A DNA stretch of 64,000 bases, taken from positions 1 to 64,000 of the forward strand of contig NZ_BPEW01000015.1 in assembly GCF_019654975.1 (NCBI RefSeq), read 5' to 3'. Within the stretch, counting starts at the first letter, position 1, and every line of letters begins with the position of its first letter. Positions 1 to 64,000 of the stretch are shown here, piece by piece. Under the pieces are notes generated by a model. That model saw only the letters and a program-made list of their open reading frames with translations. It was not told where the DNA came from and made no database searches. Both the position numbers and the translations under genes were made by a program. Origin of the DNA: Shewanella sp. c952 (GTDB lineage Bacteria; Pseudomonadota; Gammaproteobacteria; Enterobacterales; Shewanellaceae).

Positions 1-59
1 GCGTGAAGTCATCTTTCATACTTCGCCGAAGACGCTAGGTCGTTGGCTTGAGGAGGCGT

Positions 60-87
60 ATTCTACACTCTCCAGTGGCGGCGTCAA
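60..87 (-). promoter_or_regulatory. rRNA operon P2-type promoter
   Basis: Read on the minus strand, TTGACG (82-87) and TAGAAT (60-65) are separated by 16 bp and followed by a GC-rich discriminator (ACGCCTCC). This is the form of an rrn P2 promoter. It fires leftward, so the rRNA operon it serves would begin beyond position 1; no 16S sequence is visible here. Confidence 0.7.
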
Positions 88-278
88 GCGCTTATTTTAA
101 GAAGTTTTTCAAGCGATGATTTCTTAATCACTCTCGTGAAAAGAAGCATTACCCGAAGCCCTTAAAGCGTTTGTCACCTGAGGTTAATTTCCGAAGAAGT
201 TAATCTCTCTAACACCGCTGCAAGTCCCGTGCTACCTAAGCTTTCGTTTAGTTAGTTGGCCTGCTGTGCCGTGTCAGT

Positions 279-345
279 GGATGCGCATTATAGGCAAATC
301 CTGACAGAGCACAAGGGGCTAAATGAGAAAAAATGAAATAATACG
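279..345 (-). promoter_or_regulatory. rRNA operon P1-type promoter with UP-like region
   Basis: On the minus strand, TTGTGC (309-314), a 16-bp spacer and a perfect TATAAT (287-292) are followed by GCGCATCCACTGACACGG, nearly identical to the start region of E. coli rrn P1 promoters. An A/T-rich stretch at about 320-345 sits where an UP element would be. With the P2-like promoter it forms the tandem rrn promoter pair; transcription leaves the window to the left. Confidence 0.8.
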
Positions 346-376
346 TCTAAGCGGACATTTCTCAAACGATACGCAC

Positions 377-402
377 AAAAAAGGGGCTAAAAGCCCCTTT
401 TT
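377..402 (-). terminator. Intrinsic terminator downstream of ccoG
   Basis: AGGGGCT and AGCCCC arms around a three-base loop are flanked by A and T runs on both sides. The hairpin lies just beyond the ccoG stop and could act in both directions, insulating the gene from the rrn promoters. Confidence 0.85.
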
Positions 403-421
403 GTCTGTTTAAACCGTTCTA

Positions 422-1843
422 TTAGTTACCAAAGAAGCGCGACTCTTGTTTTGCTTCAATCTCACCATCATCAGTTTCAACTTCAAAATTGATATGCGTC
501 ATGGCTCTAGAAAGCTCAACGGGGTCTACCGCAATACTGATTGGAAGCGTTAATACCTCACCGCCACTGAGCGTTACCTGTTGTGGGCCAATCCATTTGT
601 AATTCGATAAGCCTTCTACACTCAAGTTATATATATGGGTATCTTCGGTCTTATTGAGGACCTTTAAGGTAAAGGTATTCTCAATCAGCCCAGCATCCGT
701 TTCTCTGAATAGAAGATTACGGTCACGGATAACATCAATACGAATAGGCGCAATTGTGGCTGTAGCATATACAAAGACCAAAACCATCACCGCTAAAATG
801 ACGCCATAGCCAACAAGCTTAGGACGGAGAACTTTCTCTTTTATACCTTCAAGCTTATTTTCAGTAGTGTAACTAATCAGCCCTTTGTCATACCCCATCC
901 TGCTCATGGTAGTATCGCAAGCATCAATACAAGCTCCACAGTTAATACACTCATACTGCAGGCCATTGCGGATATCGATGCCAGTCGGACATACTTGCAC
1001 ACATAAATCACAATCAATGCAGTCACCTAAACCCAACTCTTTTGGATCTGCTTTGCGAGATCTAGGACCTCGGGTTTCGCCGCGCTGAGTATCGTAACCC
1101 ACTATATAAGTATTCTTATCAAACATGGCAGACTGGAAGCGTGCATATGGGCACATATGCAAACACATAATCTCTCGCATCCAACCCGCGTTCCCATAAG
1201 TGGCAAACGTAAAGAAGATAACCCAGAAATAGACTGAACCGCTGGCATTAAGCGTGAATACCTCTATATATACTTCCCTTGTAGGAACGAAGTAAGAGAC
1301 AAACGTCATTGCAGTAAGTAGTGAAATTAGTAGCCAAGCACCATGTTTTGCCGTTTTTCGCTTAAGTTTGTCGAAGCTCCATGGCATTTGATCCTGCTTC
1401 ATGCGTTTATTACGTGAGCCTTCGAGCTTTTCTTCAAACCACATAAAGATAAAGGTCCACACGGTTTGCGGGCAAGTATAACCACACCAAACTCGACCTA
1501 AGTAGGTGGTCACGAAAAACAGACCAAAAGCGGCAATCATTAATAGGGCAGCCAAGAGAGTGAAATCTTGCGGCCAAATAGTGAGTCCGAATACATGGAA
1601 TTTTTGTTCGGCAAGATTAAACCAGACCGCTTGACGATCCCCCCAAGGGATCCATGGAAGCAGCAAAAAGAACAGCATTGCTATCCAACCTAAACGACGA
1701 CGCAAGGTTGTCCATAAGCCTTCAACCGCTCTCACATAAATTCGGTTACGCGGATTAAACCTGTCCGCTTTATTGGCGTCAGGTTGATGAATTTTGATTC
1801 TTTCTACTTTTGAAAAGTCTTTTTTATTTTGCTCTGCGCTCAT
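422..1843 (-). CDS. ccoG: CcoG/FixG/RdxA-type cytochrome c oxidase accessory protein
   Basis: A 473-residue membrane ferredoxin of the FixG/RdxA/CcoG family, which serves in maturation of cbb3-type cytochrome oxidase (copper reduction/insertion for CcoN). Several hydrophobic segments lie in the first 220 residues. A CGYTCPQTVW motif follows the second, and two 4Fe-4S cysteine clusters (CxxCxxCxxxCP and CxxCxxCxxxC) fall around residues 275-310. A last membrane span is followed by an Ig-like periplasmic tail, the usual CcoG C-terminus. Length is normal. The gene stands alone; no ccoNOQP or ccoHIS genes are nearby. Confidence 0.93.
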   Translation of the reverse strand: MSAEQNKKDFSKVERIKIHQPDANKADRFNPRNRIYVRAVEGLWTTLRRRLGWIAMLFFLLLPWIPWGDRQAVWFNLAEQKFHVFGLTIWPQDFTLLAALLMIAAFGLFFVTTYLGRVWCGYTCPQTVWTFIFMWFEEKLEGSRNKRMKQDQMPWSFDKLKRKTAKHGAWLLISLLTAMTFVSYFVPTREVYIEVFTLNASGSVYFWVIFFTFATYGNAGWMREIMCLHMCPYARFQSAMFDKNTYIVGYDTQRGETRGPRSRKADPKELGLGDCIDCDLCVQVCPTGIDIRNGLQYECINCGACIDACDTTMSRMGYDKGLISYTTENKLEGIKEKVLRPKLVGYGVILAVMVLVFVYATATIAPIRIDVIRDRNLLFRETDAGLIENTFTLKVLNKTEDTHIYNLSVEGLSNYKWIGPQQVTLSGGEVLTLPISIAVDPVELSRAMTHINFEVETDDGEIEAKQESRFFGN

Positions 1844-1931
1844 TTTGTAGCCTTACAGCTTTAATATTGCTAGAAAACTAGCTTATTATAACGCTTATAC
1901 TACAAGTTATTCACCTATATAGGACTAATTG

Positions 1932-2285
1932 ATGAAAGGCTGGATTTTGTTGGCGCTAATTGGCGGTATTCTTTATTACCTTTATACCGAGACCGATACA
2001 CTGGATGAACCTGTAGCCGAAGTTCAAGCTATTTATCAACAAGCTGAAGATAAGCTTGATAGCATGACAGGGACTCAACTGAAGCGGATCGACCATAAGG
2101 TGGATCTTCTTAAAACGGATATAGTAGATAGACTATCAGCCGCTGAGCAACAGACGCTGCAAGTTATCACTCAATCACAAACCAAGTTAGATGAATTCAA
2201 ACAGGATTATTGTGGTAACGGGGCTGATAAGCACAGTAGCTTTAGTAAAGAAAATCAAACCTATATATGCGATAAACTGAACTAA
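1932..2285 (+). CDS. Small membrane-anchored protein of unknown function
   Basis: I do not recognise the family. The 117-residue product begins with a hydrophobic segment (residues 3-16, WILLALIGGILYYL) that would act as an uncleaved anchor. A charged, helix-prone and probably coiled-coil region follows to about residue 90, then a C-terminal part with two cysteines (YCGN and YICDKLN). A TTG lies directly before the ATG at 1932; I chose the ATG, which has AGGA about 8 bases upstream. It is divergent from ccoG with about 90 bases between them. Confidence 0.7.
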   Translation: MKGWILLALIGGILYYLYTETDTLDEPVAEVQAIYQQAEDKLDSMTGTQLKRIDHKVDLLKTDIVDRLSAAEQQTLQVITQSQTKLDEFKQDYCGNGADKHSSFSKENQTYICDKLN

Positions 2286-2474
2286 AGCAGCTCAGAATCG
2301 CCTGTTAGGGGTATTTTGAGCTTGCTACTTCTGCGGCGAATAAATTCATAAGGGAACAACCATTATGTGATTTATTCGCCTTGAACTAGTTCGTCAAAAA
2401 CACGCTTAATTGATCAACCTCTTATACTGATTGGTATTAGTGGCTAATCTAATTGACCTGAGATCTGATTCCGC

Positions 2475-2520
2475 CTAGCCTTTACTCATTATTTGTTAAT
2501 AAACCAAATGAAAAGGCTAG
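2475..2520 (+). promoter_or_regulatory. Inverted repeat overlapping the menB ribosome-binding site
   Basis: CTAGCCTTT (2475-2483) and AAAGGCTAG (2512-2520) form a perfect 9-bp stem. The right arm contains the AAAGG that should serve as the Shine-Dalgarno sequence for the ATG at 2527. If both arms are in the transcript, folding would hide the ribosome-binding site. Whether it regulates is inference. Confidence 0.4.
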
Positions 2521-2526
2521 CCACTC

Positions 2527-3429
2527 ATGACTGAAAAAGTATCTGACATTTTTGACCCTGCATTATGGGATGTCGTACCTGGATTTAATTTCGAAGATAT
2601 TACCTACCACAGAGCTAAAGATCAGGGAACGGTTCGGGTGGCAATAAACCGTCCGGACTGCCTAAACTCATTCCGCCCAAAGACGGTAGATGAACTATAC
2701 ACTGCACTTGATCATGCTCGCCAATGGTCAGATGTAGGTTGCGTATTGATTACTGGTAATGGTCCATCAGCAAAAGGACAACACTCTTTCTGCGCTGGCG
2801 GCGATCAACGGATCCGTGGCAAAGACGGTTACAAGTATGAAGGTGCAGAAGAGGGTACCGCTGACGTTGCTCGTATGGGCCGTTTGCATATTCTGGAAGT
2901 ACAGCGCTTAATCCGCTTTATGCCAAAAGTCGTCATTGCGGTTGTACCTGGCTGGGCTGTTGGTGGTGGCCATAGCTTACACGTAGTTTGTGACCTCACC
3001 TTAGCATCAAAAGAGCATGCAGTATTCAAGCAAACCGATCCAGATGTTGGCAGTTTTGATTCAGGTTATGGCAGTGCTTACTTAGCCAAAATGATTGGAC
3101 AGAAACGTGCACGCGAGATTTTCTTCCTAGGCTTTAACTACACTGCTGAAGAAGCTTTTGATATGGGTATGGTTAACCGTGCTATTCCACACGCAGAGCT
3201 TGAAACGGAAGCTTTAAACTGGGCAAAAGAGATCAACTCAAAGTCACCAACGGCAATGCGCATGCTTAAATACGGTTTTAACCTTCCAGATGATGGTTTA
3301 GTGGGTCAACAACTGTTTGCGGGTGAAGCTACTCGTTTAGCCTATGGCACCCCAGAAGCACAAGAGGGGCGTGATGCATTCTTAGAAAAACGTGAGCAAG
3401 ACTTCTCATCTTTTCCATGGCACTACTAA
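2527..3429 (+). CDS. menB: 1,4-dihydroxy-2-naphthoyl-CoA synthase, type II class
   Basis: A crotonase-fold enzyme that closes the ring of o-succinylbenzoyl-CoA in menaquinone synthesis. The 300 residues include the oxyanion-hole segments around HSFCAGGDQ (about 87-93) and GWAVGGGHSLH (142-152), then DVGSFDSGYGSAYLA. In FKQTD, Asp171 occupies the position that is Gly in bicarbonate-dependent (type I, E. coli) MenB and Asp in type II enzymes such as that of Mycobacterium. The C-terminal half (DDGLVGQQLFAGEATRLAY) also reads like the actinobacterial form. The gene is monocistronic, with its own terminator; other men genes are elsewhere, as is common in Shewanella. Confidence 0.92.
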   Translation: MTEKVSDIFDPALWDVVPGFNFEDITYHRAKDQGTVRVAINRPDCLNSFRPKTVDELYTALDHARQWSDVGCVLITGNGPSAKGQHSFCAGGDQRIRGKDGYKYEGAEEGTADVARMGRLHILEVQRLIRFMPKVVIAVVPGWAVGGGHSLHVVCDLTLASKEHAVFKQTDPDVGSFDSGYGSAYLAKMIGQKRAREIFFLGFNYTAEEAFDMGMVNRAIPHAELETEALNWAKEINSKSPTAMRMLKYGFNLPDDGLVGQQLFAGEATRLAYGTPEAQEGRDAFLEKREQDFSSFPWHY

Positions 3430-3462
3430 TTTACAGTGTTAGTCGCTAATTAGAATACGCGT

Positions 3463-3497
3463 AAACCCATCAATACATTAATGTTATTGATGGGTTT
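3463..3497 (+). terminator. Hairpin terminator of menB
   Basis: AAACCCATCAATA and TATTGATGGGTTT form a perfect 13-bp stem with a 9-base loop, ending in TTTAT, about 35 bases after the menB stop. Confidence 0.75.
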
Positions 3498-3564
3498 ATA
3501 ACCAATTTATCTTTCTAATCGAATAGTCCAATCAAACTTATCTATATAAGCCCCTTTAAAACGC

Positions 3565-3585
3565 AAATGATAATCGTTATCATCT
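3565..3585 (+). promoter_or_regulatory. Fur box upstream of the DUF2061 gene
   Basis: ATGATAATCGTTATCAT is a near-perfect palindrome matching the Fur operator consensus (GATAATGATAATCATTATC). It lies 27-45 bases before the start codon at 3611, where it could overlap the promoter. It predicts iron repression of the downstream gene. Confidence 0.8.
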
Positions 3586-3610
3586 ATGTAACTTTTAAAG
3601 GAGCACCATT

Positions 3611-3808
3611 ATGACTAAAACCATGACTTTTGCGATTCTTCACTTTAGCGTTGCATTCACGATTACTTATCTATTAACCGGTAGTATTGTTATAGGTGGT
3701 GCTGTTGCTTTAATCGAGCCCGCTGTAAACACTGTTGTTTTCTATTTCCATGAAAAAGTATGGAAAGGCATTGAGTCTAAAAATGCCCTTCAAAACGCTA
3801 CTGTATAA
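3611..3808 (+). CDS. DUF2061 family small membrane protein
   Basis: A 65-residue protein with two hydrophobic segments (about residues 6-23 and 26-45) ending with FYFHEKVWKGIE, the signature end of DUF2061 proteins. The function of this family is unknown. A clear AAAGGAG precedes the ATG by 7 bases. The strong Fur box directly upstream suggests expression under iron limitation. No partner gene is in the same transcript; the next gene is convergent. Confidence 0.8.
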   Translation: MTKTMTFAILHFSVAFTITYLLTGSIVIGGAVALIEPAVNTVVFYFHEKVWKGIESKNALQNATV

Positions 3809-3823
3809 CTAATTGATACCCTC

Positions 3824-5020
3824 TTAGTCTTTGTCAGCGTTATTCAAGCCGAGTTTATTTGCCAGTGGCGCAATAGCTCCCCCTTGGATAAACACAGAAA
3901 ACAGTACGATAAAGAACACCATATGCACGATATCAAGCGCCCCAGGAACTCCTGCAGCAGCAGGGATCAGTGCAAATACAATAGGAGTTGCTCCTTTTAA
4001 ACCTATTGATGAGATAAATAAGCGCTTTTTCCAGCTTGCTTTAACAAAAGGTAAGTAACAGATCTGTACAGCTAAAGGCCTAGCGACCAGTATCAATAAA
4101 ATAGCTGGTAATAGGGAGCTCATAAATACTCCCGCTAATGACTGAGGGAAGATCTGTAAGCCCAACACAATAAACATCAACGCTTGCGCTAACCAAGATA
4201 AGCTATTAAAGAAGTGCTGATTAACTAACTGCCCTCGTTTAATCCCATTACCAATCACTACACCGGCAATGTATGAAGCCAATAAAATATTGCCTCCGAG
4301 AACTTCTGCACCATAAGTCGCAATAATAAAACTCGCTAATACAAACACAGGAATGAGGCCAAACTCAGATAGGTGTATACGGTTCAATAACCAAACAGCC
4401 ACCTTAGCGATACCGAAACCGACTACCATAGCGACACCAATTTGGGTTACGAGCTCTAAAGCTATCTCAGATGCCACCACACTCTTACTCGTAGACAGTG
4501 CCATATCGGTTAAGAAGATTACCAGTAACATAGCAACTGGATCGTTGGTAGCCGATTCAAACTCTAATACTGTGTCGGTTTGCTCTTTTAGTTTGAGTTT
4601 TTTAGATTCAAGAATTGAGAATACCGCTGCGGCATCAGTTGATGACACTATGGCAGCAAATAGCAAACAAATGATAAAGTCAAAATCCAATAACCAATAT
4701 AGAATTACCGCAAAAAACAGGGTGGTAAACAGCACCCCAAAAGAGGCCAAAACCCCTCCCTCTTTATAGGCCACCTTGATCTTGTCTGTTGAGGTATTGA
4801 TACCACCAACAAACACAATCATGTTCAGTGCTAAACCGCCTATCCAGGCCGTTTTATCTAAATCATCGTAAACAAAGTTAAACTCTCCATTACCTAACAG
4901 TAAGCCCACACCCATAAAAATAAGCAACGAAGGAATACCTAAGGTTCTTGAGGGATGATGCAGCAATATTCCGACCACGATCAAAATAGACATACCAATC
5001 ATGATCATTTCAGTGGTCAT
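3824..5020 (-). CDS. NhaP-type Na+(K+)/H+ antiporter, membrane domain only
   Basis: A CPA1-family cation/proton antiporter of the inner membrane with about a dozen hydrophobic segments. Diagnostic motifs are SSTDAAAVFSIL and ESATNDPVAM, the latter carrying the Asn-Asp pair that binds cations in NhaP proteins. At 398 residues it lacks the C-terminal TrkA_C/regulatory region that brings NhaP2/CvrA to about 570 residues, so it is a membrane-domain-only form. The end (ANKLGLNNADKD) looks natural, and I see no continuation of the missing domain downstream. It is divergent from pst. Confidence 0.85.
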   Translation of the reverse strand: MTTEMIMIGMSILIVVGILLHHPSRTLGIPSLLIFMGVGLLLGNGEFNFVYDDLDKTAWIGGLALNMIVFVGGINTSTDKIKVAYKEGGVLASFGVLFTTLFFAVILYWLLDFDFIICLLFAAIVSSTDAAAVFSILESKKLKLKEQTDTVLEFESATNDPVAMLLVIFLTDMALSTSKSVVASEIALELVTQIGVAMVVGFGIAKVAVWLLNRIHLSEFGLIPVFVLASFIIATYGAEVLGGNILLASYIAGVVIGNGIKRGQLVNQHFFNSLSWLAQALMFIVLGLQIFPQSLAGVFMSSLLPAILLILVARPLAVQICYLPFVKASWKKRLFISSIGLKGATPIVFALIPAAAGVPGALDIVHMVFFIVLFSVFIQGGAIAPLANKLGLNNADKD

Positions 5021-5434
5021 AAAATTTCCTTAAGTAAAAGTGGTGTTGCTGGGCGAAAACAGTTTATGAAGCTTAGTATAGTTATATTGCTATAGCTGAT
5101 ACCTAAGATAGAGAGTAAACCAAGCCAATTAGAGTCAAATAGTGACTGTCATAAAAGATTAATAATTAATTTATCAAACATTCTTTAGCACTAAATATAC
5201 TACAAAAAGCCTATTAGATTATTAATTTAAGCTGAAACAAAAGTGAACCCCAATAAGGCCCGCATTTATTTAGCTGCGAAACTTAGCTTTCAGCTACTAC
5301 CGTGGTGCAGATACTGTTCCAAAAAGTGATTTAAGAAATCTAGTCTTAAACTTTGTTAATTTTAGAAAGCCCATCAACTTTACTCAAGTAATGCCAATAT
5401 TCACCAGCCAGCCATCAGCGTTGCCTCTAAAAAG
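5021..5434. other. Long intergenic region between nhaP-type gene and pstS
   Basis: About 400 A/T-rich bases with no credible gene. A lone CTGTCAT (5146-5152) resembles a single PhoB half-site. Otherwise I see nothing beyond the probable promoters of the two divergent genes. Confidence 0.5.
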
Positions 5435-5464
5435 CTGTCACTTAACTGTCATATTTCTCTGTCT
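5435..5464 (+). promoter_or_regulatory. Pho box (PhoB operator) of the pst operon
   Basis: CTGTCA occurs at 5435-5440 and again at 5446-5451, exactly 11 bp apart, with a weaker third copy (CTGTCT) at 5459-5464. Direct CTGTCA repeats at 11-bp spacing are the PhoB-binding Pho box. The site lies about 75-100 bases before pstS, so the operon is predicted to be induced by phosphate starvation. Confidence 0.8.
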
Positions 5465-5537
5465 TAATGCAATCGCCTTCAGTGAGGCACTAATTTGGTT
5501 TCGTATTTAGACAACTTAAAGAAGAGTAGGAAAAGTA

Positions 5538-6347
5538 ATGAAAAAAGTTATTGGCTTATTAACTGCTGTAGGTTTGATGGCATCACCACAAGTTCTAGCG
5601 GGCACCGTTACCGTTTCAGGCTCAACTTCCGTAGCTCATGTAATGGAAGTACTGGCTGAAAACTATCAAAGCGTGACGGATAAGAATGTTGAAGTGCAGA
5701 GCACGGGTTCTTCTGCAGGTATTCGTGCCGCCAAGAATGGCACCAGCATGATAGGCATGTCATCACGCAATATAAAACAGAGTGAACTCAGCAGTGATAC
5801 CAAAGAGATTGTCATCGCACGAGATGGTATTGCAGCAGCAGTTAACAATGCAAATCCAGTTAAAAACTTAACCCAAGAGCAAATATCAAAAATCTATCGC
5901 GGTGAAATTAAAAACTGGAGTGAAGTTGGCGGAGAATCTCGCCCAATAGTTGTGGTTACCCGTGAAAATGGCTCCGGTACCCGCGGCGCTTTTGAAGAGA
6001 TAATGAAACTACAGCGTACGATTAACGGCCACAAGGTCACCGCTATTACTCCAACCGCACAAGTTGGCAATGGCAACGGAATGATTAAAACCATCGTGGC
6101 TAACAACCCTTTTGCAATCGGCTATATCTCACTCGGCAGTGTTGATAGCAGCTTACGCGCAATCGATGTTGACGGTGTGGCTGCAACTGATGACAACATC
6201 GCCGCTGGCGACTACCAAATTGCTCGCCCATTTATTGTATTAGTGGACAAAAATGCCCCAAGCACTGCACAAGAATTCATTGAATACATCATGTCAGCTG
6301 ACGGCCAAGGTATTGTCGCAAGCGAAGGTTATATCCGCGTTCAATAA
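5538..6347 (+). CDS. pstS: Phosphate ABC transporter, periplasmic phosphate-binding protein
   Basis: The phosphate-binding subunit of the high-affinity Pst importer. The first 21 residues form a signal peptide ending in VLA. The mature part has the PBP-like phosphate-binding segments GSTSVAHVME, STGSSAGIRAAKNGTSMIGMSSR and the conserved TRENGSGTRGAFEE. At 269 residues it is of the short PstS class rather than the approximately 345-residue E. coli form. It is first in pstSCAB, behind a Pho box. Confidence 0.93.
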   Translation: MKKVIGLLTAVGLMASPQVLAGTVTVSGSTSVAHVMEVLAENYQSVTDKNVEVQSTGSSAGIRAAKNGTSMIGMSSRNIKQSELSSDTKEIVIARDGIAAAVNNANPVKNLTQEQISKIYRGEIKNWSEVGGESRPIVVVTRENGSGTRGAFEEIMKLQRTINGHKVTAITPTAQVGNGNGMIKTIVANNPFAIGYISLGSVDSSLRAIDVDGVAATDDNIAAGDYQIARPFIVLVDKNAPSTAQEFIEYIMSADGQGIVASEGYIRVQ

Positions 6348-6430
6348 CCATCAACAATAAACAAAGAGGAGTTTAAGCTTCTCTTTGTTCATTCCATTTA
6401 GCGTCAGCCGTAATATGTCGAGACAAAGTG

Positions 6431-7336
6431 ATGAACACAGCCAGTAAAGCCCGAGCGCAAGGAATGCAACTCGCCCCAGCAAAGAACTTTGATTGGAAGG
6501 AGATGTTTTTCCATCTGCTTTTCTTAGCAAGCGCCATGGTAGGTGTGATCTCTGTAGCCACTATAGGGTGGTTTGTATTCCAAGAAGGACTACCCGCTTT
6601 TAAAGAAGCTGGCGTGGTTAACTTGGTACTAGGGCGGGAGTGGTTACCACCAGCTCTATACGGCATATTCCCGATGATAGTATCAACCCTAATATCAACA
6701 GCTGGCGCTGTTGTAATAGGTGTGCCTATCGCAATATTAACCGCTGTATTTTTAGCTGAGCTAGCCCCCAAATGGCTGGCAGATATAGTTCGCCCAGCAG
6801 TCGAACTATTGGCCGGTATACCTTCAGTGGTATATGGTTTTTTCGGTCTAGTGATAATAGTCCCAGCTATCGAAACGTTATTTAATATCCCTGCAGGTAA
6901 CACCATTCTCGCTGGGATTATCGTACTGGCAATAATGATTCTGCCAACAGTGATAACCATTTCAGAAACTTCATTACGCGCATTACCACCGGTATATAAA
7001 GAGGGTGCACTTGCACTCGGTGCATCGCATATTTACAGCATATTTAAAGTACTTATTCCTGCTGCACGTAGTGGCATATTTACCGGAGTGGCATTAGGTA
7101 TCGCTCGTGCTATCGGCGAGACCATGGCCATTATAATGGTGATGGGAAACGCACCGGCAATGCCAGGTTCCATACTCGAACCCGCTAGAACATTAACCGC
7201 CAACATTGCAATGGAGATGTCTTATGCCACAGGTATTCACTCCAGCGCACTCTACTCTACAGGCATCGTCCTATTGGTATTCATTGTGTTACTTAACGCC
7301 AGCTTGTTATACCTAAACCGTAAGAGGAGCTACTAA
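6431..7336 (+). CDS. pstC: Phosphate ABC transporter permease PstC
   Basis: An inner-membrane permease of the Pst importer with about six hydrophobic segments and the binding-protein-dependent transport signature EGALALGASHIYSIFKVLIP, which contacts the ATPase. A GTG precedes the ATG at 6431 by one codon; I chose the ATG, giving 301 residues. The stop codon overlaps the start of pstA by one base, showing translational coupling. Confidence 0.93.
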   Translation: MNTASKARAQGMQLAPAKNFDWKEMFFHLLFLASAMVGVISVATIGWFVFQEGLPAFKEAGVVNLVLGREWLPPALYGIFPMIVSTLISTAGAVVIGVPIAILTAVFLAELAPKWLADIVRPAVELLAGIPSVVYGFFGLVIIVPAIETLFNIPAGNTILAGIIVLAIMILPTVITISETSLRALPPVYKEGALALGASHIYSIFKVLIPAARSGIFTGVALGIARAIGETMAIIMVMGNAPAMPGSILEPARTLTANIAMEMSYATGIHSSALYSTGIVLLVFIVLLNASLLYLNRKRSY

Positions 7337-8193
7337 TGCTTCAAGATAAGCGCATTTTTAATAGAGAGCGACAAGACAAACTGCTATTTGCAGCTATCTG
7401 GGGCGCTGCAGCCATCACCATCTTGTTCTTACTCTGGGTGGTCTGGCATATTCTAAGTAACGGTTTAGCATATGTGAGCTGGGAGTTCATTACAGGTGCT
7501 TACACCCGTATCGGTGAAGCTTCTGGTATTTGGGCCATGATAGTTTCTACTGTTTATATGGTGGGACTGTCACTCGCTATCGCAGCCCCCATCGGCATTA
7601 TGACCGCAATATACTTAACCGAATATGCTGCGCCAGGCAGTAAAGTGGTCAAAACTATTCGTTTCTGTACCGAGTCTCTCGCCGGGATACCATCAATTGT
7701 GTACGGTCTATTCGGTATGACATTCTTCGTCACCACCCTAGGTTTAGGCTTCTCAATACTTTCGGGTTCACTGACCTTGGCAATGTTGATCTTACCAGTA
7801 ATTATTCGTACCACAGAGGAGGCATTACTGGCAGTGCCGATGAGTTACCGTGAAGGTGGATACGCCCTTGGTAGCTCTAAAATCTATACGATATATCGCC
7901 TTATTTTACCTAGCGCCTTGCCCGGCATTGTCACCTCAATAATCTTAAGCACGGGTCGAGTGATTGGCGAGTCAGCGCCGGTCTTTTTAACCGCAGGCAT
8001 GGTCACCCAAATCCCAGAGTCAGTGCTTGATTCAGGCCGAACCTTAACCGTTCATCTGTATAAGCTAACTCAAGAACTATTTACTCAACATGAATGGGAC
8101 CAGGCCTACGCAACAGCAACCGTGCTGATTGTATTGGTACTACTACTCAACATGACCACCAAATTTATTGCTACACGCATGAACAAACATTAA
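7336..8193 (+). CDS. pstA: Phosphate ABC transporter permease PstA
   Basis: The second permease of the Pst importer, 285 residues with six predicted membrane spans and the loop motif EGGYALGSSKIYTIYRLILP that docks on PstB. ESLAGIPSIVYGLFG is conserved with PstC. It starts within the pstC stop and is followed by pstB after 12 bases. Confidence 0.93.
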   Translation: MLQDKRIFNRERQDKLLFAAIWGAAAITILFLLWVVWHILSNGLAYVSWEFITGAYTRIGEASGIWAMIVSTVYMVGLSLAIAAPIGIMTAIYLTEYAAPGSKVVKTIRFCTESLAGIPSIVYGLFGMTFFVTTLGLGFSILSGSLTLAMLILPVIIRTTEEALLAVPMSYREGGYALGSSKIYTIYRLILPSALPGIVTSIILSTGRVIGESAPVFLTAGMVTQIPESVLDSGRTLTVHLYKLTQELFTQHEWDQAYATATVLIVLVLLLNMTTKFIATRMNKH

Positions 8194-8205
8194 AAGGTTA
8201 TCCCA

Positions 8206-8955
8206 ATGAATAAGCTAGAAGTGAACAACTTAAACCTATTTTATGGCGACAACCATGCGCTAAAAGATATCTCTTTGCCAATACCTTCACGCCAGGTTAC
8301 CGCATTGATTGGCCCGTCAGGTTGTGGAAAATCAACACTGCTTCGCACTTTAAATCGCATGAATGACTTAGTCGCGGGTGTAAAGATTGAAGGTGATGTG
8401 ATGTTTGAAGGTAACAACATCTATCAAGACGTCGATGTTAAGCAACTAAGAATGCGGGTTGGTATGGTCTTTCAAAAGCCCAATCCTTTTCCAATGAGCA
8501 TTTATGAAAATGTGGCCTTTGGGCTCAAAGCTCAAGGGGTAAAAGACAAAAAAGTATTAGATGATGCCGTCGAGGAAGCATTAAGCAGTGCTGCATTATG
8601 GGATGAAGTTAAAGATAGGCTCGACTCACCAGGTCAAGGTTTATCAGGTGGACAACAGCAAAGGCTTTGCATCGCCCGCACGATTGCAATGAAACCAGAA
8701 GTGATATTAATGGATGAGCCCACCAGTGCGCTCGACCCAATTGCTACTCATAAAATAGAGGAGCTGATGGACGAGCTGCGACAGAAGTTCACCATAGTGA
8801 TAGTGACCCATTCAATGAATCAGGCTAAGCGGATCTCAGATAAAACGGCTTTCTTCTGGATGGGCGAATTAGTCGAACACGGTGAAACTAATCAAATATT
8901 CAATCAACCAGTCGACAAACGTACCCAAGGTTATGTCAGTGGTGAGTTTGGATAA
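8206..8955 (+). CDS. pstB: Phosphate ABC transporter ATP-binding protein
   Basis: The ATPase of the Pst importer, 249 residues. Walker A is GPSGCGKST, the Q-loop lies in [11 protein letters not shown], the ABC signature is LSGGQQQR, and Walker B is [13 protein letters not shown] with a following H-loop (VTHS). This is the typical PstB sequence. In E. coli phoU follows in the operon; here a hairpin follows and phoU is absent. Confidence 0.96.
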
Positions 8956-8971
8956 ACGGTTACTAATCAAT

Positions 8972-9000
8972 GTCACGCTCATCCCCTGTATGAGCGTGAC
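8972..9000 (+). terminator. Hairpin after pstB
   Basis: GTCACGCTCAT and ATGAGCGTGAC form a perfect 11-bp stem with a 7-base loop, 17 bases after the pstB stop. No U-tract follows, so it may be an mRNA-stabilising or Rho-dependent end rather than a strict intrinsic terminator. Confidence 0.6.
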
Positions 9001-9172
9001 AGTTCTGTACTAGATAAAATGCTCCCCCATTAAAAGATCGACTTAACGCTATAAAGCGTTAATACTTGCCAAATTGAATCAATAGCGTAAATTCAGCAGC
9101 CTGCTTGCTGACTCCGTCAACTCGCACCTCAATCCAGTAGTAGCCGATTAATACTGTGTCTATAGGACGTAT

Positions 9173-9361
9173 ATGCAGGTCGAATTTTACAATACAAAAT
9201 CCCATGTTTCGGAAACAAAACATATCTCGCAAGCATTACTTATTTTGCTGTCTAAGGGCTTGGCCCTAGAGGATCTGCCAAAAGCCAAGGCGCTAATACT
9301 CGCGGGTGATAAATTCCAATTTAGAAATACTTACAGTATTAGCCTACTCACAAAGAAATAG
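9173..9361 (+). CDS. Hypothetical 62-residue protein
   Basis: No recognised family. The product is soluble, has a short hydrophobic helix (QALLILLSKGLAL), and ends in basic residues. A modest AGGA lies about 8 bases before the ATG. It is flanked by non-coding DNA on both sides. It could be a real small gene, but coding support is limited. Confidence 0.45.
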   Translation: MQVEFYNTKSHVSETKHISQALLILLSKGLALEDLPKAKALILAGDKFQFRNTYSISLLTKK

Positions 9362-9492
9362 TATAAAAGCATTATTAATTCGTCATAACTCCCCCTCAAA
9401 TGAGCTAACTTTTGCAGGCTAACTTGTTTAAATTATGTTAATCGGTTAGCTTCGAACTATGGGTTAAATCATATACAGGGGTTACAACTTAT

Positions 9493-9768
9493 ATGGAAAG
9501 AATCAGAGAAGCTCAAGAACACTTAAAAAGTGAATTCGAAATTTATAATAATGCCTCAGCTAAAAAGCTCCCTCCTCTCGATATTGATTGCCCAGAAAAG
9601 CTCGAAACCATGCTTGAATTTGTCACTCGGCGAGAATCTTTAAAACAAGCTAAAAAACTCAGCTCGCCACCAGCAGGCAAACTTAAAGCCGCAATAGCAG
9701 ACACACTATTGTTGCTAGATAACTTCGATATAAAAATTTCGAAAGAGAAAGGTGCTGCAGAAAAGTAG
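9493..9768 (+). CDS. Hypothetical 91-residue protein
   Basis: I do not recognise this protein. It is charged and helix-rich, without signal peptide or membrane span, and opens with MERIREAQEHLKSEFEIY. AGGGG lies about 12 bases before the ATG. A strong bidirectional terminator follows and is shared with convergent glmS, which supports this being a transcribed gene. Confidence 0.6.
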   Translation: MERIREAQEHLKSEFEIYNNASAKKLPPLDIDCPEKLETMLEFVTRRESLKQAKKLSSPPAGKLKAAIADTLLLLDNFDIKISKEKGAAEK

Positions 9769-9781
9769 CTTTTATCAGTAT

Positions 9782-9811
9782 AAAAAAGCCTCCCAATTTG
9801 GAGGCTTTTTT
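9782..9811. terminator. Bidirectional terminator between 9493-9768 gene and glmS
   Basis: GCCTCC (9788-9793) and GGAGGC (9800-9805) are flanked by six A residues on one side and six T residues on the other. It serves two convergent genes. Confidence 0.9.
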
Positions 9812-9832
9812 ATTGTCAGCAATAAGCGCTGT

Positions 9833-11662
9833 TTATTCTACGGTTACTGACTTAGCCAAGTTACGTGGCTGGTCAACGTCAGTACCTTTAATTAATGCCA
9901 CATGATATGACAATAACTGTAGGGGAATAGTGTAGATAAGCGGTGCCATAAATTCATCACAATGAGGAACAGGGATCACCTTCATGGTGTCGTCTGACTC
10001 AAACTCTGCATCTTTATCAGCAAAGACATACATCAAACCGCCACGAGCACGCACCTCTTCAACATTAGATTTAAGCTTTTCAAGCAACTCATTGTTTGGT
10101 GCAACGACAATAACAGGCATATCGGCATCAATAAGCGCTAATGGACCATGTTTAAGCTCACCTGATGCATAAGCTTCGGCGTGAATGTAAGAGATCTCTT
10201 TCAGCTTCAACGCACCTTCCATAGCAATCGGGTATTGATCGCCGCGACCTAAGAATAATGCATGATGCTTATCGGCAAAGTCTTCTGCCAGTTCAGCAAT
10301 TGCATCATCTAAGCTCAGTGCTTGTTCAACTTTTGCAGGCATAGATTGCAAGCTTTGAGTTATCTCAGCTTCCATCTCTGCTGACATACCATTGTGACGA
10401 CCAATTGCAGTCGTTAGCATCAGTAAACCAGCTAGCTGTACTGTGAATGCTTTGGTTGATGCAACCCCAATCTCTGCGCCCGCTTTCATCATATAAGCCA
10501 TGTCCGACTCACGAACCAGCGATGAACCCGGTGCATTACAGATAGTCAGCGTCGCTTTATATCCCATCTCTTTGGCTAAACGCATAGCCGCTAACGTATC
10601 AGCCGTTTCGCCTGATTGTGAGATAGTTACCAACAAGCTATTAGGGAATAGATGTGATTTGCGGTAACGGAACTCAGATGCTATTTCAACGTTACAAGAA
10701 ACACCCGCCCAATCTTCTAACCAGTAACGTGCAGCCATGCCAGCGTGGTAACTAGTACCACAAGCAATGATCTGTACATGCTTAATGTCTTTTAAAAACT
10801 CAGCGGCATTTTCACCAAAGGCAGAATCTAAAACTTTACCTGCCGCAATACGGCCTTCAAGCGTATGAGCGATTGCCGTTGGCTGCTCATAGATCTCTTT
10901 TAGCATGTAGTGACGGTATTCACCTTTGTCACCGGCATCATGAGTAACTTCTGACTCTTTCACTTCACGCTCAACCGCATTACCGTCAACATCAAAGATA
11001 TTAACTTCACGACGAGTAACCTCTGCCACATCACCTTCCTCGAGGAAAGCAAAAGAGCGAGTCACTGGTAGCAATGCTAGTTGATCAGAAGCAACAAAGT
11101 TCTCACCTAAGCCATAACCAATAACCAGTGGACTACCTGAGCGTGCAACAATCATGCGCTCACTATCAGTGCGGTCGATAACTACAGTGCCATAGGCACC
11201 TTCGAGCTGCTTAACCGTAGCTTGTACCGCAGTCAGTAAGTTGTCATGGCTTTTAAGTTCGTGATGGACTAAATGGCAGATAACTTCTGTGTCAGTGTCA
11301 GATGCGAAGCTATAACCTAGGGCTTTTAGCATTTCACGCAGCTTATTGTGGTTTTCAATAATGCCATTGTGCACCACGGCTATATTGCCTTCTGACTCAT
11401 GTGGATGCGCATTACGCTCACTTGGTTCACCGTGTGTGGCCCAGCGAGTATGTGCGATACCAGTACCACCCGTTAGTGGTTGTTCATCAAGTGCAGATGA
11501 CAACTCTTGCACTTTACCTACACGTCGAGTGCGGCTTAGCTCACCATTGTTAAGTACTGCTACACCTGCTGAGTCATAACCGCGATACTCAAGTCGTCTT
11601 AATCCTTCAACTAGAATTTCTGCAACATCCCTTTGCGCTACTGCGCCAACTATTCCACACAT
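9833..11662 (-). CDS. glmS: Glutamine--fructose-6-phosphate aminotransferase (isomerising)
   Basis: GlmS makes glucosamine-6-phosphate from fructose-6-phosphate and glutamine, the first step to UDP-GlcNAc for peptidoglycan and LPS. Its 609 residues match E. coli GlmS. Cys2 in MCGIVGAV is the glutaminase nucleophile. TRWATHG and the N-terminal Ntn domain are intact, two SIS sugar-isomerase domains follow ([25 protein letters not shown]), and the end is AKSVTVE. It lies 84 bases after a DeoR-type regulator and is probably co-transcribed with it. Confidence 0.97.
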
Positions 11663-11746
11663 ACTATTTTCCTAGACTCTGTCAGAGTTAATTTGAAACT
11701 AAAATTAAAAGCTAAATTTAAAATTGGGCTGCCTCACTTAGAGGTG

Positions 11747-12517
11747 CTAGCCAGCATAAGGTGCAAGAATGACTCGCACCCCATGTTTTGCAATACTGTC
11801 GACCGCTTCACTTGGTAACCTGTCATCAGATACCAGCACACTAATATTGCCCCAAGGCAACTCCAAATTAGGAATGCGTCTACCGAGCTTTTCTGACTCC
11901 AACATGACGATCACTTCTCGCGATACTTCCGCCATCACCTTACTCAGGCCTGTTAATTCATTAAAGGTGGTAGTACCGCGCTCAAGGTCGATACCATCAG
12001 CACCGATAAACAACTGATCAAAGTTATAAGAGCGCAGTACCTGCTCAGCAATTTGTCCCTGAAATGATTCCGAATGCGGATCCCAAGTACCGCCTGTCAT
12101 CAGCAGTGTTGGTTCGTTCTCAAGCTCATGGATAGAGTTTGCAAGCGCAAGTGAATTAGTCATCACCAGTAAGCCGCGCTTACTATTTAGCTCACCAATA
12201 AGGCCTGATGTAGTACTGCCACTATCGATAATAATACGGTTGTGGTCATTAATTAGAACCGCTGCTGCTTTTGCTATTGAAAGCTTATTTGGCGCAACCT
12301 TGGCACTAAACTGCTGAGTAACTTCATCAGGCACAGCGACGGCGCCGCCGTATCGACGTAAAAGCAGGCCGGTCTTTTCCAAAGTGGCGAGATCTTTGCG
12401 AATGGTCACTTCAGAAGTTTCGAAACGTAAGGATAACTGCTCAACACTCACTTCACCTTGCTCATTGAGCAGGCTAATAATGCTATGACGACGCTGTTGA
12501 GTGTTTCGTTTATTCAT
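11747..12517 (-). CDS. DeoR-family transcriptional regulator upstream of glmS
   Basis: A 256-residue regulator with an N-terminal DeoR-type winged HTH (QLSLRFETSEVTIRKDLATLEK) and a C-terminal phosphosugar-sensing DeoR domain containing DSGSTTSGLIGEL and GADGIDLERGTTTFN. I placed the start at 12517, where AGCGAAAGG precedes the ATG, rather than 12 codons earlier. DeoR proteins usually respond to a phosphorylated sugar; its position before glmS suggests amino-sugar control, which is inference. Confidence 0.85.
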   Translation of the reverse strand: MNKRNTQQRRHSIISLLNEQGEVSVEQLSLRFETSEVTIRKDLATLEKTGLLLRRYGGAVAVPDEVTQQFSAKVAPNKLSIAKAAAVLINDHNRIIIDSGSTTSGLIGELNSKRGLLVMTNSLALANSIHELENEPTLLMTGGTWDPHSESFQGQIAEQVLRSYNFDQLFIGADGIDLERGTTTFNELTGLSKVMAEVSREVIVMLESEKLGRRIPNLELPWGNISVLVSDDRLPSEAVDSIAKHGVRVILAPYAG

Positions 12518-12621
12518 AAAACCTTTCGCTAAGTTTCGTTTCGAAAGGGGCATTATAGGTAAATGAAACTTAATTGCTAGTTTTTGCTTAATTTATGACT
12601 CTAAATGTGCAAATTACAGAT

Positions 12622-12650
12622 AAAAAAAAGCCTCAACGAGATGTTGAGGC
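12622..12650 (-). terminator. Terminator of the TonB-dependent receptor gene
   Basis: On the minus strand, GCCTCAAC and GTTGAGGC arms with a 5-base loop are followed by eight T residues. It stands between the receptor stop and the DeoR-type gene, separating the two transcripts. Confidence 0.9.
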
Positions 12651-12675
12651 GATTTAAAGGCTTTTAGCAATCAGT

Positions 12676-14823
12676 TTAGAATTTAGCTTCCAGTGACAAA
12701 CTAACGTGACGACCTTCGCCAACGGTTACATCTTTATAAGAGCCACCCGCTAGATAATCAACATCAAATAGGTTCTTAACGTTCATGCGAACACTGACAT
12801 CACTGCCCATGATATCCATGGTGTAAGCGGCGCCCATATCAAAACGAACATAGCTATCTTTAGTAATAGTGTTATCGGTACTAGCGAAACGTTCACCCAC
12901 ATAAATAGCACCAAAGTTTAGCGCTAAATCTTCAGTCATTTCGTAACGCGTCCAGATGTTAGCAGACCACTCTGGTGCATCTACTGGAGTCATACCATTT
13001 AAGCCATCACTCTCAGGTCGAATATATTCAGCGTCAAGATACATCATTGAACTAGTCATGAACCACTGATCACTGATCTGCCCCTGAGCGCCCATCTCAA
13101 AACCTTTATGGCGCTGCTCACCACTTTGAGTGGTAATCTGCGTGTCATCACCAACTGGTGTTGCAAGATCTTCAGTAACTGTAACGTTTGATACGGTAAT
13201 ATCAAATACAGCACCGGTTAGTAGTAAACTGCCATCAAATAGCTCCCACTTGGTGCCAATCTCATACTGTTCACCATATTCAGGATCAAGGTTCATCTTG
13301 TCATTGACGTCATTCGGGTCATTAACAATACCTTGTGGTGTAAAGCTCTTTGAGTAGTTAACGTAAATACTACCGTTAGCGGCTGGTGAGTATATGACAC
13401 CAAATTTAGGTGATACAGCGTAACTGTTATTACCTTCGCCATCTTTTTTCTGCTCGTCATAACGCACGCCAGCAAGTACTTGCCACTCATCGGTGATCGT
13501 TACTAAATCTTGCACATAGAAACCATAGTGCTTGTATTCACTTTCGTACTTAGTGCTATCGTTGTTGTAGTCAAGATCAGGTCTATCGATAGGCGTACCC
13601 GGTGTAACCGGAATAAAGTTATCACCACCTTCAGACACATAGCTATCTTTCAATTGGCCATAGTAGTAGTCAAGCATATTGGCACCAACAAGTAGTTGAT
13701 GTTCAACGTCGCCAGTATAGAAGTTACCCGTGAAATCAACATAACCTGTTTTATGCTGCCAATCATCGTAACGGTCAAAGGGCTTAATAGTATAGCCGTC
13801 TGTCATTGCTGTTTCTGAGTATTGCGGAGATGAGTCTAAACGCTGGCGATTAAACTGTTGGTCGTTATAGCCCGCTTTAACCTGCCATGAATCAGAGATA
13901 TGGTAAGTTAAATCAGCACCCATGTTGGTGATGGTGTTGTCAGTAAATGCCCAAGGTTGGTCCCAAATGATGTCACTTCCACCAATCAAGTCACCACTGC
14001 TGTCTAACCAACCACCAGTGTCAATACCAGTCTTGTCTTGGGTATGGTCATACTTCACCGATAGTAATAGGTCATCGGTAATATCAAACTCAAGGTTTAA
14101 GTAACCTAACCAACGGTCACGTTCTTGGTTTGAGCCATCTTGGTACTCACGCCAGTATTGAGTGTCTTGCTTAACTAACACTGTGCGGTAACGGATAGTT
14201 TCTGACTCGTTTAAGCTGCCACCGGCATCAAGTTGAAAACGGGTAGAGCCGTGCTCGTCGGTATCAAAACCAAAATCAAACATAGTTTCAGATGTTGGCT
14301 TTTTGCTCACCATGTTAATCAAACCACCAGGGCCTGATTGACCATAAAGCATGCTTGAAGGACCTTTTAGCACCTCAACTTGCTGTAAAGTCTCAATTGG
14401 CTGTACATAGTGAGACCACTGCTGTTGACCGTTTATCAAGAAGCCAGAACCTGAAGAAAGCTCAAAACCGCGAATGTTGAATACTTGACGATTCCACTTT
14501 TCACTGCCGCCGGTCACACTGGAGTCGTTAACCAATACTTCACCTAGATTTGTTGCTAGCTGTTCGTCAGTAACAAAGTCAGGAATTACGGTGACTGATT
14601 GTGGGGTATCTAAGATATCAATGTCACCACGCATAGCGCCTGACGATGAACCAACGTTATAGTCATTAAAGCTACGTCCAGTAACGGTAATACGTTCGAT
14701 ATTACTATCAACAGCAGCATTAGAATCGGCTGTCACTTCTTCAGCAAAAGAGGTTGATGAAGCTAAAGCTGCAACAACGGCAAGACCGATACGAGAAAAT
14801 TTAAAAGACGCCTGAAAAGACAT
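12676..14823 (-). CDS. TonB-dependent siderophore receptor
   Basis: An outer-membrane receptor of 715 residues. A signal peptide ends near SSTSFAEE. The plug domain (about 50-160) contains DILDTPQSVTVIPDF and VEVLKGPSSMLYGQSGPGGLINMVSKKP, the hallmark of ferric-siderophore receptors. A long beta-barrel follows and ends in LSLEAKF with terminal Phe, as outer-membrane proteins do. A TTG four codons upstream is a possible alternative start. A Fur box lies about 50 bases upstream. It interrupts the glmU-glmS neighbourhood, suggesting later insertion; the ligand cannot be told. Confidence 0.9.
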   Translation of the reverse strand: MSFQASFKFSRIGLAVVAALASSTSFAEEVTADSNAAVDSNIERITVTGRSFNDYNVGSSSGAMRGDIDILDTPQSVTVIPDFVTDEQLATNLGEVLVNDSSVTGGSEKWNRQVFNIRGFELSSGSGFLINGQQQWSHYVQPIETLQQVEVLKGPSSMLYGQSGPGGLINMVSKKPTSETMFDFGFDTDEHGSTRFQLDAGGSLNESETIRYRTVLVKQDTQYWREYQDGSNQERDRWLGYLNLEFDITDDLLLSVKYDHTQDKTGIDTGGWLDSSGDLIGGSDIIWDQPWAFTDNTITNMGADLTYHISDSWQVKAGYNDQQFNRQRLDSSPQYSETAMTDGYTIKPFDRYDDWQHKTGYVDFTGNFYTGDVEHQLLVGANMLDYYYGQLKDSYVSEGGDNFIPVTPGTPIDRPDLDYNNDSTKYESEYKHYGFYVQDLVTITDEWQVLAGVRYDEQKKDGEGNNSYAVSPKFGVIYSPAANGSIYVNYSKSFTPQGIVNDPNDVNDKMNLDPEYGEQYEIGTKWELFDGSLLLTGAVFDITVSNVTVTEDLATPVGDDTQITTQSGEQRHKGFEMGAQGQISDQWFMTSSMMYLDAEYIRPESDGLNGMTPVDAPEWSANIWTRYEMTEDLALNFGAIYVGERFASTDNTITKDSYVRFDMGAAYTMDIMGSDVSVRMNVKNLFDVDYLAGGSYKDVTVGEGRHVSLSLEAKF

Positions 14824-14869
14824 AACTAACCCCAAAGATGAAACTAATATGTAATATTTGGGTGCAATA

Positions 14870-14892
14870 TAAATGAGAATTGTTTTTATTTA
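14870..14892 (-). promoter_or_regulatory. Fur box of the TonB-dependent receptor
   Basis: AAATGAGAATTGTTTTTATTT is a close match to the Fur operator, with inverted AATGAGAAT/ATTNTTTTTATT halves. It sits 47-69 bases before the receptor start, in the promoter region, which predicts iron repression. Confidence 0.75.
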
Positions 14893-15075
14893 AGCTTCTT
14901 TACATGCCTTTACATTGGGAGGTGATCCTGATCTGTTCTAGATCTGAATATTAACCACACTTAACAGTGCCAACACAAATGATCGCTTGTGTATCATTAA
15001 TTTGCGTTGCTAAAAAGAAAATAATTTCATCTTCTAATCTCTAACAACCAGATTAAAAAGTAAGCACTCACCAAC

Positions 15076-15102
15076 AAAAAAGCGACCCGCTAAGGTCGCT
15101 TT
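15076..15102 (-). terminator. Terminator of glmU
   Basis: On the minus strand, GCGACC and GGTCGC arms around a 6-base loop are followed by six T residues, 20 bases after the glmU stop. Confidence 0.9.
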
Positions 15103-15120
15103 AGTAATGCTAAATAAAGA

Positions 15121-16488
15121 CTATTTTTTAGGGAGCTTTGCCGGACGAGCCCAACCTGAAATATGACGCTGCTTAACCCGCGTAATCACTAATTCATCAG
15201 CAGCAACATCTTTAGTGACAGTAGAACCGGCTCCCAAGGTCGCCCCTTTACCGATGGTAATTGGTGCAACAAGCTGAGTATCACTGCCGACAAATACATT
15301 GTCTTCAATAATGGTCTGGAACTTATTAGCACCATCGTAGTTGCAAGTAATGGTGCCTGCACCAATATTTACACCACTACCGATAGTAGCATCACCAATG
15401 TAAGCTAAATGGCCTGCTTTAGAGCCTTTACCTAGAACCGCTTTTTTCATCTCTACAAAGTTGCCTATATGCGCATCTTCTTTAAGCTCTGCACCTGGAC
15501 GCAGGCGAGCAAATGGGCCGGCACTTGCCTTAACACCAACTTTGGCGTTTTCAACAATCGAGTAAGGTTTGATTTCAGCGTTGTCGGCAATGTCACAATT
15601 AATAAGAATGGCGCCAGCACCAATGGTCACGTTGTTACCAATATTGACCGTACCTTCAATCACCACATTGACATCAATCATCACATCCATACCAACGCTA
15701 ACATCGCCGCGGATATCGATACGAGCAGGATCACGCAGGTTTGCACCTTCAAGCATTAGTTTTTCAGCTGCACGAGCTTGGTAAGCACGCTCAAGTTGAG
15801 CGAGCTGTACTCGGTTATTAGCACCTTCAACTTCAACGGCTGATTCAGGCTGTGCAGTGGTAATTGCAACACCATCTTTATGAGCCATAGCCACGATATC
15901 AGTCAGGTAATATTCACCCTGAGCATTATCTGATGAAAGCTGACCCAGCCAAGCTTTAAGCTGTTTACCGGGAGCAGCCATAATACCAGTGTTGATTTCA
16001 CTAATAGCTAACTGTTCAGCATTGGCATCTTTTTGCTCTACGATGCCAACCACCTTGTTATCTTCACGTACGATACGTCCATAACCCATAGGGTTAGGTA
16101 AGTTAACCGTTAAGATAGCCAATCCATTATCTTCACGAGCAGCAAGCAGTGATTTAAGGGTCGATGCTTGAATAAGTGGCACATCACCATAAAGAATTAA
16201 CACGGTATCATCGTCACTAATATTGTCGTTAGCTTGTGCCACCGCATGTCCGGTACCTAGCTGCTCAGCTTGTAATATCCAGTTAAGTTGCTGCTCACCA
16301 AGCTTAGCTTGAAGCTTGTCTGCACCGTAGCCGTAAACAAGCTGAATCGCATCGCTACCCACTTGATGTGCAGTATCAATCACGTGTTGAACCATGCTTT
16401 TATGGGCAATAGGATGGAGAACTTTGGGAAGATCAGAGCGCATGCGGGTTCCCTTGCCTGCTGCTAAAATCACGACATTCAGTGCCAT
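15121..16488 (-). CDS. glmU: Bifunctional UDP-GlcNAc pyrophosphorylase / GlcN-1-P acetyltransferase
   Basis: GlmU acetylates glucosamine-1-phosphate and then adds uridylate to give UDP-GlcNAc. The N-terminal nucleotidyltransferase domain begins [18 protein letters not shown], and YGDVPLI binds the metal. The C-terminal half is a left-handed beta-helix of hexapeptide repeats ([33 protein letters not shown]). At 455 residues it matches E. coli GlmU. It has its own terminator, so it is transcribed apart from glmS here. Confidence 0.97.
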
Positions 16489-16586
16489 TTGTTAATCCTT
16501 GAGCTGATGCTTGCTTATAAAATTTTTGAGCGCTGATTTTAAGCTAAATCAGCCATAAAAGCGACTCTAGCTAAATCAAGTCATGA

Positions 16587-16943
16587 TTAAAAAGTAACAG
16601 CCTTATCAGCGATAAGAAGCCACTGAGCAAGATCATCCATAGTCGCCACTTCGCAACCTTCGATAACCTTTAACTCAGTGAGTCCACGAGAGTGCATACA
16701 AGAACCACAGAACTTAACTTGGCTACCTTGAGCGATAATAATCTCCAGCATCTGCTGGATGTTGTAACCTTCAGCAGGGTTTTGTTTTGGTATTACAGCG
16801 GTAATTGCATCGGACAGTAAAAACAAACTGACCTTGGCTGGTGGATTATCTTGCTCGTTGAGCTGAATAGCTAAGCGTAGAGCATTAAAGAGTCTTTCTG
16901 AACCATAAGGAGCGTCGTTAACGATAATAAGTATGTGCTGCAT
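16587..16943 (-). CDS. DsrE-family protein (YchN-like)
   Basis: A soluble 118-residue protein of the DsrE/DsrF-like fold. Typical segments are ILIIVNDAPYGSERLFNALRLAIQL at the start and VKFCGSCMHSRGL in the middle; the CGSC and nearby His are the conserved cysteine site of YchN-type members. Proteins of this fold take part in sulfur relay or persulfide handling, but this subgroup has no firm role. It is upstream of glmU on the same strand with about 100 bases between. Confidence 0.75.
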   Translation of the reverse strand: MQHILIIVNDAPYGSERLFNALRLAIQLNEQDNPPAKVSLFLLSDAITAVIPKQNPAEGYNIQQMLEIIIAQGSQVKFCGSCMHSRGLTELKVIEGCEVATMDDLAQWLLIADKAVTF

Positions 16944-17041
16944 AAACAGGTCTCAGCCATTAGGTTAATCGCCAGAGGGTAGCACTCAAACTGAATAGAG
17001 GATTTTACTTGGATCACGTTCAAAGATAAATATAGGTACTA

Positions 17042-17304
17042 GGGGCTGTTGATCTTTCACGGTTGTTTTTGCCGCAGTTTATTGGCTATTTTGACAAGGC
17101 GGAGGCTATGCCGTTTAGTCATTCTCCACAAATAGTCTACAACACAGTAAAAATAGCCAAGAAACGCTGCCCTTTGGGTTCGTTTCAATTATTTTATTAC
17201 TGCGTTACGAGCTTTTCGCTTAGCCAGCTAAGCATCATCGCTCAAGCCTTGTACTAAAATAATTGAATTCGAACAAAAACTAAGCTCGAAAGATCAACAG
17301 CCCC
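17042..17304. mobile_element. 263-bp MITE-like element with 17-bp terminal inverted repeats
   Basis: GGGGCTGTTGATCTTTC (17042-17058) is repeated exactly in inverse orientation at 17288-17304. Each end abuts TA, consistent with a TA target duplication as made by IS630/Tc1-like transposases. Inside is a second inverted pair (TTCAATTATTTTA at 17184-17196 and its complement at 17255-17267) with a central GCTTAGC/GCTAAGC palindrome (17218-17233). There is no transposase, so it would depend on one elsewhere. A 64-codon frame inside is an accident of the element. Confidence 0.8.
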
Positions 17305-17423
17305 TAATACTCACTCCATTAAAGAGTTACTCATTAATGCAATTGGTATAACAAAGGACAGACCGGCAGAGATGGATAAAGGCAGATTAAAACTAATACA
17401 GAAAAGCGTTCAACGCATAAGTT

Positions 17424-17450
17424 GTAGGTCGGCATTTATGCCGTCATTAA
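17424..17450. repeat. REP-like hairpin, copy 1
   Basis: TGTAGGTCGGCATTTATGCCGTCATTA has a short perfect stem (CGGCA/TGCCG) preceded by GTAGG. It matches the pattern GTAGGTYGG-n-TTTA-n-CCRTCA also seen at 56475-56503, so it is likely a member of a dispersed REP family. Confidence 0.5.
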
Positions 17451-17517
17451 TGATGGACTCAAACCCAGCTTTACACCTTTCGGTAAAACGTTCATTTAGT
17501 CCTGACTTTCTTAAAAC

Positions 17518-17545
17518 AAAAAAAGCGCCCTAGGGCGCTTTTTTT
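17518..17545 (-). terminator. Terminator of the atp operon
   Basis: AGCGCCC and GGGCGCT arms around TA are flanked by A and T runs, 15 bases after the atpC stop. Confidence 0.92.
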
Positions 17546-17559
17546 CATCAAACAATAAC

Positions 17560-17988
17560 CTATCTGGTAATGTTCTTCTTGATGGTCTCGACAACGCGAA
17601 GCTGAGCAACTGCTTGAGCTAGCTCAATCGCTGCTGCTGCATAGTTGAAGTCTGCGCCAGCATCCGCCATAGCGGTTTCTGCACGACGCTTCGCTTCTGC
17701 AGCGGCTTGCTCGTCAATATCATCGGCACGCATAACGACGTCAGCCAATACTGAAACAGAAGAAGGTTGTACTTCCAGGATTCCACCTGAAAGGTAAAAC
17801 ACTTCCTCTTTTCCATCTTGCTTGACGATGCGCGCCATGCCAGGCTTGATATGTGTAAGCAGAGGCGCGTGACCAGGCATAACACCTAGATCACCTTCTG
17901 AACCAGTTACTTGTAGGTGTGCTACAAGACCAGAATAGATGCTACTTTCTGCACTTACAATATCAAGCTGTACTGTCATGGCTGCCAT
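17560..17988 (-). CDS. atpC: ATP synthase epsilon subunit
   Basis: The F1 epsilon subunit, a rotor-stalk component and ATPase inhibitor. It has 142 residues, the N-terminal beta-sandwich ([30 protein letters not shown]) and a C-terminal helix pair. AAGGAG lies 8 bases before the ATG at 17988. It is the last gene of atpIBEFHAGDC. Confidence 0.96.
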
Positions 17989-18032
17989 CCGTTCTCCTTA
18001 AACTAGTTTCTGTATTACTACAGAGTACTCAG

Positions 18033-19439
<1,407 letters not shown>

Positions 19440-19444
19440 CTAGC

Positions 19445-20305
19445 CTAAACGGCGGCGGCACCTGAAACAATTTCCGACAGTTCCTGCGTAATCGCAGCCT
19501 GACGGGCCTTGTTATAGACCAACTCCAAGTCACTGATAAGTTCACCAGCGTTGTCTGTCGCAGCTTTCATAGCAACCATACGGGCTGCTTGCTCAGATGC
19601 GATGTTTTCAACAACACCTTGGTAAACTTGAGACTCCACATAACGAACCAACAATGTATCCAAAAGTTCTTTTGGATCTGGCTCGTATAGGTAGTCCCAG
19701 TGATGAGAAATCTCATCGTCTTCTGACTTAGGCAAAGGTAGCAGCTGCTCGATCACTGGGGTTTGAGTCATAGTATTAACGAATTTGTTAAATACTACGT
19801 ACAAACGATCCAGCTTGCCTTCGTTGTATGCTTCTAGCATGACACGTACTGTTCCGATCAAGTCAGTTAACGACGGAGCGTCACCTAAACCTGAAGCGTG
19901 AGCAGAAACCTGTCCACCAAAGCTATTGAAGAATTGTACGCTGCGTGCGCCAATTGGGCAGAATTCAACTTCTGCACCGGCTTCACGCTGCTTCTTCACG
20001 TCTGCGACAACCTTTTTGAAAAGGTTGACGTTCAGACCACCACAAAGACCACGGTCGGTTGACACTACAATGTAACCAACACGCTTGGCTTCTCGCACTT
20101 CCAAATAAGGATGCTTATATTCGAGAGAACCTTGCGCCACGTGACCGATCACCTTACGCATATTTTCTGCATATGGACGACTTGCTGCCATGCGATCTTG
20201 TGCTTTACGCATTTTGCTCGCGGCAACCATCTCCATTGCAGACGTGATCTTCTGAGTGTTTTGAACACTCGCGATCTTGGTTTTAATCTCTTTAGCGTTG
20301 GCCAT
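19445..20305 (-). CDS. atpG: ATP synthase gamma subunit
   Basis: The central rotor shaft of F1. I set the start at 20305 ([14 protein letters not shown]) with GGAGAG just upstream; a longer frame to 20344 has no E. coli counterpart. The 286 residues include the conserved N-terminal helix with [15 protein letters not shown] and the C-terminal [11 protein letters not shown]. Confidence 0.96.
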
Positions 20306-20353
20306 CTTTACTCTCCAATTCTGGACCTGAGGTGCCAGAGGCACCTCTAATTT

Positions 20354-21895
20354 TTACCAGGTTTGGGTTTCTACGAACTTGTCCAAGCTAGCCTTCAACT
20401 CACCTTCGATGTCGGCATTATAGTTGCCAGTCTCGTTGATGGTCTTCATTAGGTCAGCATGTTCACTGTTCATGAAAGAGAGCAGAGACGCTTCGAAATC
20501 ACCAATCTTATTCATCGCAACACTCTTCAAGTAACCTTTCTCAGCTGCGAAAATAGACACAGACTGATCAGCGATACTCATTGGAGCATATTGCTTTTGC
20601 TTCATAAGTTCGGTAACACGCTCACCATGCTCAAGTTGAGCACGAGTTGCATCATCTAAGTCAGATGCAAACTGTGAGAACGCTGCAAGCTCTCGATACT
20701 GTGCAAGAGCGGTACGAATACCACCAGACAGTTTCTTGATGATCTTAGTCTGAGCCGCACCACCAACACGAGAAACCGAAATACCTGGGTTAACAGCAGG
20801 ACGTAGTCCAGAGTTAAACAGGTCAGTTTCAAGGAAGATTTGACCATCGGTAATCGAAATTACGTTAGTCGGTACGAATGCAGATACGTCACCAGCTTGA
20901 GTTTCAATAATTGGTAGAGCAGTCAAAGAACCAGTTTGGCCTTTAACTTCACCTTTAGTGAACTTCTCAACATACTCAGCGTTAACACGTGAAGAACGTT
21001 CTAACAGACGAGAGTGAAGATAGAATACATCACCTGGGTATGCTTCACGTCCTGGTGGACGTTTTAGCAACAATGAAATCTGACGGTAAGCAACTGCTTG
21101 CTTAGACAGATCATCATATACGATCAGTGAGTCTTCACCGCGGTCACGGAAATATTCACCCATTGTACAACCAGAGTATGGAGCCAAGTATTGCAGTGCA
21201 GCAGCTTCAGAAGCTGTAGCAACAACAACAATGGTGTTCGCCAAAGCGCCGTGCTCTTCAAGCTTGCGTACTACGTTAGCAATTGTAGAAGCCTTCTGGC
21301 CTACAGCTACGTATACACACTTAATGCCTGAGTCTTTTTGGTTGATAATTGCATCGATCGCAAGAGCGGTTTTACCGATCTGACGGTCACCAATGATCAA
21401 TTCACGCTGGCCACGACCGATTGGGATCATGGAGTCAACAGCTTTATAACCAGTTTGCACTGGTTGGTCTACTGACTTACGCTCAATTACACCTGGTGCA
21501 ATTACTTCAACAGGAGAGAAACCATCGCTATCGATAGGTCCTTTACCGTCAATTGGTTCACCTAGAGTGTTGACTACACGGCCTAAAAGACCACGGCCAA
21601 CAGGTACTTCCAAAATACGGCCTGTTGTTTTAACTTTGTCGCCTTCAGCCAAAGTGGCATAAGGGCCCATTACTACGGCACCGACAGAATCGCGTTCTAA
21701 GTTCAACGCGATTGCAAAACGGTTACCAGGCAGCTCGATCATTTCACCTTGCATCACGTCGGCTAGGCCGTGGATGCGGATGATGCCGTCACTTACTGCA
21801 ACGATAGTACCTTCGTTGCGAGCTTCACTAACGACTTCGAACTGCTCGATCCGCTGTTTAATCAGATCGCTGATTTCAGTGGAATTCAGTTGCAT
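20354..21895 (-). CDS. atpA: ATP synthase alpha subunit
   Basis: The non-catalytic nucleotide-binding F1 subunit. The start is the ATG at 21895 ([16 protein letters not shown], as in E. coli), preceded by GGGAGT. The P-loop is [11 protein letters not shown] and the alpha/beta signature is [14 protein letters not shown]. The length of 513 residues is standard. Confidence 0.97.
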
Positions 21896-21909
21896 GCTCA
21901 AACTCCCAA

Positions 21910-22443
21910 TTACGACTGCAGCGTATCAGACAGACGCGAAATTTTTCCGCGAACCGAGCCATCTATGACTAGGTCTCCTGCCGTGATAATTACACCAGCA
22001 ATAAGGCTGGCATCTATGCTGCAATTCAGCTTAACTTTGCGTGCTAGACGTTTCTCTAAAGAAGCGCTCATTTCCTGTTGTTGCTCAGAGGTAAGCTCTG
22101 TAGCTGAAACGACAAACGCTTCAACTTCTTTCGCATACTCGTGTTGCATCTCAACAAATAGTTGAGCAACAGCTGGTAGCACTACTAAACGACCGTTTTC
22201 AGCCATTACCTTTAACAGATTCTGAGCTTGCTCATTGATCTGCTCACCACAAACTCCAATAAAGAGTTCTGCAAGCTGACTACTGGCTAAAGAGCCAGAC
22301 AATAGAGGCTTCATAGTTTCGTTTTCACTAACTAATGCAGCAAAATTAAGCATTTCTACCCAATTTTCTATTGCGTTTTGTTCAAGAGCAAAGTCAAAAG
22401 CTGCCTTTGCGTAAGGACGAGCGATGGTGGTTATTTCAGCCAT
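21910..22443 (-). CDS. atpH: ATP synthase delta subunit
   Basis: The peripheral-stalk F1 subunit (OSCP type), 177 residues. It has the N-terminal helical bundle ([15 protein letters not shown]) and the family's C-terminal [28 protein letters not shown]-like strand, seen here across the last 35 residues. It is 14 bases from atpA. Confidence 0.95.
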
Positions 22444-22459
22444 AACTCAAACTCCTTAT

Positions 22460-22930
22460 TTAAAGTTCAGCAACTAGTTTATTAACTATGTCACTGTGGG
22501 CGGCTTCATCAATCGAACGTTCAAGAATTTTTTCTGCGCCAGCAATAGCTAGTGCAGCAACTTGCTTACGCAAGTCTTCTTTTACGCGATTACGTTCAGC
22601 TTCAATTTCTGCTTGACCTTGAGCGATAATTTTAGCGCGCTCAGTGTCAGCTTCGGCTTTAGCTTCATCAACGATTTGAGCTTTGCGTTTGTTCGCAGAC
22701 TCAATAATTTCGTTAGCAGTCGCTTTTGCATCTTTTAGTTGGTCAGTGGCTTTCGCCTGTGCCAACTCAAGGTCTTTCACGGCACGGTCAGCATCGGCTA
22801 GACCGTCGGCAATCCTTTTTTGGCGTTCTTCGATGGCATTCATCAAAGGGGGCCAAACAAACTTCATGCAAAACCACACGAAGAGAATAAAGGCAACCGT
22901 CTGACCGAGTAGGGTAGCGTTGATATTCAC
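22460..22930 (-). CDS. atpF: ATP synthase b subunit
   Basis: The peripheral-stalk b subunit, 156 residues as in E. coli. One N-terminal membrane span ([23 protein letters not shown]) is followed by a long charged helix that dimerises and reaches F1. The first residues [10 protein letters not shown] are typical. Confidence 0.96.
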
Positions 22931-22967
22931 AACAGCCTCCTATTAAGTTTAAAGACAGAAGCGTTTA

Positions 22968-23246
<279 letters not shown>

Positions 23247-23284
23247 TTATTAATGATTTAGTTTAAAAATTTCTACAGCAGTCC

Positions 23285-24082
<798 letters not shown>

Positions 24083-24091
24083 TCATCCCAC

Positions 24092-24475
24092 TTAACTTTG
24101 CTTGAAATATAAAGGAGCTGTCCAATGCACTACTAACGTTAAGGTGTAACAAACAAAAAGAGGCATAAAGCCGACTTCAATATTGATAAACACTAACGAA
24201 AACATTGCTATGGTTAACAGCATCTTTACCGCTTCCCCCCAGTAAAAAGTCTTAACAACTTTAGCTGCGGAGCTTGCTCCCGTATGGGAAAAAGCGAGGG
24301 TTGCGAATACAAAATTAGGGAGTACAGCAATAGCGCCACCTGCTAAAGCAGATAGTCCATACTGAGCTCCCCACAGAGCGAAAAAGAAAACTGAAACACT
24401 CCCAGCCAGCGCCGCCTGTATCAAAACCAATTTATAGGCTGACCATCGGCCACGTCGTGCTAAAACCTTGCTCAA
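24092..24475 (-). CDS. atpI: ATP synthase protein I
   Basis: A small four-helix membrane protein at the head of the atp operon, thought to help c-ring assembly and dispensable for activity. The 127 residues include GGAIAVLPNFVFATLAF, the AtpI signature. Its promoter must lie in 24476-24700 between it and parB. Confidence 0.93.
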   Translation of the reverse strand: MSKVLARRGRWSAYKLVLIQAALAGSVSVFFFALWGAQYGLSALAGGAIAVLPNFVFATLAFSHTGASSAAKVVKTFYWGEAVKMLLTIAMFSLVFINIEVGFMPLFVCYTLTLVVHWTAPLYFKQS

Positions 24476-24608
24476 TTTATCTTCTCCGCATTATCACTTC
24501 CTGTTTCGATGACCGGACTACATATATCCGTATAAACCCGAGGTACAAAAAGCTTGCGAAAGTATACCGTTTCAGTGTTTCAAAGCAAGTTTAACAGCTA
24601 GAAAAAGG

Positions 24609-24639
24609 AGACTTTTAGCGTGATCTACGCCAAAAGTCT
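24609..24639 (-). terminator. Strong hairpin between parB and atpI
   Basis: AGACTTTT (24609-24616) pairs with AAAAGTCT (24632-24639), and inside it GCGT pairs with ACGC. On the minus strand it is followed by CCTTTTTC, so it most likely ends the parAB transcript before the atp promoter. Confidence 0.65.
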
Positions 24640-24699
24640 AAAAGTGTAAGATTAACAGATGTCACAAAGTTACATAATATAGTGTTAACTTTGTTTTTT

Positions 24700-25587
24700 T
24701 TAGCGGATTTTGCTGATAATACCCTCTAATTCAGCCAAATTTTGATAGTTAATTACCATTTTCCCCTTACCTTTCTTATTGTGGGTAAGAGAAACTTTAG
24801 CACCTAGCCTCTCAATTAATTGGCTCTCAAGACGTACTACATCGTGATCTTTAGCTGGTTTTTCGACGATTTCAGTTTGGTTTAAGGTTTTATTAACTAA
24901 CCGTTCAGTTTCACGAACAGTTAATTCTTTCGAAACGACCAATCTTGCCAAATTTGTCTGCTCATCGCCTTCAATTGCGAGCAAAGCGCGACCATGTCCC
25001 ATGTCAATATCGCCATATTCCAACATGCGTTTTACAGGTTCATTAAGCCCGTTTAAACGCAGCAGATTGGATACTGTTGCACGAGATTTACCGACCGCGT
25101 CAGCAATTTGCTGATGAGTAAGCTCAAACTCTTCAATCAAACGATTTAAAGCAATCGCTTCTTCCATAGCATTAAGGTCTTCACGTTGAATGTTCTCAAT
25201 CAACGCAATAGCCACAGCGGCTTCGTCAGGGACTTGCTTAACAATACATGGGATCTTGCTTAGCCCAGCTAATTGAGATGCGCGCCAGCGACGCTCACCG
25301 GCAATAATTTCATATCCTTCAGCAGAAACCTTACGTACAACAATTGGCTGAATCACCCCTTGTGCTCGAATAGACTCAGCGAGTTCTTCAAGCGCTTCGG
25401 TAGACATATCCTTTCGTGGCTGATACTTACCCGGCCGCAATCTGTCTATATCTAATGTGATTAGATCATCATTTTTTATATCTTGCTCGCCTTCAGTGGT
25501 CTTAGGCTCTAATCTTTTACTGGCTGCATGGCTAGTACTCAAAAGTGCGTCAAGCCCTTTACCTAAGCCTCTTTTCTTCAATGTCAT
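24700..25587 (-). CDS. parB: Chromosome-partitioning protein ParB
   Basis: A CTP-dependent DNA clamp that loads at parS and spreads. The 295 residues comprise an N-terminal ParA-contact tail (KKRGLGKGLDALL), the ParB/Srx nucleotide domain with PGKYQPRKDM and IAGERRWRASQ, the HTH QQIADAVGKSRATVSNLLRL, and a C-terminal dimerisation domain. Its likely binding sites are the parS motifs at 38643, 48984, 56557, 57976 and 61015. It is co-transcribed with parA, 9 bases apart. Confidence 0.96.
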   Translation of the reverse strand: MTLKKRGLGKGLDALLSTSHAASKRLEPKTTEGEQDIKNDDLITLDIDRLRPGKYQPRKDMSTEALEELAESIRAQGVIQPIVVRKVSAEGYEIIAGERRWRASQLAGLSKIPCIVKQVPDEAAVAIALIENIQREDLNAMEEAIALNRLIEEFELTHQQIADAVGKSRATVSNLLRLNGLNEPVKRMLEYGDIDMGHGRALLAIEGDEQTNLARLVVSKELTVRETERLVNKTLNQTEIVEKPAKDHDVVRLESQLIERLGAKVSLTHNKKGKGKMVINYQNLAELEGIISKIR

Positions 25588-25596
25588 CTCTATTCC

Positions 25597-26385
25597 TTAG
25601 TCTTGCTCAGCCAGATCTAATTGCTCTGCACGGCGGATAATTTCCCCAGCCAATGCGAGGTAGGCTTTTGCTCCCGCGCTCGATTTGTCGTAATACATCG
25701 CTGGCGCTCCAAAACTTGGCGCTTCAGCAAGTCGAACATTCCTTGGGATCACAGTACGGTAAACTTTCTCACCAAAATGTTGCTTCAATTGATCAGACAC
25801 ATCATTAGATAATCGATTACGCGGATCGTACATAGTACGTAAGATCCCTTCGATATGCAGACCAGGATTAACCATAGAGCCTAACTTGCTGATGGTATCC
25901 ATCAATGCCGTTAAACCTTCTAAGGCATAATATTCACACTGCATCGGCACTAATACTGAATCCGCTGCAGACATGGCATTAACGGTCAACATATTGAGTG
26001 ATGGTGGGCAATCAATAAAGATAAAATCATAATCATCTTTAATAGGTGCGAGTGCATTACGCAGACGGATCTCTCTGGCGAAAAACTCCATCAACTTAAT
26101 TTCAGCTGCAGTAACATCGCCGTTACCCGCAATAAGATCGTATTTTCCGTTTGTATCTCGGCAAACAACTTCTTCGAAAGACTTCTCTTCAACCAGCAGT
26201 TCATAGGCGGTATTTTCGACTTCATATTTGTCGATACCACTGCCCATAGTCGCATTACCTTGCGGATCGAGATCGATCAACAGCACTCGACGTTTGGTTG
26301 CTGCTAATGAAGCTGCAAGATTTACACAAGTCGTTGTTTTTCCGACGCCACCTTTTTGGTTGGCTACGGCAATTACTTTACCCAC
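25597..26385 (-). CDS. parA: Chromosome-partitioning ATPase ParA (Soj)
   Basis: A Walker-type ATPase that moves the ParB-parS complex. The deviant Walker A is KGGVGKTTTCVNLA with both lysines, followed by IDLDPQGNATMGSG and the FIFIDCPPSLNML Walker B. At 262 residues without an N-terminal HTH it is the chromosomal type rather than the long plasmid type. It lies between rsmG and parB, the usual order near oriC. Confidence 0.96.
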   Translation of the reverse strand: MGKVIAVANQKGGVGKTTTCVNLAASLAATKRRVLLIDLDPQGNATMGSGIDKYEVENTAYELLVEEKSFEEVVCRDTNGKYDLIAGNGDVTAAEIKLMEFFAREIRLRNALAPIKDDYDFIFIDCPPSLNMLTVNAMSAADSVLVPMQCEYYALEGLTALMDTISKLGSMVNPGLHIEGILRTMYDPRNRLSNDVSDQLKQHFGEKVYRTVIPRNVRLAEAPSFGAPAMYYDKSSAGAKAYLALAGEIIRRAEQLDLAEQD

Positions 26386-26615
26386 AATATCACCCTGTAA
26401 GTCACTTTTATTATGTTCCGGCCCTCTCTCATTGGCGGTGCTAAAAATGAGGGGGAAATTAGCGCATATACTGTTACCAAATTGCTTGAAGCGCTGAAAG
26501 AATGCAACTGTTCAGTACGCTTTATCTGCATTGCGCCAAGTTTTATGGCGCGAATAAACAACTTAATTCAATGCAGCAAGCAGGTATATGACCGGTTTGG
26601 CCATACACATTTTAA

Positions 26616-27239
26616 TTAATCTTGTTTCACCACACGCAATAAATGGCGTTGCTCATCTAGCTTTGGAACCACAAGCTCTATGGTGTCAGTCACAACAAAA
26701 CCTTCAGGCATGTTTGCCATCTCATCATCGCTCAACTGGCCTTTTAAGGCATAAAAACAGCCATCAGCCTTTGGCAAATGGTGACACCATTGCAGCATAT
26801 CTTGAATAGAGGCAAACGCTCGGCTCAATACACCATCGAATAACTCTTCAGGTTGATAAGCTTCAACGCGGCTTTCAATCGATGAAATGTTGTTGATCCC
26901 AAGTTCAAATTGAACCTGTTTTTGAAAACGGATCCTTTTGCCCAAGCTATCGAGTAGCACAAACTCTTTGTCTGGGTTTAAGATCGCTAATGGGATCCCA
27001 GGTAAACCTGGACCGGTACCAACATCAATAAAACGTGAGCCTTTAAGATGTGGCGATACCACTAAGCTGTCCATGATGTGGCGTATTAGCATCTGCTCAG
27101 GATCACGTACAGAAGTCAGGTTAAATGCCTTATTCCACTTATTTAGCATGCCAACAAAGTCAACAAGTTGCTTTTTTTGCTGCTCGCTAGCATCTAGGCC
27201 AACTTCAGCCATATATTCATTTAACTGGGCAAATAACAC
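26616..27239 (-). CDS. rsmG: 16S rRNA m7G527 methyltransferase
   Basis: RsmG (GidB) methylates G527 of 16S rRNA using SAM. I placed the start at a GTG (27239, giving [14 protein letters not shown]) because it has GAGG upstream and matches the family's length of about 207 residues; a frame to 27269 adds only 10 atypical codons. The SAM site is [17 protein letters not shown], followed by [16 protein letters not shown]. It follows mnmG as in most proteobacteria. Confidence 0.94.
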
Positions 27240-27303
27240 TAGTCGTGTCCTCGAAACAAAGTAAATCAAATAATCTTAAGTATTATGAAGCGCCGAAAAG
27301 ATG

Positions 27304-27328
27304 AAAGGAAGCCTCAAAGCTTCCCTTT
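27304..27328 (-). terminator. Weak hairpin between mnmG and rsmG
   Basis: GGAAGC and GCTTCC form a 6-bp stem followed on the minus strand by TTTCATCTTTT. It may attenuate transcription from mnmG into rsmG. Confidence 0.4.
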
Positions 27329-27358
27329 ATCGTGCATAACAGCGTTATATTGCGTTAT

Positions 27359-29248
27359 TTAGGCGCTTTTTCTCAATAAACCGCGTTTTTTCAAATGAAC
27401 CAGCAAAATAGAGATTGCCGCAGGTGTCATACCTGAGATACGGGAAGCTTGGCCAACCGTTTCAGGCTTGTGCTCATTCATCTTAGCTATCACTTCATTC
27501 GACAGTCCCGGAACCTCTTGATAATCAAGATCCAAAGGTAAACCAGTTGTCTCATGACGAATCGCTTTATCGATCTCATCTTGTTGACGTTGGATATAAC
27601 CAGAATATTTCACCTGGATCTGCACTTGCTCGGCAGCACGTTGATCCTCAATACCTGGGCCAAAACCATCAATAGACATCAATGTTGGGTAATCCATTTC
27701 TGGACGACGCAGAAGATCTTCAAAGGTTGCTTCGCGTGCAATAGGTGTTTTTAGATGTGGATTTAACACATCTACAAGTGGTGATTTAGGGTGGATCCAC
27801 TGGCCGCGCAAACGCTGCAATTCAGTTTCGATCGACTCCATTTTCTCACTAAATTTAGCCCAACGTTCATCGTCAACCAGACCTAACTCGCGGCCCTTCT
27901 CCGTAAGACGTAGATCAGCATTGTCTTCACGAAGCAGTAAGCGGTATTCCGCACGACTAGTGAACATTCGATAAGGTTCTTTAGTCCCTAAAGTTGATAA
28001 GTCGTCAACTAACACGCCAAGATAAGCTTGATCACGGCGTGGGCACCAAGTCTCTTTTCCTTGCACTTGCAATGATGCGTTCATGCCGGCCAATAAACCT
28101 TGAGCACCGGCTTCTTCATAGCCTGTTGTGCCGTTGATCTGTCCTGCAAAGAACAAACCATTGATGGTTTTGGTTTCGAGTGAATTTTTCAGATCTCGCG
28201 GATCAAAATAATCATACTCAATCGCATAACCCGGACGCATGATCTCAGCATTTTCCATGCCTTTGATCGAACGAACTAAATTTAATTGCACATCGAAAGG
28301 CAAACTGGTTGAAATACCATTTGGATAGATCTCTGTAGTATTTAAGCCTTCAGGCTCAATAAAGATCTGATGTGAATCTTTGTCTGCAAAACGGTTAATC
28401 TTATCTTCGATAGAAGGGCAGTAGCGTGGGCCAATGCCTTCGATTACACCTGAGTACATCGGGCTACGATCGAGTCCTGCACGAATAATATCGTGAGTAC
28501 GTTCGTTGGTATGGGTGATATGACATGAAACCTGATCAGGATGTTGGCTAACATCGCCAATAAACGACATAACGGGAAGGGGATCGTCACCTTTTTGCTC
28601 TGTCATTTTAGAAAAATCAATGGTATTGGCATCGATGCGAGGTGGTGTACCGGTTTTTAGTCGACCAACACGGATCGGTAATTCTCGTAAACGATGGGCG
28701 AGGGCAATAGCTGGCGGATCACCTGCTCTACCGCCGCTGTAATTCTCTAAGCCAATATGGATCTTGCCGCTTAAAAATGTACCAGTAGTTAGCACAACTG
28801 CTGGTGCTTCGAAAGCTAGACCCATTTGAGTCACTACGCCAACCACCGTTTCGTTTTCAACAACAAGATCGTCTACCGCTTGCTGAAAAATACGTAAGTT
28901 CGGTTGGTGCTGTAAAATCTCTTGGATCTTGTGTCGGTACAGTGCTCTATCTGCTTGAGCACGAGTAGCACGCACCGCAGGGCCTTTGCTTGAGTTCAAT
29001 GTTCTAAACTGAATGCCTGCGTAGTCGGTGGCAATTGCCATTGCTCCGCCTAAGGCGTCAATTTCTTTAACCAGGTGTCCTTTGCCTATGCCGCCGATAG
29101 CTGGATTACAGGACATCTGTCCTAAAGTATCTATGTTATGGGTTAGCAAAAGTGTTTTGGAGCCCATTCTGGCAGAAGCTAACGCCGCTTCTGTTCCAGC
29201 ATGACCACCACCAACAACGATTACATCAAACCGTTCATGAAAATGCAT
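27359..29248 (-). CDS. mnmG: tRNA uridine-5-carboxymethylaminomethyl modification enzyme MnmG
   Basis: The FAD-dependent partner of MnmE in making cmnm5U34 in tRNA, 629 residues. The FAD site is [19 protein letters not shown], the family signature is [12 protein letters not shown], and the C-terminal helical MnmE-binding domain ends in [11 protein letters not shown]. It lies beside oriC and is transcribed away from it, exactly as gidA is in E. coli. Confidence 0.97.
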
Positions 29249-29428
29249 TCGACAGCCTTCGATTGGTAAAAGGATAAAAAACCTGTTTCTGAGCCGGTTA
29301 TTTTAGCATTTGCTTTGCCGAAGGTGAACGATCTATTTTGCCTGTTTTGATCAAACCGATCTGCTTAATAGATCTTAAGATCTTTAAATAGATCTCTTAT
29401 TATGTTTACTATTAGGATCGCCTTTTTC

Positions 29429-29437
29429 GGTGGATAA
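29429..29437 (-). promoter_or_regulatory. DnaA box, R1 equivalent
   Basis: GGTGGATAA differs at one base from the perfect TGTGGATAA. It follows ATTAGGATCGC just as R1 does in E. coli. Confidence 0.75.
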
Positions 29438-29532
29438 CCTTATTTTCCTATTAAAATCATAAATTAACGCGTGATCAAACCTGTGATCTGATCGCGATCT
29501 AACTGGCGTAAGCTTGGGGATAGATCGGCTAG

Positions 29533-29541
29533 TTATCCACA
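29533..29541 (+). promoter_or_regulatory. DnaA box, R4 equivalent
   Basis: A perfect TTATCCACA in the context AGTTATCCACAAGGTGGATC, resembling E. coli R4. Confidence 0.9.
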
Positions 29542-29605
29542 AGGTGGATCATTGAGCAGATCGGGTGTGAATTAATACAGGGTTTGATCAGATCAAAATA
29601 ATAGC

Positions 29606-29614
29606 TTATCCACA
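29606..29614 (+). promoter_or_regulatory. DnaA box upstream of mioC
   Basis: A perfect TTATCCACA, paired with an inverted perfect box 25 bases away, in the mioC promoter region where E. coli also has DnaA control. Confidence 0.9.
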
Positions 29615-29638
29615 TATTTATACTTTTAAACTCTAATA

Positions 29639-29647
29639 TGTGGATAA
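29639..29647 (-). promoter_or_regulatory. DnaA box upstream of mioC (inverted)
   Basis: A perfect TGTGGATAA, the inverse partner of the box at 29606. The two form CTTATCCACATAT...ATATGTGGATAAG. Confidence 0.9.
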
Positions 29648-29708
29648 GTTCGATCTAAACTGTGCATTCTTCGAAAGTTAATAGATAAAAACGATCAACA
29701 AAAGGATC

Positions 29709-30149
29709 TTAAAGTTGATCTTGCCAAGTGCTTAGCCAAGCCAATGCAGGTTCTTCTGGAATTGGATCGTATTGCACATCGATCTGGATCTTATCCACAA
29801 AAACTTGTGCACCGCATAAGCTCAGTGCATCCACCAGCTTTTCTGGTCCCTGACAAAAAGTATCGTAGCTGGAGTCACCAATTGCGCACAATGTAAATTT
29901 GGTTGCTGCCAGATCGGGTTTTCTAGCTAAGATCTCGTCCAGAAAAGGCACTATATTGTCTGGAAGATCACCTGCTCCATGAGTAGAAGAGGCGATCAAC
30001 CACAGCGAATTAGGGTCAAGATCATCAAGATTAGGGGTCAAATGTATGCGAGTTTCATGGCCTAGATCGATCAATTGGTCTGATAATTCATCGGCTACGT
30101 ACTCTGCACTACCCAAAGTTGTGCCCACTAATAGTTCTATTTTTGCCAT
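29709..30149 (-). CDS. mioC: MioC flavodoxin
   Basis: An FMN-binding flavodoxin of 146 residues beside oriC. The phosphate-binding loop is VGTTLGSAEYVADEL, and ASSTHGAGDLPDN and CAIGDSSYDTFCQG form the isoalloxazine loops. MioC has been linked to biotin synthase electron supply in E. coli. It is transcribed toward oriC, as in E. coli. Confidence 0.93.
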   Translation of the reverse strand: MAKIELLVGTTLGSAEYVADELSDQLIDLGHETRIHLTPNLDDLDPNSLWLIASSTHGAGDLPDNIVPFLDEILARKPDLAATKFTLCAIGDSSYDTFCQGPEKLVDALSLCGAQVFVDKIQIDVQYDPIPEEPALAWLSTWQDQL

Positions 30150-30423
30150 TTTACTTCCTAAATTAAGCCAACTTTAACAACGTTTATGTAGTGCATGATA
30201 GGTGAAAAGTGGTCTTCAAGCTAAGTGATATTAACCATTTAATGTGTAAATTTGAGCTGGATTACAACTGTTTTCTAGTCAAAATATCTGGGTCTCAGCT
30301 ATCGAACTTCAACGTAATGACAGCTTGTGTTCTAGTACATTACTGATAGCTTATGGTGTCATAACAAAAACATAACAATTGAAGGCTTTATAGTTAAGTC
30401 TATCAATAATAAAGAGTATTAAT

Positions 30424-31839
30424 ATGACGTTAGCTTCTGTAACAGGTCAGTTTGCCGACATGGCTTGGGGACCACACATGCTGGTGCTACTGGTCGGTGG
30501 TGGTCTTTTCTTCCTTATCTATTCACGTTTTGTCCCCTTCAGATATATAGGGCATGCCATTGCTATTTTGCGTGGAAAGCACCCCGATAAAGGCGCTCAG
30601 GGGCAAATTAGCCATGCTGGTGCGCTCTCCAGTGCTATGGCTGGAACGGTCGGAATGGGCAATATTGGTAGTGTGGCTGTAGCAATTATGGTCGGTGGTC
30701 CAGGAGCTATTTTTTGGATGTGGATCAGTGCGATAGTCGGGATGGCAACTAAGTTTTTCACCTGCACCTTAGCCATTATGTACCGTGGTAAAGATGAAAA
30801 TGGCCAACTGCAAGGTGGACCCATGTACATCATTACCGAGGGCTTAGGCCCTAAGTGGCGCTTTCTTGCGGTGTTCTTTTGTCTGGTGGGGTTAGTGGGT
30901 AACTTTCCACTATTTAATACTAATCAATTAGTACAGATCTTAAGAGAATGGCTAGTGATCAAACCCGGCTTTTATAGTGCAGATCAAAATACATTTTGGC
31001 TCGATTTTAGTATGGGGATCGTCGTTATGCTGCTGGTAGGTAGCGTGATTTTAGGCGGAATAAAGCGTATAGCCAGTGTTGCGCAAAGTGTGGTGCCAAC
31101 AATGATCTTTATTTATATGGGCTGCGCGCTATACGTGATTGGTAGTCATATTAGTGAGATCCCAGGGTATTTCAGCTTGATTGTTACTGAAGCTTTCTCG
31201 CTTGATTCTGTCGGCGGGGGGATCTTAGGCACCATGTTAATAGGTATTCGCCGTGCTGCATTTTCTAATGAAGCGGGGATCGGAACTGAGGTGATGGCAC
31301 ACGGCAGTGCTAAAACCAACGAGCCAGTAAAAGAGGGGCTGGTTGCCATGTTAGGCCCTGCAATTGACACCTTGTTAGTTTGTACTGCAACCGCAATGAT
31401 TATTTTAATTTCTGGAGTGTGGCAAGGCAGTGAAGCTGCAGGAGTTAATCTGTCGGCACAAGCTTTTGAGTTAACCATGCCTGGCGTGGGTCCATATCTA
31501 CTTATCTTGTGTGTTTTCTTCTTTAGTATTAGCACTATATTCACTCAAGCATTTTATGGCGGTCAGTGTTTTAGTTTTCTATTTGGCGCCAAAAGGCTAC
31601 GTAAATATCAGTATGTATACCTGCTGACTATACTATTTGCTGCTACGGCGACTTTAGATGAGATCATTAACCTTATCGACGGAGCGTACGCATTAATGGC
31701 TATCCCGACCATGGTATCGGCCTTGTTATTGGCGCCAAAAGTTAAGGCAGCAGCCGATGACTATTTTGGCCGATTAAAGCAAAAGCAGCATACGGATATG
31801 ACAGTACTTGGGAATATATCTGAAAAAGAGGGCGGTTAA
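30424..31839 (+). CDS. AGCS-family alanine/glycine:cation symporter
   Basis: A sodium- (or proton-) coupled amino-acid symporter with about ten membrane spans in 471 residues. The family motifs are GTVGMGNIGSVAVAIMVGGPGAIFWMWISA near residue 75 and RRAAFSNEAGIGTEVMAHG near 280. Alanine and glycine are the usual substrates. It is monocistronic with a strong terminator. I looked for a glycine riboswitch upstream and saw none. Confidence 0.92.
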   Translation: MTLASVTGQFADMAWGPHMLVLLVGGGLFFLIYSRFVPFRYIGHAIAILRGKHPDKGAQGQISHAGALSSAMAGTVGMGNIGSVAVAIMVGGPGAIFWMWISAIVGMATKFFTCTLAIMYRGKDENGQLQGGPMYIITEGLGPKWRFLAVFFCLVGLVGNFPLFNTNQLVQILREWLVIKPGFYSADQNTFWLDFSMGIVVMLLVGSVILGGIKRIASVAQSVVPTMIFIYMGCALYVIGSHISEIPGYFSLIVTEAFSLDSVGGGILGTMLIGIRRAAFSNEAGIGTEVMAHGSAKTNEPVKEGLVAMLGPAIDTLLVCTATAMIILISGVWQGSEAAGVNLSAQAFELTMPGVGPYLLILCVFFFSISTIFTQAFYGGQCFSFLFGAKRLRKYQYVYLLTILFAATATLDEIINLIDGAYALMAIPTMVSALLLAPKVKAAADDYFGRLKQKQHTDMTVLGNISEKEGG

Positions 31840-31858
31840 CTCGCTTGTCGTTTTAAGC

Positions 31859-31889
31859 AAAAAGGCTCTGCCATAAGCAGAGCCTTTTT
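31859..31889 (+). terminator. Terminator of the AGCS symporter gene
   Basis: GGCTCTGC and GCAGAGCC arms around a short loop are flanked by A5 and T5, 20 bases after the stop. Confidence 0.92.
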
Positions 31890-31944
31890 GTAGTTAATTT
31901 GTTGTTCATAAATGAGCGACAGACACTCATTATCTGTCGGTAAA

Positions 31945-32586
31945 CTATGCTACTGCTTGTACTTGAGAGCCCAATAACCAGATGGCCAAAGCAATAAAGA
32001 TCAGGCCCATAAACTTGTTCTGGTAGGTACGGAATTTTTCATTCTTAAGCAGTGGTTTACCTAAGCTACCAACCAAAGCGACCAATAATAGGTTAAAGCT
32101 CAAACCCATCACATTAAGCAGCAAGCCAAGTGCTAACATCTGCTCGCCCGAACTTGCAGCTAATTGAGTCGATACAAACTGTGGTAAAAACAGTACAAAA
32201 AAGATCAGTGCCTTAGGGTTGAGTAAATTACTCATTACCGCGCGGCGATAGAGTTGCTTGGCGAGGTTATTTTGCTGCTCTATTTCTGGTGCATCGGCAG
32301 CAGAGCTACGCATGCAATCCCAACCCATCTTAAGCAGGTATGCGCCGCCTAAAATCCGCAGTAGTTCTAATGCCAACGGATTCACCGCCACTAAAGCCGA
32401 TACGCCCATAGCTGCAAGTACCGTTAAAATGAGCCCTGAAGTGGCATTGCCAAAGCTGGCATAAACACCGACTTTTTTGCCGTAACTCAAGCTAGAACTG
32501 GCGATAAGTAGCATGTCAGGCCCTGGGATTAGTAGTAGGGCAACCACAGTCGTTAGGTATAAAGGAAGTAAAGCCAGATCGATCAT
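31945..32586 (-). CDS. LysE-family amino-acid exporter
   Basis: A RhtB/LysE-type inner-membrane exporter with five to six spans. The signature is LLLIPGPDMLLIASSSLSYGKKVGVYASFGNATSG near the start. I chose the Met at 32586 (MIDLALLPLYL), giving 213 residues, the family norm; an in-frame ATG at 32649 would add 21 atypical residues, and neither has a strong ribosome-binding site. Substrate is not predictable. Confidence 0.87.
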   Translation of the reverse strand: MIDLALLPLYLTTVVALLLIPGPDMLLIASSSLSYGKKVGVYASFGNATSGLILTVLAAMGVSALVAVNPLALELLRILGGAYLLKMGWDCMRSSAADAPEIEQQNNLAKQLYRRAVMSNLLNPKALIFFVLFLPQFVSTQLAASSGEQMLALGLLLNVMGLSFNLLLVALVGSLGKPLLKNEKFRTYQNKFMGLIFIALAIWLLGSQVQAVA

Positions 32587-32827
32587 CAGTAATGCACTAC
32601 ATAAAGGGAAAGAAACAAACAAGGCGCGGATTCTACAGTTATCCAACATGAATGAAAGTCATGTTGCGTTTAAATGAGAGGTTAAGTTGGCAGGGTTTGT
32701 TTACGGTCTATATTAGTAGTGGTTAACTTTTTCAAACGGATATGTTTTTTTGATTCAGTTCCTATATAAAGTTTTATTTTTTCAATATAATATGGACGTA
32801 ATTAGCTTAGATAAAAAGTCGTATTAA

Positions 32828-33337
32828 ATGTTAAAAAATGGATTTACTCTTATTGAGCTCGTCGTGACGATTATTATTTTGGCCATTCTTTCCGTTGTCG
32901 CTTTACCGCGTTTTATTGAATTACAATCAGATGCTAGAATTTCATCTTTGAATGGGTTAAAAGCAGAGATGCATGGTGCAATGAGCGTATTGTACCCAAA
33001 ATCAGTTTTAGAAGGCTTAGAAAAAAAGCCGGCACCAGCCCCTGGTGAAGAAAACGTAATTATCATCGATGGTGATAAAATTCATTTGGTTTACGGTTAT
33101 CCAGCCGCTGACGCTGCTAATAGCTGGAGCAAACTGATTATGGCTAAATTTGAAGACTCCGTTTTTAATCCTGATAGACCTGCTGATTGGTATTTTCATA
33201 ATAGTAGCGGACAGCCTTTTATCCGTTTTATGCCTCAAACCAAGAAGTTTAGCGGTGACAATTGCTACCTTAAATACACTGAGGCGCAGAGTCCTACTAC
33301 TCCTCCAGTATTTGAGATTGTTGAATCTGGTTGTTAG
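32828..33337 (+). CDS. Type IV prepilin-like protein (orphan)
   Basis: A 169-residue protein with a class III prepilin leader of only five residues: G5 is followed by FTLIELVVTIIILAILSVVALPRF, with Glu at mature position 5 and a long hydrophobic helix. The mature part resembles MSHA-type pilins at its start (FIELQSDARISSLNGLK). Two cysteines near the end (NCYLKY and the terminal ESGC) could close a D-loop. No peptidase, ATPase or other pilin genes are nearby, so it would rely on a machine encoded elsewhere. Confidence 0.85.
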   Translation: MLKNGFTLIELVVTIIILAILSVVALPRFIELQSDARISSLNGLKAEMHGAMSVLYPKSVLEGLEKKPAPAPGEENVIIIDGDKIHLVYGYPAADAANSWSKLIMAKFEDSVFNPDRPADWYFHNSSGQPFIRFMPQTKKFSGDNCYLKYTEAQSPTTPPVFEIVESGC

Positions 33338-33346
33338 CTCAGGTTA

Positions 33347-33542
33347 TTAATAGAGCATCGCCAGTGGCCTGTTTTTCAGCATTTTCCAGGGCTCGTTGAC
33401 AATAGATTCATACAGTTCCCAAGTTGACCTAAGCAAACTTATCATTCCTATCGTACTCCCATTGTCGGCTCTATTGGATTCATACACTCAAAGCATGAGT
33501 TTTTTACTCATCTCTTTATGTTGAATATAGGCTTATCCGTTG
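33347..33542 (-). pseudogene. Decayed C-terminal fragment of a PLD-helicase-DUF3427 gene
   Basis: Read on the minus strand, this stretch translates as AYIQHKEMSKKLML-stop-VYESNRADNGSTIG, then WELYES...PWKML, and a stop at 33347. It aligns with AYIQHKDSGKKIMLWVRESNKDENGNTMG and WELHEP...LWKDA at the end of the intact gene at 34724-37882. DNA identity is plain too, for example ATCTCTTTATGTTGAATATAGG here against ATCTTTATGTTGAATATAGG there. A Trp has become a stop, and about 15 codons between NTMG and WEL are lost. Nothing of the rest of the gene remains upstream. Confidence 0.85.
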
Positions 33543-33622
33543 TTAGAACCATTTTACTTGGGGCTTTGTAGCGCTCTTTTGCTACTCTATGAGCCATAAT
33601 CACCTTTTACCTTGAATGTAAT

Positions 33623-34552
33623 ATGAAATTAGATGAGATAATTACCACTTTGAGTCGCGGCGACTTAACAGAACTCCCCATTGGTGCTCTACAGGCGGCT
33701 AGGCTGCAGTGGTCTGAGTTACTGCCAGTTATTGAAGCATTGATGCAAAGATTTATTGCTAAGGAGACATTGTCTGATACAGAGTCTAATCTGCTTTTTT
33801 TCGGCATCTGTCTTATTGCCGATCGTAAGCAATATAACAGCTTAGACTCTCTGATTAATCTTACCAATAAAGATGATTGTAATAGTCCGTTAGAAGCGCT
33901 GCTTGGAGATTTTATCGCTTCAGATCTTGCTACCGCTTACTACATTTTGGCGCAAGGACAGCCTGAAAAACTGTGCTTTTTGGTTAACTCTGACCAAGCT
34001 GGCGAAATGGTTAAAGTAGCCGCTTTAAATGCATTGTTTACTCAATTACATACAAGCCAAATTGATAGAGCGACACTTGATCAATACGTTGCAGATTTTA
34101 TCGATAATCTTGTCGAAAACGATCACTCCATCACTCTGTTTGAGCTGATTAATCTATTAATTTCTAATAAGTTTAATCAATATCATGACCAGTTTGTAGG
34201 TTATGTAGAAAGTAAGCTCATCGATGAAGGTCCTGCTGAGAATCAGTGCATCCTTGATTGGGATAATCAATCTATCGGCTATTCAGCATGGGAAAGTGGC
34301 CTAATAAGCGCAGATTATGATGTTATTGATTCCCTCAGCCAGTGGACTGGATTTAACTCAGAGTCAGAGATGAATGATGATGATCTTATGGCCGTTTTCG
34401 ATGACCTAATGAGTTCGCCTAGGGAAATTGACGATAGCTACTTTGAAAGCCTCGATGCTAAGCTGCCTTTTATCGCCGATATTCAAGCAGGTCGCAATGA
34501 TCCTTGCCCCTGTGGCAGCGGCAAAAAATACAAGAAGTGCTGTTTGAATTAG
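33623..34552 (+). CDS. DUF1186-like protein with C-terminal SEC-C zinc motif
   Basis: A 309-residue soluble protein, mostly helical and acidic, ending in the SEC-C metal-binding motif [20 protein letters not shown] (CxC...CC, zinc). The body resembles DUF1186 proteins, whose function is unknown. SEC-C modules are found on SecA and on many stand-alone proteins as an interaction module. It sits between the helicase relic and the intact helicase gene and converges on the latter. Confidence 0.75.
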
Positions 34553-34583
34553 CACGGAAATTTTGGATGTCTATATGCTTTAT

Positions 34584-34613
34584 AGGCATTTTCGTATCCA
34601 AATGGAAATGCCT
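34584..34613. terminator. Hairpin between the SEC-C gene and the helicase gene
   Basis: AGGCATTT and AAATGCCT form an 8-bp stem with a 14-base loop followed by AATTTTTG on the plus strand, 32 bases after the SEC-C gene stop. Confidence 0.5.
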
Positions 34614-34723
34614 AATTTTTGTTAAAAAAGAGTGCCTGTATGTTCGAAGATAATATTCATTTTTTAACGGACATAGCATTTTTCGCCGCTTATATCTAGA
34701 AAGTAGATGGTTACTACTAGAAT

Positions 34724-37700
34724 TTAACTGTTTGCTAATTTTGCTGCATCTTTCCAAAGGTAACTAGGCATTGGCTCATGCAATTCCCAAGTGATGTTCA
34801 TTGGTTGTGAACCGCAAGCCTCTGCTAAGTTTACCCATCCCAAGTTCACAAATCCCATCGTATTTCCATTTTCGTCTTTATTTGATTCTCGCACCCAAAG
34901 CATGATTTTTTTGCCACTATCTTTATGTTGAATATAGGCCAATCCTTTGCCTTTATCTGGTCTAGCTGAATTTTGAGTTTGCCAATGGAACTGAGTAGGG
35001 CTCATTGCATAATCATGGTAAAGCGTCGTAGGAGAAAAATGCTGATCTGACTTTTGCAACGTGACAAATAGTAATTCTACGTTGAGCTCTCTTAAGTTGA
35101 ATACTCCTTCGCGGCTCACTGCTTGTTTTTCAAAACTTGAGCCACCCATTCCTGTAATTATTTGCTCTCGAGTGTAGCGAGCATTGAGTTGTAGTGGGCA
35201 AGGAAAATCTGCGTGAAACTTTTGAATTTGAGTATCGTTATTATCTAATAAGTAATTGATAACTTCTATTAATTCATTTCTATATTCAGGATGGTAAAGT
35301 GCTGATAAGCTTTCAGATAAAGATTTATAACCTAGCTTATCTCCAGCACAATTCCAAAAATCATAGTGACACATTAGGGCCATTTTTTGCTCTATTGGGT
35401 CACCATTATCTATCCAGTTAAAGTTATTAATTGCTAGTGAACGAATAAATGTTAGATAAGTTCTAGCATCACATCTCATCAAGCTGTTGCTAATAGCCTT
35501 GTGATAAATTTCAGCTATAGGGGTTTCATCTACTTTTTGTATTAGTTTTAGATTACTTAAAAGGCGTGTCCACCCTCCACCTTTACTAGGCTTATTTTTG
35601 TAAATATCAAGTATTTGAATGTTAGTGTAGAAATTTAAGAAATTACTTAATGTCAGTTTTTGATTTGTATGATGTTGAAAGTTCTCAATGTGGGATTTTA
35701 GTTTTTGTTGATTTAATATGGCTTTCTTAATGTTTGTTAAAATTATTTCTTTGGTTTTTTTCTGCAGTTCGATGTGACAACCAAGCGGAAGATGAGGAAA
35801 GCCATGCTCTATTTCTTTGCTTATGGCTGTATGGGTCTTTCCTATTAAAGCTCTAAATTTTTGTGAGAAATCATATTCAGCTTTAGCATTACCAACAAAA
35901 TCCAATACTGTGACACACTCTTTACCATCGCTGTGGCGTAAGCCTCTGCCTAGCTGTTGTAAAAAAATAGTCAAACTTTCTGTTGGTCGTAAGAAGAGTA
36001 GGGTATCTATTTCTGGAATATCAACGCCTTCATTGAATATATCTACAACGCAGAGGATATTAATATTACCTCGCTGCAGTTCTTGTCTTACTGCGTGCCT
36101 TTCAGAAATGTTTTTACTGGTAAGTACCGCACTTGGTATACCTTTGAGACAAAACTTTTCTGCCATATATTGAGCATGATCTTGGTTGACACAAAAAGCC
36201 AATGCACGCATTTCTAAGGGCTTAGTGACAAGCTCTTCAATATTTTGCAGTATTTTTTGTAGTCTTTGATCATTTTGGGTATAGAGTTGAGTTAACTCAC
36301 TTGGGTTGTAGCGGCCGTTTTCCCACTTTATCTGACGTAGGTCGGTATTATCATCTATACCAAAATATTGAAAAGGACATAAATGCCTTAGATTAATTGC
36401 TTCAGGTAATCTGAGTTCCGCAGCTATCACCCCTTCAAAATCACCTAATATGCTGTTGCCGTCATGACGTTCGGGGGTAGCGGTAAGCCCTAGTAAAATA
36501 GTAGGGGAAAAGTGGTTAATGAATTTTCGATAACTATCAGCTGATACATGATGAACTTCGTCAATCACTATGAAATCATAATAGTCTGAGTTTAGCTTTA
36601 TATTATTTATTTGATTATTGAAGCTCTGGATTGATGCAAAAAGGTGATTGTATGAATCTGGTTTATGTTGTCCTACCCACAGTTCACCAAAATTAGGTTG
36701 TTTTAGTACAGCTCTAAAACTTTCTATTGCCTGTTTTAATATTTCTTCTCTATGAGCAATAAATAGAATTTTGGCCGTCGGGTTATTCTGATAGAAACGT
36801 TTGAAATCGAAAGCTGATATCAAGGTTTTCCCAGTACCTGTAGCAGCTACAATCAGGTTCCTATTTCGACCATGAATATTCCGCTCTGAATCTAAACGTT
36901 CTAAAATTTCTATTTGATGTTGATGAGGGCTTAAATCGAAGAATACTGTACTTGAAAAATCTTTATCTCCACGACCAGCACTAAGAGACCGCTTTAGCTT
37001 GTTGCTCGCTTTCTCTGAACCATCGAAAAACTCAAATTCAGGTTGCTGCCAATATGTTTCAAATGTACTGAATGTTTTATCTATGATGTGTGGGATTTCT
37101 TGATTGGTAATCTTCAAGTTCCACTCTAGTCCATTTGTTAACGCGGACCGTGAAAGGTTTGATGAGCCAATATAGCCAGTATGAAATCCAGAATCTCGCA
37201 TGAACAAATAGGACTTAGCATGGAGACGTTCTTGGTTATGGTTATAGCTTAGTTTAACTTCGGTATTAGGAAGTTGGGCTAACCATTGCACAGCTTTAAG
37301 ATCTGTCGCCCCCATATATGATGTCGTAATTATTTGAAGCTTATGTTTGCTGTTACTCGAAAAAGTTCGCAGTTCATCCATGAAGATTCTGAGACCGGTC
37401 CATTTGATAAATGAAACAATCCAGCAGATTCTATTAGAAGATAATATTTCACGCTTTATTTCACTTTCCAGTGAAATTCCTTGGTTACTTCCGCAGAACA
37501 ACTCACTCTGTGTGAGACCGGTAAGAGGGGTTACTTTATCAATATGTGCGGATAATTTAGCTGAAACAGGATCTTGTTTGTCAAATATTGCAGTAAGAAG
37601 TTTTGCTGGCTGGTTAATGGTGAAACTTGATAAGTCGAGATTATCAATTCTTTCTTGGAGCCAGTAGATAAGCTCATTAGCGAGCTCTATTTGGGTTAAC

Positions 37701-37882
37701 GGAGAATCTTTCGTATTTTTTGATTCAGATATTGCAAGGTGGAATACCTTTACTAAAGCGCGAGTAAGCCAGAGAGTTTGCTCTGTTGTATCCATATTTC
37801 TTTCTGCGATAAAGAACTTGTTTTTATCTAACTTATGGCTAATAACTTTAGTTATAAGCTGTTCGTAAATACCTGTTTGCAT
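34724..37882 (-). CDS. PLD nuclease-like / superfamily II helicase / DUF3427 fusion protein
   Basis: A 1052-residue multidomain protein. Residues about 130-260 form a phospholipase-D-like nuclease domain with one HxK motif (H221, K223) and GSSN (239-242). A superfamily II helicase follows: Walker A AATGTGKT (346-353), DEVH (441-444), LTATPER (466-472) and QQLGRGLRH (642-650). The last about 350 residues read as a DUF3427-type region. The single HKD suggests the nuclease acts as a dimer, as in NgoFVII/BfiI-type enzymes. Proteins of this plan are sporadic and often placed among restriction or defence genes; that role is inference. The gene looks A/T-richer than its neighbours. Confidence 0.85.
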   Translation of the reverse strand: MQTGIYEQLITKVISHKLDKNKFFIAERNMDTTEQTLWLTRALVKVFHLAISESKNTKDSPLTQIELANELIYWLQERIDNLDLSSFTINQPAKLLTAIFDKQDPVSAKLSAHIDKVTPLTGLTQSELFCGSNQGISLESEIKREILSSNRICWIVSFIKWTGLRIFMDELRTFSSNSKHKLQIITTSYMGATDLKAVQWLAQLPNTEVKLSYNHNQERLHAKSYLFMRDSGFHTGYIGSSNLSRSALTNGLEWNLKITNQEIPHIIDKTFSTFETYWQQPEFEFFDGSEKASNKLKRSLSAGRGDKDFSSTVFFDLSPHQHQIEILERLDSERNIHGRNRNLIVAATGTGKTLISAFDFKRFYQNNPTAKILFIAHREEILKQAIESFRAVLKQPNFGELWVGQHKPDSYNHLFASIQSFNNQINNIKLNSDYYDFIVIDEVHHVSADSYRKFINHFSPTILLGLTATPERHDGNSILGDFEGVIAAELRLPEAINLRHLCPFQYFGIDDNTDLRQIKWENGRYNPSELTQLYTQNDQRLQKILQNIEELVTKPLEMRALAFCVNQDHAQYMAEKFCLKGIPSAVLTSKNISERHAVRQELQRGNINILCVVDIFNEGVDIPEIDTLLFLRPTESLTIFLQQLGRGLRHSDGKECVTVLDFVGNAKAEYDFSQKFRALIGKTHTAISKEIEHGFPHLPLGCHIELQKKTKEIILTNIKKAILNQQKLKSHIENFQHHTNQKLTLSNFLNFYTNIQILDIYKNKPSKGGGWTRLLSNLKLIQKVDETPIAEIYHKAISNSLMRCDARTYLTFIRSLAINNFNWIDNGDPIEQKMALMCHYDFWNCAGDKLGYKSLSESLSALYHPEYRNELIEVINYLLDNNDTQIQKFHADFPCPLQLNARYTREQIITGMGGSSFEKQAVSREGVFNLRELNVELLFVTLQKSDQHFSPTTLYHDYAMSPTQFHWQTQNSARPDKGKGLAYIQHKDSGKKIMLWVRESNKDENGNTMGFVNLGWVNLAEACGSQPMNITWELHEPMPSYLWKDAAKLANS

Positions 37883-37943
37883 TGAAAAACTCTGGCCATC
37901 TATATTGATATAAACTATGCCAGGAAACCTATCTAATGCAAGT

Positions 37944-37961
37944 TATTACTGAATAGTAATA
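37944..37961. promoter_or_regulatory. Palindrome between divergent helicase genes
   Basis: TATTACT and AGTAATA flank four bases in the 174-bp gap between the PLD-helicase gene and hrpB. It is a candidate operator, with no known match. Confidence 0.3.
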
Positions 37962-38056
37962 TCACCATATTTATTGATCTTTAATTTGTCAGGATATACC
38001 TAATTTCCTGAGCTACGCGTTATTATAGTTTCAACTTTATTGTTCAGAATATTAGT

Positions 38057-40564
38057 ATGCCCATTTTAGAAAAACTAACACTTCCTATAGACGCTCTCTA
38101 CCAAGAGTTTAAATCTTCTATTAAAGACAATCACTTAGTGGTTGAGTCTGATACAGGCTCGGGCAAGTCGACTCGTTTACCACTGTGGTGTACTGAAGCT
38201 GATGGGCAAGGGAATAAGAAGAGGGTGTTGGTGGTTGAGCCACGGCGAGTGGCGTGTTTGGCACTGGCAGCTTTTGTGGGCGAGTCAGCTAAGCAAGATA
38301 CTGATTATAATCATTTAAATGTTGGTCATGCTATTCGCTTTGATTCTACTGTTGATGAAAACACTGATATTGCCTTTGTAACCCCAGGTATTGCGCTGCG
38401 CTGGCTGTCTATGGTACTAGATGGTCAGGATGAAAAGGCGGGCTTAGCTTGTTTTGATACGGTGATTATTGATGAGTTTCATGAGCGCCGTTGGGATACC
38501 GATCTGCTATTAGCGCTACTTAAACAGCGCGCTCAACATCGTTTGATTTTGACATCAGCAACCATTGACGGTGCAAGACTAAATGACTACCTGTCTGATT
38601 CTATTGGAGTTAATTCAAAGAGGTTGTTGGCAAAAGGTAATATGTTTCACGTGGAACTAACGTACCAGTCAAGCGATAGTCAGCAGTTAGCGGATATCAG
38701 CGGTATCGAGCAAAAAGTAAAAGCGGCCGTTAGCTCGTTACTCAGTCAAACAGCCGGTGACATTTTAGTATTTTTACCGGGTAAAAAAGAGATTAAACAG
38801 TGTTTACAAGCTTGTCAGTCGTTATCTTCTTTATCTAGCGACAACGCGGCAGACATCTATTTAGTGGCATTGCATGGCGGCATTTCGGCGACAGAACAAC
38901 AAGCATTACTGGCAAGCTCCGATAAGCAACGAATTATTTTCGCTACTAATATTGCTGAAACCTCGTTAACTATCCCAGGTGTTACGGCGGTGATTGATTC
39001 TGGGCTTGAGCGCCGTACTCATCAGCGTAATGGTCGTACTGTGTTGTCGCTTGCACGAATATCAAGGGCCAGCAGCGAGCAGCGCAAAGGCCGTGCAGGT
39101 CGTACGCAAGCGGGTTTGTGTGTGCGCTTGTGGGGCGAGCATGCGCCGATGGAGGCGATGACACCGCCAGAACTGCAGCGTGAAGAACTGGTGGAACCTA
39201 TGCTGGCAGCAGCTTGTAGCGATATGAAGCTAGCCGATTTAGTTTTTGTTGATGCTATTGGCATTAAGCCGCTCGCTATTGCCCATGAGCGCTTGTTGGC
39301 TATGGGGGCGATTGATGCTCAAGGGCAAGTCACTGCTCATGGTAGAAAGCTGTTTCCATTACCGATAGATACTCAGTTTGCCCATTTGATTAGTGCTATG
39401 CCCGATATTGAGTGCACAGAGTTAATGGTCGATTTGGCGGCCGCTATTAGTGTGCCGCAGCGTTTGTACCAGCAACCTAGTGCAGAATATGACATTAAGT
39501 CGCTACATGATTGGGAGCCACTGGGCTGCGATGCTTTTACCTTAATTAAACTGCTGCGCGAGCCAGCGGTTGATTCTATTGATATTGAACAGCATGCGGT
39601 AAAAGAGGCGCGTCGCTTAGCTAACCAGATAAGACAAGGCTTAGGTTTAGAGAGTTTACATAAAGCGGTGGTGCTAGACCACAAATCAGAAGCGTTGCGA
39701 AGCCGTTGGTTACTGGCGGTAGTAAAAGCATTACCTGAACTTGCTTTTATTCGACGTGTTAAACGAGTACAGGCGTTGGGCAATGGTTTTAGCGAAGTGC
39801 AGATTGGCCGAGATAGCCGTTTTAGTCCCGAACTTAAAGATTTTTCCGGTAAGGATGCTGCCATTGCAGCAGTGGTGTTTGATCAACACTCACTGGCAGG
39901 TAAAGGAGTAAAGCAGACGCTAAATCTGGCTTCTGTAATGGCACCCATTTCAACAGAACTGCTTTATCAAGCTGGTTTAGGTGAAGATAGACTGGCAGAA
40001 AACAAAGAGCAGGCGGCGACCCATAAAGTGCTGATAGAGCGAATATATGCTGGCAGAGTGATAGATTCTCGGTTTGAGCGCGCATCGGGCGAACAGGCGA
40101 TAGATGCGATTACACGCAGTATTATTCAAGGGCGAGAGTTTGCAGGTATTGCTAAGCGTTTAACCGCAGATATAGCGGCTTGGAATATATGGTTTGCGCT
40201 AGGAAAAACCACTGAGTTTGACAGTGAAATTAATCAGTCTTTGGTGCTTGAACCCTATCTTAAACAAAAGCTCGTTCAGCTAGGGGTGGAGAGCTTTGAA
40301 GATTTAGCTTTGGTTGAAGCTGAAGATCTACTATTTGAAGGTATTCCTGATTGGCAACGTGAAGAGTTTGATGGTCTTTATCCTGCTCAATTAGCGCTAG
40401 CAGAACTTAAGCTCGCTGTGAGTTATGAGCCTAAACGAAAGTTGGTGCTACTCGACTACTTAAACGGCAGCCGTAAACAGGGTCCTAAACGCTGGGAGTT
40501 ACCTCGTTGGCTAGGTTGGAAGATCCAATATCGCAAAGCTAGTCGTGTGGTTGATGTAAAATAA
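38057..40564 (+). CDS. hrpB: ATP-dependent RNA helicase HrpB
   Basis: A DExH-box helicase of the HrpB type, 835 residues. Walker A is DTGSGKSTRLPL, motif II is DEFHERRWD (DEFH as in E. coli HrpB), motif III is SATID, motif V is TNIAETSLTIPGVTAVIDSGLERR and motif VI is QRKGRAGRTQAG. The HrpB C-terminal region ends KRWELPRWLGWKI. Role is probably RNA metabolism, not well defined. It contains a parS-like site at 38643-38658. Confidence 0.93.
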   Translation: MPILEKLTLPIDALYQEFKSSIKDNHLVVESDTGSGKSTRLPLWCTEADGQGNKKRVLVVEPRRVACLALAAFVGESAKQDTDYNHLNVGHAIRFDSTVDENTDIAFVTPGIALRWLSMVLDGQDEKAGLACFDTVIIDEFHERRWDTDLLLALLKQRAQHRLILTSATIDGARLNDYLSDSIGVNSKRLLAKGNMFHVELTYQSSDSQQLADISGIEQKVKAAVSSLLSQTAGDILVFLPGKKEIKQCLQACQSLSSLSSDNAADIYLVALHGGISATEQQALLASSDKQRIIFATNIAETSLTIPGVTAVIDSGLERRTHQRNGRTVLSLARISRASSEQRKGRAGRTQAGLCVRLWGEHAPMEAMTPPELQREELVEPMLAAACSDMKLADLVFVDAIGIKPLAIAHERLLAMGAIDAQGQVTAHGRKLFPLPIDTQFAHLISAMPDIECTELMVDLAAAISVPQRLYQQPSAEYDIKSLHDWEPLGCDAFTLIKLLREPAVDSIDIEQHAVKEARRLANQIRQGLGLESLHKAVVLDHKSEALRSRWLLAVVKALPELAFIRRVKRVQALGNGFSEVQIGRDSRFSPELKDFSGKDAAIAAVVFDQHSLAGKGVKQTLNLASVMAPISTELLYQAGLGEDRLAENKEQAATHKVLIERIYAGRVIDSRFERASGEQAIDAITRSIIQGREFAGIAKRLTADIAAWNIWFALGKTTEFDSEINQSLVLEPYLKQKLVQLGVESFEDLALVEAEDLLFEGIPDWQREEFDGLYPAQLALAELKLAVSYEPKRKLVLLDYLNGSRKQGPKRWELPRWLGWKIQYRKASRVVDVK
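38643..38658. other. parS: parS-like site inside hrpB
   Basis: TGTTTCACGTGGAACT matches the ParB site consensus TGTTNCACGTGNAACA at every fixed base but the last. It encodes Met-Phe-His-Val-Glu-Leu (residues 196-201) of HrpB. Confidence 0.65.
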
Positions 40565-41032
40565 CTAGCTCATCTAGGTTTGCGATCTCGTTGAAAAGAT
40601 CGTTAGCACTAAATGCTGATTTTAACCACAGGAAATCCACTTTTACACAGGTTTAATTTTTAACTATTTTTTTTCTGAGTATAACTTATCGAGAAAGATC
40701 CATTTTAAGCTTGTTTTTTTTGGATCTTGATCTAGAGTTTATAATGCTTAATCATTATAAAACAATAACTTATTCGGTTATTGTTAAAAGGTTTTAGATC
40801 TGTCCACAGATCGTGCTTGCTTGTTGATATCTCTGTTGATACTTGTGATTAACGATCTTGCTTTAGCAGTAGATATGCTGAGGTTTACAGTAGACGATCC
40901 ATTTGCGATCGCACTGTAAATTTAGGCTTACAGGGTGGGGTGAAGATGAATCTAGATCTTAATATATGATCTAAATTCACCTTATCTTAAAGCGGTAATT
41001 ACTGCTTAGAGTTGGTTACAAAGAGGAATTGT
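40565..41032. other. GATC-rich, hairpin-rich convergent intergenic region
   Basis: These 468 bases hold no credible gene between convergent hrpB and mnmE. I count 12 GATC sites between about 40580 and 40975. There are three perfect inverted repeats: TTTATAATG/CATTATAAA (40738-40761), AACAATAAC/GTTATTGTT (40761-40785) and TTTACAGT/ACTGTAAA (40884-40920). DnaA-box-like TTAACCACA (40622) and TTTTACACA (40641) are present. It resembles an origin-associated regulatory segment, but I know no named element with this layout. Confidence 0.6.
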
Positions 41033-42394
41033 TTACTTACCGATACAGAAAGAGCTAAAGATTTTTCCAAGTAAGTCATCAGAGGTAAATTTACCGGTGA
41101 TTTCCGATAAAGCTAGCTGTGCCATTCTTAACTCTTCCGCGAGTAATTCACCAGCTTGATAAACTTCTAGTTGCTCTCTACCTAAATCTAAGTGGCTACT
41201 TGCAAGGTCGAGTGCTTCTAGGTGGCGGCGACGGGCGATAAATCCACCTTCGAGGTTACTTTGATAACCCATTAAAGATTTTAGGTGTTGTTGCAATGCT
41301 GCTACGCCTAAACCTGTTTTGGCTGAGATGCGGTGAACAGGATGGCCAGCTTCTTCGGTTATATCCAATGTCTCACCGGTGAGATCGGCTTTGTTACGTA
41401 CCACGGTAACCCCTAAATTTTTAGGTAAGCGATCGATGAAATCTGGCCAAATCTCGTGTGGATCAACTGCGGTAGTCGTGGTGCCATCAACCATAAACAG
41501 CACTTGATCCGCCGTTTTGATCTCATCCCATGCGCGCTCTATACCAATTTTCTCAACGGTATCAGCGGTATCACGCAGACCAGCGGTATCGATGATATGC
41601 AATGGCATACCGTCTAGGTGGATATGTTCACGCAGTACATCACGAGTGGTACCGGCAATTTCGGTGACAATGGCAGACTCTTTACCTGCTAAAGCGTTTA
41701 GTAGGCTTGATTTACCGGCATTTGGACGACCAGCAATCACCACTTTCATCCCTTCACGAATGATAGAGCCCTGCTTGGCACTTGCTTGAACGGTATCGAG
41801 TTTGGTGATGATACGGTTGAGTGAGCCAGATATTTTACCGTCAGAAAGGAAGTCGACCTCTTCGTCGGGGAAATCAATGGCTGCCTCGACGTATAGACGT
41901 AGATTCGTGACCTGTTCGACGAGTTCATGTACTTGGGTCGAGAACTCGCCCTGTAGCGAGTTTAACGCGCTTTTAGCGGCTTGTTCGCTGGTTGCATCAA
42001 TAAGGTCGGCAATCGCTTCTGCTTGCGTTAGGTCGAGCTTATCGTTCATAAAGGCTTGCTCACTGAACTCGCCTGGTTTGGCGATGCGTAAACCTTGGGT
42101 TTCCATCACGCGCTTAATTAACATATCAAGTACGATTTGACCGCCATGGCCCTGCAGCTCAAGAACATCTTCACCGGTAAATGAATTAGGGCCTTTAAAG
42201 TACAGCGCAATACCTTGGTCAATAACGTCGCCTTGTTGATCTTTAAAGTCACAGTAATCGGCATAACGGGTTTTAGGGATATGCCCAAGTACCGCCATAG
42301 CAACATTGCTCGCTAAGTCGCCAGATACGCGAATAATACCTACACCGCCACGCCCTGGAGCGGTCGCTTGTGCCACGATAGTATCTGTTGTCAT
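41033..42394 (-). CDS. mnmE: tRNA modification GTPase MnmE
   Basis: The GTPase partner of MnmG in wobble-uridine modification, 453 residues. The N-terminal THF-binding domain begins [22 protein letters not shown]. The G domain has [26 protein letters not shown] and NKAD. The C-terminal catalytic Cys lies in FCIGK. It follows yidC, separated by a terminator. Confidence 0.97.
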
Positions 42395-42455
42395 TACTGT
42401 GTTTCCTAATCTGTTTTCAGAGTGAAGTTAAAAGTATTGTCTCTACATAGATAGC

Positions 42456-42492
42456 AAAAAAGCGGTCAATACTGAGTATTAGACCGCTTTTT
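42456..42492 (-). terminator. Terminator of the rpmH-rnpA-yidD-yidC transcript
   Basis: GCGGTC and GACCGC arms enclose an inner AATAC/GTATT pair and are flanked by A6 and T5, 19 bases after the yidC stop. Confidence 0.92.
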
Positions 42493-42511
42493 GTTAGTCG
42501 GAGCTAAGGGA

Positions 42512-44140
42512 TTATTTTAACCCTTTTTTCTCCAGTCCAGCATAGATAATCTTCTGCTGGGTAATCGCGACTAAGTTACCTACCAACCAGTATAGAACCA
42601 GACCTGCTGGGAACCATAGGAAGAATACGGTAAAGATAACTGGCATCCACTGCATCATCTTAACTTGCATTGGGTCCATAGTCGGTGCCATTGGTTGCAT
42701 CTTCTGCATAATAAACATCGATACACCCATCAAGATAGGCATGACATAGTATGGATCTTGTACCGATAAATCGGTGATCCATAACATGAATGGTGCGTGA
42801 CGTAGCTCGTAGCTTTCAAGCAACACCCAGTATAGTGCGATGAAAATTGGCATCTGTAGCAAGATTGGAAGACAGCCACCCATGGGGTTTACTTTCTCTT
42901 TCTTGTACAGTTCCATCATAGCTTGCCCCATCTTCTGACGGTCATCACCAAAACGCTCTTTCATATCAGCGAGTTTTGGTTGCAAGTTACGCATCTTAGC
43001 CATTGAAGTGTATTGCGCTTTAGTTAGTGGGTATAACATGCCACGAACAGTAAGCGTAATAAGGATAATAGCCACACCCCAGTTACCCACAAATGATTGA
43101 TAGAACATCAATAACCAGTGAATTGGGATTGCTAACCACCATAGGAAGCCGTAATCAACTACTAGGTTCAATGACTCAGAAAGTGCAGATAGCGCTTCTT
43201 GATCTTTAGGACCAACATAGAATTGAGCTTTAATCGATTGTTCAGCACCTGGTGCAATATCATAGAGTGCGCCGCGGAAACCGATATTAGCTAAACCACC
43301 AGCACTCACACTTGAAAAGATAATGTTCTTATCATTTTCTGGTGGCACCCAAGCTGATACAAAGTAGTGCTGTAGCATTGCTACCCAGCCACCAAGTGTC
43401 GACTTGTTTAGGTTCTTGTCAGCCATGTCGTCGAAGCTGTATTTCTCATAGCGAGTATCTGCTGTTGAGAAAGCCGCACCACGATAAGTTGGCATCATCA
43501 TGCTACTTTCGCTTTTCTTGATGCTGTGCTTGATCTGTCCATACATCTGAACTTGTAGCTGCGCATCAGAAGTGTTGTTGATTTTGTAATCAACATCAAC
43601 ATTATGCTTGCCGCGGTAGAAGGTAAATAGCTTGGTATAAGTAACACCGTTAGCAGCTAAATAAGTTAAAGGAACCTCTAACGTATCTTGACCTGCTAGG
43701 TCATACTCACGAGAAGCGCTATCGAAATGTGCGCGACCAGTAGTACTACTATCAATACCATCACGACCGATTAGACCACTTTGAGCGATATAATAAATAT
43801 CGTTTGTTTGCTCAAGTAGTACAAATGGGTCATCACCATCTTGCTCAAGTTTATGAGAAAGCAGTGCGGAATGAACGATGTCACCGCCAACTGGATCAAT
43901 TTTAAGAATAAATTGGTCTGTAGTGACAGTGATTAACTCTTTAGATGCTGTAACAGTTTCAGGTAATGCAGAGTCTGCATCAGGTACATCTGAACTGTGA
44001 GCATCCGCAACAGTAGACGCTGCTACTGAAGATTGCGTTTGAGCAACCGGTTGAGGAGCTTTATCTGCTTGCCATTGTTGCCATAGTAAAAAGCTGACAA
44101 AAAGCAGACCGATAAGCAATATATTGCGTTGAGATTCCAT
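42512..44140 (-). CDS. yidC: Membrane protein insertase YidC
   Basis: YidC inserts and folds inner-membrane proteins with or without Sec. The 542 residues include an N-terminal anchor ([15 protein letters not shown]), the large periplasmic beta domain of gram-negative YidC, and the conserved five-span core with [22 protein letters not shown] and the [21 protein letters not shown] region. It is three bases after yidD in the rpmH operon. Confidence 0.97.
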
Positions 44141-44143
44141 AGC

Positions 44144-44398
44144 CTATTTATCGCACCTATGTTTTTTGTGAGGGACGGGATCTTCTCCGCCCGGATGTAA
44201 AGGGTGACATTTTAATATGCGTTTCGCTGCAAACCAACACCCTTTCACAACTCCATGCAAACGAATTGCTTCTATTGCGTAATGTGAACACGTCGGATTG
44301 AACCTACAACGAGGTCCCAGCATGGGACTTATTAGTACTTGGTAGCCACGAATAATCGCAGTTGCTAGCCATTGTAACGGCGAGAGAGTTTTCGCCAT
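44144..44398 (-). CDS. yidD: Membrane protein insertion efficiency factor YidD
   Basis: A small protein of 84 residues that assists YidC. It carries the diagnostic [28 protein letters not shown] with its cysteines and ends in [12 protein letters not shown]. Its start overlaps rnpA by 34 bases, so the two are translationally linked. Confidence 0.95.
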
Positions 44399-44727
44399 AG
44401 CTTTTCTACCAATTTTTTGAGTTCTGCGTTTTCCATATCAAGCACGCCATTTCTGACAAGCACAACGATATCTACAGCGGGTAGTTCATGCTGATGCAAA
44501 CGAAAATTATCTCTAATGATACGTTTGATTTTATTTCGTTGGTGAGCTTTTTTTACGTAACGCTTAGCAACAGTTAACCCCAAACGAGGATGCTGTTCAG
44601 AATTAGGAATTGCAAGTAGGGTTATTTCAGCGGAAGACGCTTTGATAGGTTTGGTAAAAACAGATTTAAATTGCGCGGGAGTTAACAGACGTAACTCCCG
44701 CGTAAAGGTATAGCTAGTCACTTGCAT
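44365..44727 (-). CDS. rnpA: Ribonuclease P protein component
   Basis: The protein cofactor of RNase P, 120 residues. The RNR motif is seen as [23 protein letters not shown], and the N-terminal [13 protein letters not shown] matches E. coli. It lies 9 bases after rpmH. Confidence 0.95.
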
Positions 44728-44736
44728 CTCTACTTA

Positions 44737-44874
44737 TTAAGCAGAAAGACGAGCGCGACCTTTAGCACGGCGACGTGCGATGACCTTACGGCCACCTACA
44801 GTAGCCATACGAGCGCGGAAGCCGTGAGAACGCTTGCGCTTCAGGTTGCTAGGTTGAAAAGTACGTTTACTCAT
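44737..44874 (-). CDS. rpmH: 50S ribosomal protein L34
   Basis: A very basic 45-residue protein beginning [15 protein letters not shown], with [24 protein letters not shown], which is L34. It heads the rpmH-rnpA-yidD-yidC operon and is divergent from dnaA. Confidence 0.96.
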
Positions 44875-45319
44875 TATGGCAATCCGTCTTTGTTAGGTTA
44901 ATAAACCTTATTCTCTACAAAATAGAGGTAAGGGCAAAAAAGAGGCCGAATTGTAATCACTTTAACTATGTACGTCAATAAGGAATCGACTCAAGTGATT
45001 AAATAATGCCATCTTGGTTATTTCTTCGAAAGTAAAAAGCTACTAGGATTTGTGGATAACTCTGTGAGTTACCACTACATCTTGTGGTTTAGTAGATAAG
45101 AAATTAGATCGAAGCGTGTCTATTATAGATCGATCTGGATCGCTTTATAAAGCTGGTTTTGAGGGTTTCTGCTATTTTTTTGATCGTCAGCGATCGCTTA
45201 AGATCGTGATCTTATCGTTTCATTGATCTATCTGGGGATAAATATACGTAAAGGATAGCGATCAGCGTGATCTCACTATAGAATACACCTCTTTTGTATG
45301 ATCTTTTGGGGATAAGTAC
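44875..45319. promoter_or_regulatory. Divergent rpmH/dnaA control region, GATC-dense
   Basis: 445 bases without a gene. The dnaA-proximal 230 bases contain about 12 GATC sites, including two overlapping pairs, and a perfect DnaA box lies at 45051-45059. This fits autoregulation of dnaA by DnaA and sequestration by SeqA/Dam, as in E. coli. Confidence 0.75.
45051..45059 (-). promoter_or_regulatory. DnaA box in the dnaA promoter region
   Basis: A perfect TGTGGATAA about 260 bases before the dnaA start. Confidence 0.88.
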
Positions 45320-46705
45320 GTGGCGGTTTCACTTTGGCAACAATGTATCGCAAGGCTGCAAGATGAGCTTTCTGCTCAGCAATTCAGTATGTGGATAAGA
45401 CCGTTACAGGCAGAAATGGAAGGCGATACGCTTGTCATCTATGCACCTAACCGTTTCGTTTTAGATTGGGTTAGAGATAAATACCTTAATATCATCAACC
45501 AGTTTTTTACTGAGCAGATGGGAGCTGACGCGCCTAATTTGCGTTTTGACATCGGTAGTCGTCCGTCTGCTAAGCCAGTTGTTCAGGCTACAGCGGCTAT
45601 TAGACCTAGACCTGCAGCAAGCAAAGCGGTAGAAAGACCTACTTTTAATGCCCCTCAAGCTGAGCCTGCTATTACAGCTAACCATCGCAGTAATATTAAT
45701 CCAACCTACCAGTTTGATAACTTCGTAGAAGGTAAGTCAAACCAGCTAGGTAAAGCGGCAGCGCTACAAGTATCTGAAAATCCCGGCGGTGCTTATAACC
45801 CATTGTTCCTTTACGGTGGTACTGGTTTGGGTAAAACCCATCTACTGCACGCCGTGGGTAATGGCATTATTAAGAACAAGCCAGATGCAAAAGTGGTTTA
45901 TATGCATTCAGAGCGTTTTGTACAGGATATGGTTAAAGCCCTGCAAAACAACGCGATTGAAGAGTTTAAGCGTTACTACCGCAGTGTCGATGCTCTGTTT
46001 ATTGATGACATTCAATTCTTTGCTAACAAAGATCGATCTCAAGAAGAATTCTTCCATACCTTTAATGCATTGTTAGAGGGTAACCATCAGATCATTTTGA
46101 CCTCTGACAAATACCCGAAAGAGATCGACGGTGTTGAAGATCGTCTTAAATCTCGATTTGGTTGGGGTCTAACGGTTGCTATTGAGCCACCGGAGCTAGA
46201 AACCCGTGTGGCGATCTTGATGCGTAAAGCACAAGAGAGTGGCATTAACCTGCCTGATGAAGTGGCATTCTTTATTGCTAAGCGTTTACGTTCGAATGTT
46301 CGTGAGCTCGAAGGCGCGTTAAACCGTGTTATTGCCAATGCCAACTTTACAGGTCGTCCGATTACTATCGATTTTGTGCGTGAAGCACTGCGTGACTTAC
46401 TGGCGTTGCAAGAGAAGCTGGTTACTATCGATAATATTCAAAAGACCGTTGCTGAATACTACAAGATTAAGATGGCCGATATGTTGTCCAAGCGTCGTTC
46501 ACGTAGCGTGGCGCGTCCAAGACAGATGGCGATGGCATTATCAAAAGAACTTACTAACCAGAGCTTGCCAGAAATTGGCGATGCATTTGGTGGTCGTGAC
46601 CATACAACTGTTTTACATGCATGTCGTAAAATTGCGCAGTTGCGTGAAGAAAGTCATGACATTAAAGAAGATTATGCTAACTTGATAAGAACCTTATCTT
46701 CTTAA
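45320..46705 (+). CDS. dnaA: Chromosomal replication initiator DnaA
   Basis: An AAA+ protein that opens oriC, 461 residues with a GTG start after GGGGATAA. Domain I begins [24 protein letters not shown] Pro/Ala-rich linker follows, then the P-loop GGTGLGKT (166-173), DDIQFFANK, and the C-terminal DnaA-box-binding domain with [14 protein letters not shown]. It is first in dnaA-dnaN-recF-gyrB. Confidence 0.98.
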
Positions 46706-46724
46706 TATCAGGGATTTGAAACCA

Positions 46725-47825
46725 ATGAAATTTTCTATTGATAGGGACGCCCTATTAAAGCCACTGCAGTTAGTCAGTGGCGCAGTGGAAAGACGACACA
46801 ACTTGCCTATTCTGGCAAACCTCTTGGTAGAAGTAAGTGCTCACTCACTAAAGTTAACCGGTACCGATTTAGAAGTTGAATTGGTCGGTGAAGTGCAACT
46901 TGAAGGTGAAGTACTTGAAGGTCGTACAACTGTACCCGCTAAGAAATTCCTAGATATTGTTAAGTCTTTACCTGATCAGGTTGAGCTTAAAATAGAGCAA
47001 CAAGAAAACCGTCTATTGTTACGTTCTGGTCGTAGCCGCTTTACCTTGGCAACTTTGCCTGCGGAAGAGTACCCGAATGTAGAAGCATTTGAAGCTGAAA
47101 TCGAGTTTACCCTCAAACAAGGCACCATGAAGTCCTTGATTGATGCGACTCAATTCTCAATGGCTAACCAAGATGTGCGTTATTACCTCAATGGTTTGCT
47201 GTTAGAGACAGAAGGCAACGTTTTACGCGCTATTGCGACAGATGGTCATCGTTTGGCGTTGAGCCATCGAATGATCGAAGCTTCTTTACCTGAAAAGCAG
47301 GTGATTGTGCCGCGTAAAGGCGTACTAGAGCTTATGCGTTCATTTGAAGGTGATGACTTAGATGTCACCATCGCTATTGGCGATAATGCTATTAGAGCGA
47401 CCACTGCCACTGCTGTATTTACCAGTAAGCTAGTTGATGGTCGTTTCCCTGATTATCGCCGTGTGTTGCCAAAAGGCGGCGATAAGATTGTTATCGCGAG
47501 TCGCCAGCAACTTAAACAGGCTTTACTGCGCGCTTCTATTCTGTCTAATGAAAAGTTTCGTGGTGTGCGTGTACAGTTAGAGAATAACCTCATTAAGATC
47601 ACTGCTAATAACCCTGAACAGGAAGAAGCGGAAGAGATCTTAGACGTTGAATACGAAAACACCCCGTTAGAGATTGGTTTTAACGTCAGCTATTTGCTTG
47701 ACGTACTAAACAACCTACCGTCTGATGACGTGCGTATCACGTTAATTGATGGCAACTCTAGTGCGCTTATCGACAACCACATAGAGCAAGACTCTATGTA
47801 TGTCGTCATGCCTATGCGTTTGTAG
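46725..47825 (+). CDS. dnaN: DNA polymerase III beta sliding clamp
   Basis: The processivity clamp, 366 residues, beginning MKFSIDRDALLKPLQ and ending YVVMPMRL, where the C-terminal MPMRL lies at the partner-binding cleft. I chose the ATG at 46725; a TTG three codons earlier is unnecessary. It lies 19 bases after dnaA. Confidence 0.97.
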   Translation: MKFSIDRDALLKPLQLVSGAVERRHNLPILANLLVEVSAHSLKLTGTDLEVELVGEVQLEGEVLEGRTTVPAKKFLDIVKSLPDQVELKIEQQENRLLLRSGRSRFTLATLPAEEYPNVEAFEAEIEFTLKQGTMKSLIDATQFSMANQDVRYYLNGLLLETEGNVLRAIATDGHRLALSHRMIEASLPEKQVIVPRKGVLELMRSFEGDDLDVTIAIGDNAIRATTATAVFTSKLVDGRFPDYRRVLPKGGDKIVIASRQQLKQALLRASILSNEKFRGVRVQLENNLIKITANNPEQEEAEEILDVEYENTPLEIGFNVSYLLDVLNNLPSDDVRITLIDGNSSALIDNHIEQDSMYVVMPMRL

Positions 47826-47941
47826 CAGGCTGTATTACTCTGCTTTAGATACCAGATAAAGTTTCTAAGACACTCCGTCGGCTTTATCTGGTATAAATAC
47901 CACTTCTTAAATTTTTGTCCCCGCAGCGTTAAAAGGTATCA

Positions 47942-51458
<3,517 letters not shown>

Positions 51459-51492
51459 TTTTATTGCGAAAGCTATTACTTTGCAAATAGTG

Positions 51493-51520
51493 AAATCGGC
51501 GCTTCTAGCGCCGATTTTTT
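51493..51520 (+). terminator. Terminator of gyrB
   Basis: AAATCGGCGC and GCGCCGATTT form a 10-bp stem around a 5-base loop, ending in a T run, 34 bases after the stop. Confidence 0.92.
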
Positions 51521-51581
51521 GTTGTATTGCATTTTGATATAAGCTGCCAAACTTGGTGTCTTATATGTCCGGTCATATCAA

Positions 51582-52622
51582 GTGTTAAAGAAAGCATTTA
51601 AAAAACTGTTTAATATCAGAGATAAAGTCGTCGTTGAAAAGCCAAAGAGCTTTTCTTCTCAGCCAGAGCTTTATCAAACTTCCCCGCCAAAACTACAGCC
51701 AAGTAATATTCAGCCAGAGGTTGTTCAAGTTACTGCTGTGGATGTTACTTCTCTTTTCTACAGTTTGTTGTTTCCTAGTATTCAGCAAAGCGGTGTGGCG
51801 AATGAGCTAGAGAAAAATGTATTTAGGCGGGTAGAAGCTGCGTTGTCGGCCCCCAAAGCTATAGCTGAAAGAGTATTAAAGTTACCGACACAAGTGGCGG
51901 CTCTAGATAAACAACTAGCCAATGAGGCTAGTGATACTCAAGCCTTGTTAGTGTTGATAGAAAAAGATCCTCTACTAAGTGTTGAGGTGCTTAAACTATG
52001 TAATAGCCCGTTGTTTAGGCGCAGCGAAAAAGAGATCACTAGCTTGCAGCAAGCATTAGTGCAGCTAGGCCGCGAGCAGATAAGACGTTTTGTGACGACA
52101 AGTTTGCTGCGTGGATGCATCGACATTAAGCCTATCTATTTCCGCCGCTTTGGGTCGCAGATTTGGCGTCATTCAATGCAAGTCGCCTATTTGGCAAGTG
52201 AGCTGTTTGAAGAGGATAGTGAAAGTGCCTTCATGTTGGGGTTAATCCATGACGTTGGCAAAATAGCGATCTTTAAATTGTTGTTAGAAGCGTTTAAGCA
52301 AGCCGAACCGGGCGAACAGCCTTGTTCCAGCCTATTTAGGCAGGTGATGACTGCTAAATCACTAAGCCTAAGCGCCTTATTGGTACAGCATTGGGAGTTA
52401 CCTGTAATATTCAAGTCAGAGCTTAGTCGGTTAGCGATTGTTGATTCTAAGCCTGTTGGAGGCCCTGCTGAAGCGGTATGGCGAGCAAACTTAATCAGTG
52501 AATGCTCGATGTTGCTAGAGGTTGGAAAGTTGCAGGAACAGCAACTAAATCGTTTACTCATCGATACTGGTATTGATAGGCCTGGCTTTGATGAATTACA
52601 CCAGAAGCTGATCCAGTTCTAA
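51582..52622 (+). CDS. HDOD-domain signal-transduction protein
   Basis: A 346-residue cytoplasmic protein. After a basic, variable N-terminus comes an HDOD domain (about 90-300) with KLPTQVAALDKQLAN, IEKDPLLSVEVLKLCNSPLF and an HD-like LIHDVGKIAIF. HDOD proteins act in regulation of motility, biofilm or stress without a settled activity. The start is a GTG with only a weak ribosome-binding site. It converges on glyS, sharing a terminator. Confidence 0.85.
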   Translation: MLKKAFKKLFNIRDKVVVEKPKSFSSQPELYQTSPPKLQPSNIQPEVVQVTAVDVTSLFYSLLFPSIQQSGVANELEKNVFRRVEAALSAPKAIAERVLKLPTQVAALDKQLANEASDTQALLVLIEKDPLLSVEVLKLCNSPLFRRSEKEITSLQQALVQLGREQIRRFVTTSLLRGCIDIKPIYFRRFGSQIWRHSMQVAYLASELFEEDSESAFMLGLIHDVGKIAIFKLLLEAFKQAEPGEQPCSSLFRQVMTAKSLSLSALLVQHWELPVIFKSELSRLAIVDSKPVGGPAEAVWRANLISECSMLLEVGKLQEQQLNRLLIDTGIDRPGFDELHQKLIQF

Positions 52623-52650
52623 GCAATAACAGCCGTTAGTTTTAACACAC

Positions 52651-52678
52651 AAAAAAGCCCCTAAAATAGGGGCTTTTT
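52651..52678. terminator. Bidirectional terminator between HDOD gene and glyS
   Basis: GCCCC and GGGGC arms around a 7-base loop are flanked by A6 and T5. It serves two convergent genes. Confidence 0.88.
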
Positions 52679-52700
52679 AATAGCTAATGACTACCAGCCT

Positions 52701-54770
52701 TTACTGTAGCAATGAGATATCAGCAGCATGTAAGAACTGGTCGCGTAGGCTAGAAAGTAACGCTAGGCGGTTGTTCTTTAGGGCTTCATCATCAGCCATT
52801 ACCATTACATCTTCAAAGAAGGTATCAACACTTTCACGCAAGCTAGCGAGTAGTGCCAGTGCTTCTTGGTAGTTAGCAGCAGCGAATAATGGTGCCAATT
52901 GAGGCTGTAACTCAGCAAGCTTTGCTGCAAGCGCTTTTTCAGCAGCTTCAACCAGTAAGCTATCATCGATAGTCGCAGGTAGTTCACCTTCCACTTTAGC
53001 CAAAATGTTTGATACACGCTTGTTAGCTGCCGCAAGTGCAGATGCTTGTTCAAGGGTTCTAAAGTGAGCAACGGCCTTAATGCGGCTTTCAAAATCAGCA
53101 GGAGCGGTTGGGCGGCGAGCTAATACAGCAAGTATTACGTCCACACCAACACCTTGATCTTGATACCATGCACGGAAGCGTCCCATAAAGAACTCAAGTA
53201 CCTGCTCCGGCGCTTTGTCGTTAGTGAGATTTTCGCCATGTAGCGCTTGTGCTTGAGCAATCAAATCGACCAGATCAAGTGGTAAGTTGTTTTCTAAACA
53301 AATACGCAATACACCAATCGCAGCACGACGCAGTGCGAATGGGTCTGCAGCACCTTTAGGCGCTTGGCCAATACCAAAAATACCCACGAGTGTGTCGAGC
53401 TTTTCAGCCAGTGCGACACAGATAGATACTGGTGCCGTAGGCACTGTATCGCCTGAGAATTTAGGTTTGTACTGCTCAGCTAGTGCAACAGCTACCGCTT
53501 CAGTTTCACCATTTAGACGGGCGTAATGCATGCCCATAGTGCCTTGAAGATCAGTAAACTCCATCACCATGTTGGTCATCAAGTCTGACTTACACAGTAG
53601 ACCTGCACGCGCAGCCTCTTCGCTATTAGCGCCGATGCTGGTGGCAATATATGCCGCCAATGTAGAGATGCGTTCAACGCGTTGCTTGATGGTGCCAAGC
53701 TGCTTTTGGAACACTACGGTTTCTAAGCTGCTAAGGCGAGATTCAAGAGTGTTCTTTTTATCTGTTTCGAAGAAGAACTCAGCATCAGCAAGGCGAGGGC
53801 GAACGACTTTTTCGTTGCCTGAAATAATCTGTTGCGGATCTTTCGATTCGATATTGGTAACAAATATAAAGTTAGGCAACAGTTGACCAGCATCATCAAA
53901 TACAGGGAAGTATTTTTGATCGCCTTTCATGGTGTACACCAAGGCTTCTGCTGGTACGTCGAGAAACTTCTCTTCGAAACTCGCTGTTAATACCACTGGC
54001 CACTCGACGAGTGATGTAACCTCTTCAAGCAGGTCATCTTCTAGATCCGCTACACCACCAATTTTAGTCGCAGCAGCTTCAGCATCAGCTTTAATTTGTG
54101 CTTTACGCGCTTCATAATCCGCATCGACTTTGCCTTGCTCTTTCAGTGCTGACAAATAGTTGTCTGCATGATCGAGCTCAAAGCTTGGTTTACCCATAAA
54201 GCGGTGACCACGGATGATACGGTCAGACTTAATGCCTAATAGCTCACCTTCAACGACTTCGCTACCTAATAGCATCGTGACTGTGTGCACTGGGCGAATA
54301 AACTGGGTGGTATTGCTACCCCAACGCATTGGCTTAGGAATTGGTAGTTTGTCTAATGAGCGCTGTGCCATTGCCGCAATCAAGCTCTTAGTGTCAACAC
54401 CAACCACTTTTGCCTGATGCAGTAACCATTCACCTTTGTCAGTCTTAAGGCGATCAGCTTGCTCTACAGTAATACCATTACCACGAGCCCAGCCCATGGC
54501 TGCCTTAGTTGGATTTCCTTCAGCATCAAAAGCTTGCGCGACTGCTGGGCCACGCTTTTCAACCACCTTGTCTGCTTGAGCAAGTGCAAGTTGGTTGATG
54601 TTTATTGCTAGGCGACGAGGAGCCGCGTGCCAAACTGCTGACTCAAAAGTCAGTTCAGCTTTCTTTAATTCATCGGTAAAATTGCTAAGAAAAGACTCAG
54701 CCAATTTACGCAGTGACTTTGGTGGCAGTTCTTCAGTACCGACTTCAATCAGTAAGTTTTCAAAATTCAT
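52701..54770 (-). CDS. glyS: Glycyl-tRNA synthetase beta subunit
   Basis: The tRNA-binding subunit of the alpha2beta2 bacterial GlyRS, 689 residues. It begins [16 protein letters not shown], contains [15 protein letters not shown], and has a C-terminal anticodon-binding domain with [21 protein letters not shown]. It follows glyQ after 11 bases. Confidence 0.97.
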
Positions 54771-54781
54771 AAGTTAATCCT

Positions 54782-55687
54782 CTACTTACCTATAGGGAAG
54801 CCAAGAGCTTCACGAGATTGATAGTAAGCTTCGGCAACGCCTTTAGCCATGGTTCGAACGCGTAAAATATAACGCTGGCGTTCAGTAACAGAAATCGCGT
54901 GGCGAGCATCAAGTAAGTTGAATGCATGAGAGGCTTTCATCACTTGCTCATAAGCAGGTAGCGCAAGCGGTTTTTCTAATGAGAGCAGGTGTTGGCAAGC
55001 AACTTCGCAGTCATCGAATGCTCTAAATAAGACTTCAACATTGGCATGTTCAAAGTTATAAGCTGATTGCTCAACTTCATTTTGATGGAAGATATCGCCA
55101 TACATCACTTTGCCCATTGGGCCGTCAGTCCATACTAAGTCATAGACGTTATCTACTTCTTGGATATACATGGCAAGACGCTCTAGACCATAGGTTATCT
55201 CACCGGTAACGGGCTTGCACTCTAGTCCACCCACTTGTTGGAAGTAAGTAAATTGCGATACTTCCATACCGTTAAGCCATACTTCCCAACCAAGACCCCA
55301 CGCACCTAAAGTAGGTGATTCCCAGTTGTCTTCTACAAAGCGAACATCATGGATGTTCATGTCGATGCCTGCAGCTTCCAACGATCCAAGATAAAGCTCT
55401 TGGATATTATCTGGTGAAGGTTTTAGCACGACTTGGAATTGATAAAAGTGCTGTAGACGGTTTGGGTTGTCGCCGTAGCGGCCATCGGTAGGACGACGAC
55501 TTGGTTGTACATAGGCACAACTCATCGGCTCTGGGCCTAGCGCTCTTAGGAAGGTCATAGGGTGGAATGTTCCCGCGCCTACTTCCATATCTAATGGTTG
55601 AACAATTGCGCAACCTTGCTGCGCCCAGTATTCCTGTAGGGTCATAATAAAACCCTGGAATGTTTTTACGTCGTGTTTGGTCGTCAT
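54782..55687 (-). CDS. glyQ: Glycyl-tRNA synthetase alpha subunit
   Basis: The catalytic subunit of bacterial GlyRS, 301 residues. It has [28 protein letters not shown] and [16 protein letters not shown], both characteristic. The open frame continues to 55867, but family start and length point to the ATG at 55687 ([13 protein letters not shown]); the longer frame would overlap divergent tag. Confidence 0.97.
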
Positions 55688-55804
55688 ATCCGCTTGTCTA
55701 CTGCCTGGAAGCCTAAATAGAAAATGGTTTCGATTATACCTTGTAGAATAGCGCTTATGTAGGTTATTTTTTATCTGGTTGGTTAAAATTATAGGATTTG
55801 TACT

Positions 55805-56371
55805 ATGGAAGTAATACGTTGTGCTTGGGTGGGAAAAGATCCTATCTATGAGGAGTACCATGACCAAGTATGGGGTAGACCGGTATTTGATAGTCGAGAG
55901 CTATTTGAAAAGCTCTGTCTTGATGGCCAGCAAGCCGGTTTGTCTTGGATTACTATCCTAAAGAAGCAGCAAAATTATGAGGCAGCTTTCGCTAATTTTA
56001 ACCCTGATATTATCGCTACATTCGATGCCGATAAAGTTGAGGCGTTACTGCTTAACCCTGGGATTGTTCGTAACCGTTTAAAGGTTAATTCAATAATCAG
56101 AAACGCGAAAGCGTATTTGGCTTTTGTCGAGCAGGGTAATGATTTTTCTACCTTTTTATGGGATTTTGTCGATGGCGAGCCTAAAGTTAATCATCCCCAA
56201 TCGATGAAAGAGGTGCCAGTACAAACCCCCGAATCAGAAGCGATGTCGAAAGCACTTAAAAAGCTAGGTTTTAATTTTGTCGGACCGACAATTTGCTACG
56301 CTTTTATGCAAGCGGTTGGCATGGTCAATGACCACACCACAGATTGCTTTTGCCATCGCTCGCAAAGCTAA
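55805..56371 (+). CDS. tag: DNA-3-methyladenine glycosylase I
   Basis: It removes 3-methyladenine from DNA in base-excision repair, 188 residues. The zinc-site residues seen in E. coli Tag are recognisable: Cys6 and His19 near the start, and His and Cys in [10 protein letters not shown] at the end. The catalytic region is [20 protein letters not shown]. It is divergent from glyQ, the usual Shewanella order. Confidence 0.95.
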
Positions 56372-56474
56372 GATCAGGTGCTGCGCTGTAATAGAGAATG
56401 GAACTAGGTTTAGAAAAGATTGGTGTTCGTTTTTAGGAAGCACAATGACAGTGAAGCCAGAGCATTATCACTTT

Positions 56475-56503
56475 TGTAGGTTGGGCTTTAGCCCATCAAT
56501 TAC
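56475..56503. repeat. REP-like hairpin, copy 2
   Basis: TGTAGGTTGGGCTTTAGCCC followed by ATCAATTA pairs GGGC with GCCC. It shares GTAGGTYGG, the central TTTA and CCRTCA with the element at 17424. The rest of this 360-bp intergenic region holds only the terminator/parS hairpin. Confidence 0.5.
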
Positions 56504-56547
56504 GGTTTATGTTAGAAGCTAGAACCACTAATGCTTAAGTCCAAAAC

Positions 56548-56580
56548 AAAAAAGGATGTTCCACGTGGAACATCCTTTTT
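56548..56580. terminator. Bidirectional terminator built on a parS palindrome
   Basis: An uninterrupted 22-bp palindrome (GGATGTTCCAC/GTGGAACATCC, 56554-56575) is flanked by A6 and T5. The core is a perfect parS. It can end both tag and the convergent amidohydrolase transcript. Confidence 0.8.
56557..56572. other. parS: parS site
   Basis: TGTTCCACGTGGAACA is a perfect 16-bp palindrome matching the ParB site consensus. Confidence 0.9.
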
Positions 56581-56733
56581 ATTTTTCATTAGATAATAAC
56601 TTTTTAATAGTTTTTACAACAAAAAATATTTTTCCTGAAATATTTAAACCAGTGTTAAGTTACTCAGAATTAAAATTTTAAAAAAGCCAGTTTTCAGTAA
56701 AAAAGGCTATTTCCAAAAACTATTCAGCGAAAG

Positions 56734-59700
56734 CTATTTCTCAAAAAAGAATGGCTTCCTCTGTTTACCGCTATTTTTGTTGCCGCCATTGAGTTGATCC
56801 ATTGTCTCGGCATTATAAAGTTTGCCGTTGACCATGGTGTAAGTGACGCGATCTGTTACCCGAATATCGTCAAGCGGGTTACCATCAATTACAATTAGGT
56901 CTGCTAGCTTACCTTGTTTAATTGAACCTATCTGATGATCCATCGCAAAATGCTTCGCTGGGTTAATGGTTGCGGTTTTAAGTACTTCAAGATTACTCAT
57001 ACCACCTTGAGCAAACATCCACATTTCCCAGTGAGCCGCTAATCCTTCACGTTGACCATGTGCACCAATGTTCGGCTTAATGCCAATGTCATTCAGTTCA
57101 TTGGCAACGCGGGCAACATTGAAATGGTTGTAATGTTCATCAGGCGCAGTAGGGCGACGCATTGAGCGAGCATCTAGAATATCTGATGGTACATACATAG
57201 ACAGACGCGGGTGAGCCCAAACATCGGTTTTGTCATACCAGTAGTTTTCACCTGAGATACCACCGTAAGCCACAACGAGAGTCGGTGTGTAGCCAACGTC
57301 AGTCTGTCCCCAGAACTGCTTTATATCACTGTAAATGTTTGCTGCTGGCAAGGAGTGTTCAATACCAGTATGACCATCGGCAATCATGGTGAGGTTGTGT
57401 TGCAGTAAGCTGCCACCTTCAGGCACAACCATCATCTCAAGTTCTCGCGCAGCGGCTATCACTTGTTGACGTTGGTTACGTCGCGGCTGGTTGTAACTCT
57501 TAACACTGAATGCACCGACTTTTTTCAGACGTTCTAAATGAAACTTAGCATCATCTAGAGAGTCGATATGCGAGGTATAACCAGGCGCATTTGCACCATA
57601 TAAAATAGTACCTGTTGAGAAAATACGTGGGCCGGCAATGTTACCTGCTTTTTGCTGTTCAGATGCAGCAAATATCTCAGTGGTATCATTCGACGGATCA
57701 TGTATTGCAGTTACACCGAGTGAAAGGTTGGAGTACAGTTCCCAGTTTTGCTGAGGAATGATTTCATTCTCACCTTGAGCACCATGGGCATGAGCATCGA
57801 ATAAGCCCGGCATCAGCGTCTTGCCTGTTATGTCGATAACTTTTGCATCGCTAGGGATATCGATTACAGAAGATGAGCCAACGCTAACAATATGATTATC
57901 TTTTACGATAACCGTGCCATTATTGATGACATGATCATTCTCCATAGTAATGATTTTTCCGCCAACAAAAGCAATTGTTCCACGTGGAACATCGGCTTTT
58001 TTAGTAAAGCCTAGATCAGTAATCGTTGGCTCTGCTTTCTCGTCTTCAGCTTGTTCAGTGTATTGAGTATCTACTTTCACTTGATATAGTTCTGGGCCAA
58101 GCGTCCAGTAGAGCTGGTTGTTATCATTGCTCCAGCTGATGCTTTCACCAGCACGAACACTCAGCTGGGTAACCGGTAAGTTACTCGCCTTTGGACCTAT
58201 CTGAACTGTTTCACCATGCTTGGCAAAAGGAGTCACAAAGACTTTAAAGCGCTCAGCAAAGGCTAGTTGCTTGCCATCAGGTGATACTCTAAATTCTGTT
58301 GCATGCTTACTGGTGTAGTGCACGCGTTTTTCAAAACCATTCAAACCTATAGAAGATAGCTGCGGTGTTTCGCCACTTTCCATAAAGTAAACGCGACTAT
58401 TGTCAGCGCCAAACTGTGGTTGGTAGCCTGAGGCGGTGATTTTGGTATTGTTATCACCGTCAGTGTCTACTTGGTATAAGCCAGTCTCTTGCGACCAAGT
58501 ACGTGGAGTAATGTAGCCACCTTTAGCCTTGCGATAGACAATGGTTTCGCCATCTGGAGAAAAGGTGGGTTCGACATATTTACCAGGTTCGTTAGTCAGC
58601 ACCTTTACTCGTTTATTACGCACCGTTGCAAGACTCACTGTGCCTTGTTGTTGATCATCCCAAGTGGTGAACACTATCTTTTTACCGTCGCGAGACCATT
58701 GAGGAAACAGCTCTCTAAGTTCACTATCAAGCTTAGTTAGGCGAGACATTTTTCCATCTGGTAGACTCTTAACCCAGATTTTACCCAGTGCTTCAAATGC
58801 TACTTTTTTGCCGTCTGGCGAGACCTGCGCCATGCGTAGCATTTTTACATCAAATACATCTTTATCGAGATCTTGTTGGAAGCGAACTGCAGGCTGTACC
58901 GCACGTTCTGTTTTAACACTGAAAGGGATCTGTGCAACTGATTTAGATTTAACGTCCAGCTTGTTAATCTTACCATTGGCCCAGAATACAATTTCATCGT
59001 TATCAGCTGTCCAGCTCATGGTCGGGTAAACACCGTGAATCGCCCACGTTTCCTGCATATCGCGGTCAAGCTCACCGTACAGTTTCTCGGTTTTACCCGA
59101 TTTTAGATCTAATAGGTAAAGTGAAGATTGGAAACCATCTCGTTTTATATAAGCCAGTTTCTTTCCATCAGGGCTTGGTGTTGGTCTAATTGCACCGCCA
59201 GTACCTTGAATAAGCACTTCGATATCACCAGTCTGGGTATCGTAACGCTTGATCTTGTAAATACCTTTTACTGAATCTTTTGAGTAGTGGAAGGTTTTAC
59301 CTGGTGTAGCATCTTGGCTGAAGTAGATGTAACGGCCATCTGGCGAGTAGGCTGGTTCACCTAAGTCTTTTTGTTCATTTGGTCGTTCGGTTAGCTTAAC
59401 TCCTTCACCGCCAGCAACGTGATACATCCAAACTTCACCAGCACCTAAACTGCGGCTGCCAGTATAATGCTTGCGAGCCACAAGGTATTGTCCGTCTGGG
59501 CTCCATGCTGGGCTGTTAAGTAAGCGAAAAGTTTCAGTGGTTACTGGTCGTGGGTTGCTGCCATCAGCTTCCATTATCCAAATGTTATCGCCGCCATCTT
59601 CATCTGAGGTAAAAGCAATGTATTTTCCATCTGGACTATAGACCGGCTGCATCTGCCAAGCGATGCCTTTAGCAAGCGGCTTTGCTTCGCCGCCATCTGT

Positions 59701-59928
59701 TGAGATCTGATAGATATCTCCAAGTAAATCGAACACTATATGTTTGCCGTTAGGGCTAACACTGACATTCATCCATGTGCCTTCTGTGACGTCAATTTTA
59801 ACTTGTTGCAGTGGTGCGTTTGCGGGTGCATTCACCTGCCAAGACTTCTTGTCTTCTTCGGCTAAGGTGGGAATGCTGAAACTTAGCGCCATAGCCGCAT
59901 ATAGAGGGGTGAGCTTATTTTTTAACAT
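56734..59928 (-). CDS. TolB-like beta-propeller / amidohydrolase fusion protein
   Basis: A secreted protein of 1064 residues. A signal peptide (LYAAMALSFSIPTLAEE) is followed by many TolB/WD40-like PD40 repeats up to about residue 600 (VSPNGKHIVFDLLGD, YSPDGKYIAFTSDEDGG, PSPDGKKLAYI). An amidohydrolase domain follows, with the metal-binding DAHAHG near 709 and further His in LLQHNL, GIEHS and NIGAHGQ. It is a known fusion in Shewanella and relatives; the substrate is unknown, a periplasmic hydrolase being likely. A perfect parS lies in the codons for residues 646-651. Confidence 0.9.
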   Translation of the reverse strand: MLKNKLTPLYAAMALSFSIPTLAEEDKKSWQVNAPANAPLQQVKIDVTEGTWMNVSVSPNGKHIVFDLLGDIYQISTDGGEAKPLAKGIAWQMQPVYSPDGKYIAFTSDEDGGDNIWIMEADGSNPRPVTTETFRLLNSPAWSPDGQYLVARKHYTGSRSLGAGEVWMYHVAGGEGVKLTERPNEQKDLGEPAYSPDGRYIYFSQDATPGKTFHYSKDSVKGIYKIKRYDTQTGDIEVLIQGTGGAIRPTPSPDGKKLAYIKRDGFQSSLYLLDLKSGKTEKLYGELDRDMQETWAIHGVYPTMSWTADNDEIVFWANGKINKLDVKSKSVAQIPFSVKTERAVQPAVRFQQDLDKDVFDVKMLRMAQVSPDGKKVAFEALGKIWVKSLPDGKMSRLTKLDSELRELFPQWSRDGKKIVFTTWDDQQQGTVSLATVRNKRVKVLTNEPGKYVEPTFSPDGETIVYRKAKGGYITPRTWSQETGLYQVDTDGDNNTKITASGYQPQFGADNSRVYFMESGETPQLSSIGLNGFEKRVHYTSKHATEFRVSPDGKQLAFAERFKVFVTPFAKHGETVQIGPKASNLPVTQLSVRAGESISWSNDNNQLYWTLGPELYQVKVDTQYTEQAEDEKAEPTITDLGFTKKADVPRGTIAFVGGKIITMENDHVINNGTVIVKDNHIVSVGSSSVIDIPSDAKVIDITGKTLMPGLFDAHAHGAQGENEIIPQQNWELYSNLSLGVTAIHDPSNDTTEIFAASEQQKAGNIAGPRIFSTGTILYGANAPGYTSHIDSLDDAKFHLERLKKVGAFSVKSYNQPRRNQRQQVIAAARELEMMVVPEGGSLLQHNLTMIADGHTGIEHSLPAANIYSDIKQFWGQTDVGYTPTLVVAYGGISGENYWYDKTDVWAHPRLSMYVPSDILDARSMRRPTAPDEHYNHFNVARVANELNDIGIKPNIGAHGQREGLAAHWEMWMFAQGGMSNLEVLKTATINPAKHFAMDHQIGSIKQGKLADLIVIDGNPLDDIRVTDRVTYTMVNGKLYNAETMDQLNGGNKNSGKQRKPFFFEK
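57976..57991. other. parS: parS site inside the amidohydrolase gene
   Basis: TGTTCCACGTGGAACA is a perfect palindrome within the linker between propeller and hydrolase domains, coding around Val-Pro-Arg-Gly-Thr. Confidence 0.9.
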
Positions 59929-60147
59929 GCTATTCCTATGTTTTTGTTGTAGTTGTTCAGGAGTGACAGTATTGCTGTAGTACAGGTGTCAATTTCGGTA
60001 ACAGTTATCGCATAAATCTGTTAACAGTAAAACATAAATTCTGTTTCAATTAGTTAAAGGCGAACGTAGAGAGTTTAATGGAATAGGGCGTTGGTGAGAT
60101 GGTGGTGTTAATTGACTTACTGTTGTATTTATCTATTGGGGAGTATG

Positions 60148-60170
60148 AGGCCGCACCTGTGATGCGGCCT
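60148..60170. terminator. Hairpin downstream of the MOSC gene
   Basis: AGGCCGCA and TGCGGCCT form an 8-bp stem with a 7-base loop next to the MOSC stop. T residues follow on the plus side only, so termination of the minus-strand gene is uncertain. Confidence 0.45.
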
Positions 60171-60175
60171 TAGTT

Positions 60176-60625
60176 TTATTCGGCTGATGCTCTTAGGTAA
60201 ACGAGGTCATTTATCGCAATGCTAGCATCATTTAAGACGCGGCAGGTGACTCCGCCTCGCCAGTCTGGCAACAGCGCTTTTTCTAGACCAGGGTAAGCCA
60301 TTTCCATTTTCTTACAAGGATCTGTTTCACCGGTTATCTCGAGAATAAGTTCGCCGATGACAATCTGTGTACCTTGGTCTTGGGCTGAAAAGCTTATGCC
60401 ATCAACTAACAGGTTTGCTCTACGGGTAAACCAAGGTAGGTTTTTGTCTACCTCGTTACAAGCCTGTTGCCATTGCTGTATCGACATAACGGTTACTTGA
60501 CGTTTACCTGGACGGCCAAAAATATCATTTTCGACTCCGGTTTTCTGAGTGACACTAGCGGCCTCTGTAGTGATCATCGCGCCGCGTTTTTCAGTTTTAT
60601 ATGCAATACCAATAAGTTTTGTCAT
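60176..60625 (-). CDS. MOSC-domain protein
   Basis: A 149-residue single-domain MOSC protein. It has NLLVDGISF, a conserved Cys in TGETDPCKKMEMAYPGL, and WRGGVTCRVLNDASI at the end. MOSC domains act in molybdenum-cofactor sulfuration or related sulfur transfer. It is 31 bases after tusA on the same strand, a setting that suits sulfur trafficking. Confidence 0.88.
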   Translation of the reverse strand: MTKLIGIAYKTEKRGAMITTEAASVTQKTGVENDIFGRPGKRQVTVMSIQQWQQACNEVDKNLPWFTRRANLLVDGISFSAQDQGTQIVIGELILEITGETDPCKKMEMAYPGLEKALLPDWRGGVTCRVLNDASIAINDLVYLRASAE

Positions 60626-60656
60626 CGGATAAATCCCTATGTCCGGTTGAAGAGTT

Positions 60657-60902
60657 TTAAAGGCCTTTCTTTATCAAATACTGATAAGGAGTCGCTTCTG
60701 TTTGGCTGGCGATCAGCGTGTGATCCATGAATTCACAAAAGCTTGGAATATCACGTGTGGTTGCTGGATCATCGGCAATAATCAATAGAGTCTCGCCATC
60801 GTTCATACGTCTTACTGACTTGCGCACCATCATTACTGGCTCCGGACATCTAAGCCCTAATGCATCAAGTTGGTGTTGTGCGCTACTAAATTGCTCGTTC
60901 AT
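60657..60902 (-). CDS. tusA: Sulfur-carrier protein TusA
   Basis: TusA relays persulfide from IscS to TusBCD for 2-thiouridine in tRNA and to other sulfur pathways. The 81 residues have the catalytic Cys19 in [17 protein letters not shown], at the same position as in E. coli. It forms a likely operon with the MOSC gene. Confidence 0.95.
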
Positions 60903-61014
60903 ATTACCTCGGAAGAACGATTAAACAGAAGAGGCTAATATTACTCCAGAGACCTGCTTTATCCAAGCTGATTACTGAGTTTTGTGAGATTGACTCTGTT
61001 TACTATAAGCTGGA

Positions 61015-61030
61015 TGTTCCACGTGGAACA
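61015..61030. other. parS: parS site between tusA and ybaK
   Basis: TGTTCCACGTGGAACA is a perfect palindrome in the gap, ending 9 bases beyond the ybaK stop. Confidence 0.9.
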
Positions 61031-61038
61031 TTATGAAG

Positions 61039-61506
61039 TTAAGCTATAAGTGGGGCGTAAGTTGCCTTTAGAAGTTGCTTTAAATCTGTCGGCGATAATG
61101 CGATGTCTAAACCTCTGCGCCCGCCGCTAACATAGATGGTTTCTAGCTTGCTGCTAGAGTCATCAATATAGGTTGGCAGTAGTCGTTTTTGTGCAATTGG
61201 ACTGACGCCACCTAACACATAACCAGAGCTTCGCTGAACTTCAGTCGCTTGTGCCATTACAGCCTTCTTAGCTTTAGCTGCCTTAGCTATTGATTTCATG
61301 CTCAGCTTATCTGCTACAGGAATAATGGCTACAGCCAACTGCTTAGCATCGAGTTTTACCACTAAGGTTTTAAAGACTTGTTCTACCGGTACTCCAATTT
61401 TTTCCGCCGCTTCTAAGCCATATGCTTGGCAGGCGGGGTCGTGTTGGTACTCATGCAGTTGGTGAGGTATTTGTTGTTTAATCAGTAAGTCTATTGCTGG
61501 AGTCAT
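61039..61506 (-). CDS. ybaK: Cys-tRNA(Pro) deacylase YbaK
   Basis: A trans-editing protein of the YbaK/EbsC family, 155 residues, that clears Cys wrongly attached to tRNA-Pro. Key features are VFKTLVVKLDAKQLAVAIIP with the essential Lys, and GYVLGGVSPIAQKRLLPTYID. It lies 18 bases after the GNAT gene. Confidence 0.92.
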   Translation of the reverse strand: MTPAIDLLIKQQIPHQLHEYQHDPACQAYGLEAAEKIGVPVEQVFKTLVVKLDAKQLAVAIIPVADKLSMKSIAKAAKAKKAVMAQATEVQRSSGYVLGGVSPIAQKRLLPTYIDDSSSKLETIYVSGGRRGLDIALSPTDLKQLLKATYAPLIA

Positions 61507-61524
61507 AATTTAACCTTGTCCAAT

Positions 61525-61986
61525 TCAAATCGATTTTTCCATAACTAAGACATTTATACCGTGATAGGTAACTTGTTCTACAGCTTGCCAACCGAGCTTT
61601 TTATACAGGCCGCCGCTGATATCTTCGGTTTGAAGGTTGATACTCTCTACTCCGAGTAGTCTTGCCTTGTCGATAATAGCTTCAATCAATCTTTCAGCAA
61701 CGCCTTGTCCTCTAGAGGAAGCTTCGACATATACACCTCCTAGCCAATGTTCTCTGTCTGGGTAGATGTCCATTTCATGAAAACGTAGCTGGGCAGCACC
61801 AATTAGCTTCTGTTTTTCCTGTGCGATAATGATCAGTGGCAACTTGTCGCTGTTAAGATAATCAGTGAGCTTTTGTTCAAGCTCCACTGTACTACGACCT
61901 TCGCCAATATAGCCCCATTCATCGCTATACCACTGTGCTATTTGCGCTATAGCTTCTGGTATTTCAGAGAGTAAAAGTAGTTGCAT
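61525..61986 (-). CDS. GNAT-family N-acetyltransferase
   Basis: A 153-residue acetyltransferase. The acetyl-CoA-binding motif A is LGGVYVEASSRGQGVAERLIEAIIDKA, followed by the motif B segment INLQTEDISGGLYKKLGWQ. The substrate is not predictable. It is probably transcribed with ybaK. Confidence 0.85.
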   Translation of the reverse strand: MQLLLLSEIPEAIAQIAQWYSDEWGYIGEGRSTVELEQKLTDYLNSDKLPLIIIAQEKQKLIGAAQLRFHEMDIYPDREHWLGGVYVEASSRGQGVAERLIEAIIDKARLLGVESINLQTEDISGGLYKKLGWQAVEQVTYHGINVLVMEKSI

Positions 61987-62262
61987 TTGCTCGTGTTCTC
62001 CAAAGAGTTGTTGAGTACAATAATTTAACAGTTGCTAATGTTTCCCTTAATAGAATGCTGTTAATTATAGTGGTTTTTTATCTTGCCAATTAATCAATAT
62101 ACATAGTTGATGACGGGATAAAAGCCACAATATGAAAGTATTAGCTGTTTTTTTTAAATTTAGACTTTTTACTTAACTTAATCTAAGTTGTTGTGATACA
62201 TTGGATTTATTGTTAAGAGGGGGATTCCTCTTATGTGTAGATTCAAGGATGATTAAATCGAC

Positions 62263-63012
62263 ATGGATAATGTTGAGAAACCTACCAAGGTTAGTTTCTG
62301 GAGTAAGCTGCAAAGTGTAGCGCTGACAGTTGTTGCGATAATGTTGTCGTTAGGGCAATGGAATGACACTAAAGATGCTGTTAGTAGTGCCTATGAATCA
62401 TTTGTCGCGAATTGGACAAATGACATAGAGTACAAGCATCTTTCTACTCTGCACGTCGGGCAAACTCAAGCTTACATTACCAGTATTTTTGGTAACCCAC
62501 ATGTGTCCAAAATATCTAAATCTGACTCCGAAATTGTCTACTTTTACTATGGAAATAAAAAATACCAACTCACTTTAGCCATAAAAGATAAGCGTTTATC
62601 AGGCTACGCAGTTGTCGGTTTAAATCCCGATTTTCAAGTATCGGTACCTTATACAACGCAAACATTACTATCGACTCCGCTAGAACACTATTTTTCTCAA
62701 ACAGATCGTTACTTCTCTGATGCAAACAATATCGAGTATTACGCTGAGTCCCACGATTTAGGTAAAAAAGCGATGTTCTACAACCTCATTCTCGGGGCTG
62801 TAAATTATGGCAATTTTAGCACTAGTGATCGTAGCTCTGTAAAGCAGTTAAATGCTGACTTAGATCGTGGCATTGAAGATGTAAGCACTGTATTAGCCAC
62901 AAGTAGAAAGCTTACTCCAAACTATTTTGCTGTTACTGAGCTTGCGCCCAAAGTTATGGTTGAAGGGCTATTAACTCACTTTGAATATAAGACACTTTTA
63001 AAAATAGATTAA
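62263..63012 (+). CDS. Membrane-anchored protein of unknown function
   Basis: I cannot name the function with confidence; the sequence recalls proteins labelled ETEC_3214. The 249 residues begin with a cytoplasmic stub, then one membrane span (LQSVALTVVAIMLSLGQW) and an extracytoplasmic part with LHVGQTQAYITSIFGNPHVSKIS. That pattern (short repeat-like helix, GxP, then a beta-strand) resembles SmpA/BamE-type modules. It is 15 bases before an LPP20-type lipoprotein gene, so the two likely form an operon and may act together at the envelope. Confidence 0.65.
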   Translation: MDNVEKPTKVSFWSKLQSVALTVVAIMLSLGQWNDTKDAVSSAYESFVANWTNDIEYKHLSTLHVGQTQAYITSIFGNPHVSKISKSDSEIVYFYYGNKKYQLTLAIKDKRLSGYAVVGLNPDFQVSVPYTTQTLLSTPLEHYFSQTDRYFSDANNIEYYAESHDLGKKAMFYNLILGAVNYGNFSTSDRSSVKQLNADLDRGIEDVSTVLATSRKLTPNYFAVTELAPKVMVEGLLTHFEYKTLLKID

Positions 63013-63027
63013 CATCAAGGATGAAGA

Positions 63028-63996
63028 ATGAATCTAAAACTAAGCGCTATATTTTTAGGGCTAACCTTAGTTGCTGCCTGCCAATCAACAAGCAAGGCAC
63101 CTAATTGGTATTTGAATCCTGTAACGACAAATAGTGGATCACTCGTTGCTGTTGGTGAGGCTGCATCACTTGATAAAGCTAAACAAAAGGCAATGAGTGC
63201 CCTTAACCAGCAGCTTTGGACCGAAGTAAAATCGAAAGGTCTAAGTCGTAATATTGCAAACGACATTAATGGTCAGGAGCATTACCAGCAGCTAAATGAC
63301 TTTAGCGTGAATACCAAGACATCAGCAGTTGTCCTCAATGGCGTTGTTTTCTCAAAGGCTCAACAAGTGGGCAGCACGTTTTATGTTGAGGCAGTGGTTG
63401 ATAAGGCAAAAATTAGCAGCCAACTGCTTGCTGACATTGAAAGCTATAATCAACAAGCGCAGTTTGAACTCGATAGCTTGCCACAGATGGATCCTCTCGT
63501 GTGGTGGTTGAAAAATGTCGATGTGAGTTCGCTTGAGCGCAGCATGGCAAGCCGCTTATCTATGTTGGCAGCCTTATCAGCTGTAGAAAATACCCCTCAA
63601 AACCTCATTCCGCAGTTAAAAACAAAAGTGGCACAAGTACATTCGGGTATCAAGGTAGCGATTGCGGCTAAGCCAAATGATCAACGGATGAAAAAATCTG
63701 TTACGGCTCATTTTACTGAATTTAATATCCAGGTTGTAGACGGCTCATCAAGCAACTTTAGTCATCAACTTATTCTAGATACCGATTGGCGCAAGAACTA
63801 CATTTCAGATATGTATATTTCAACCGTCCAAGTTAACTTAATACTTAAAAATCAGAGTGGTAGCACTTTGGCTAGTAATGAAATTATAGCCAATGCTAAT
63901 TCTGTAACCAGTTATGAGCGTGCCAATGAAGGTGCCTCTCGCCGTTTTTCTGCCGAGTTAAAAGAGCAGGACTTTTGGAAAGCTTTAGGGCTTTAG
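63028..63996 (+). CDS. LPP20-family lipoprotein
   Basis: A 322-residue predicted lipoprotein with a lipobox (LVAAC, Cys18) and PNWYLNP after it. The next region (GSLVAVGEAASLDKAKQKAMSALNQQLW) is the LPP20/flagellar-assembly-T-N-like domain. The C-terminal half resembles a Csg/LPP-type beta domain, weakly. It is complete in the window, ending four bases before the edge. Role unknown. Confidence 0.75.
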   Translation: MNLKLSAIFLGLTLVAACQSTSKAPNWYLNPVTTNSGSLVAVGEAASLDKAKQKAMSALNQQLWTEVKSKGLSRNIANDINGQEHYQQLNDFSVNTKTSAVVLNGVVFSKAQQVGSTFYVEAVVDKAKISSQLLADIESYNQQAQFELDSLPQMDPLVWWLKNVDVSSLERSMASRLSMLAALSAVENTPQNLIPQLKTKVAQVHSGIKVAIAAKPNDQRMKKSVTAHFTEFNIQVVDGSSSNFSHQLILDTDWRKNYISDMYISTVQVNLILKNQSGSTLASNEIIANANSVTSYERANEGASRRFSAELKEQDFWKALGL

Positions 63997-64000
63997 TAAA

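Follow-up and report, generated by a model that had tools for sequence, protein, structure and literature searches.

The fragment and its neighbourhood

The window, the whole 64,000-nucleotide stretch of Shewanella DNA analysed here, carries near mioC and gidA, in what is presumably the origin region, a decayed gene fragment, or relic, wedged between a pilin-like gene and a gene for a SEC-C protein. The names mioC, gidA, lysE, hrpB and mnmE stand here for presumed identities. The features on which the argument turns are as follows.

32828-33337, plus strand: pilin-like gene with an N-methylation motif (PF07963; Pfam), convergent with the relic
33347-33544, minus strand: relic, the decayed 3' end of a SauUSI-like gene, about codons 980-1044 (DNA alignment, BLAST, tblastn, translation)
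33530-33545, no strand: joint between restriction enzyme (REase)-derived sequence and the SEC-C upstream region (DNA alignments)
33546-33622, plus strand: conserved SEC-C upstream region, probably promoter and leader by prediction
33623-34552, plus strand: gene for a DUF1186/SEC-C protein of 309 aa (PF06685, PF02810)
34583-34614, plus strand: terminator-like stem-loop between the SEC-C gene and the convergent REase gene (1 found, 1.0 expected in shuffles, hence not above chance)
34724-37882, minus strand: intact gene for a putative SauUSI-like type IV restriction enzyme of 1052 aa, PLD - SF2 helicase - DUF3427 (Pfam, PADLOC, phmmer)
38057-40564, plus strand: helicase gene hrpB (DEAD, Helicase_C), right border of the hotspot described below

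The protein encoded by the intact gene matches PLDc_2, ResIII, Helicase_C and DUF3427 in Pfam, mREase_IV in PADLOC (E 2.4e-212) and, by phmmer over residues 135-670 (E 8.8e-83), chain 7clg_A ('Putative helicase', 953 residues), which we take to be SauUSI. It unites a PLD nuclease, an SF2 helicase and DUF3427 in one chain, the combination by which a SauUSI-like type IV enzyme is recognised. SauUSI itself is described as a single-chain PLD-ATPase-recognition enzyme whose target is 5-methylcytosine (PMC7913695, PMC3874153), with substrate recognition proposed, in the account of PMC3874153, for the DUF3427 part. The domain order of these modification-dependent enzymes is preserved in the intact protein, but its PLD motif, read by eye, is HAKSYLFM, so that HAK is present and M occupies the E position of the H(X)K(X)4E motif reported in PMC7913695, and the phmmer match stops short of the C-terminal recognition part.

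The minus strand of 33347-33544 is a decayed copy of about codons 980-1044 of this gene, as an earlier note made from the letters of the DNA had proposed. The best local DNA alignment of the two scores 61.0, against a maximum of 24.5 in 300 single-base shuffles and a maximum of 20.5 for window segments outside 33000-38000, and BLAST gives 79% identity over 97 bp (E 2e-17). Alignment of the minus-strand translation to the intact C-terminus, a check that the note had suggested, yields a significant tblastn match to residues 980-1044 (42% identity, E 3e-8, at 33383-33538), the counterpart being the end of DUF3427 (residues 848-1045). The relic translates as NNG*AYIQHKEMSKKLML*VYESNRADNGSTIGMISLLRSTWELYESIVNEPWKMLKNRPLAMLY*, where the intact 1052-residue protein ends in ...GLAYIQHKDSGKKIMLWVRESNKDENGNTMGFVNLGWVNLAEACGSQPMNITWELHEPMPSYLWKDAAKLANS. 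The stop reported at a Trp position is indeed there, as TGA, although it is one of two in frame, the other being TAA for the Leu of GLAY; the deletion put at 15 codons measures 39 nt, or 13 codons, in the DNA alignment, and a one-base gap near the 3' end throws the last codons out of register. The reported layout was right throughout, with the relic on the same strand as the intact gene, about 1.2 kb from it, and the SEC-C gene between them.

Significant homology and a disrupted frame together mark the relic as a pseudogene of a SauUSI-like gene, which at about 65 codons is, in contrast to SauUSI, not an enzyme. It most likely has no function, since the gene's own start is absent, a promoter scan found no promoter-like site on the minus strand, and the sequence has drifted since. 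A regulatory function of the region was considered and rejected: there is a single promoter-like site (4.0 expected), which lies within the relic on the plus strand, and a single terminator-like site (1.0 expected), neither above chance. A scan for the sigma-70 consensus gave no site in 33546-33622.

The relic and its joint in other Shewanella genomes

A search of the genus covered 129 genomes, one per species. All 129 give some match through a short SEC-C motif, and 23, the window's included, hold a full-length SEC-C relative. Twenty-four regions were compared, comprising one from each of the 22 other SEC-C genomes, a second contig of G027, and G164, which has the REase without SEC-C and with a different left neighbour. 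Exact sequence matches give names to some of these genomes: G021 is Shewanella abyssi, G004 S. gelidimarina, G150 S. canadensis, G062 S. atlantica and G054 S. kaireitica, G058 and G074 are S. benthica strains, and G071 is a Shewanella metagenome assembly.

By tblastn the order pilin-like gene, relic, SEC-C gene is found in the window, G004 and G175. The G004 relic covers query residues 980-1052 at 49% identity, and that of G175 covers residues 991-1049 at 66% identity, with two internal stops (one TAG, one TAA); it is the best match to the enzyme in the whole G175 genome searched. G019 and G021 keep about 46 bp of the relic with the same joint and have no pilin-like gene, and a weak similarity over about 20 bp in G054 and G086, seen by eye, was not counted as relic. 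The other SEC-C loci gave no relic at E 1e-3 (tblastn) or at E 1e-4 (partial-match scan). When 33330-33640 was searched as DNA against 145 relatives, 16 gave a match, one of them being the window's own genome; among the 15 others only G019, G021 and G004 reach clearly into the relic, and the remaining matches are to the SEC-C upstream part, to the intact REase or to 32 bp elsewhere, G175 not being among them. A recent duplication in this strain is ruled out, because the relic is common to other species. Arrival of the pilin-like gene and the relic together is not favoured, as 11 of 15 other regions with a pilin-like relative have it beside lysE and contain neither SEC-C nor relic there (in one region, G016, the contig ends 0.7 kb beyond it).

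The earlier note had read the relic as the remains of a second full-length gene and had suggested looking for complete copies at its place across Shewanella genomes. None exists there among the loci compared: all three readable relics hold only the last 60-73 or so codons, from about codon 980 onward, and the homology breaks off at the same codon in each. In the DNA alignments of the window, G004, G175, G019 and G021 the homology ends at the same place, about codon 978, and all five ends abut the start of the conserved SEC-C upstream region. Most SEC-C loci of the genus resemble one another over this region of roughly 80-100 bp and differ by lineage in the sequence to its left (judged by eye); more distant SEC-C loci have the region too, with unrelated sequence to its left. 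The left flank to which the SEC-C unit is joined thus differs, and for the window's group it is the tail of a REase gene. The exact base of the joint cannot be placed, because the two parents look alike, by eye, over about 10 bp of weak similarity, a possible micro-homology.

In a tree of relics and REases built on about 230 bp the three relics cluster with one another (ultrafast bootstrap 87) and fall on the side of clade A; the place of this group within clade A is poorly supported. Mean DNA identity of the relics is 0.67-0.77 to 12 clade-A REases versus 0.49-0.55 to 19 of clade B, and tree and identities together rule out the clade-B enzymes (56-59% protein identity) as the source. The relics of G004 and G175, close relatives with a gidA dS of 0.13, are 89% identical to each other; those of the window and G004 are only 62% identical, so that the case for their common origin is made by position and joint. 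To intact copies the relics are 66-78% identical, with gaps. The SEC-C gene has itself been exchanged between lineages (G054-G086 dS 0.09, versus 0.95 for lysE), so that the sharing of the relic may partly reflect transfer.

Restriction systems to the right of the SEC-C gene

The interval to the right of the SEC-C gene is a defence hotspot. A restriction-related gene stands there in 21 of the 23 loci, and these genes are of at least six kinds. The cargo is SauUSI-like in ten loci (window, G054, G004, G062, G011, G185, G003, G180, G014 and G071, the last cut by a contig end) and AspBHI-like in three (G019, G021, G058). Three more hold a cytosine methylase with an MvaI/BcnI-type nuclease, recognised by Pfam in G175 and by similarity to G175 in G074 and G010, and single loci hold an Eco47II-type restriction-modification (R-M) pair (G086), an HpaII-type R-M system (G173), an HNH nuclease (G150), a cytosine methylase whose partner nuclease was not recognised (G155), and McrB_N and PDDEXK_7 genes (G177). 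The SEC-C relative in G177 shows 53% identity, and no other border gene lies near it. The two loci without cargo are G053, with none beside SEC-C, and G027, where the contig ends about 0.3 kb after SEC-C. YoeB/YefM genes were confirmed in G185, and Fic genes in G054 and G185. In the G053 locus (L098, 7962-8888) the SEC-C gene lies between mioC and lysE and not beyond lysE, and has thus changed place.

Synonymous distances, calculated with our own Nei-Gojobori script (values above about 1.5 are near saturation), show that part of this cargo has travelled. Between G004 and G011 the REase dS is 0.26, against 0.94 for SEC-C, 2.04 for lysE and saturation for gidA; between G004 and G062 the values are 0.33 for the REase, 0.82 for SEC-C and 1.78 for lysE. 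With its dS so far below that of its neighbours, the SauUSI-like gene has moved between these lineages apart from them. The window and G054 differ by 0.45 in the REase, near the 0.38 of gidA and compatible with descent, and the window and G004 by 0.77, below gidA (1.08), SEC-C (1.35) and hrpB (1.80). G004 and G175, despite their close kinship, hold different cargoes, SauUSI-like versus MvaI/BcnI-type R-M pair. The defence-gene turnover that the earlier note suspected is thus borne out, both by the differing restriction systems of related species and by these distances; its description of an otherwise conserved origin region does not hold, since the stretch from lysE to hrpB varies strongly between species.

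As in other defence hotspots between conserved genes, one chromosomal interval carries different restriction systems from species to species, but here no one mobile element stood out as the driver. G086 has two tRNA-Val genes between the SEC-C gene and the Eco47II-type pair (L086, 6092-6280), and no tRNA genes were found in the other 22 of the 23 loci scanned or in the window. Transposases exceed the Pfam cut-off in two of five candidate ORFs tested (G155, G010), with a sub-threshold match in G003, and next to the relic no insertion element was seen; such elements may play a part in the turnover of the hotspot. No paper on this interval stands among the titles that literature searches listed, and a search on the combined topics gave none.

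Whether the SEC-C gene is a general partner of restriction genes was considered with three more distant genomes of the order, G480, G135 and G332, where SEC-C identity is 31-38%. PADLOC found no restriction enzyme in ten chosen neighbouring ORFs, so that the link between SEC-C and restriction is not seen outside the genus in these three genomes and ten ORFs. Two ORFs match the defence candidate PDC-M51A (E 5.5e-32 and 3.5e-30), one right after SEC-C in G480 (L142, 7101-8783) and one close after it in G332 (L144, 9969-11693), and there are matches of ABC-ATPase type in G135 and a partial match to PglW in G480. From its PDC-M51A neighbours, SEC-C may be linked with defence in a wider sense.

Origin of the relic

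The explanation that we consider probable is that the relic is an orphaned 3' end, the scar of an insertion of SEC-C and cargo into the defence hotspot by one-sided recombination. A resident SauUSI-like gene would have had its 3' end facing the pilin-like gene in an ancestor of several Shewanella species, and the incoming DNA would have consisted of SEC-C with a cargo gene to its right. On the right side it would have recombined by homology, within the REase gene or in hrpB, and on the left it would have been sealed by an illegitimate joint inside the resident REase gene, at about codon 978. The outcome would be SEC-C and an intact cargo on the right, with the last 75 or so codons of the former resident cut off next to the pilin-like gene and left to drift. 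This mechanism and the order of its events are what we infer; it is favoured because it accounts in one step for the stranded tail, the fixed joint and the intact gene beyond SEC-C. The left joint to new DNA is seen at the SEC-C upstream region, and the right-hand homologous crossover was not located. The order predicted before insertion, a pilin-like gene facing an intact REase gene with no SEC-C, occurs in none of the genomes compared, the nearest being G164.

There are precedents for such events. One-sided recombination is described in PMC3240628 for naturally competent bacteria, mostly with micro-homology of 3-10 bp, and the same source gives homology-facilitated illegitimate recombination (HFIR) as rare. 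Recombination with homology at one end only has also been proposed, tentatively, to explain displaced type VI secretion (T6SS) effector-immunity modules, orphaned immunity genes and the orphaned 3' ends of Rhs genes, where likewise genes or their ends lie beside newer modules (PMC5361080). The present case differs from these in that the gene is that of a restriction enzyme, the tail is decayed, and the adjoining inserted DNA starts with SEC-C.

An appreciably less likely account holds that a complete second SauUSI-like gene, from tandem duplication or separate acquisition, once lay between the pilin-like gene and SEC-C and has since been mostly deleted. Homology, common strand, nonsense codons and deletion all accord with it, as does the loss of DNA within the group, where G019 and G021 are without the pilin-like gene and most of the relic; yet in three species what is left stops at the same codon, right against the conserved SEC-C upstream region, and no part of the gene below codon 980 turned up at this place when the loci were scanned for partial matches (E 1e-4). 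Copying of a short tail fragment from the neighbouring intact gene, with no incoming DNA at all, is quite improbable. The intact gene does lie 1.2 kb away on the same strand in the window, and close by in G004 too, but G175 has the relic without an intact copy, the relics group with one another (at the bootstrap of 87 given above) and not each with its own neighbour, and the intact gene of G004 is nearest to those of other lineages, as its dS of 0.26-0.33 with G011 and G062 indicates.

The relic is not alone in this hotspot, whose border genes repeatedly leave stranded ends. In G054 (L085, reversed so that SEC-C is on the plus strand) hrpB codons 1-54, frameshifted, lie at 11992-12148 between REase and Fic gene, the order being REase, a window-like intergenic region, hrpB codons 1-54, Fic gene and complete hrpB. 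This displaced piece scores 216.5 in alignment to the window's REase-hrpB junction and 91.5 to the start of G054's own hrpB (maximum 32.5 in 200 single-base shuffles). In G150 (L090) about 32 codons of the hrpB 3' tail follow intact hrpB at 15045-15160 (score 61.0; maximum 35.0 in 200 single-base shuffles). Both are scars similar to the relic.

The relic suggests an earlier resident SauUSI-like gene and points to an insertion of SEC-C with cargo that predates the divergence of several Shewanella species. An orphaned gene end is a known kind of genome debris, and the value of this one is as evidence: it draws attention to a hotspot near mioC and gidA in which at least six kinds of restriction system take each other's place, and such ends could mark similar exchanges in other genomes. 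A bolder proposal, and a doubtful one, is that SEC-C with its 80-100 bp or so of upstream sequence may be a carrier unit by which Shewanella chromosomes receive interchangeable restriction systems with no integrase involved, landing by one-sided homology and leaving orphaned ends of border genes; were it true, one could read from the scraps how defence genes beside the replication origin were replaced in succession. That the stranded ends might serve as homology arms favouring further cassette exchange is most improbable. Terminal fragments of border genes do occur in at least three forms in the hotspot, but the relics are gapped, interrupted by stops and 66-78% identical to intact copies, and such diverged, gapped sequence is a poor substrate for RecA.

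Several minor observations concern the same genes. Further short hrpB tail matches lie in G150 (L090) at 15256-15417, and G062 seems to have a repeated piece after its hrpB as well. Fragments of hrpB also lie between the pilin-like gene and mnmE, with no SEC-C there, in G165 (L125, 8121-8708) and G076 (L127, 5290-6098), and a weak one lies between the same two genes in G072. Among the clade-B REase genes, G066:C8:16113-19295 has an internal stop and G166:C1:3988821-3991961 is matched in several pieces. In G080 (L135, 5935-6756) an open frame matches only REase residues 788-1050, and is possibly a stand-alone DUF3427 protein or another stranded tail.
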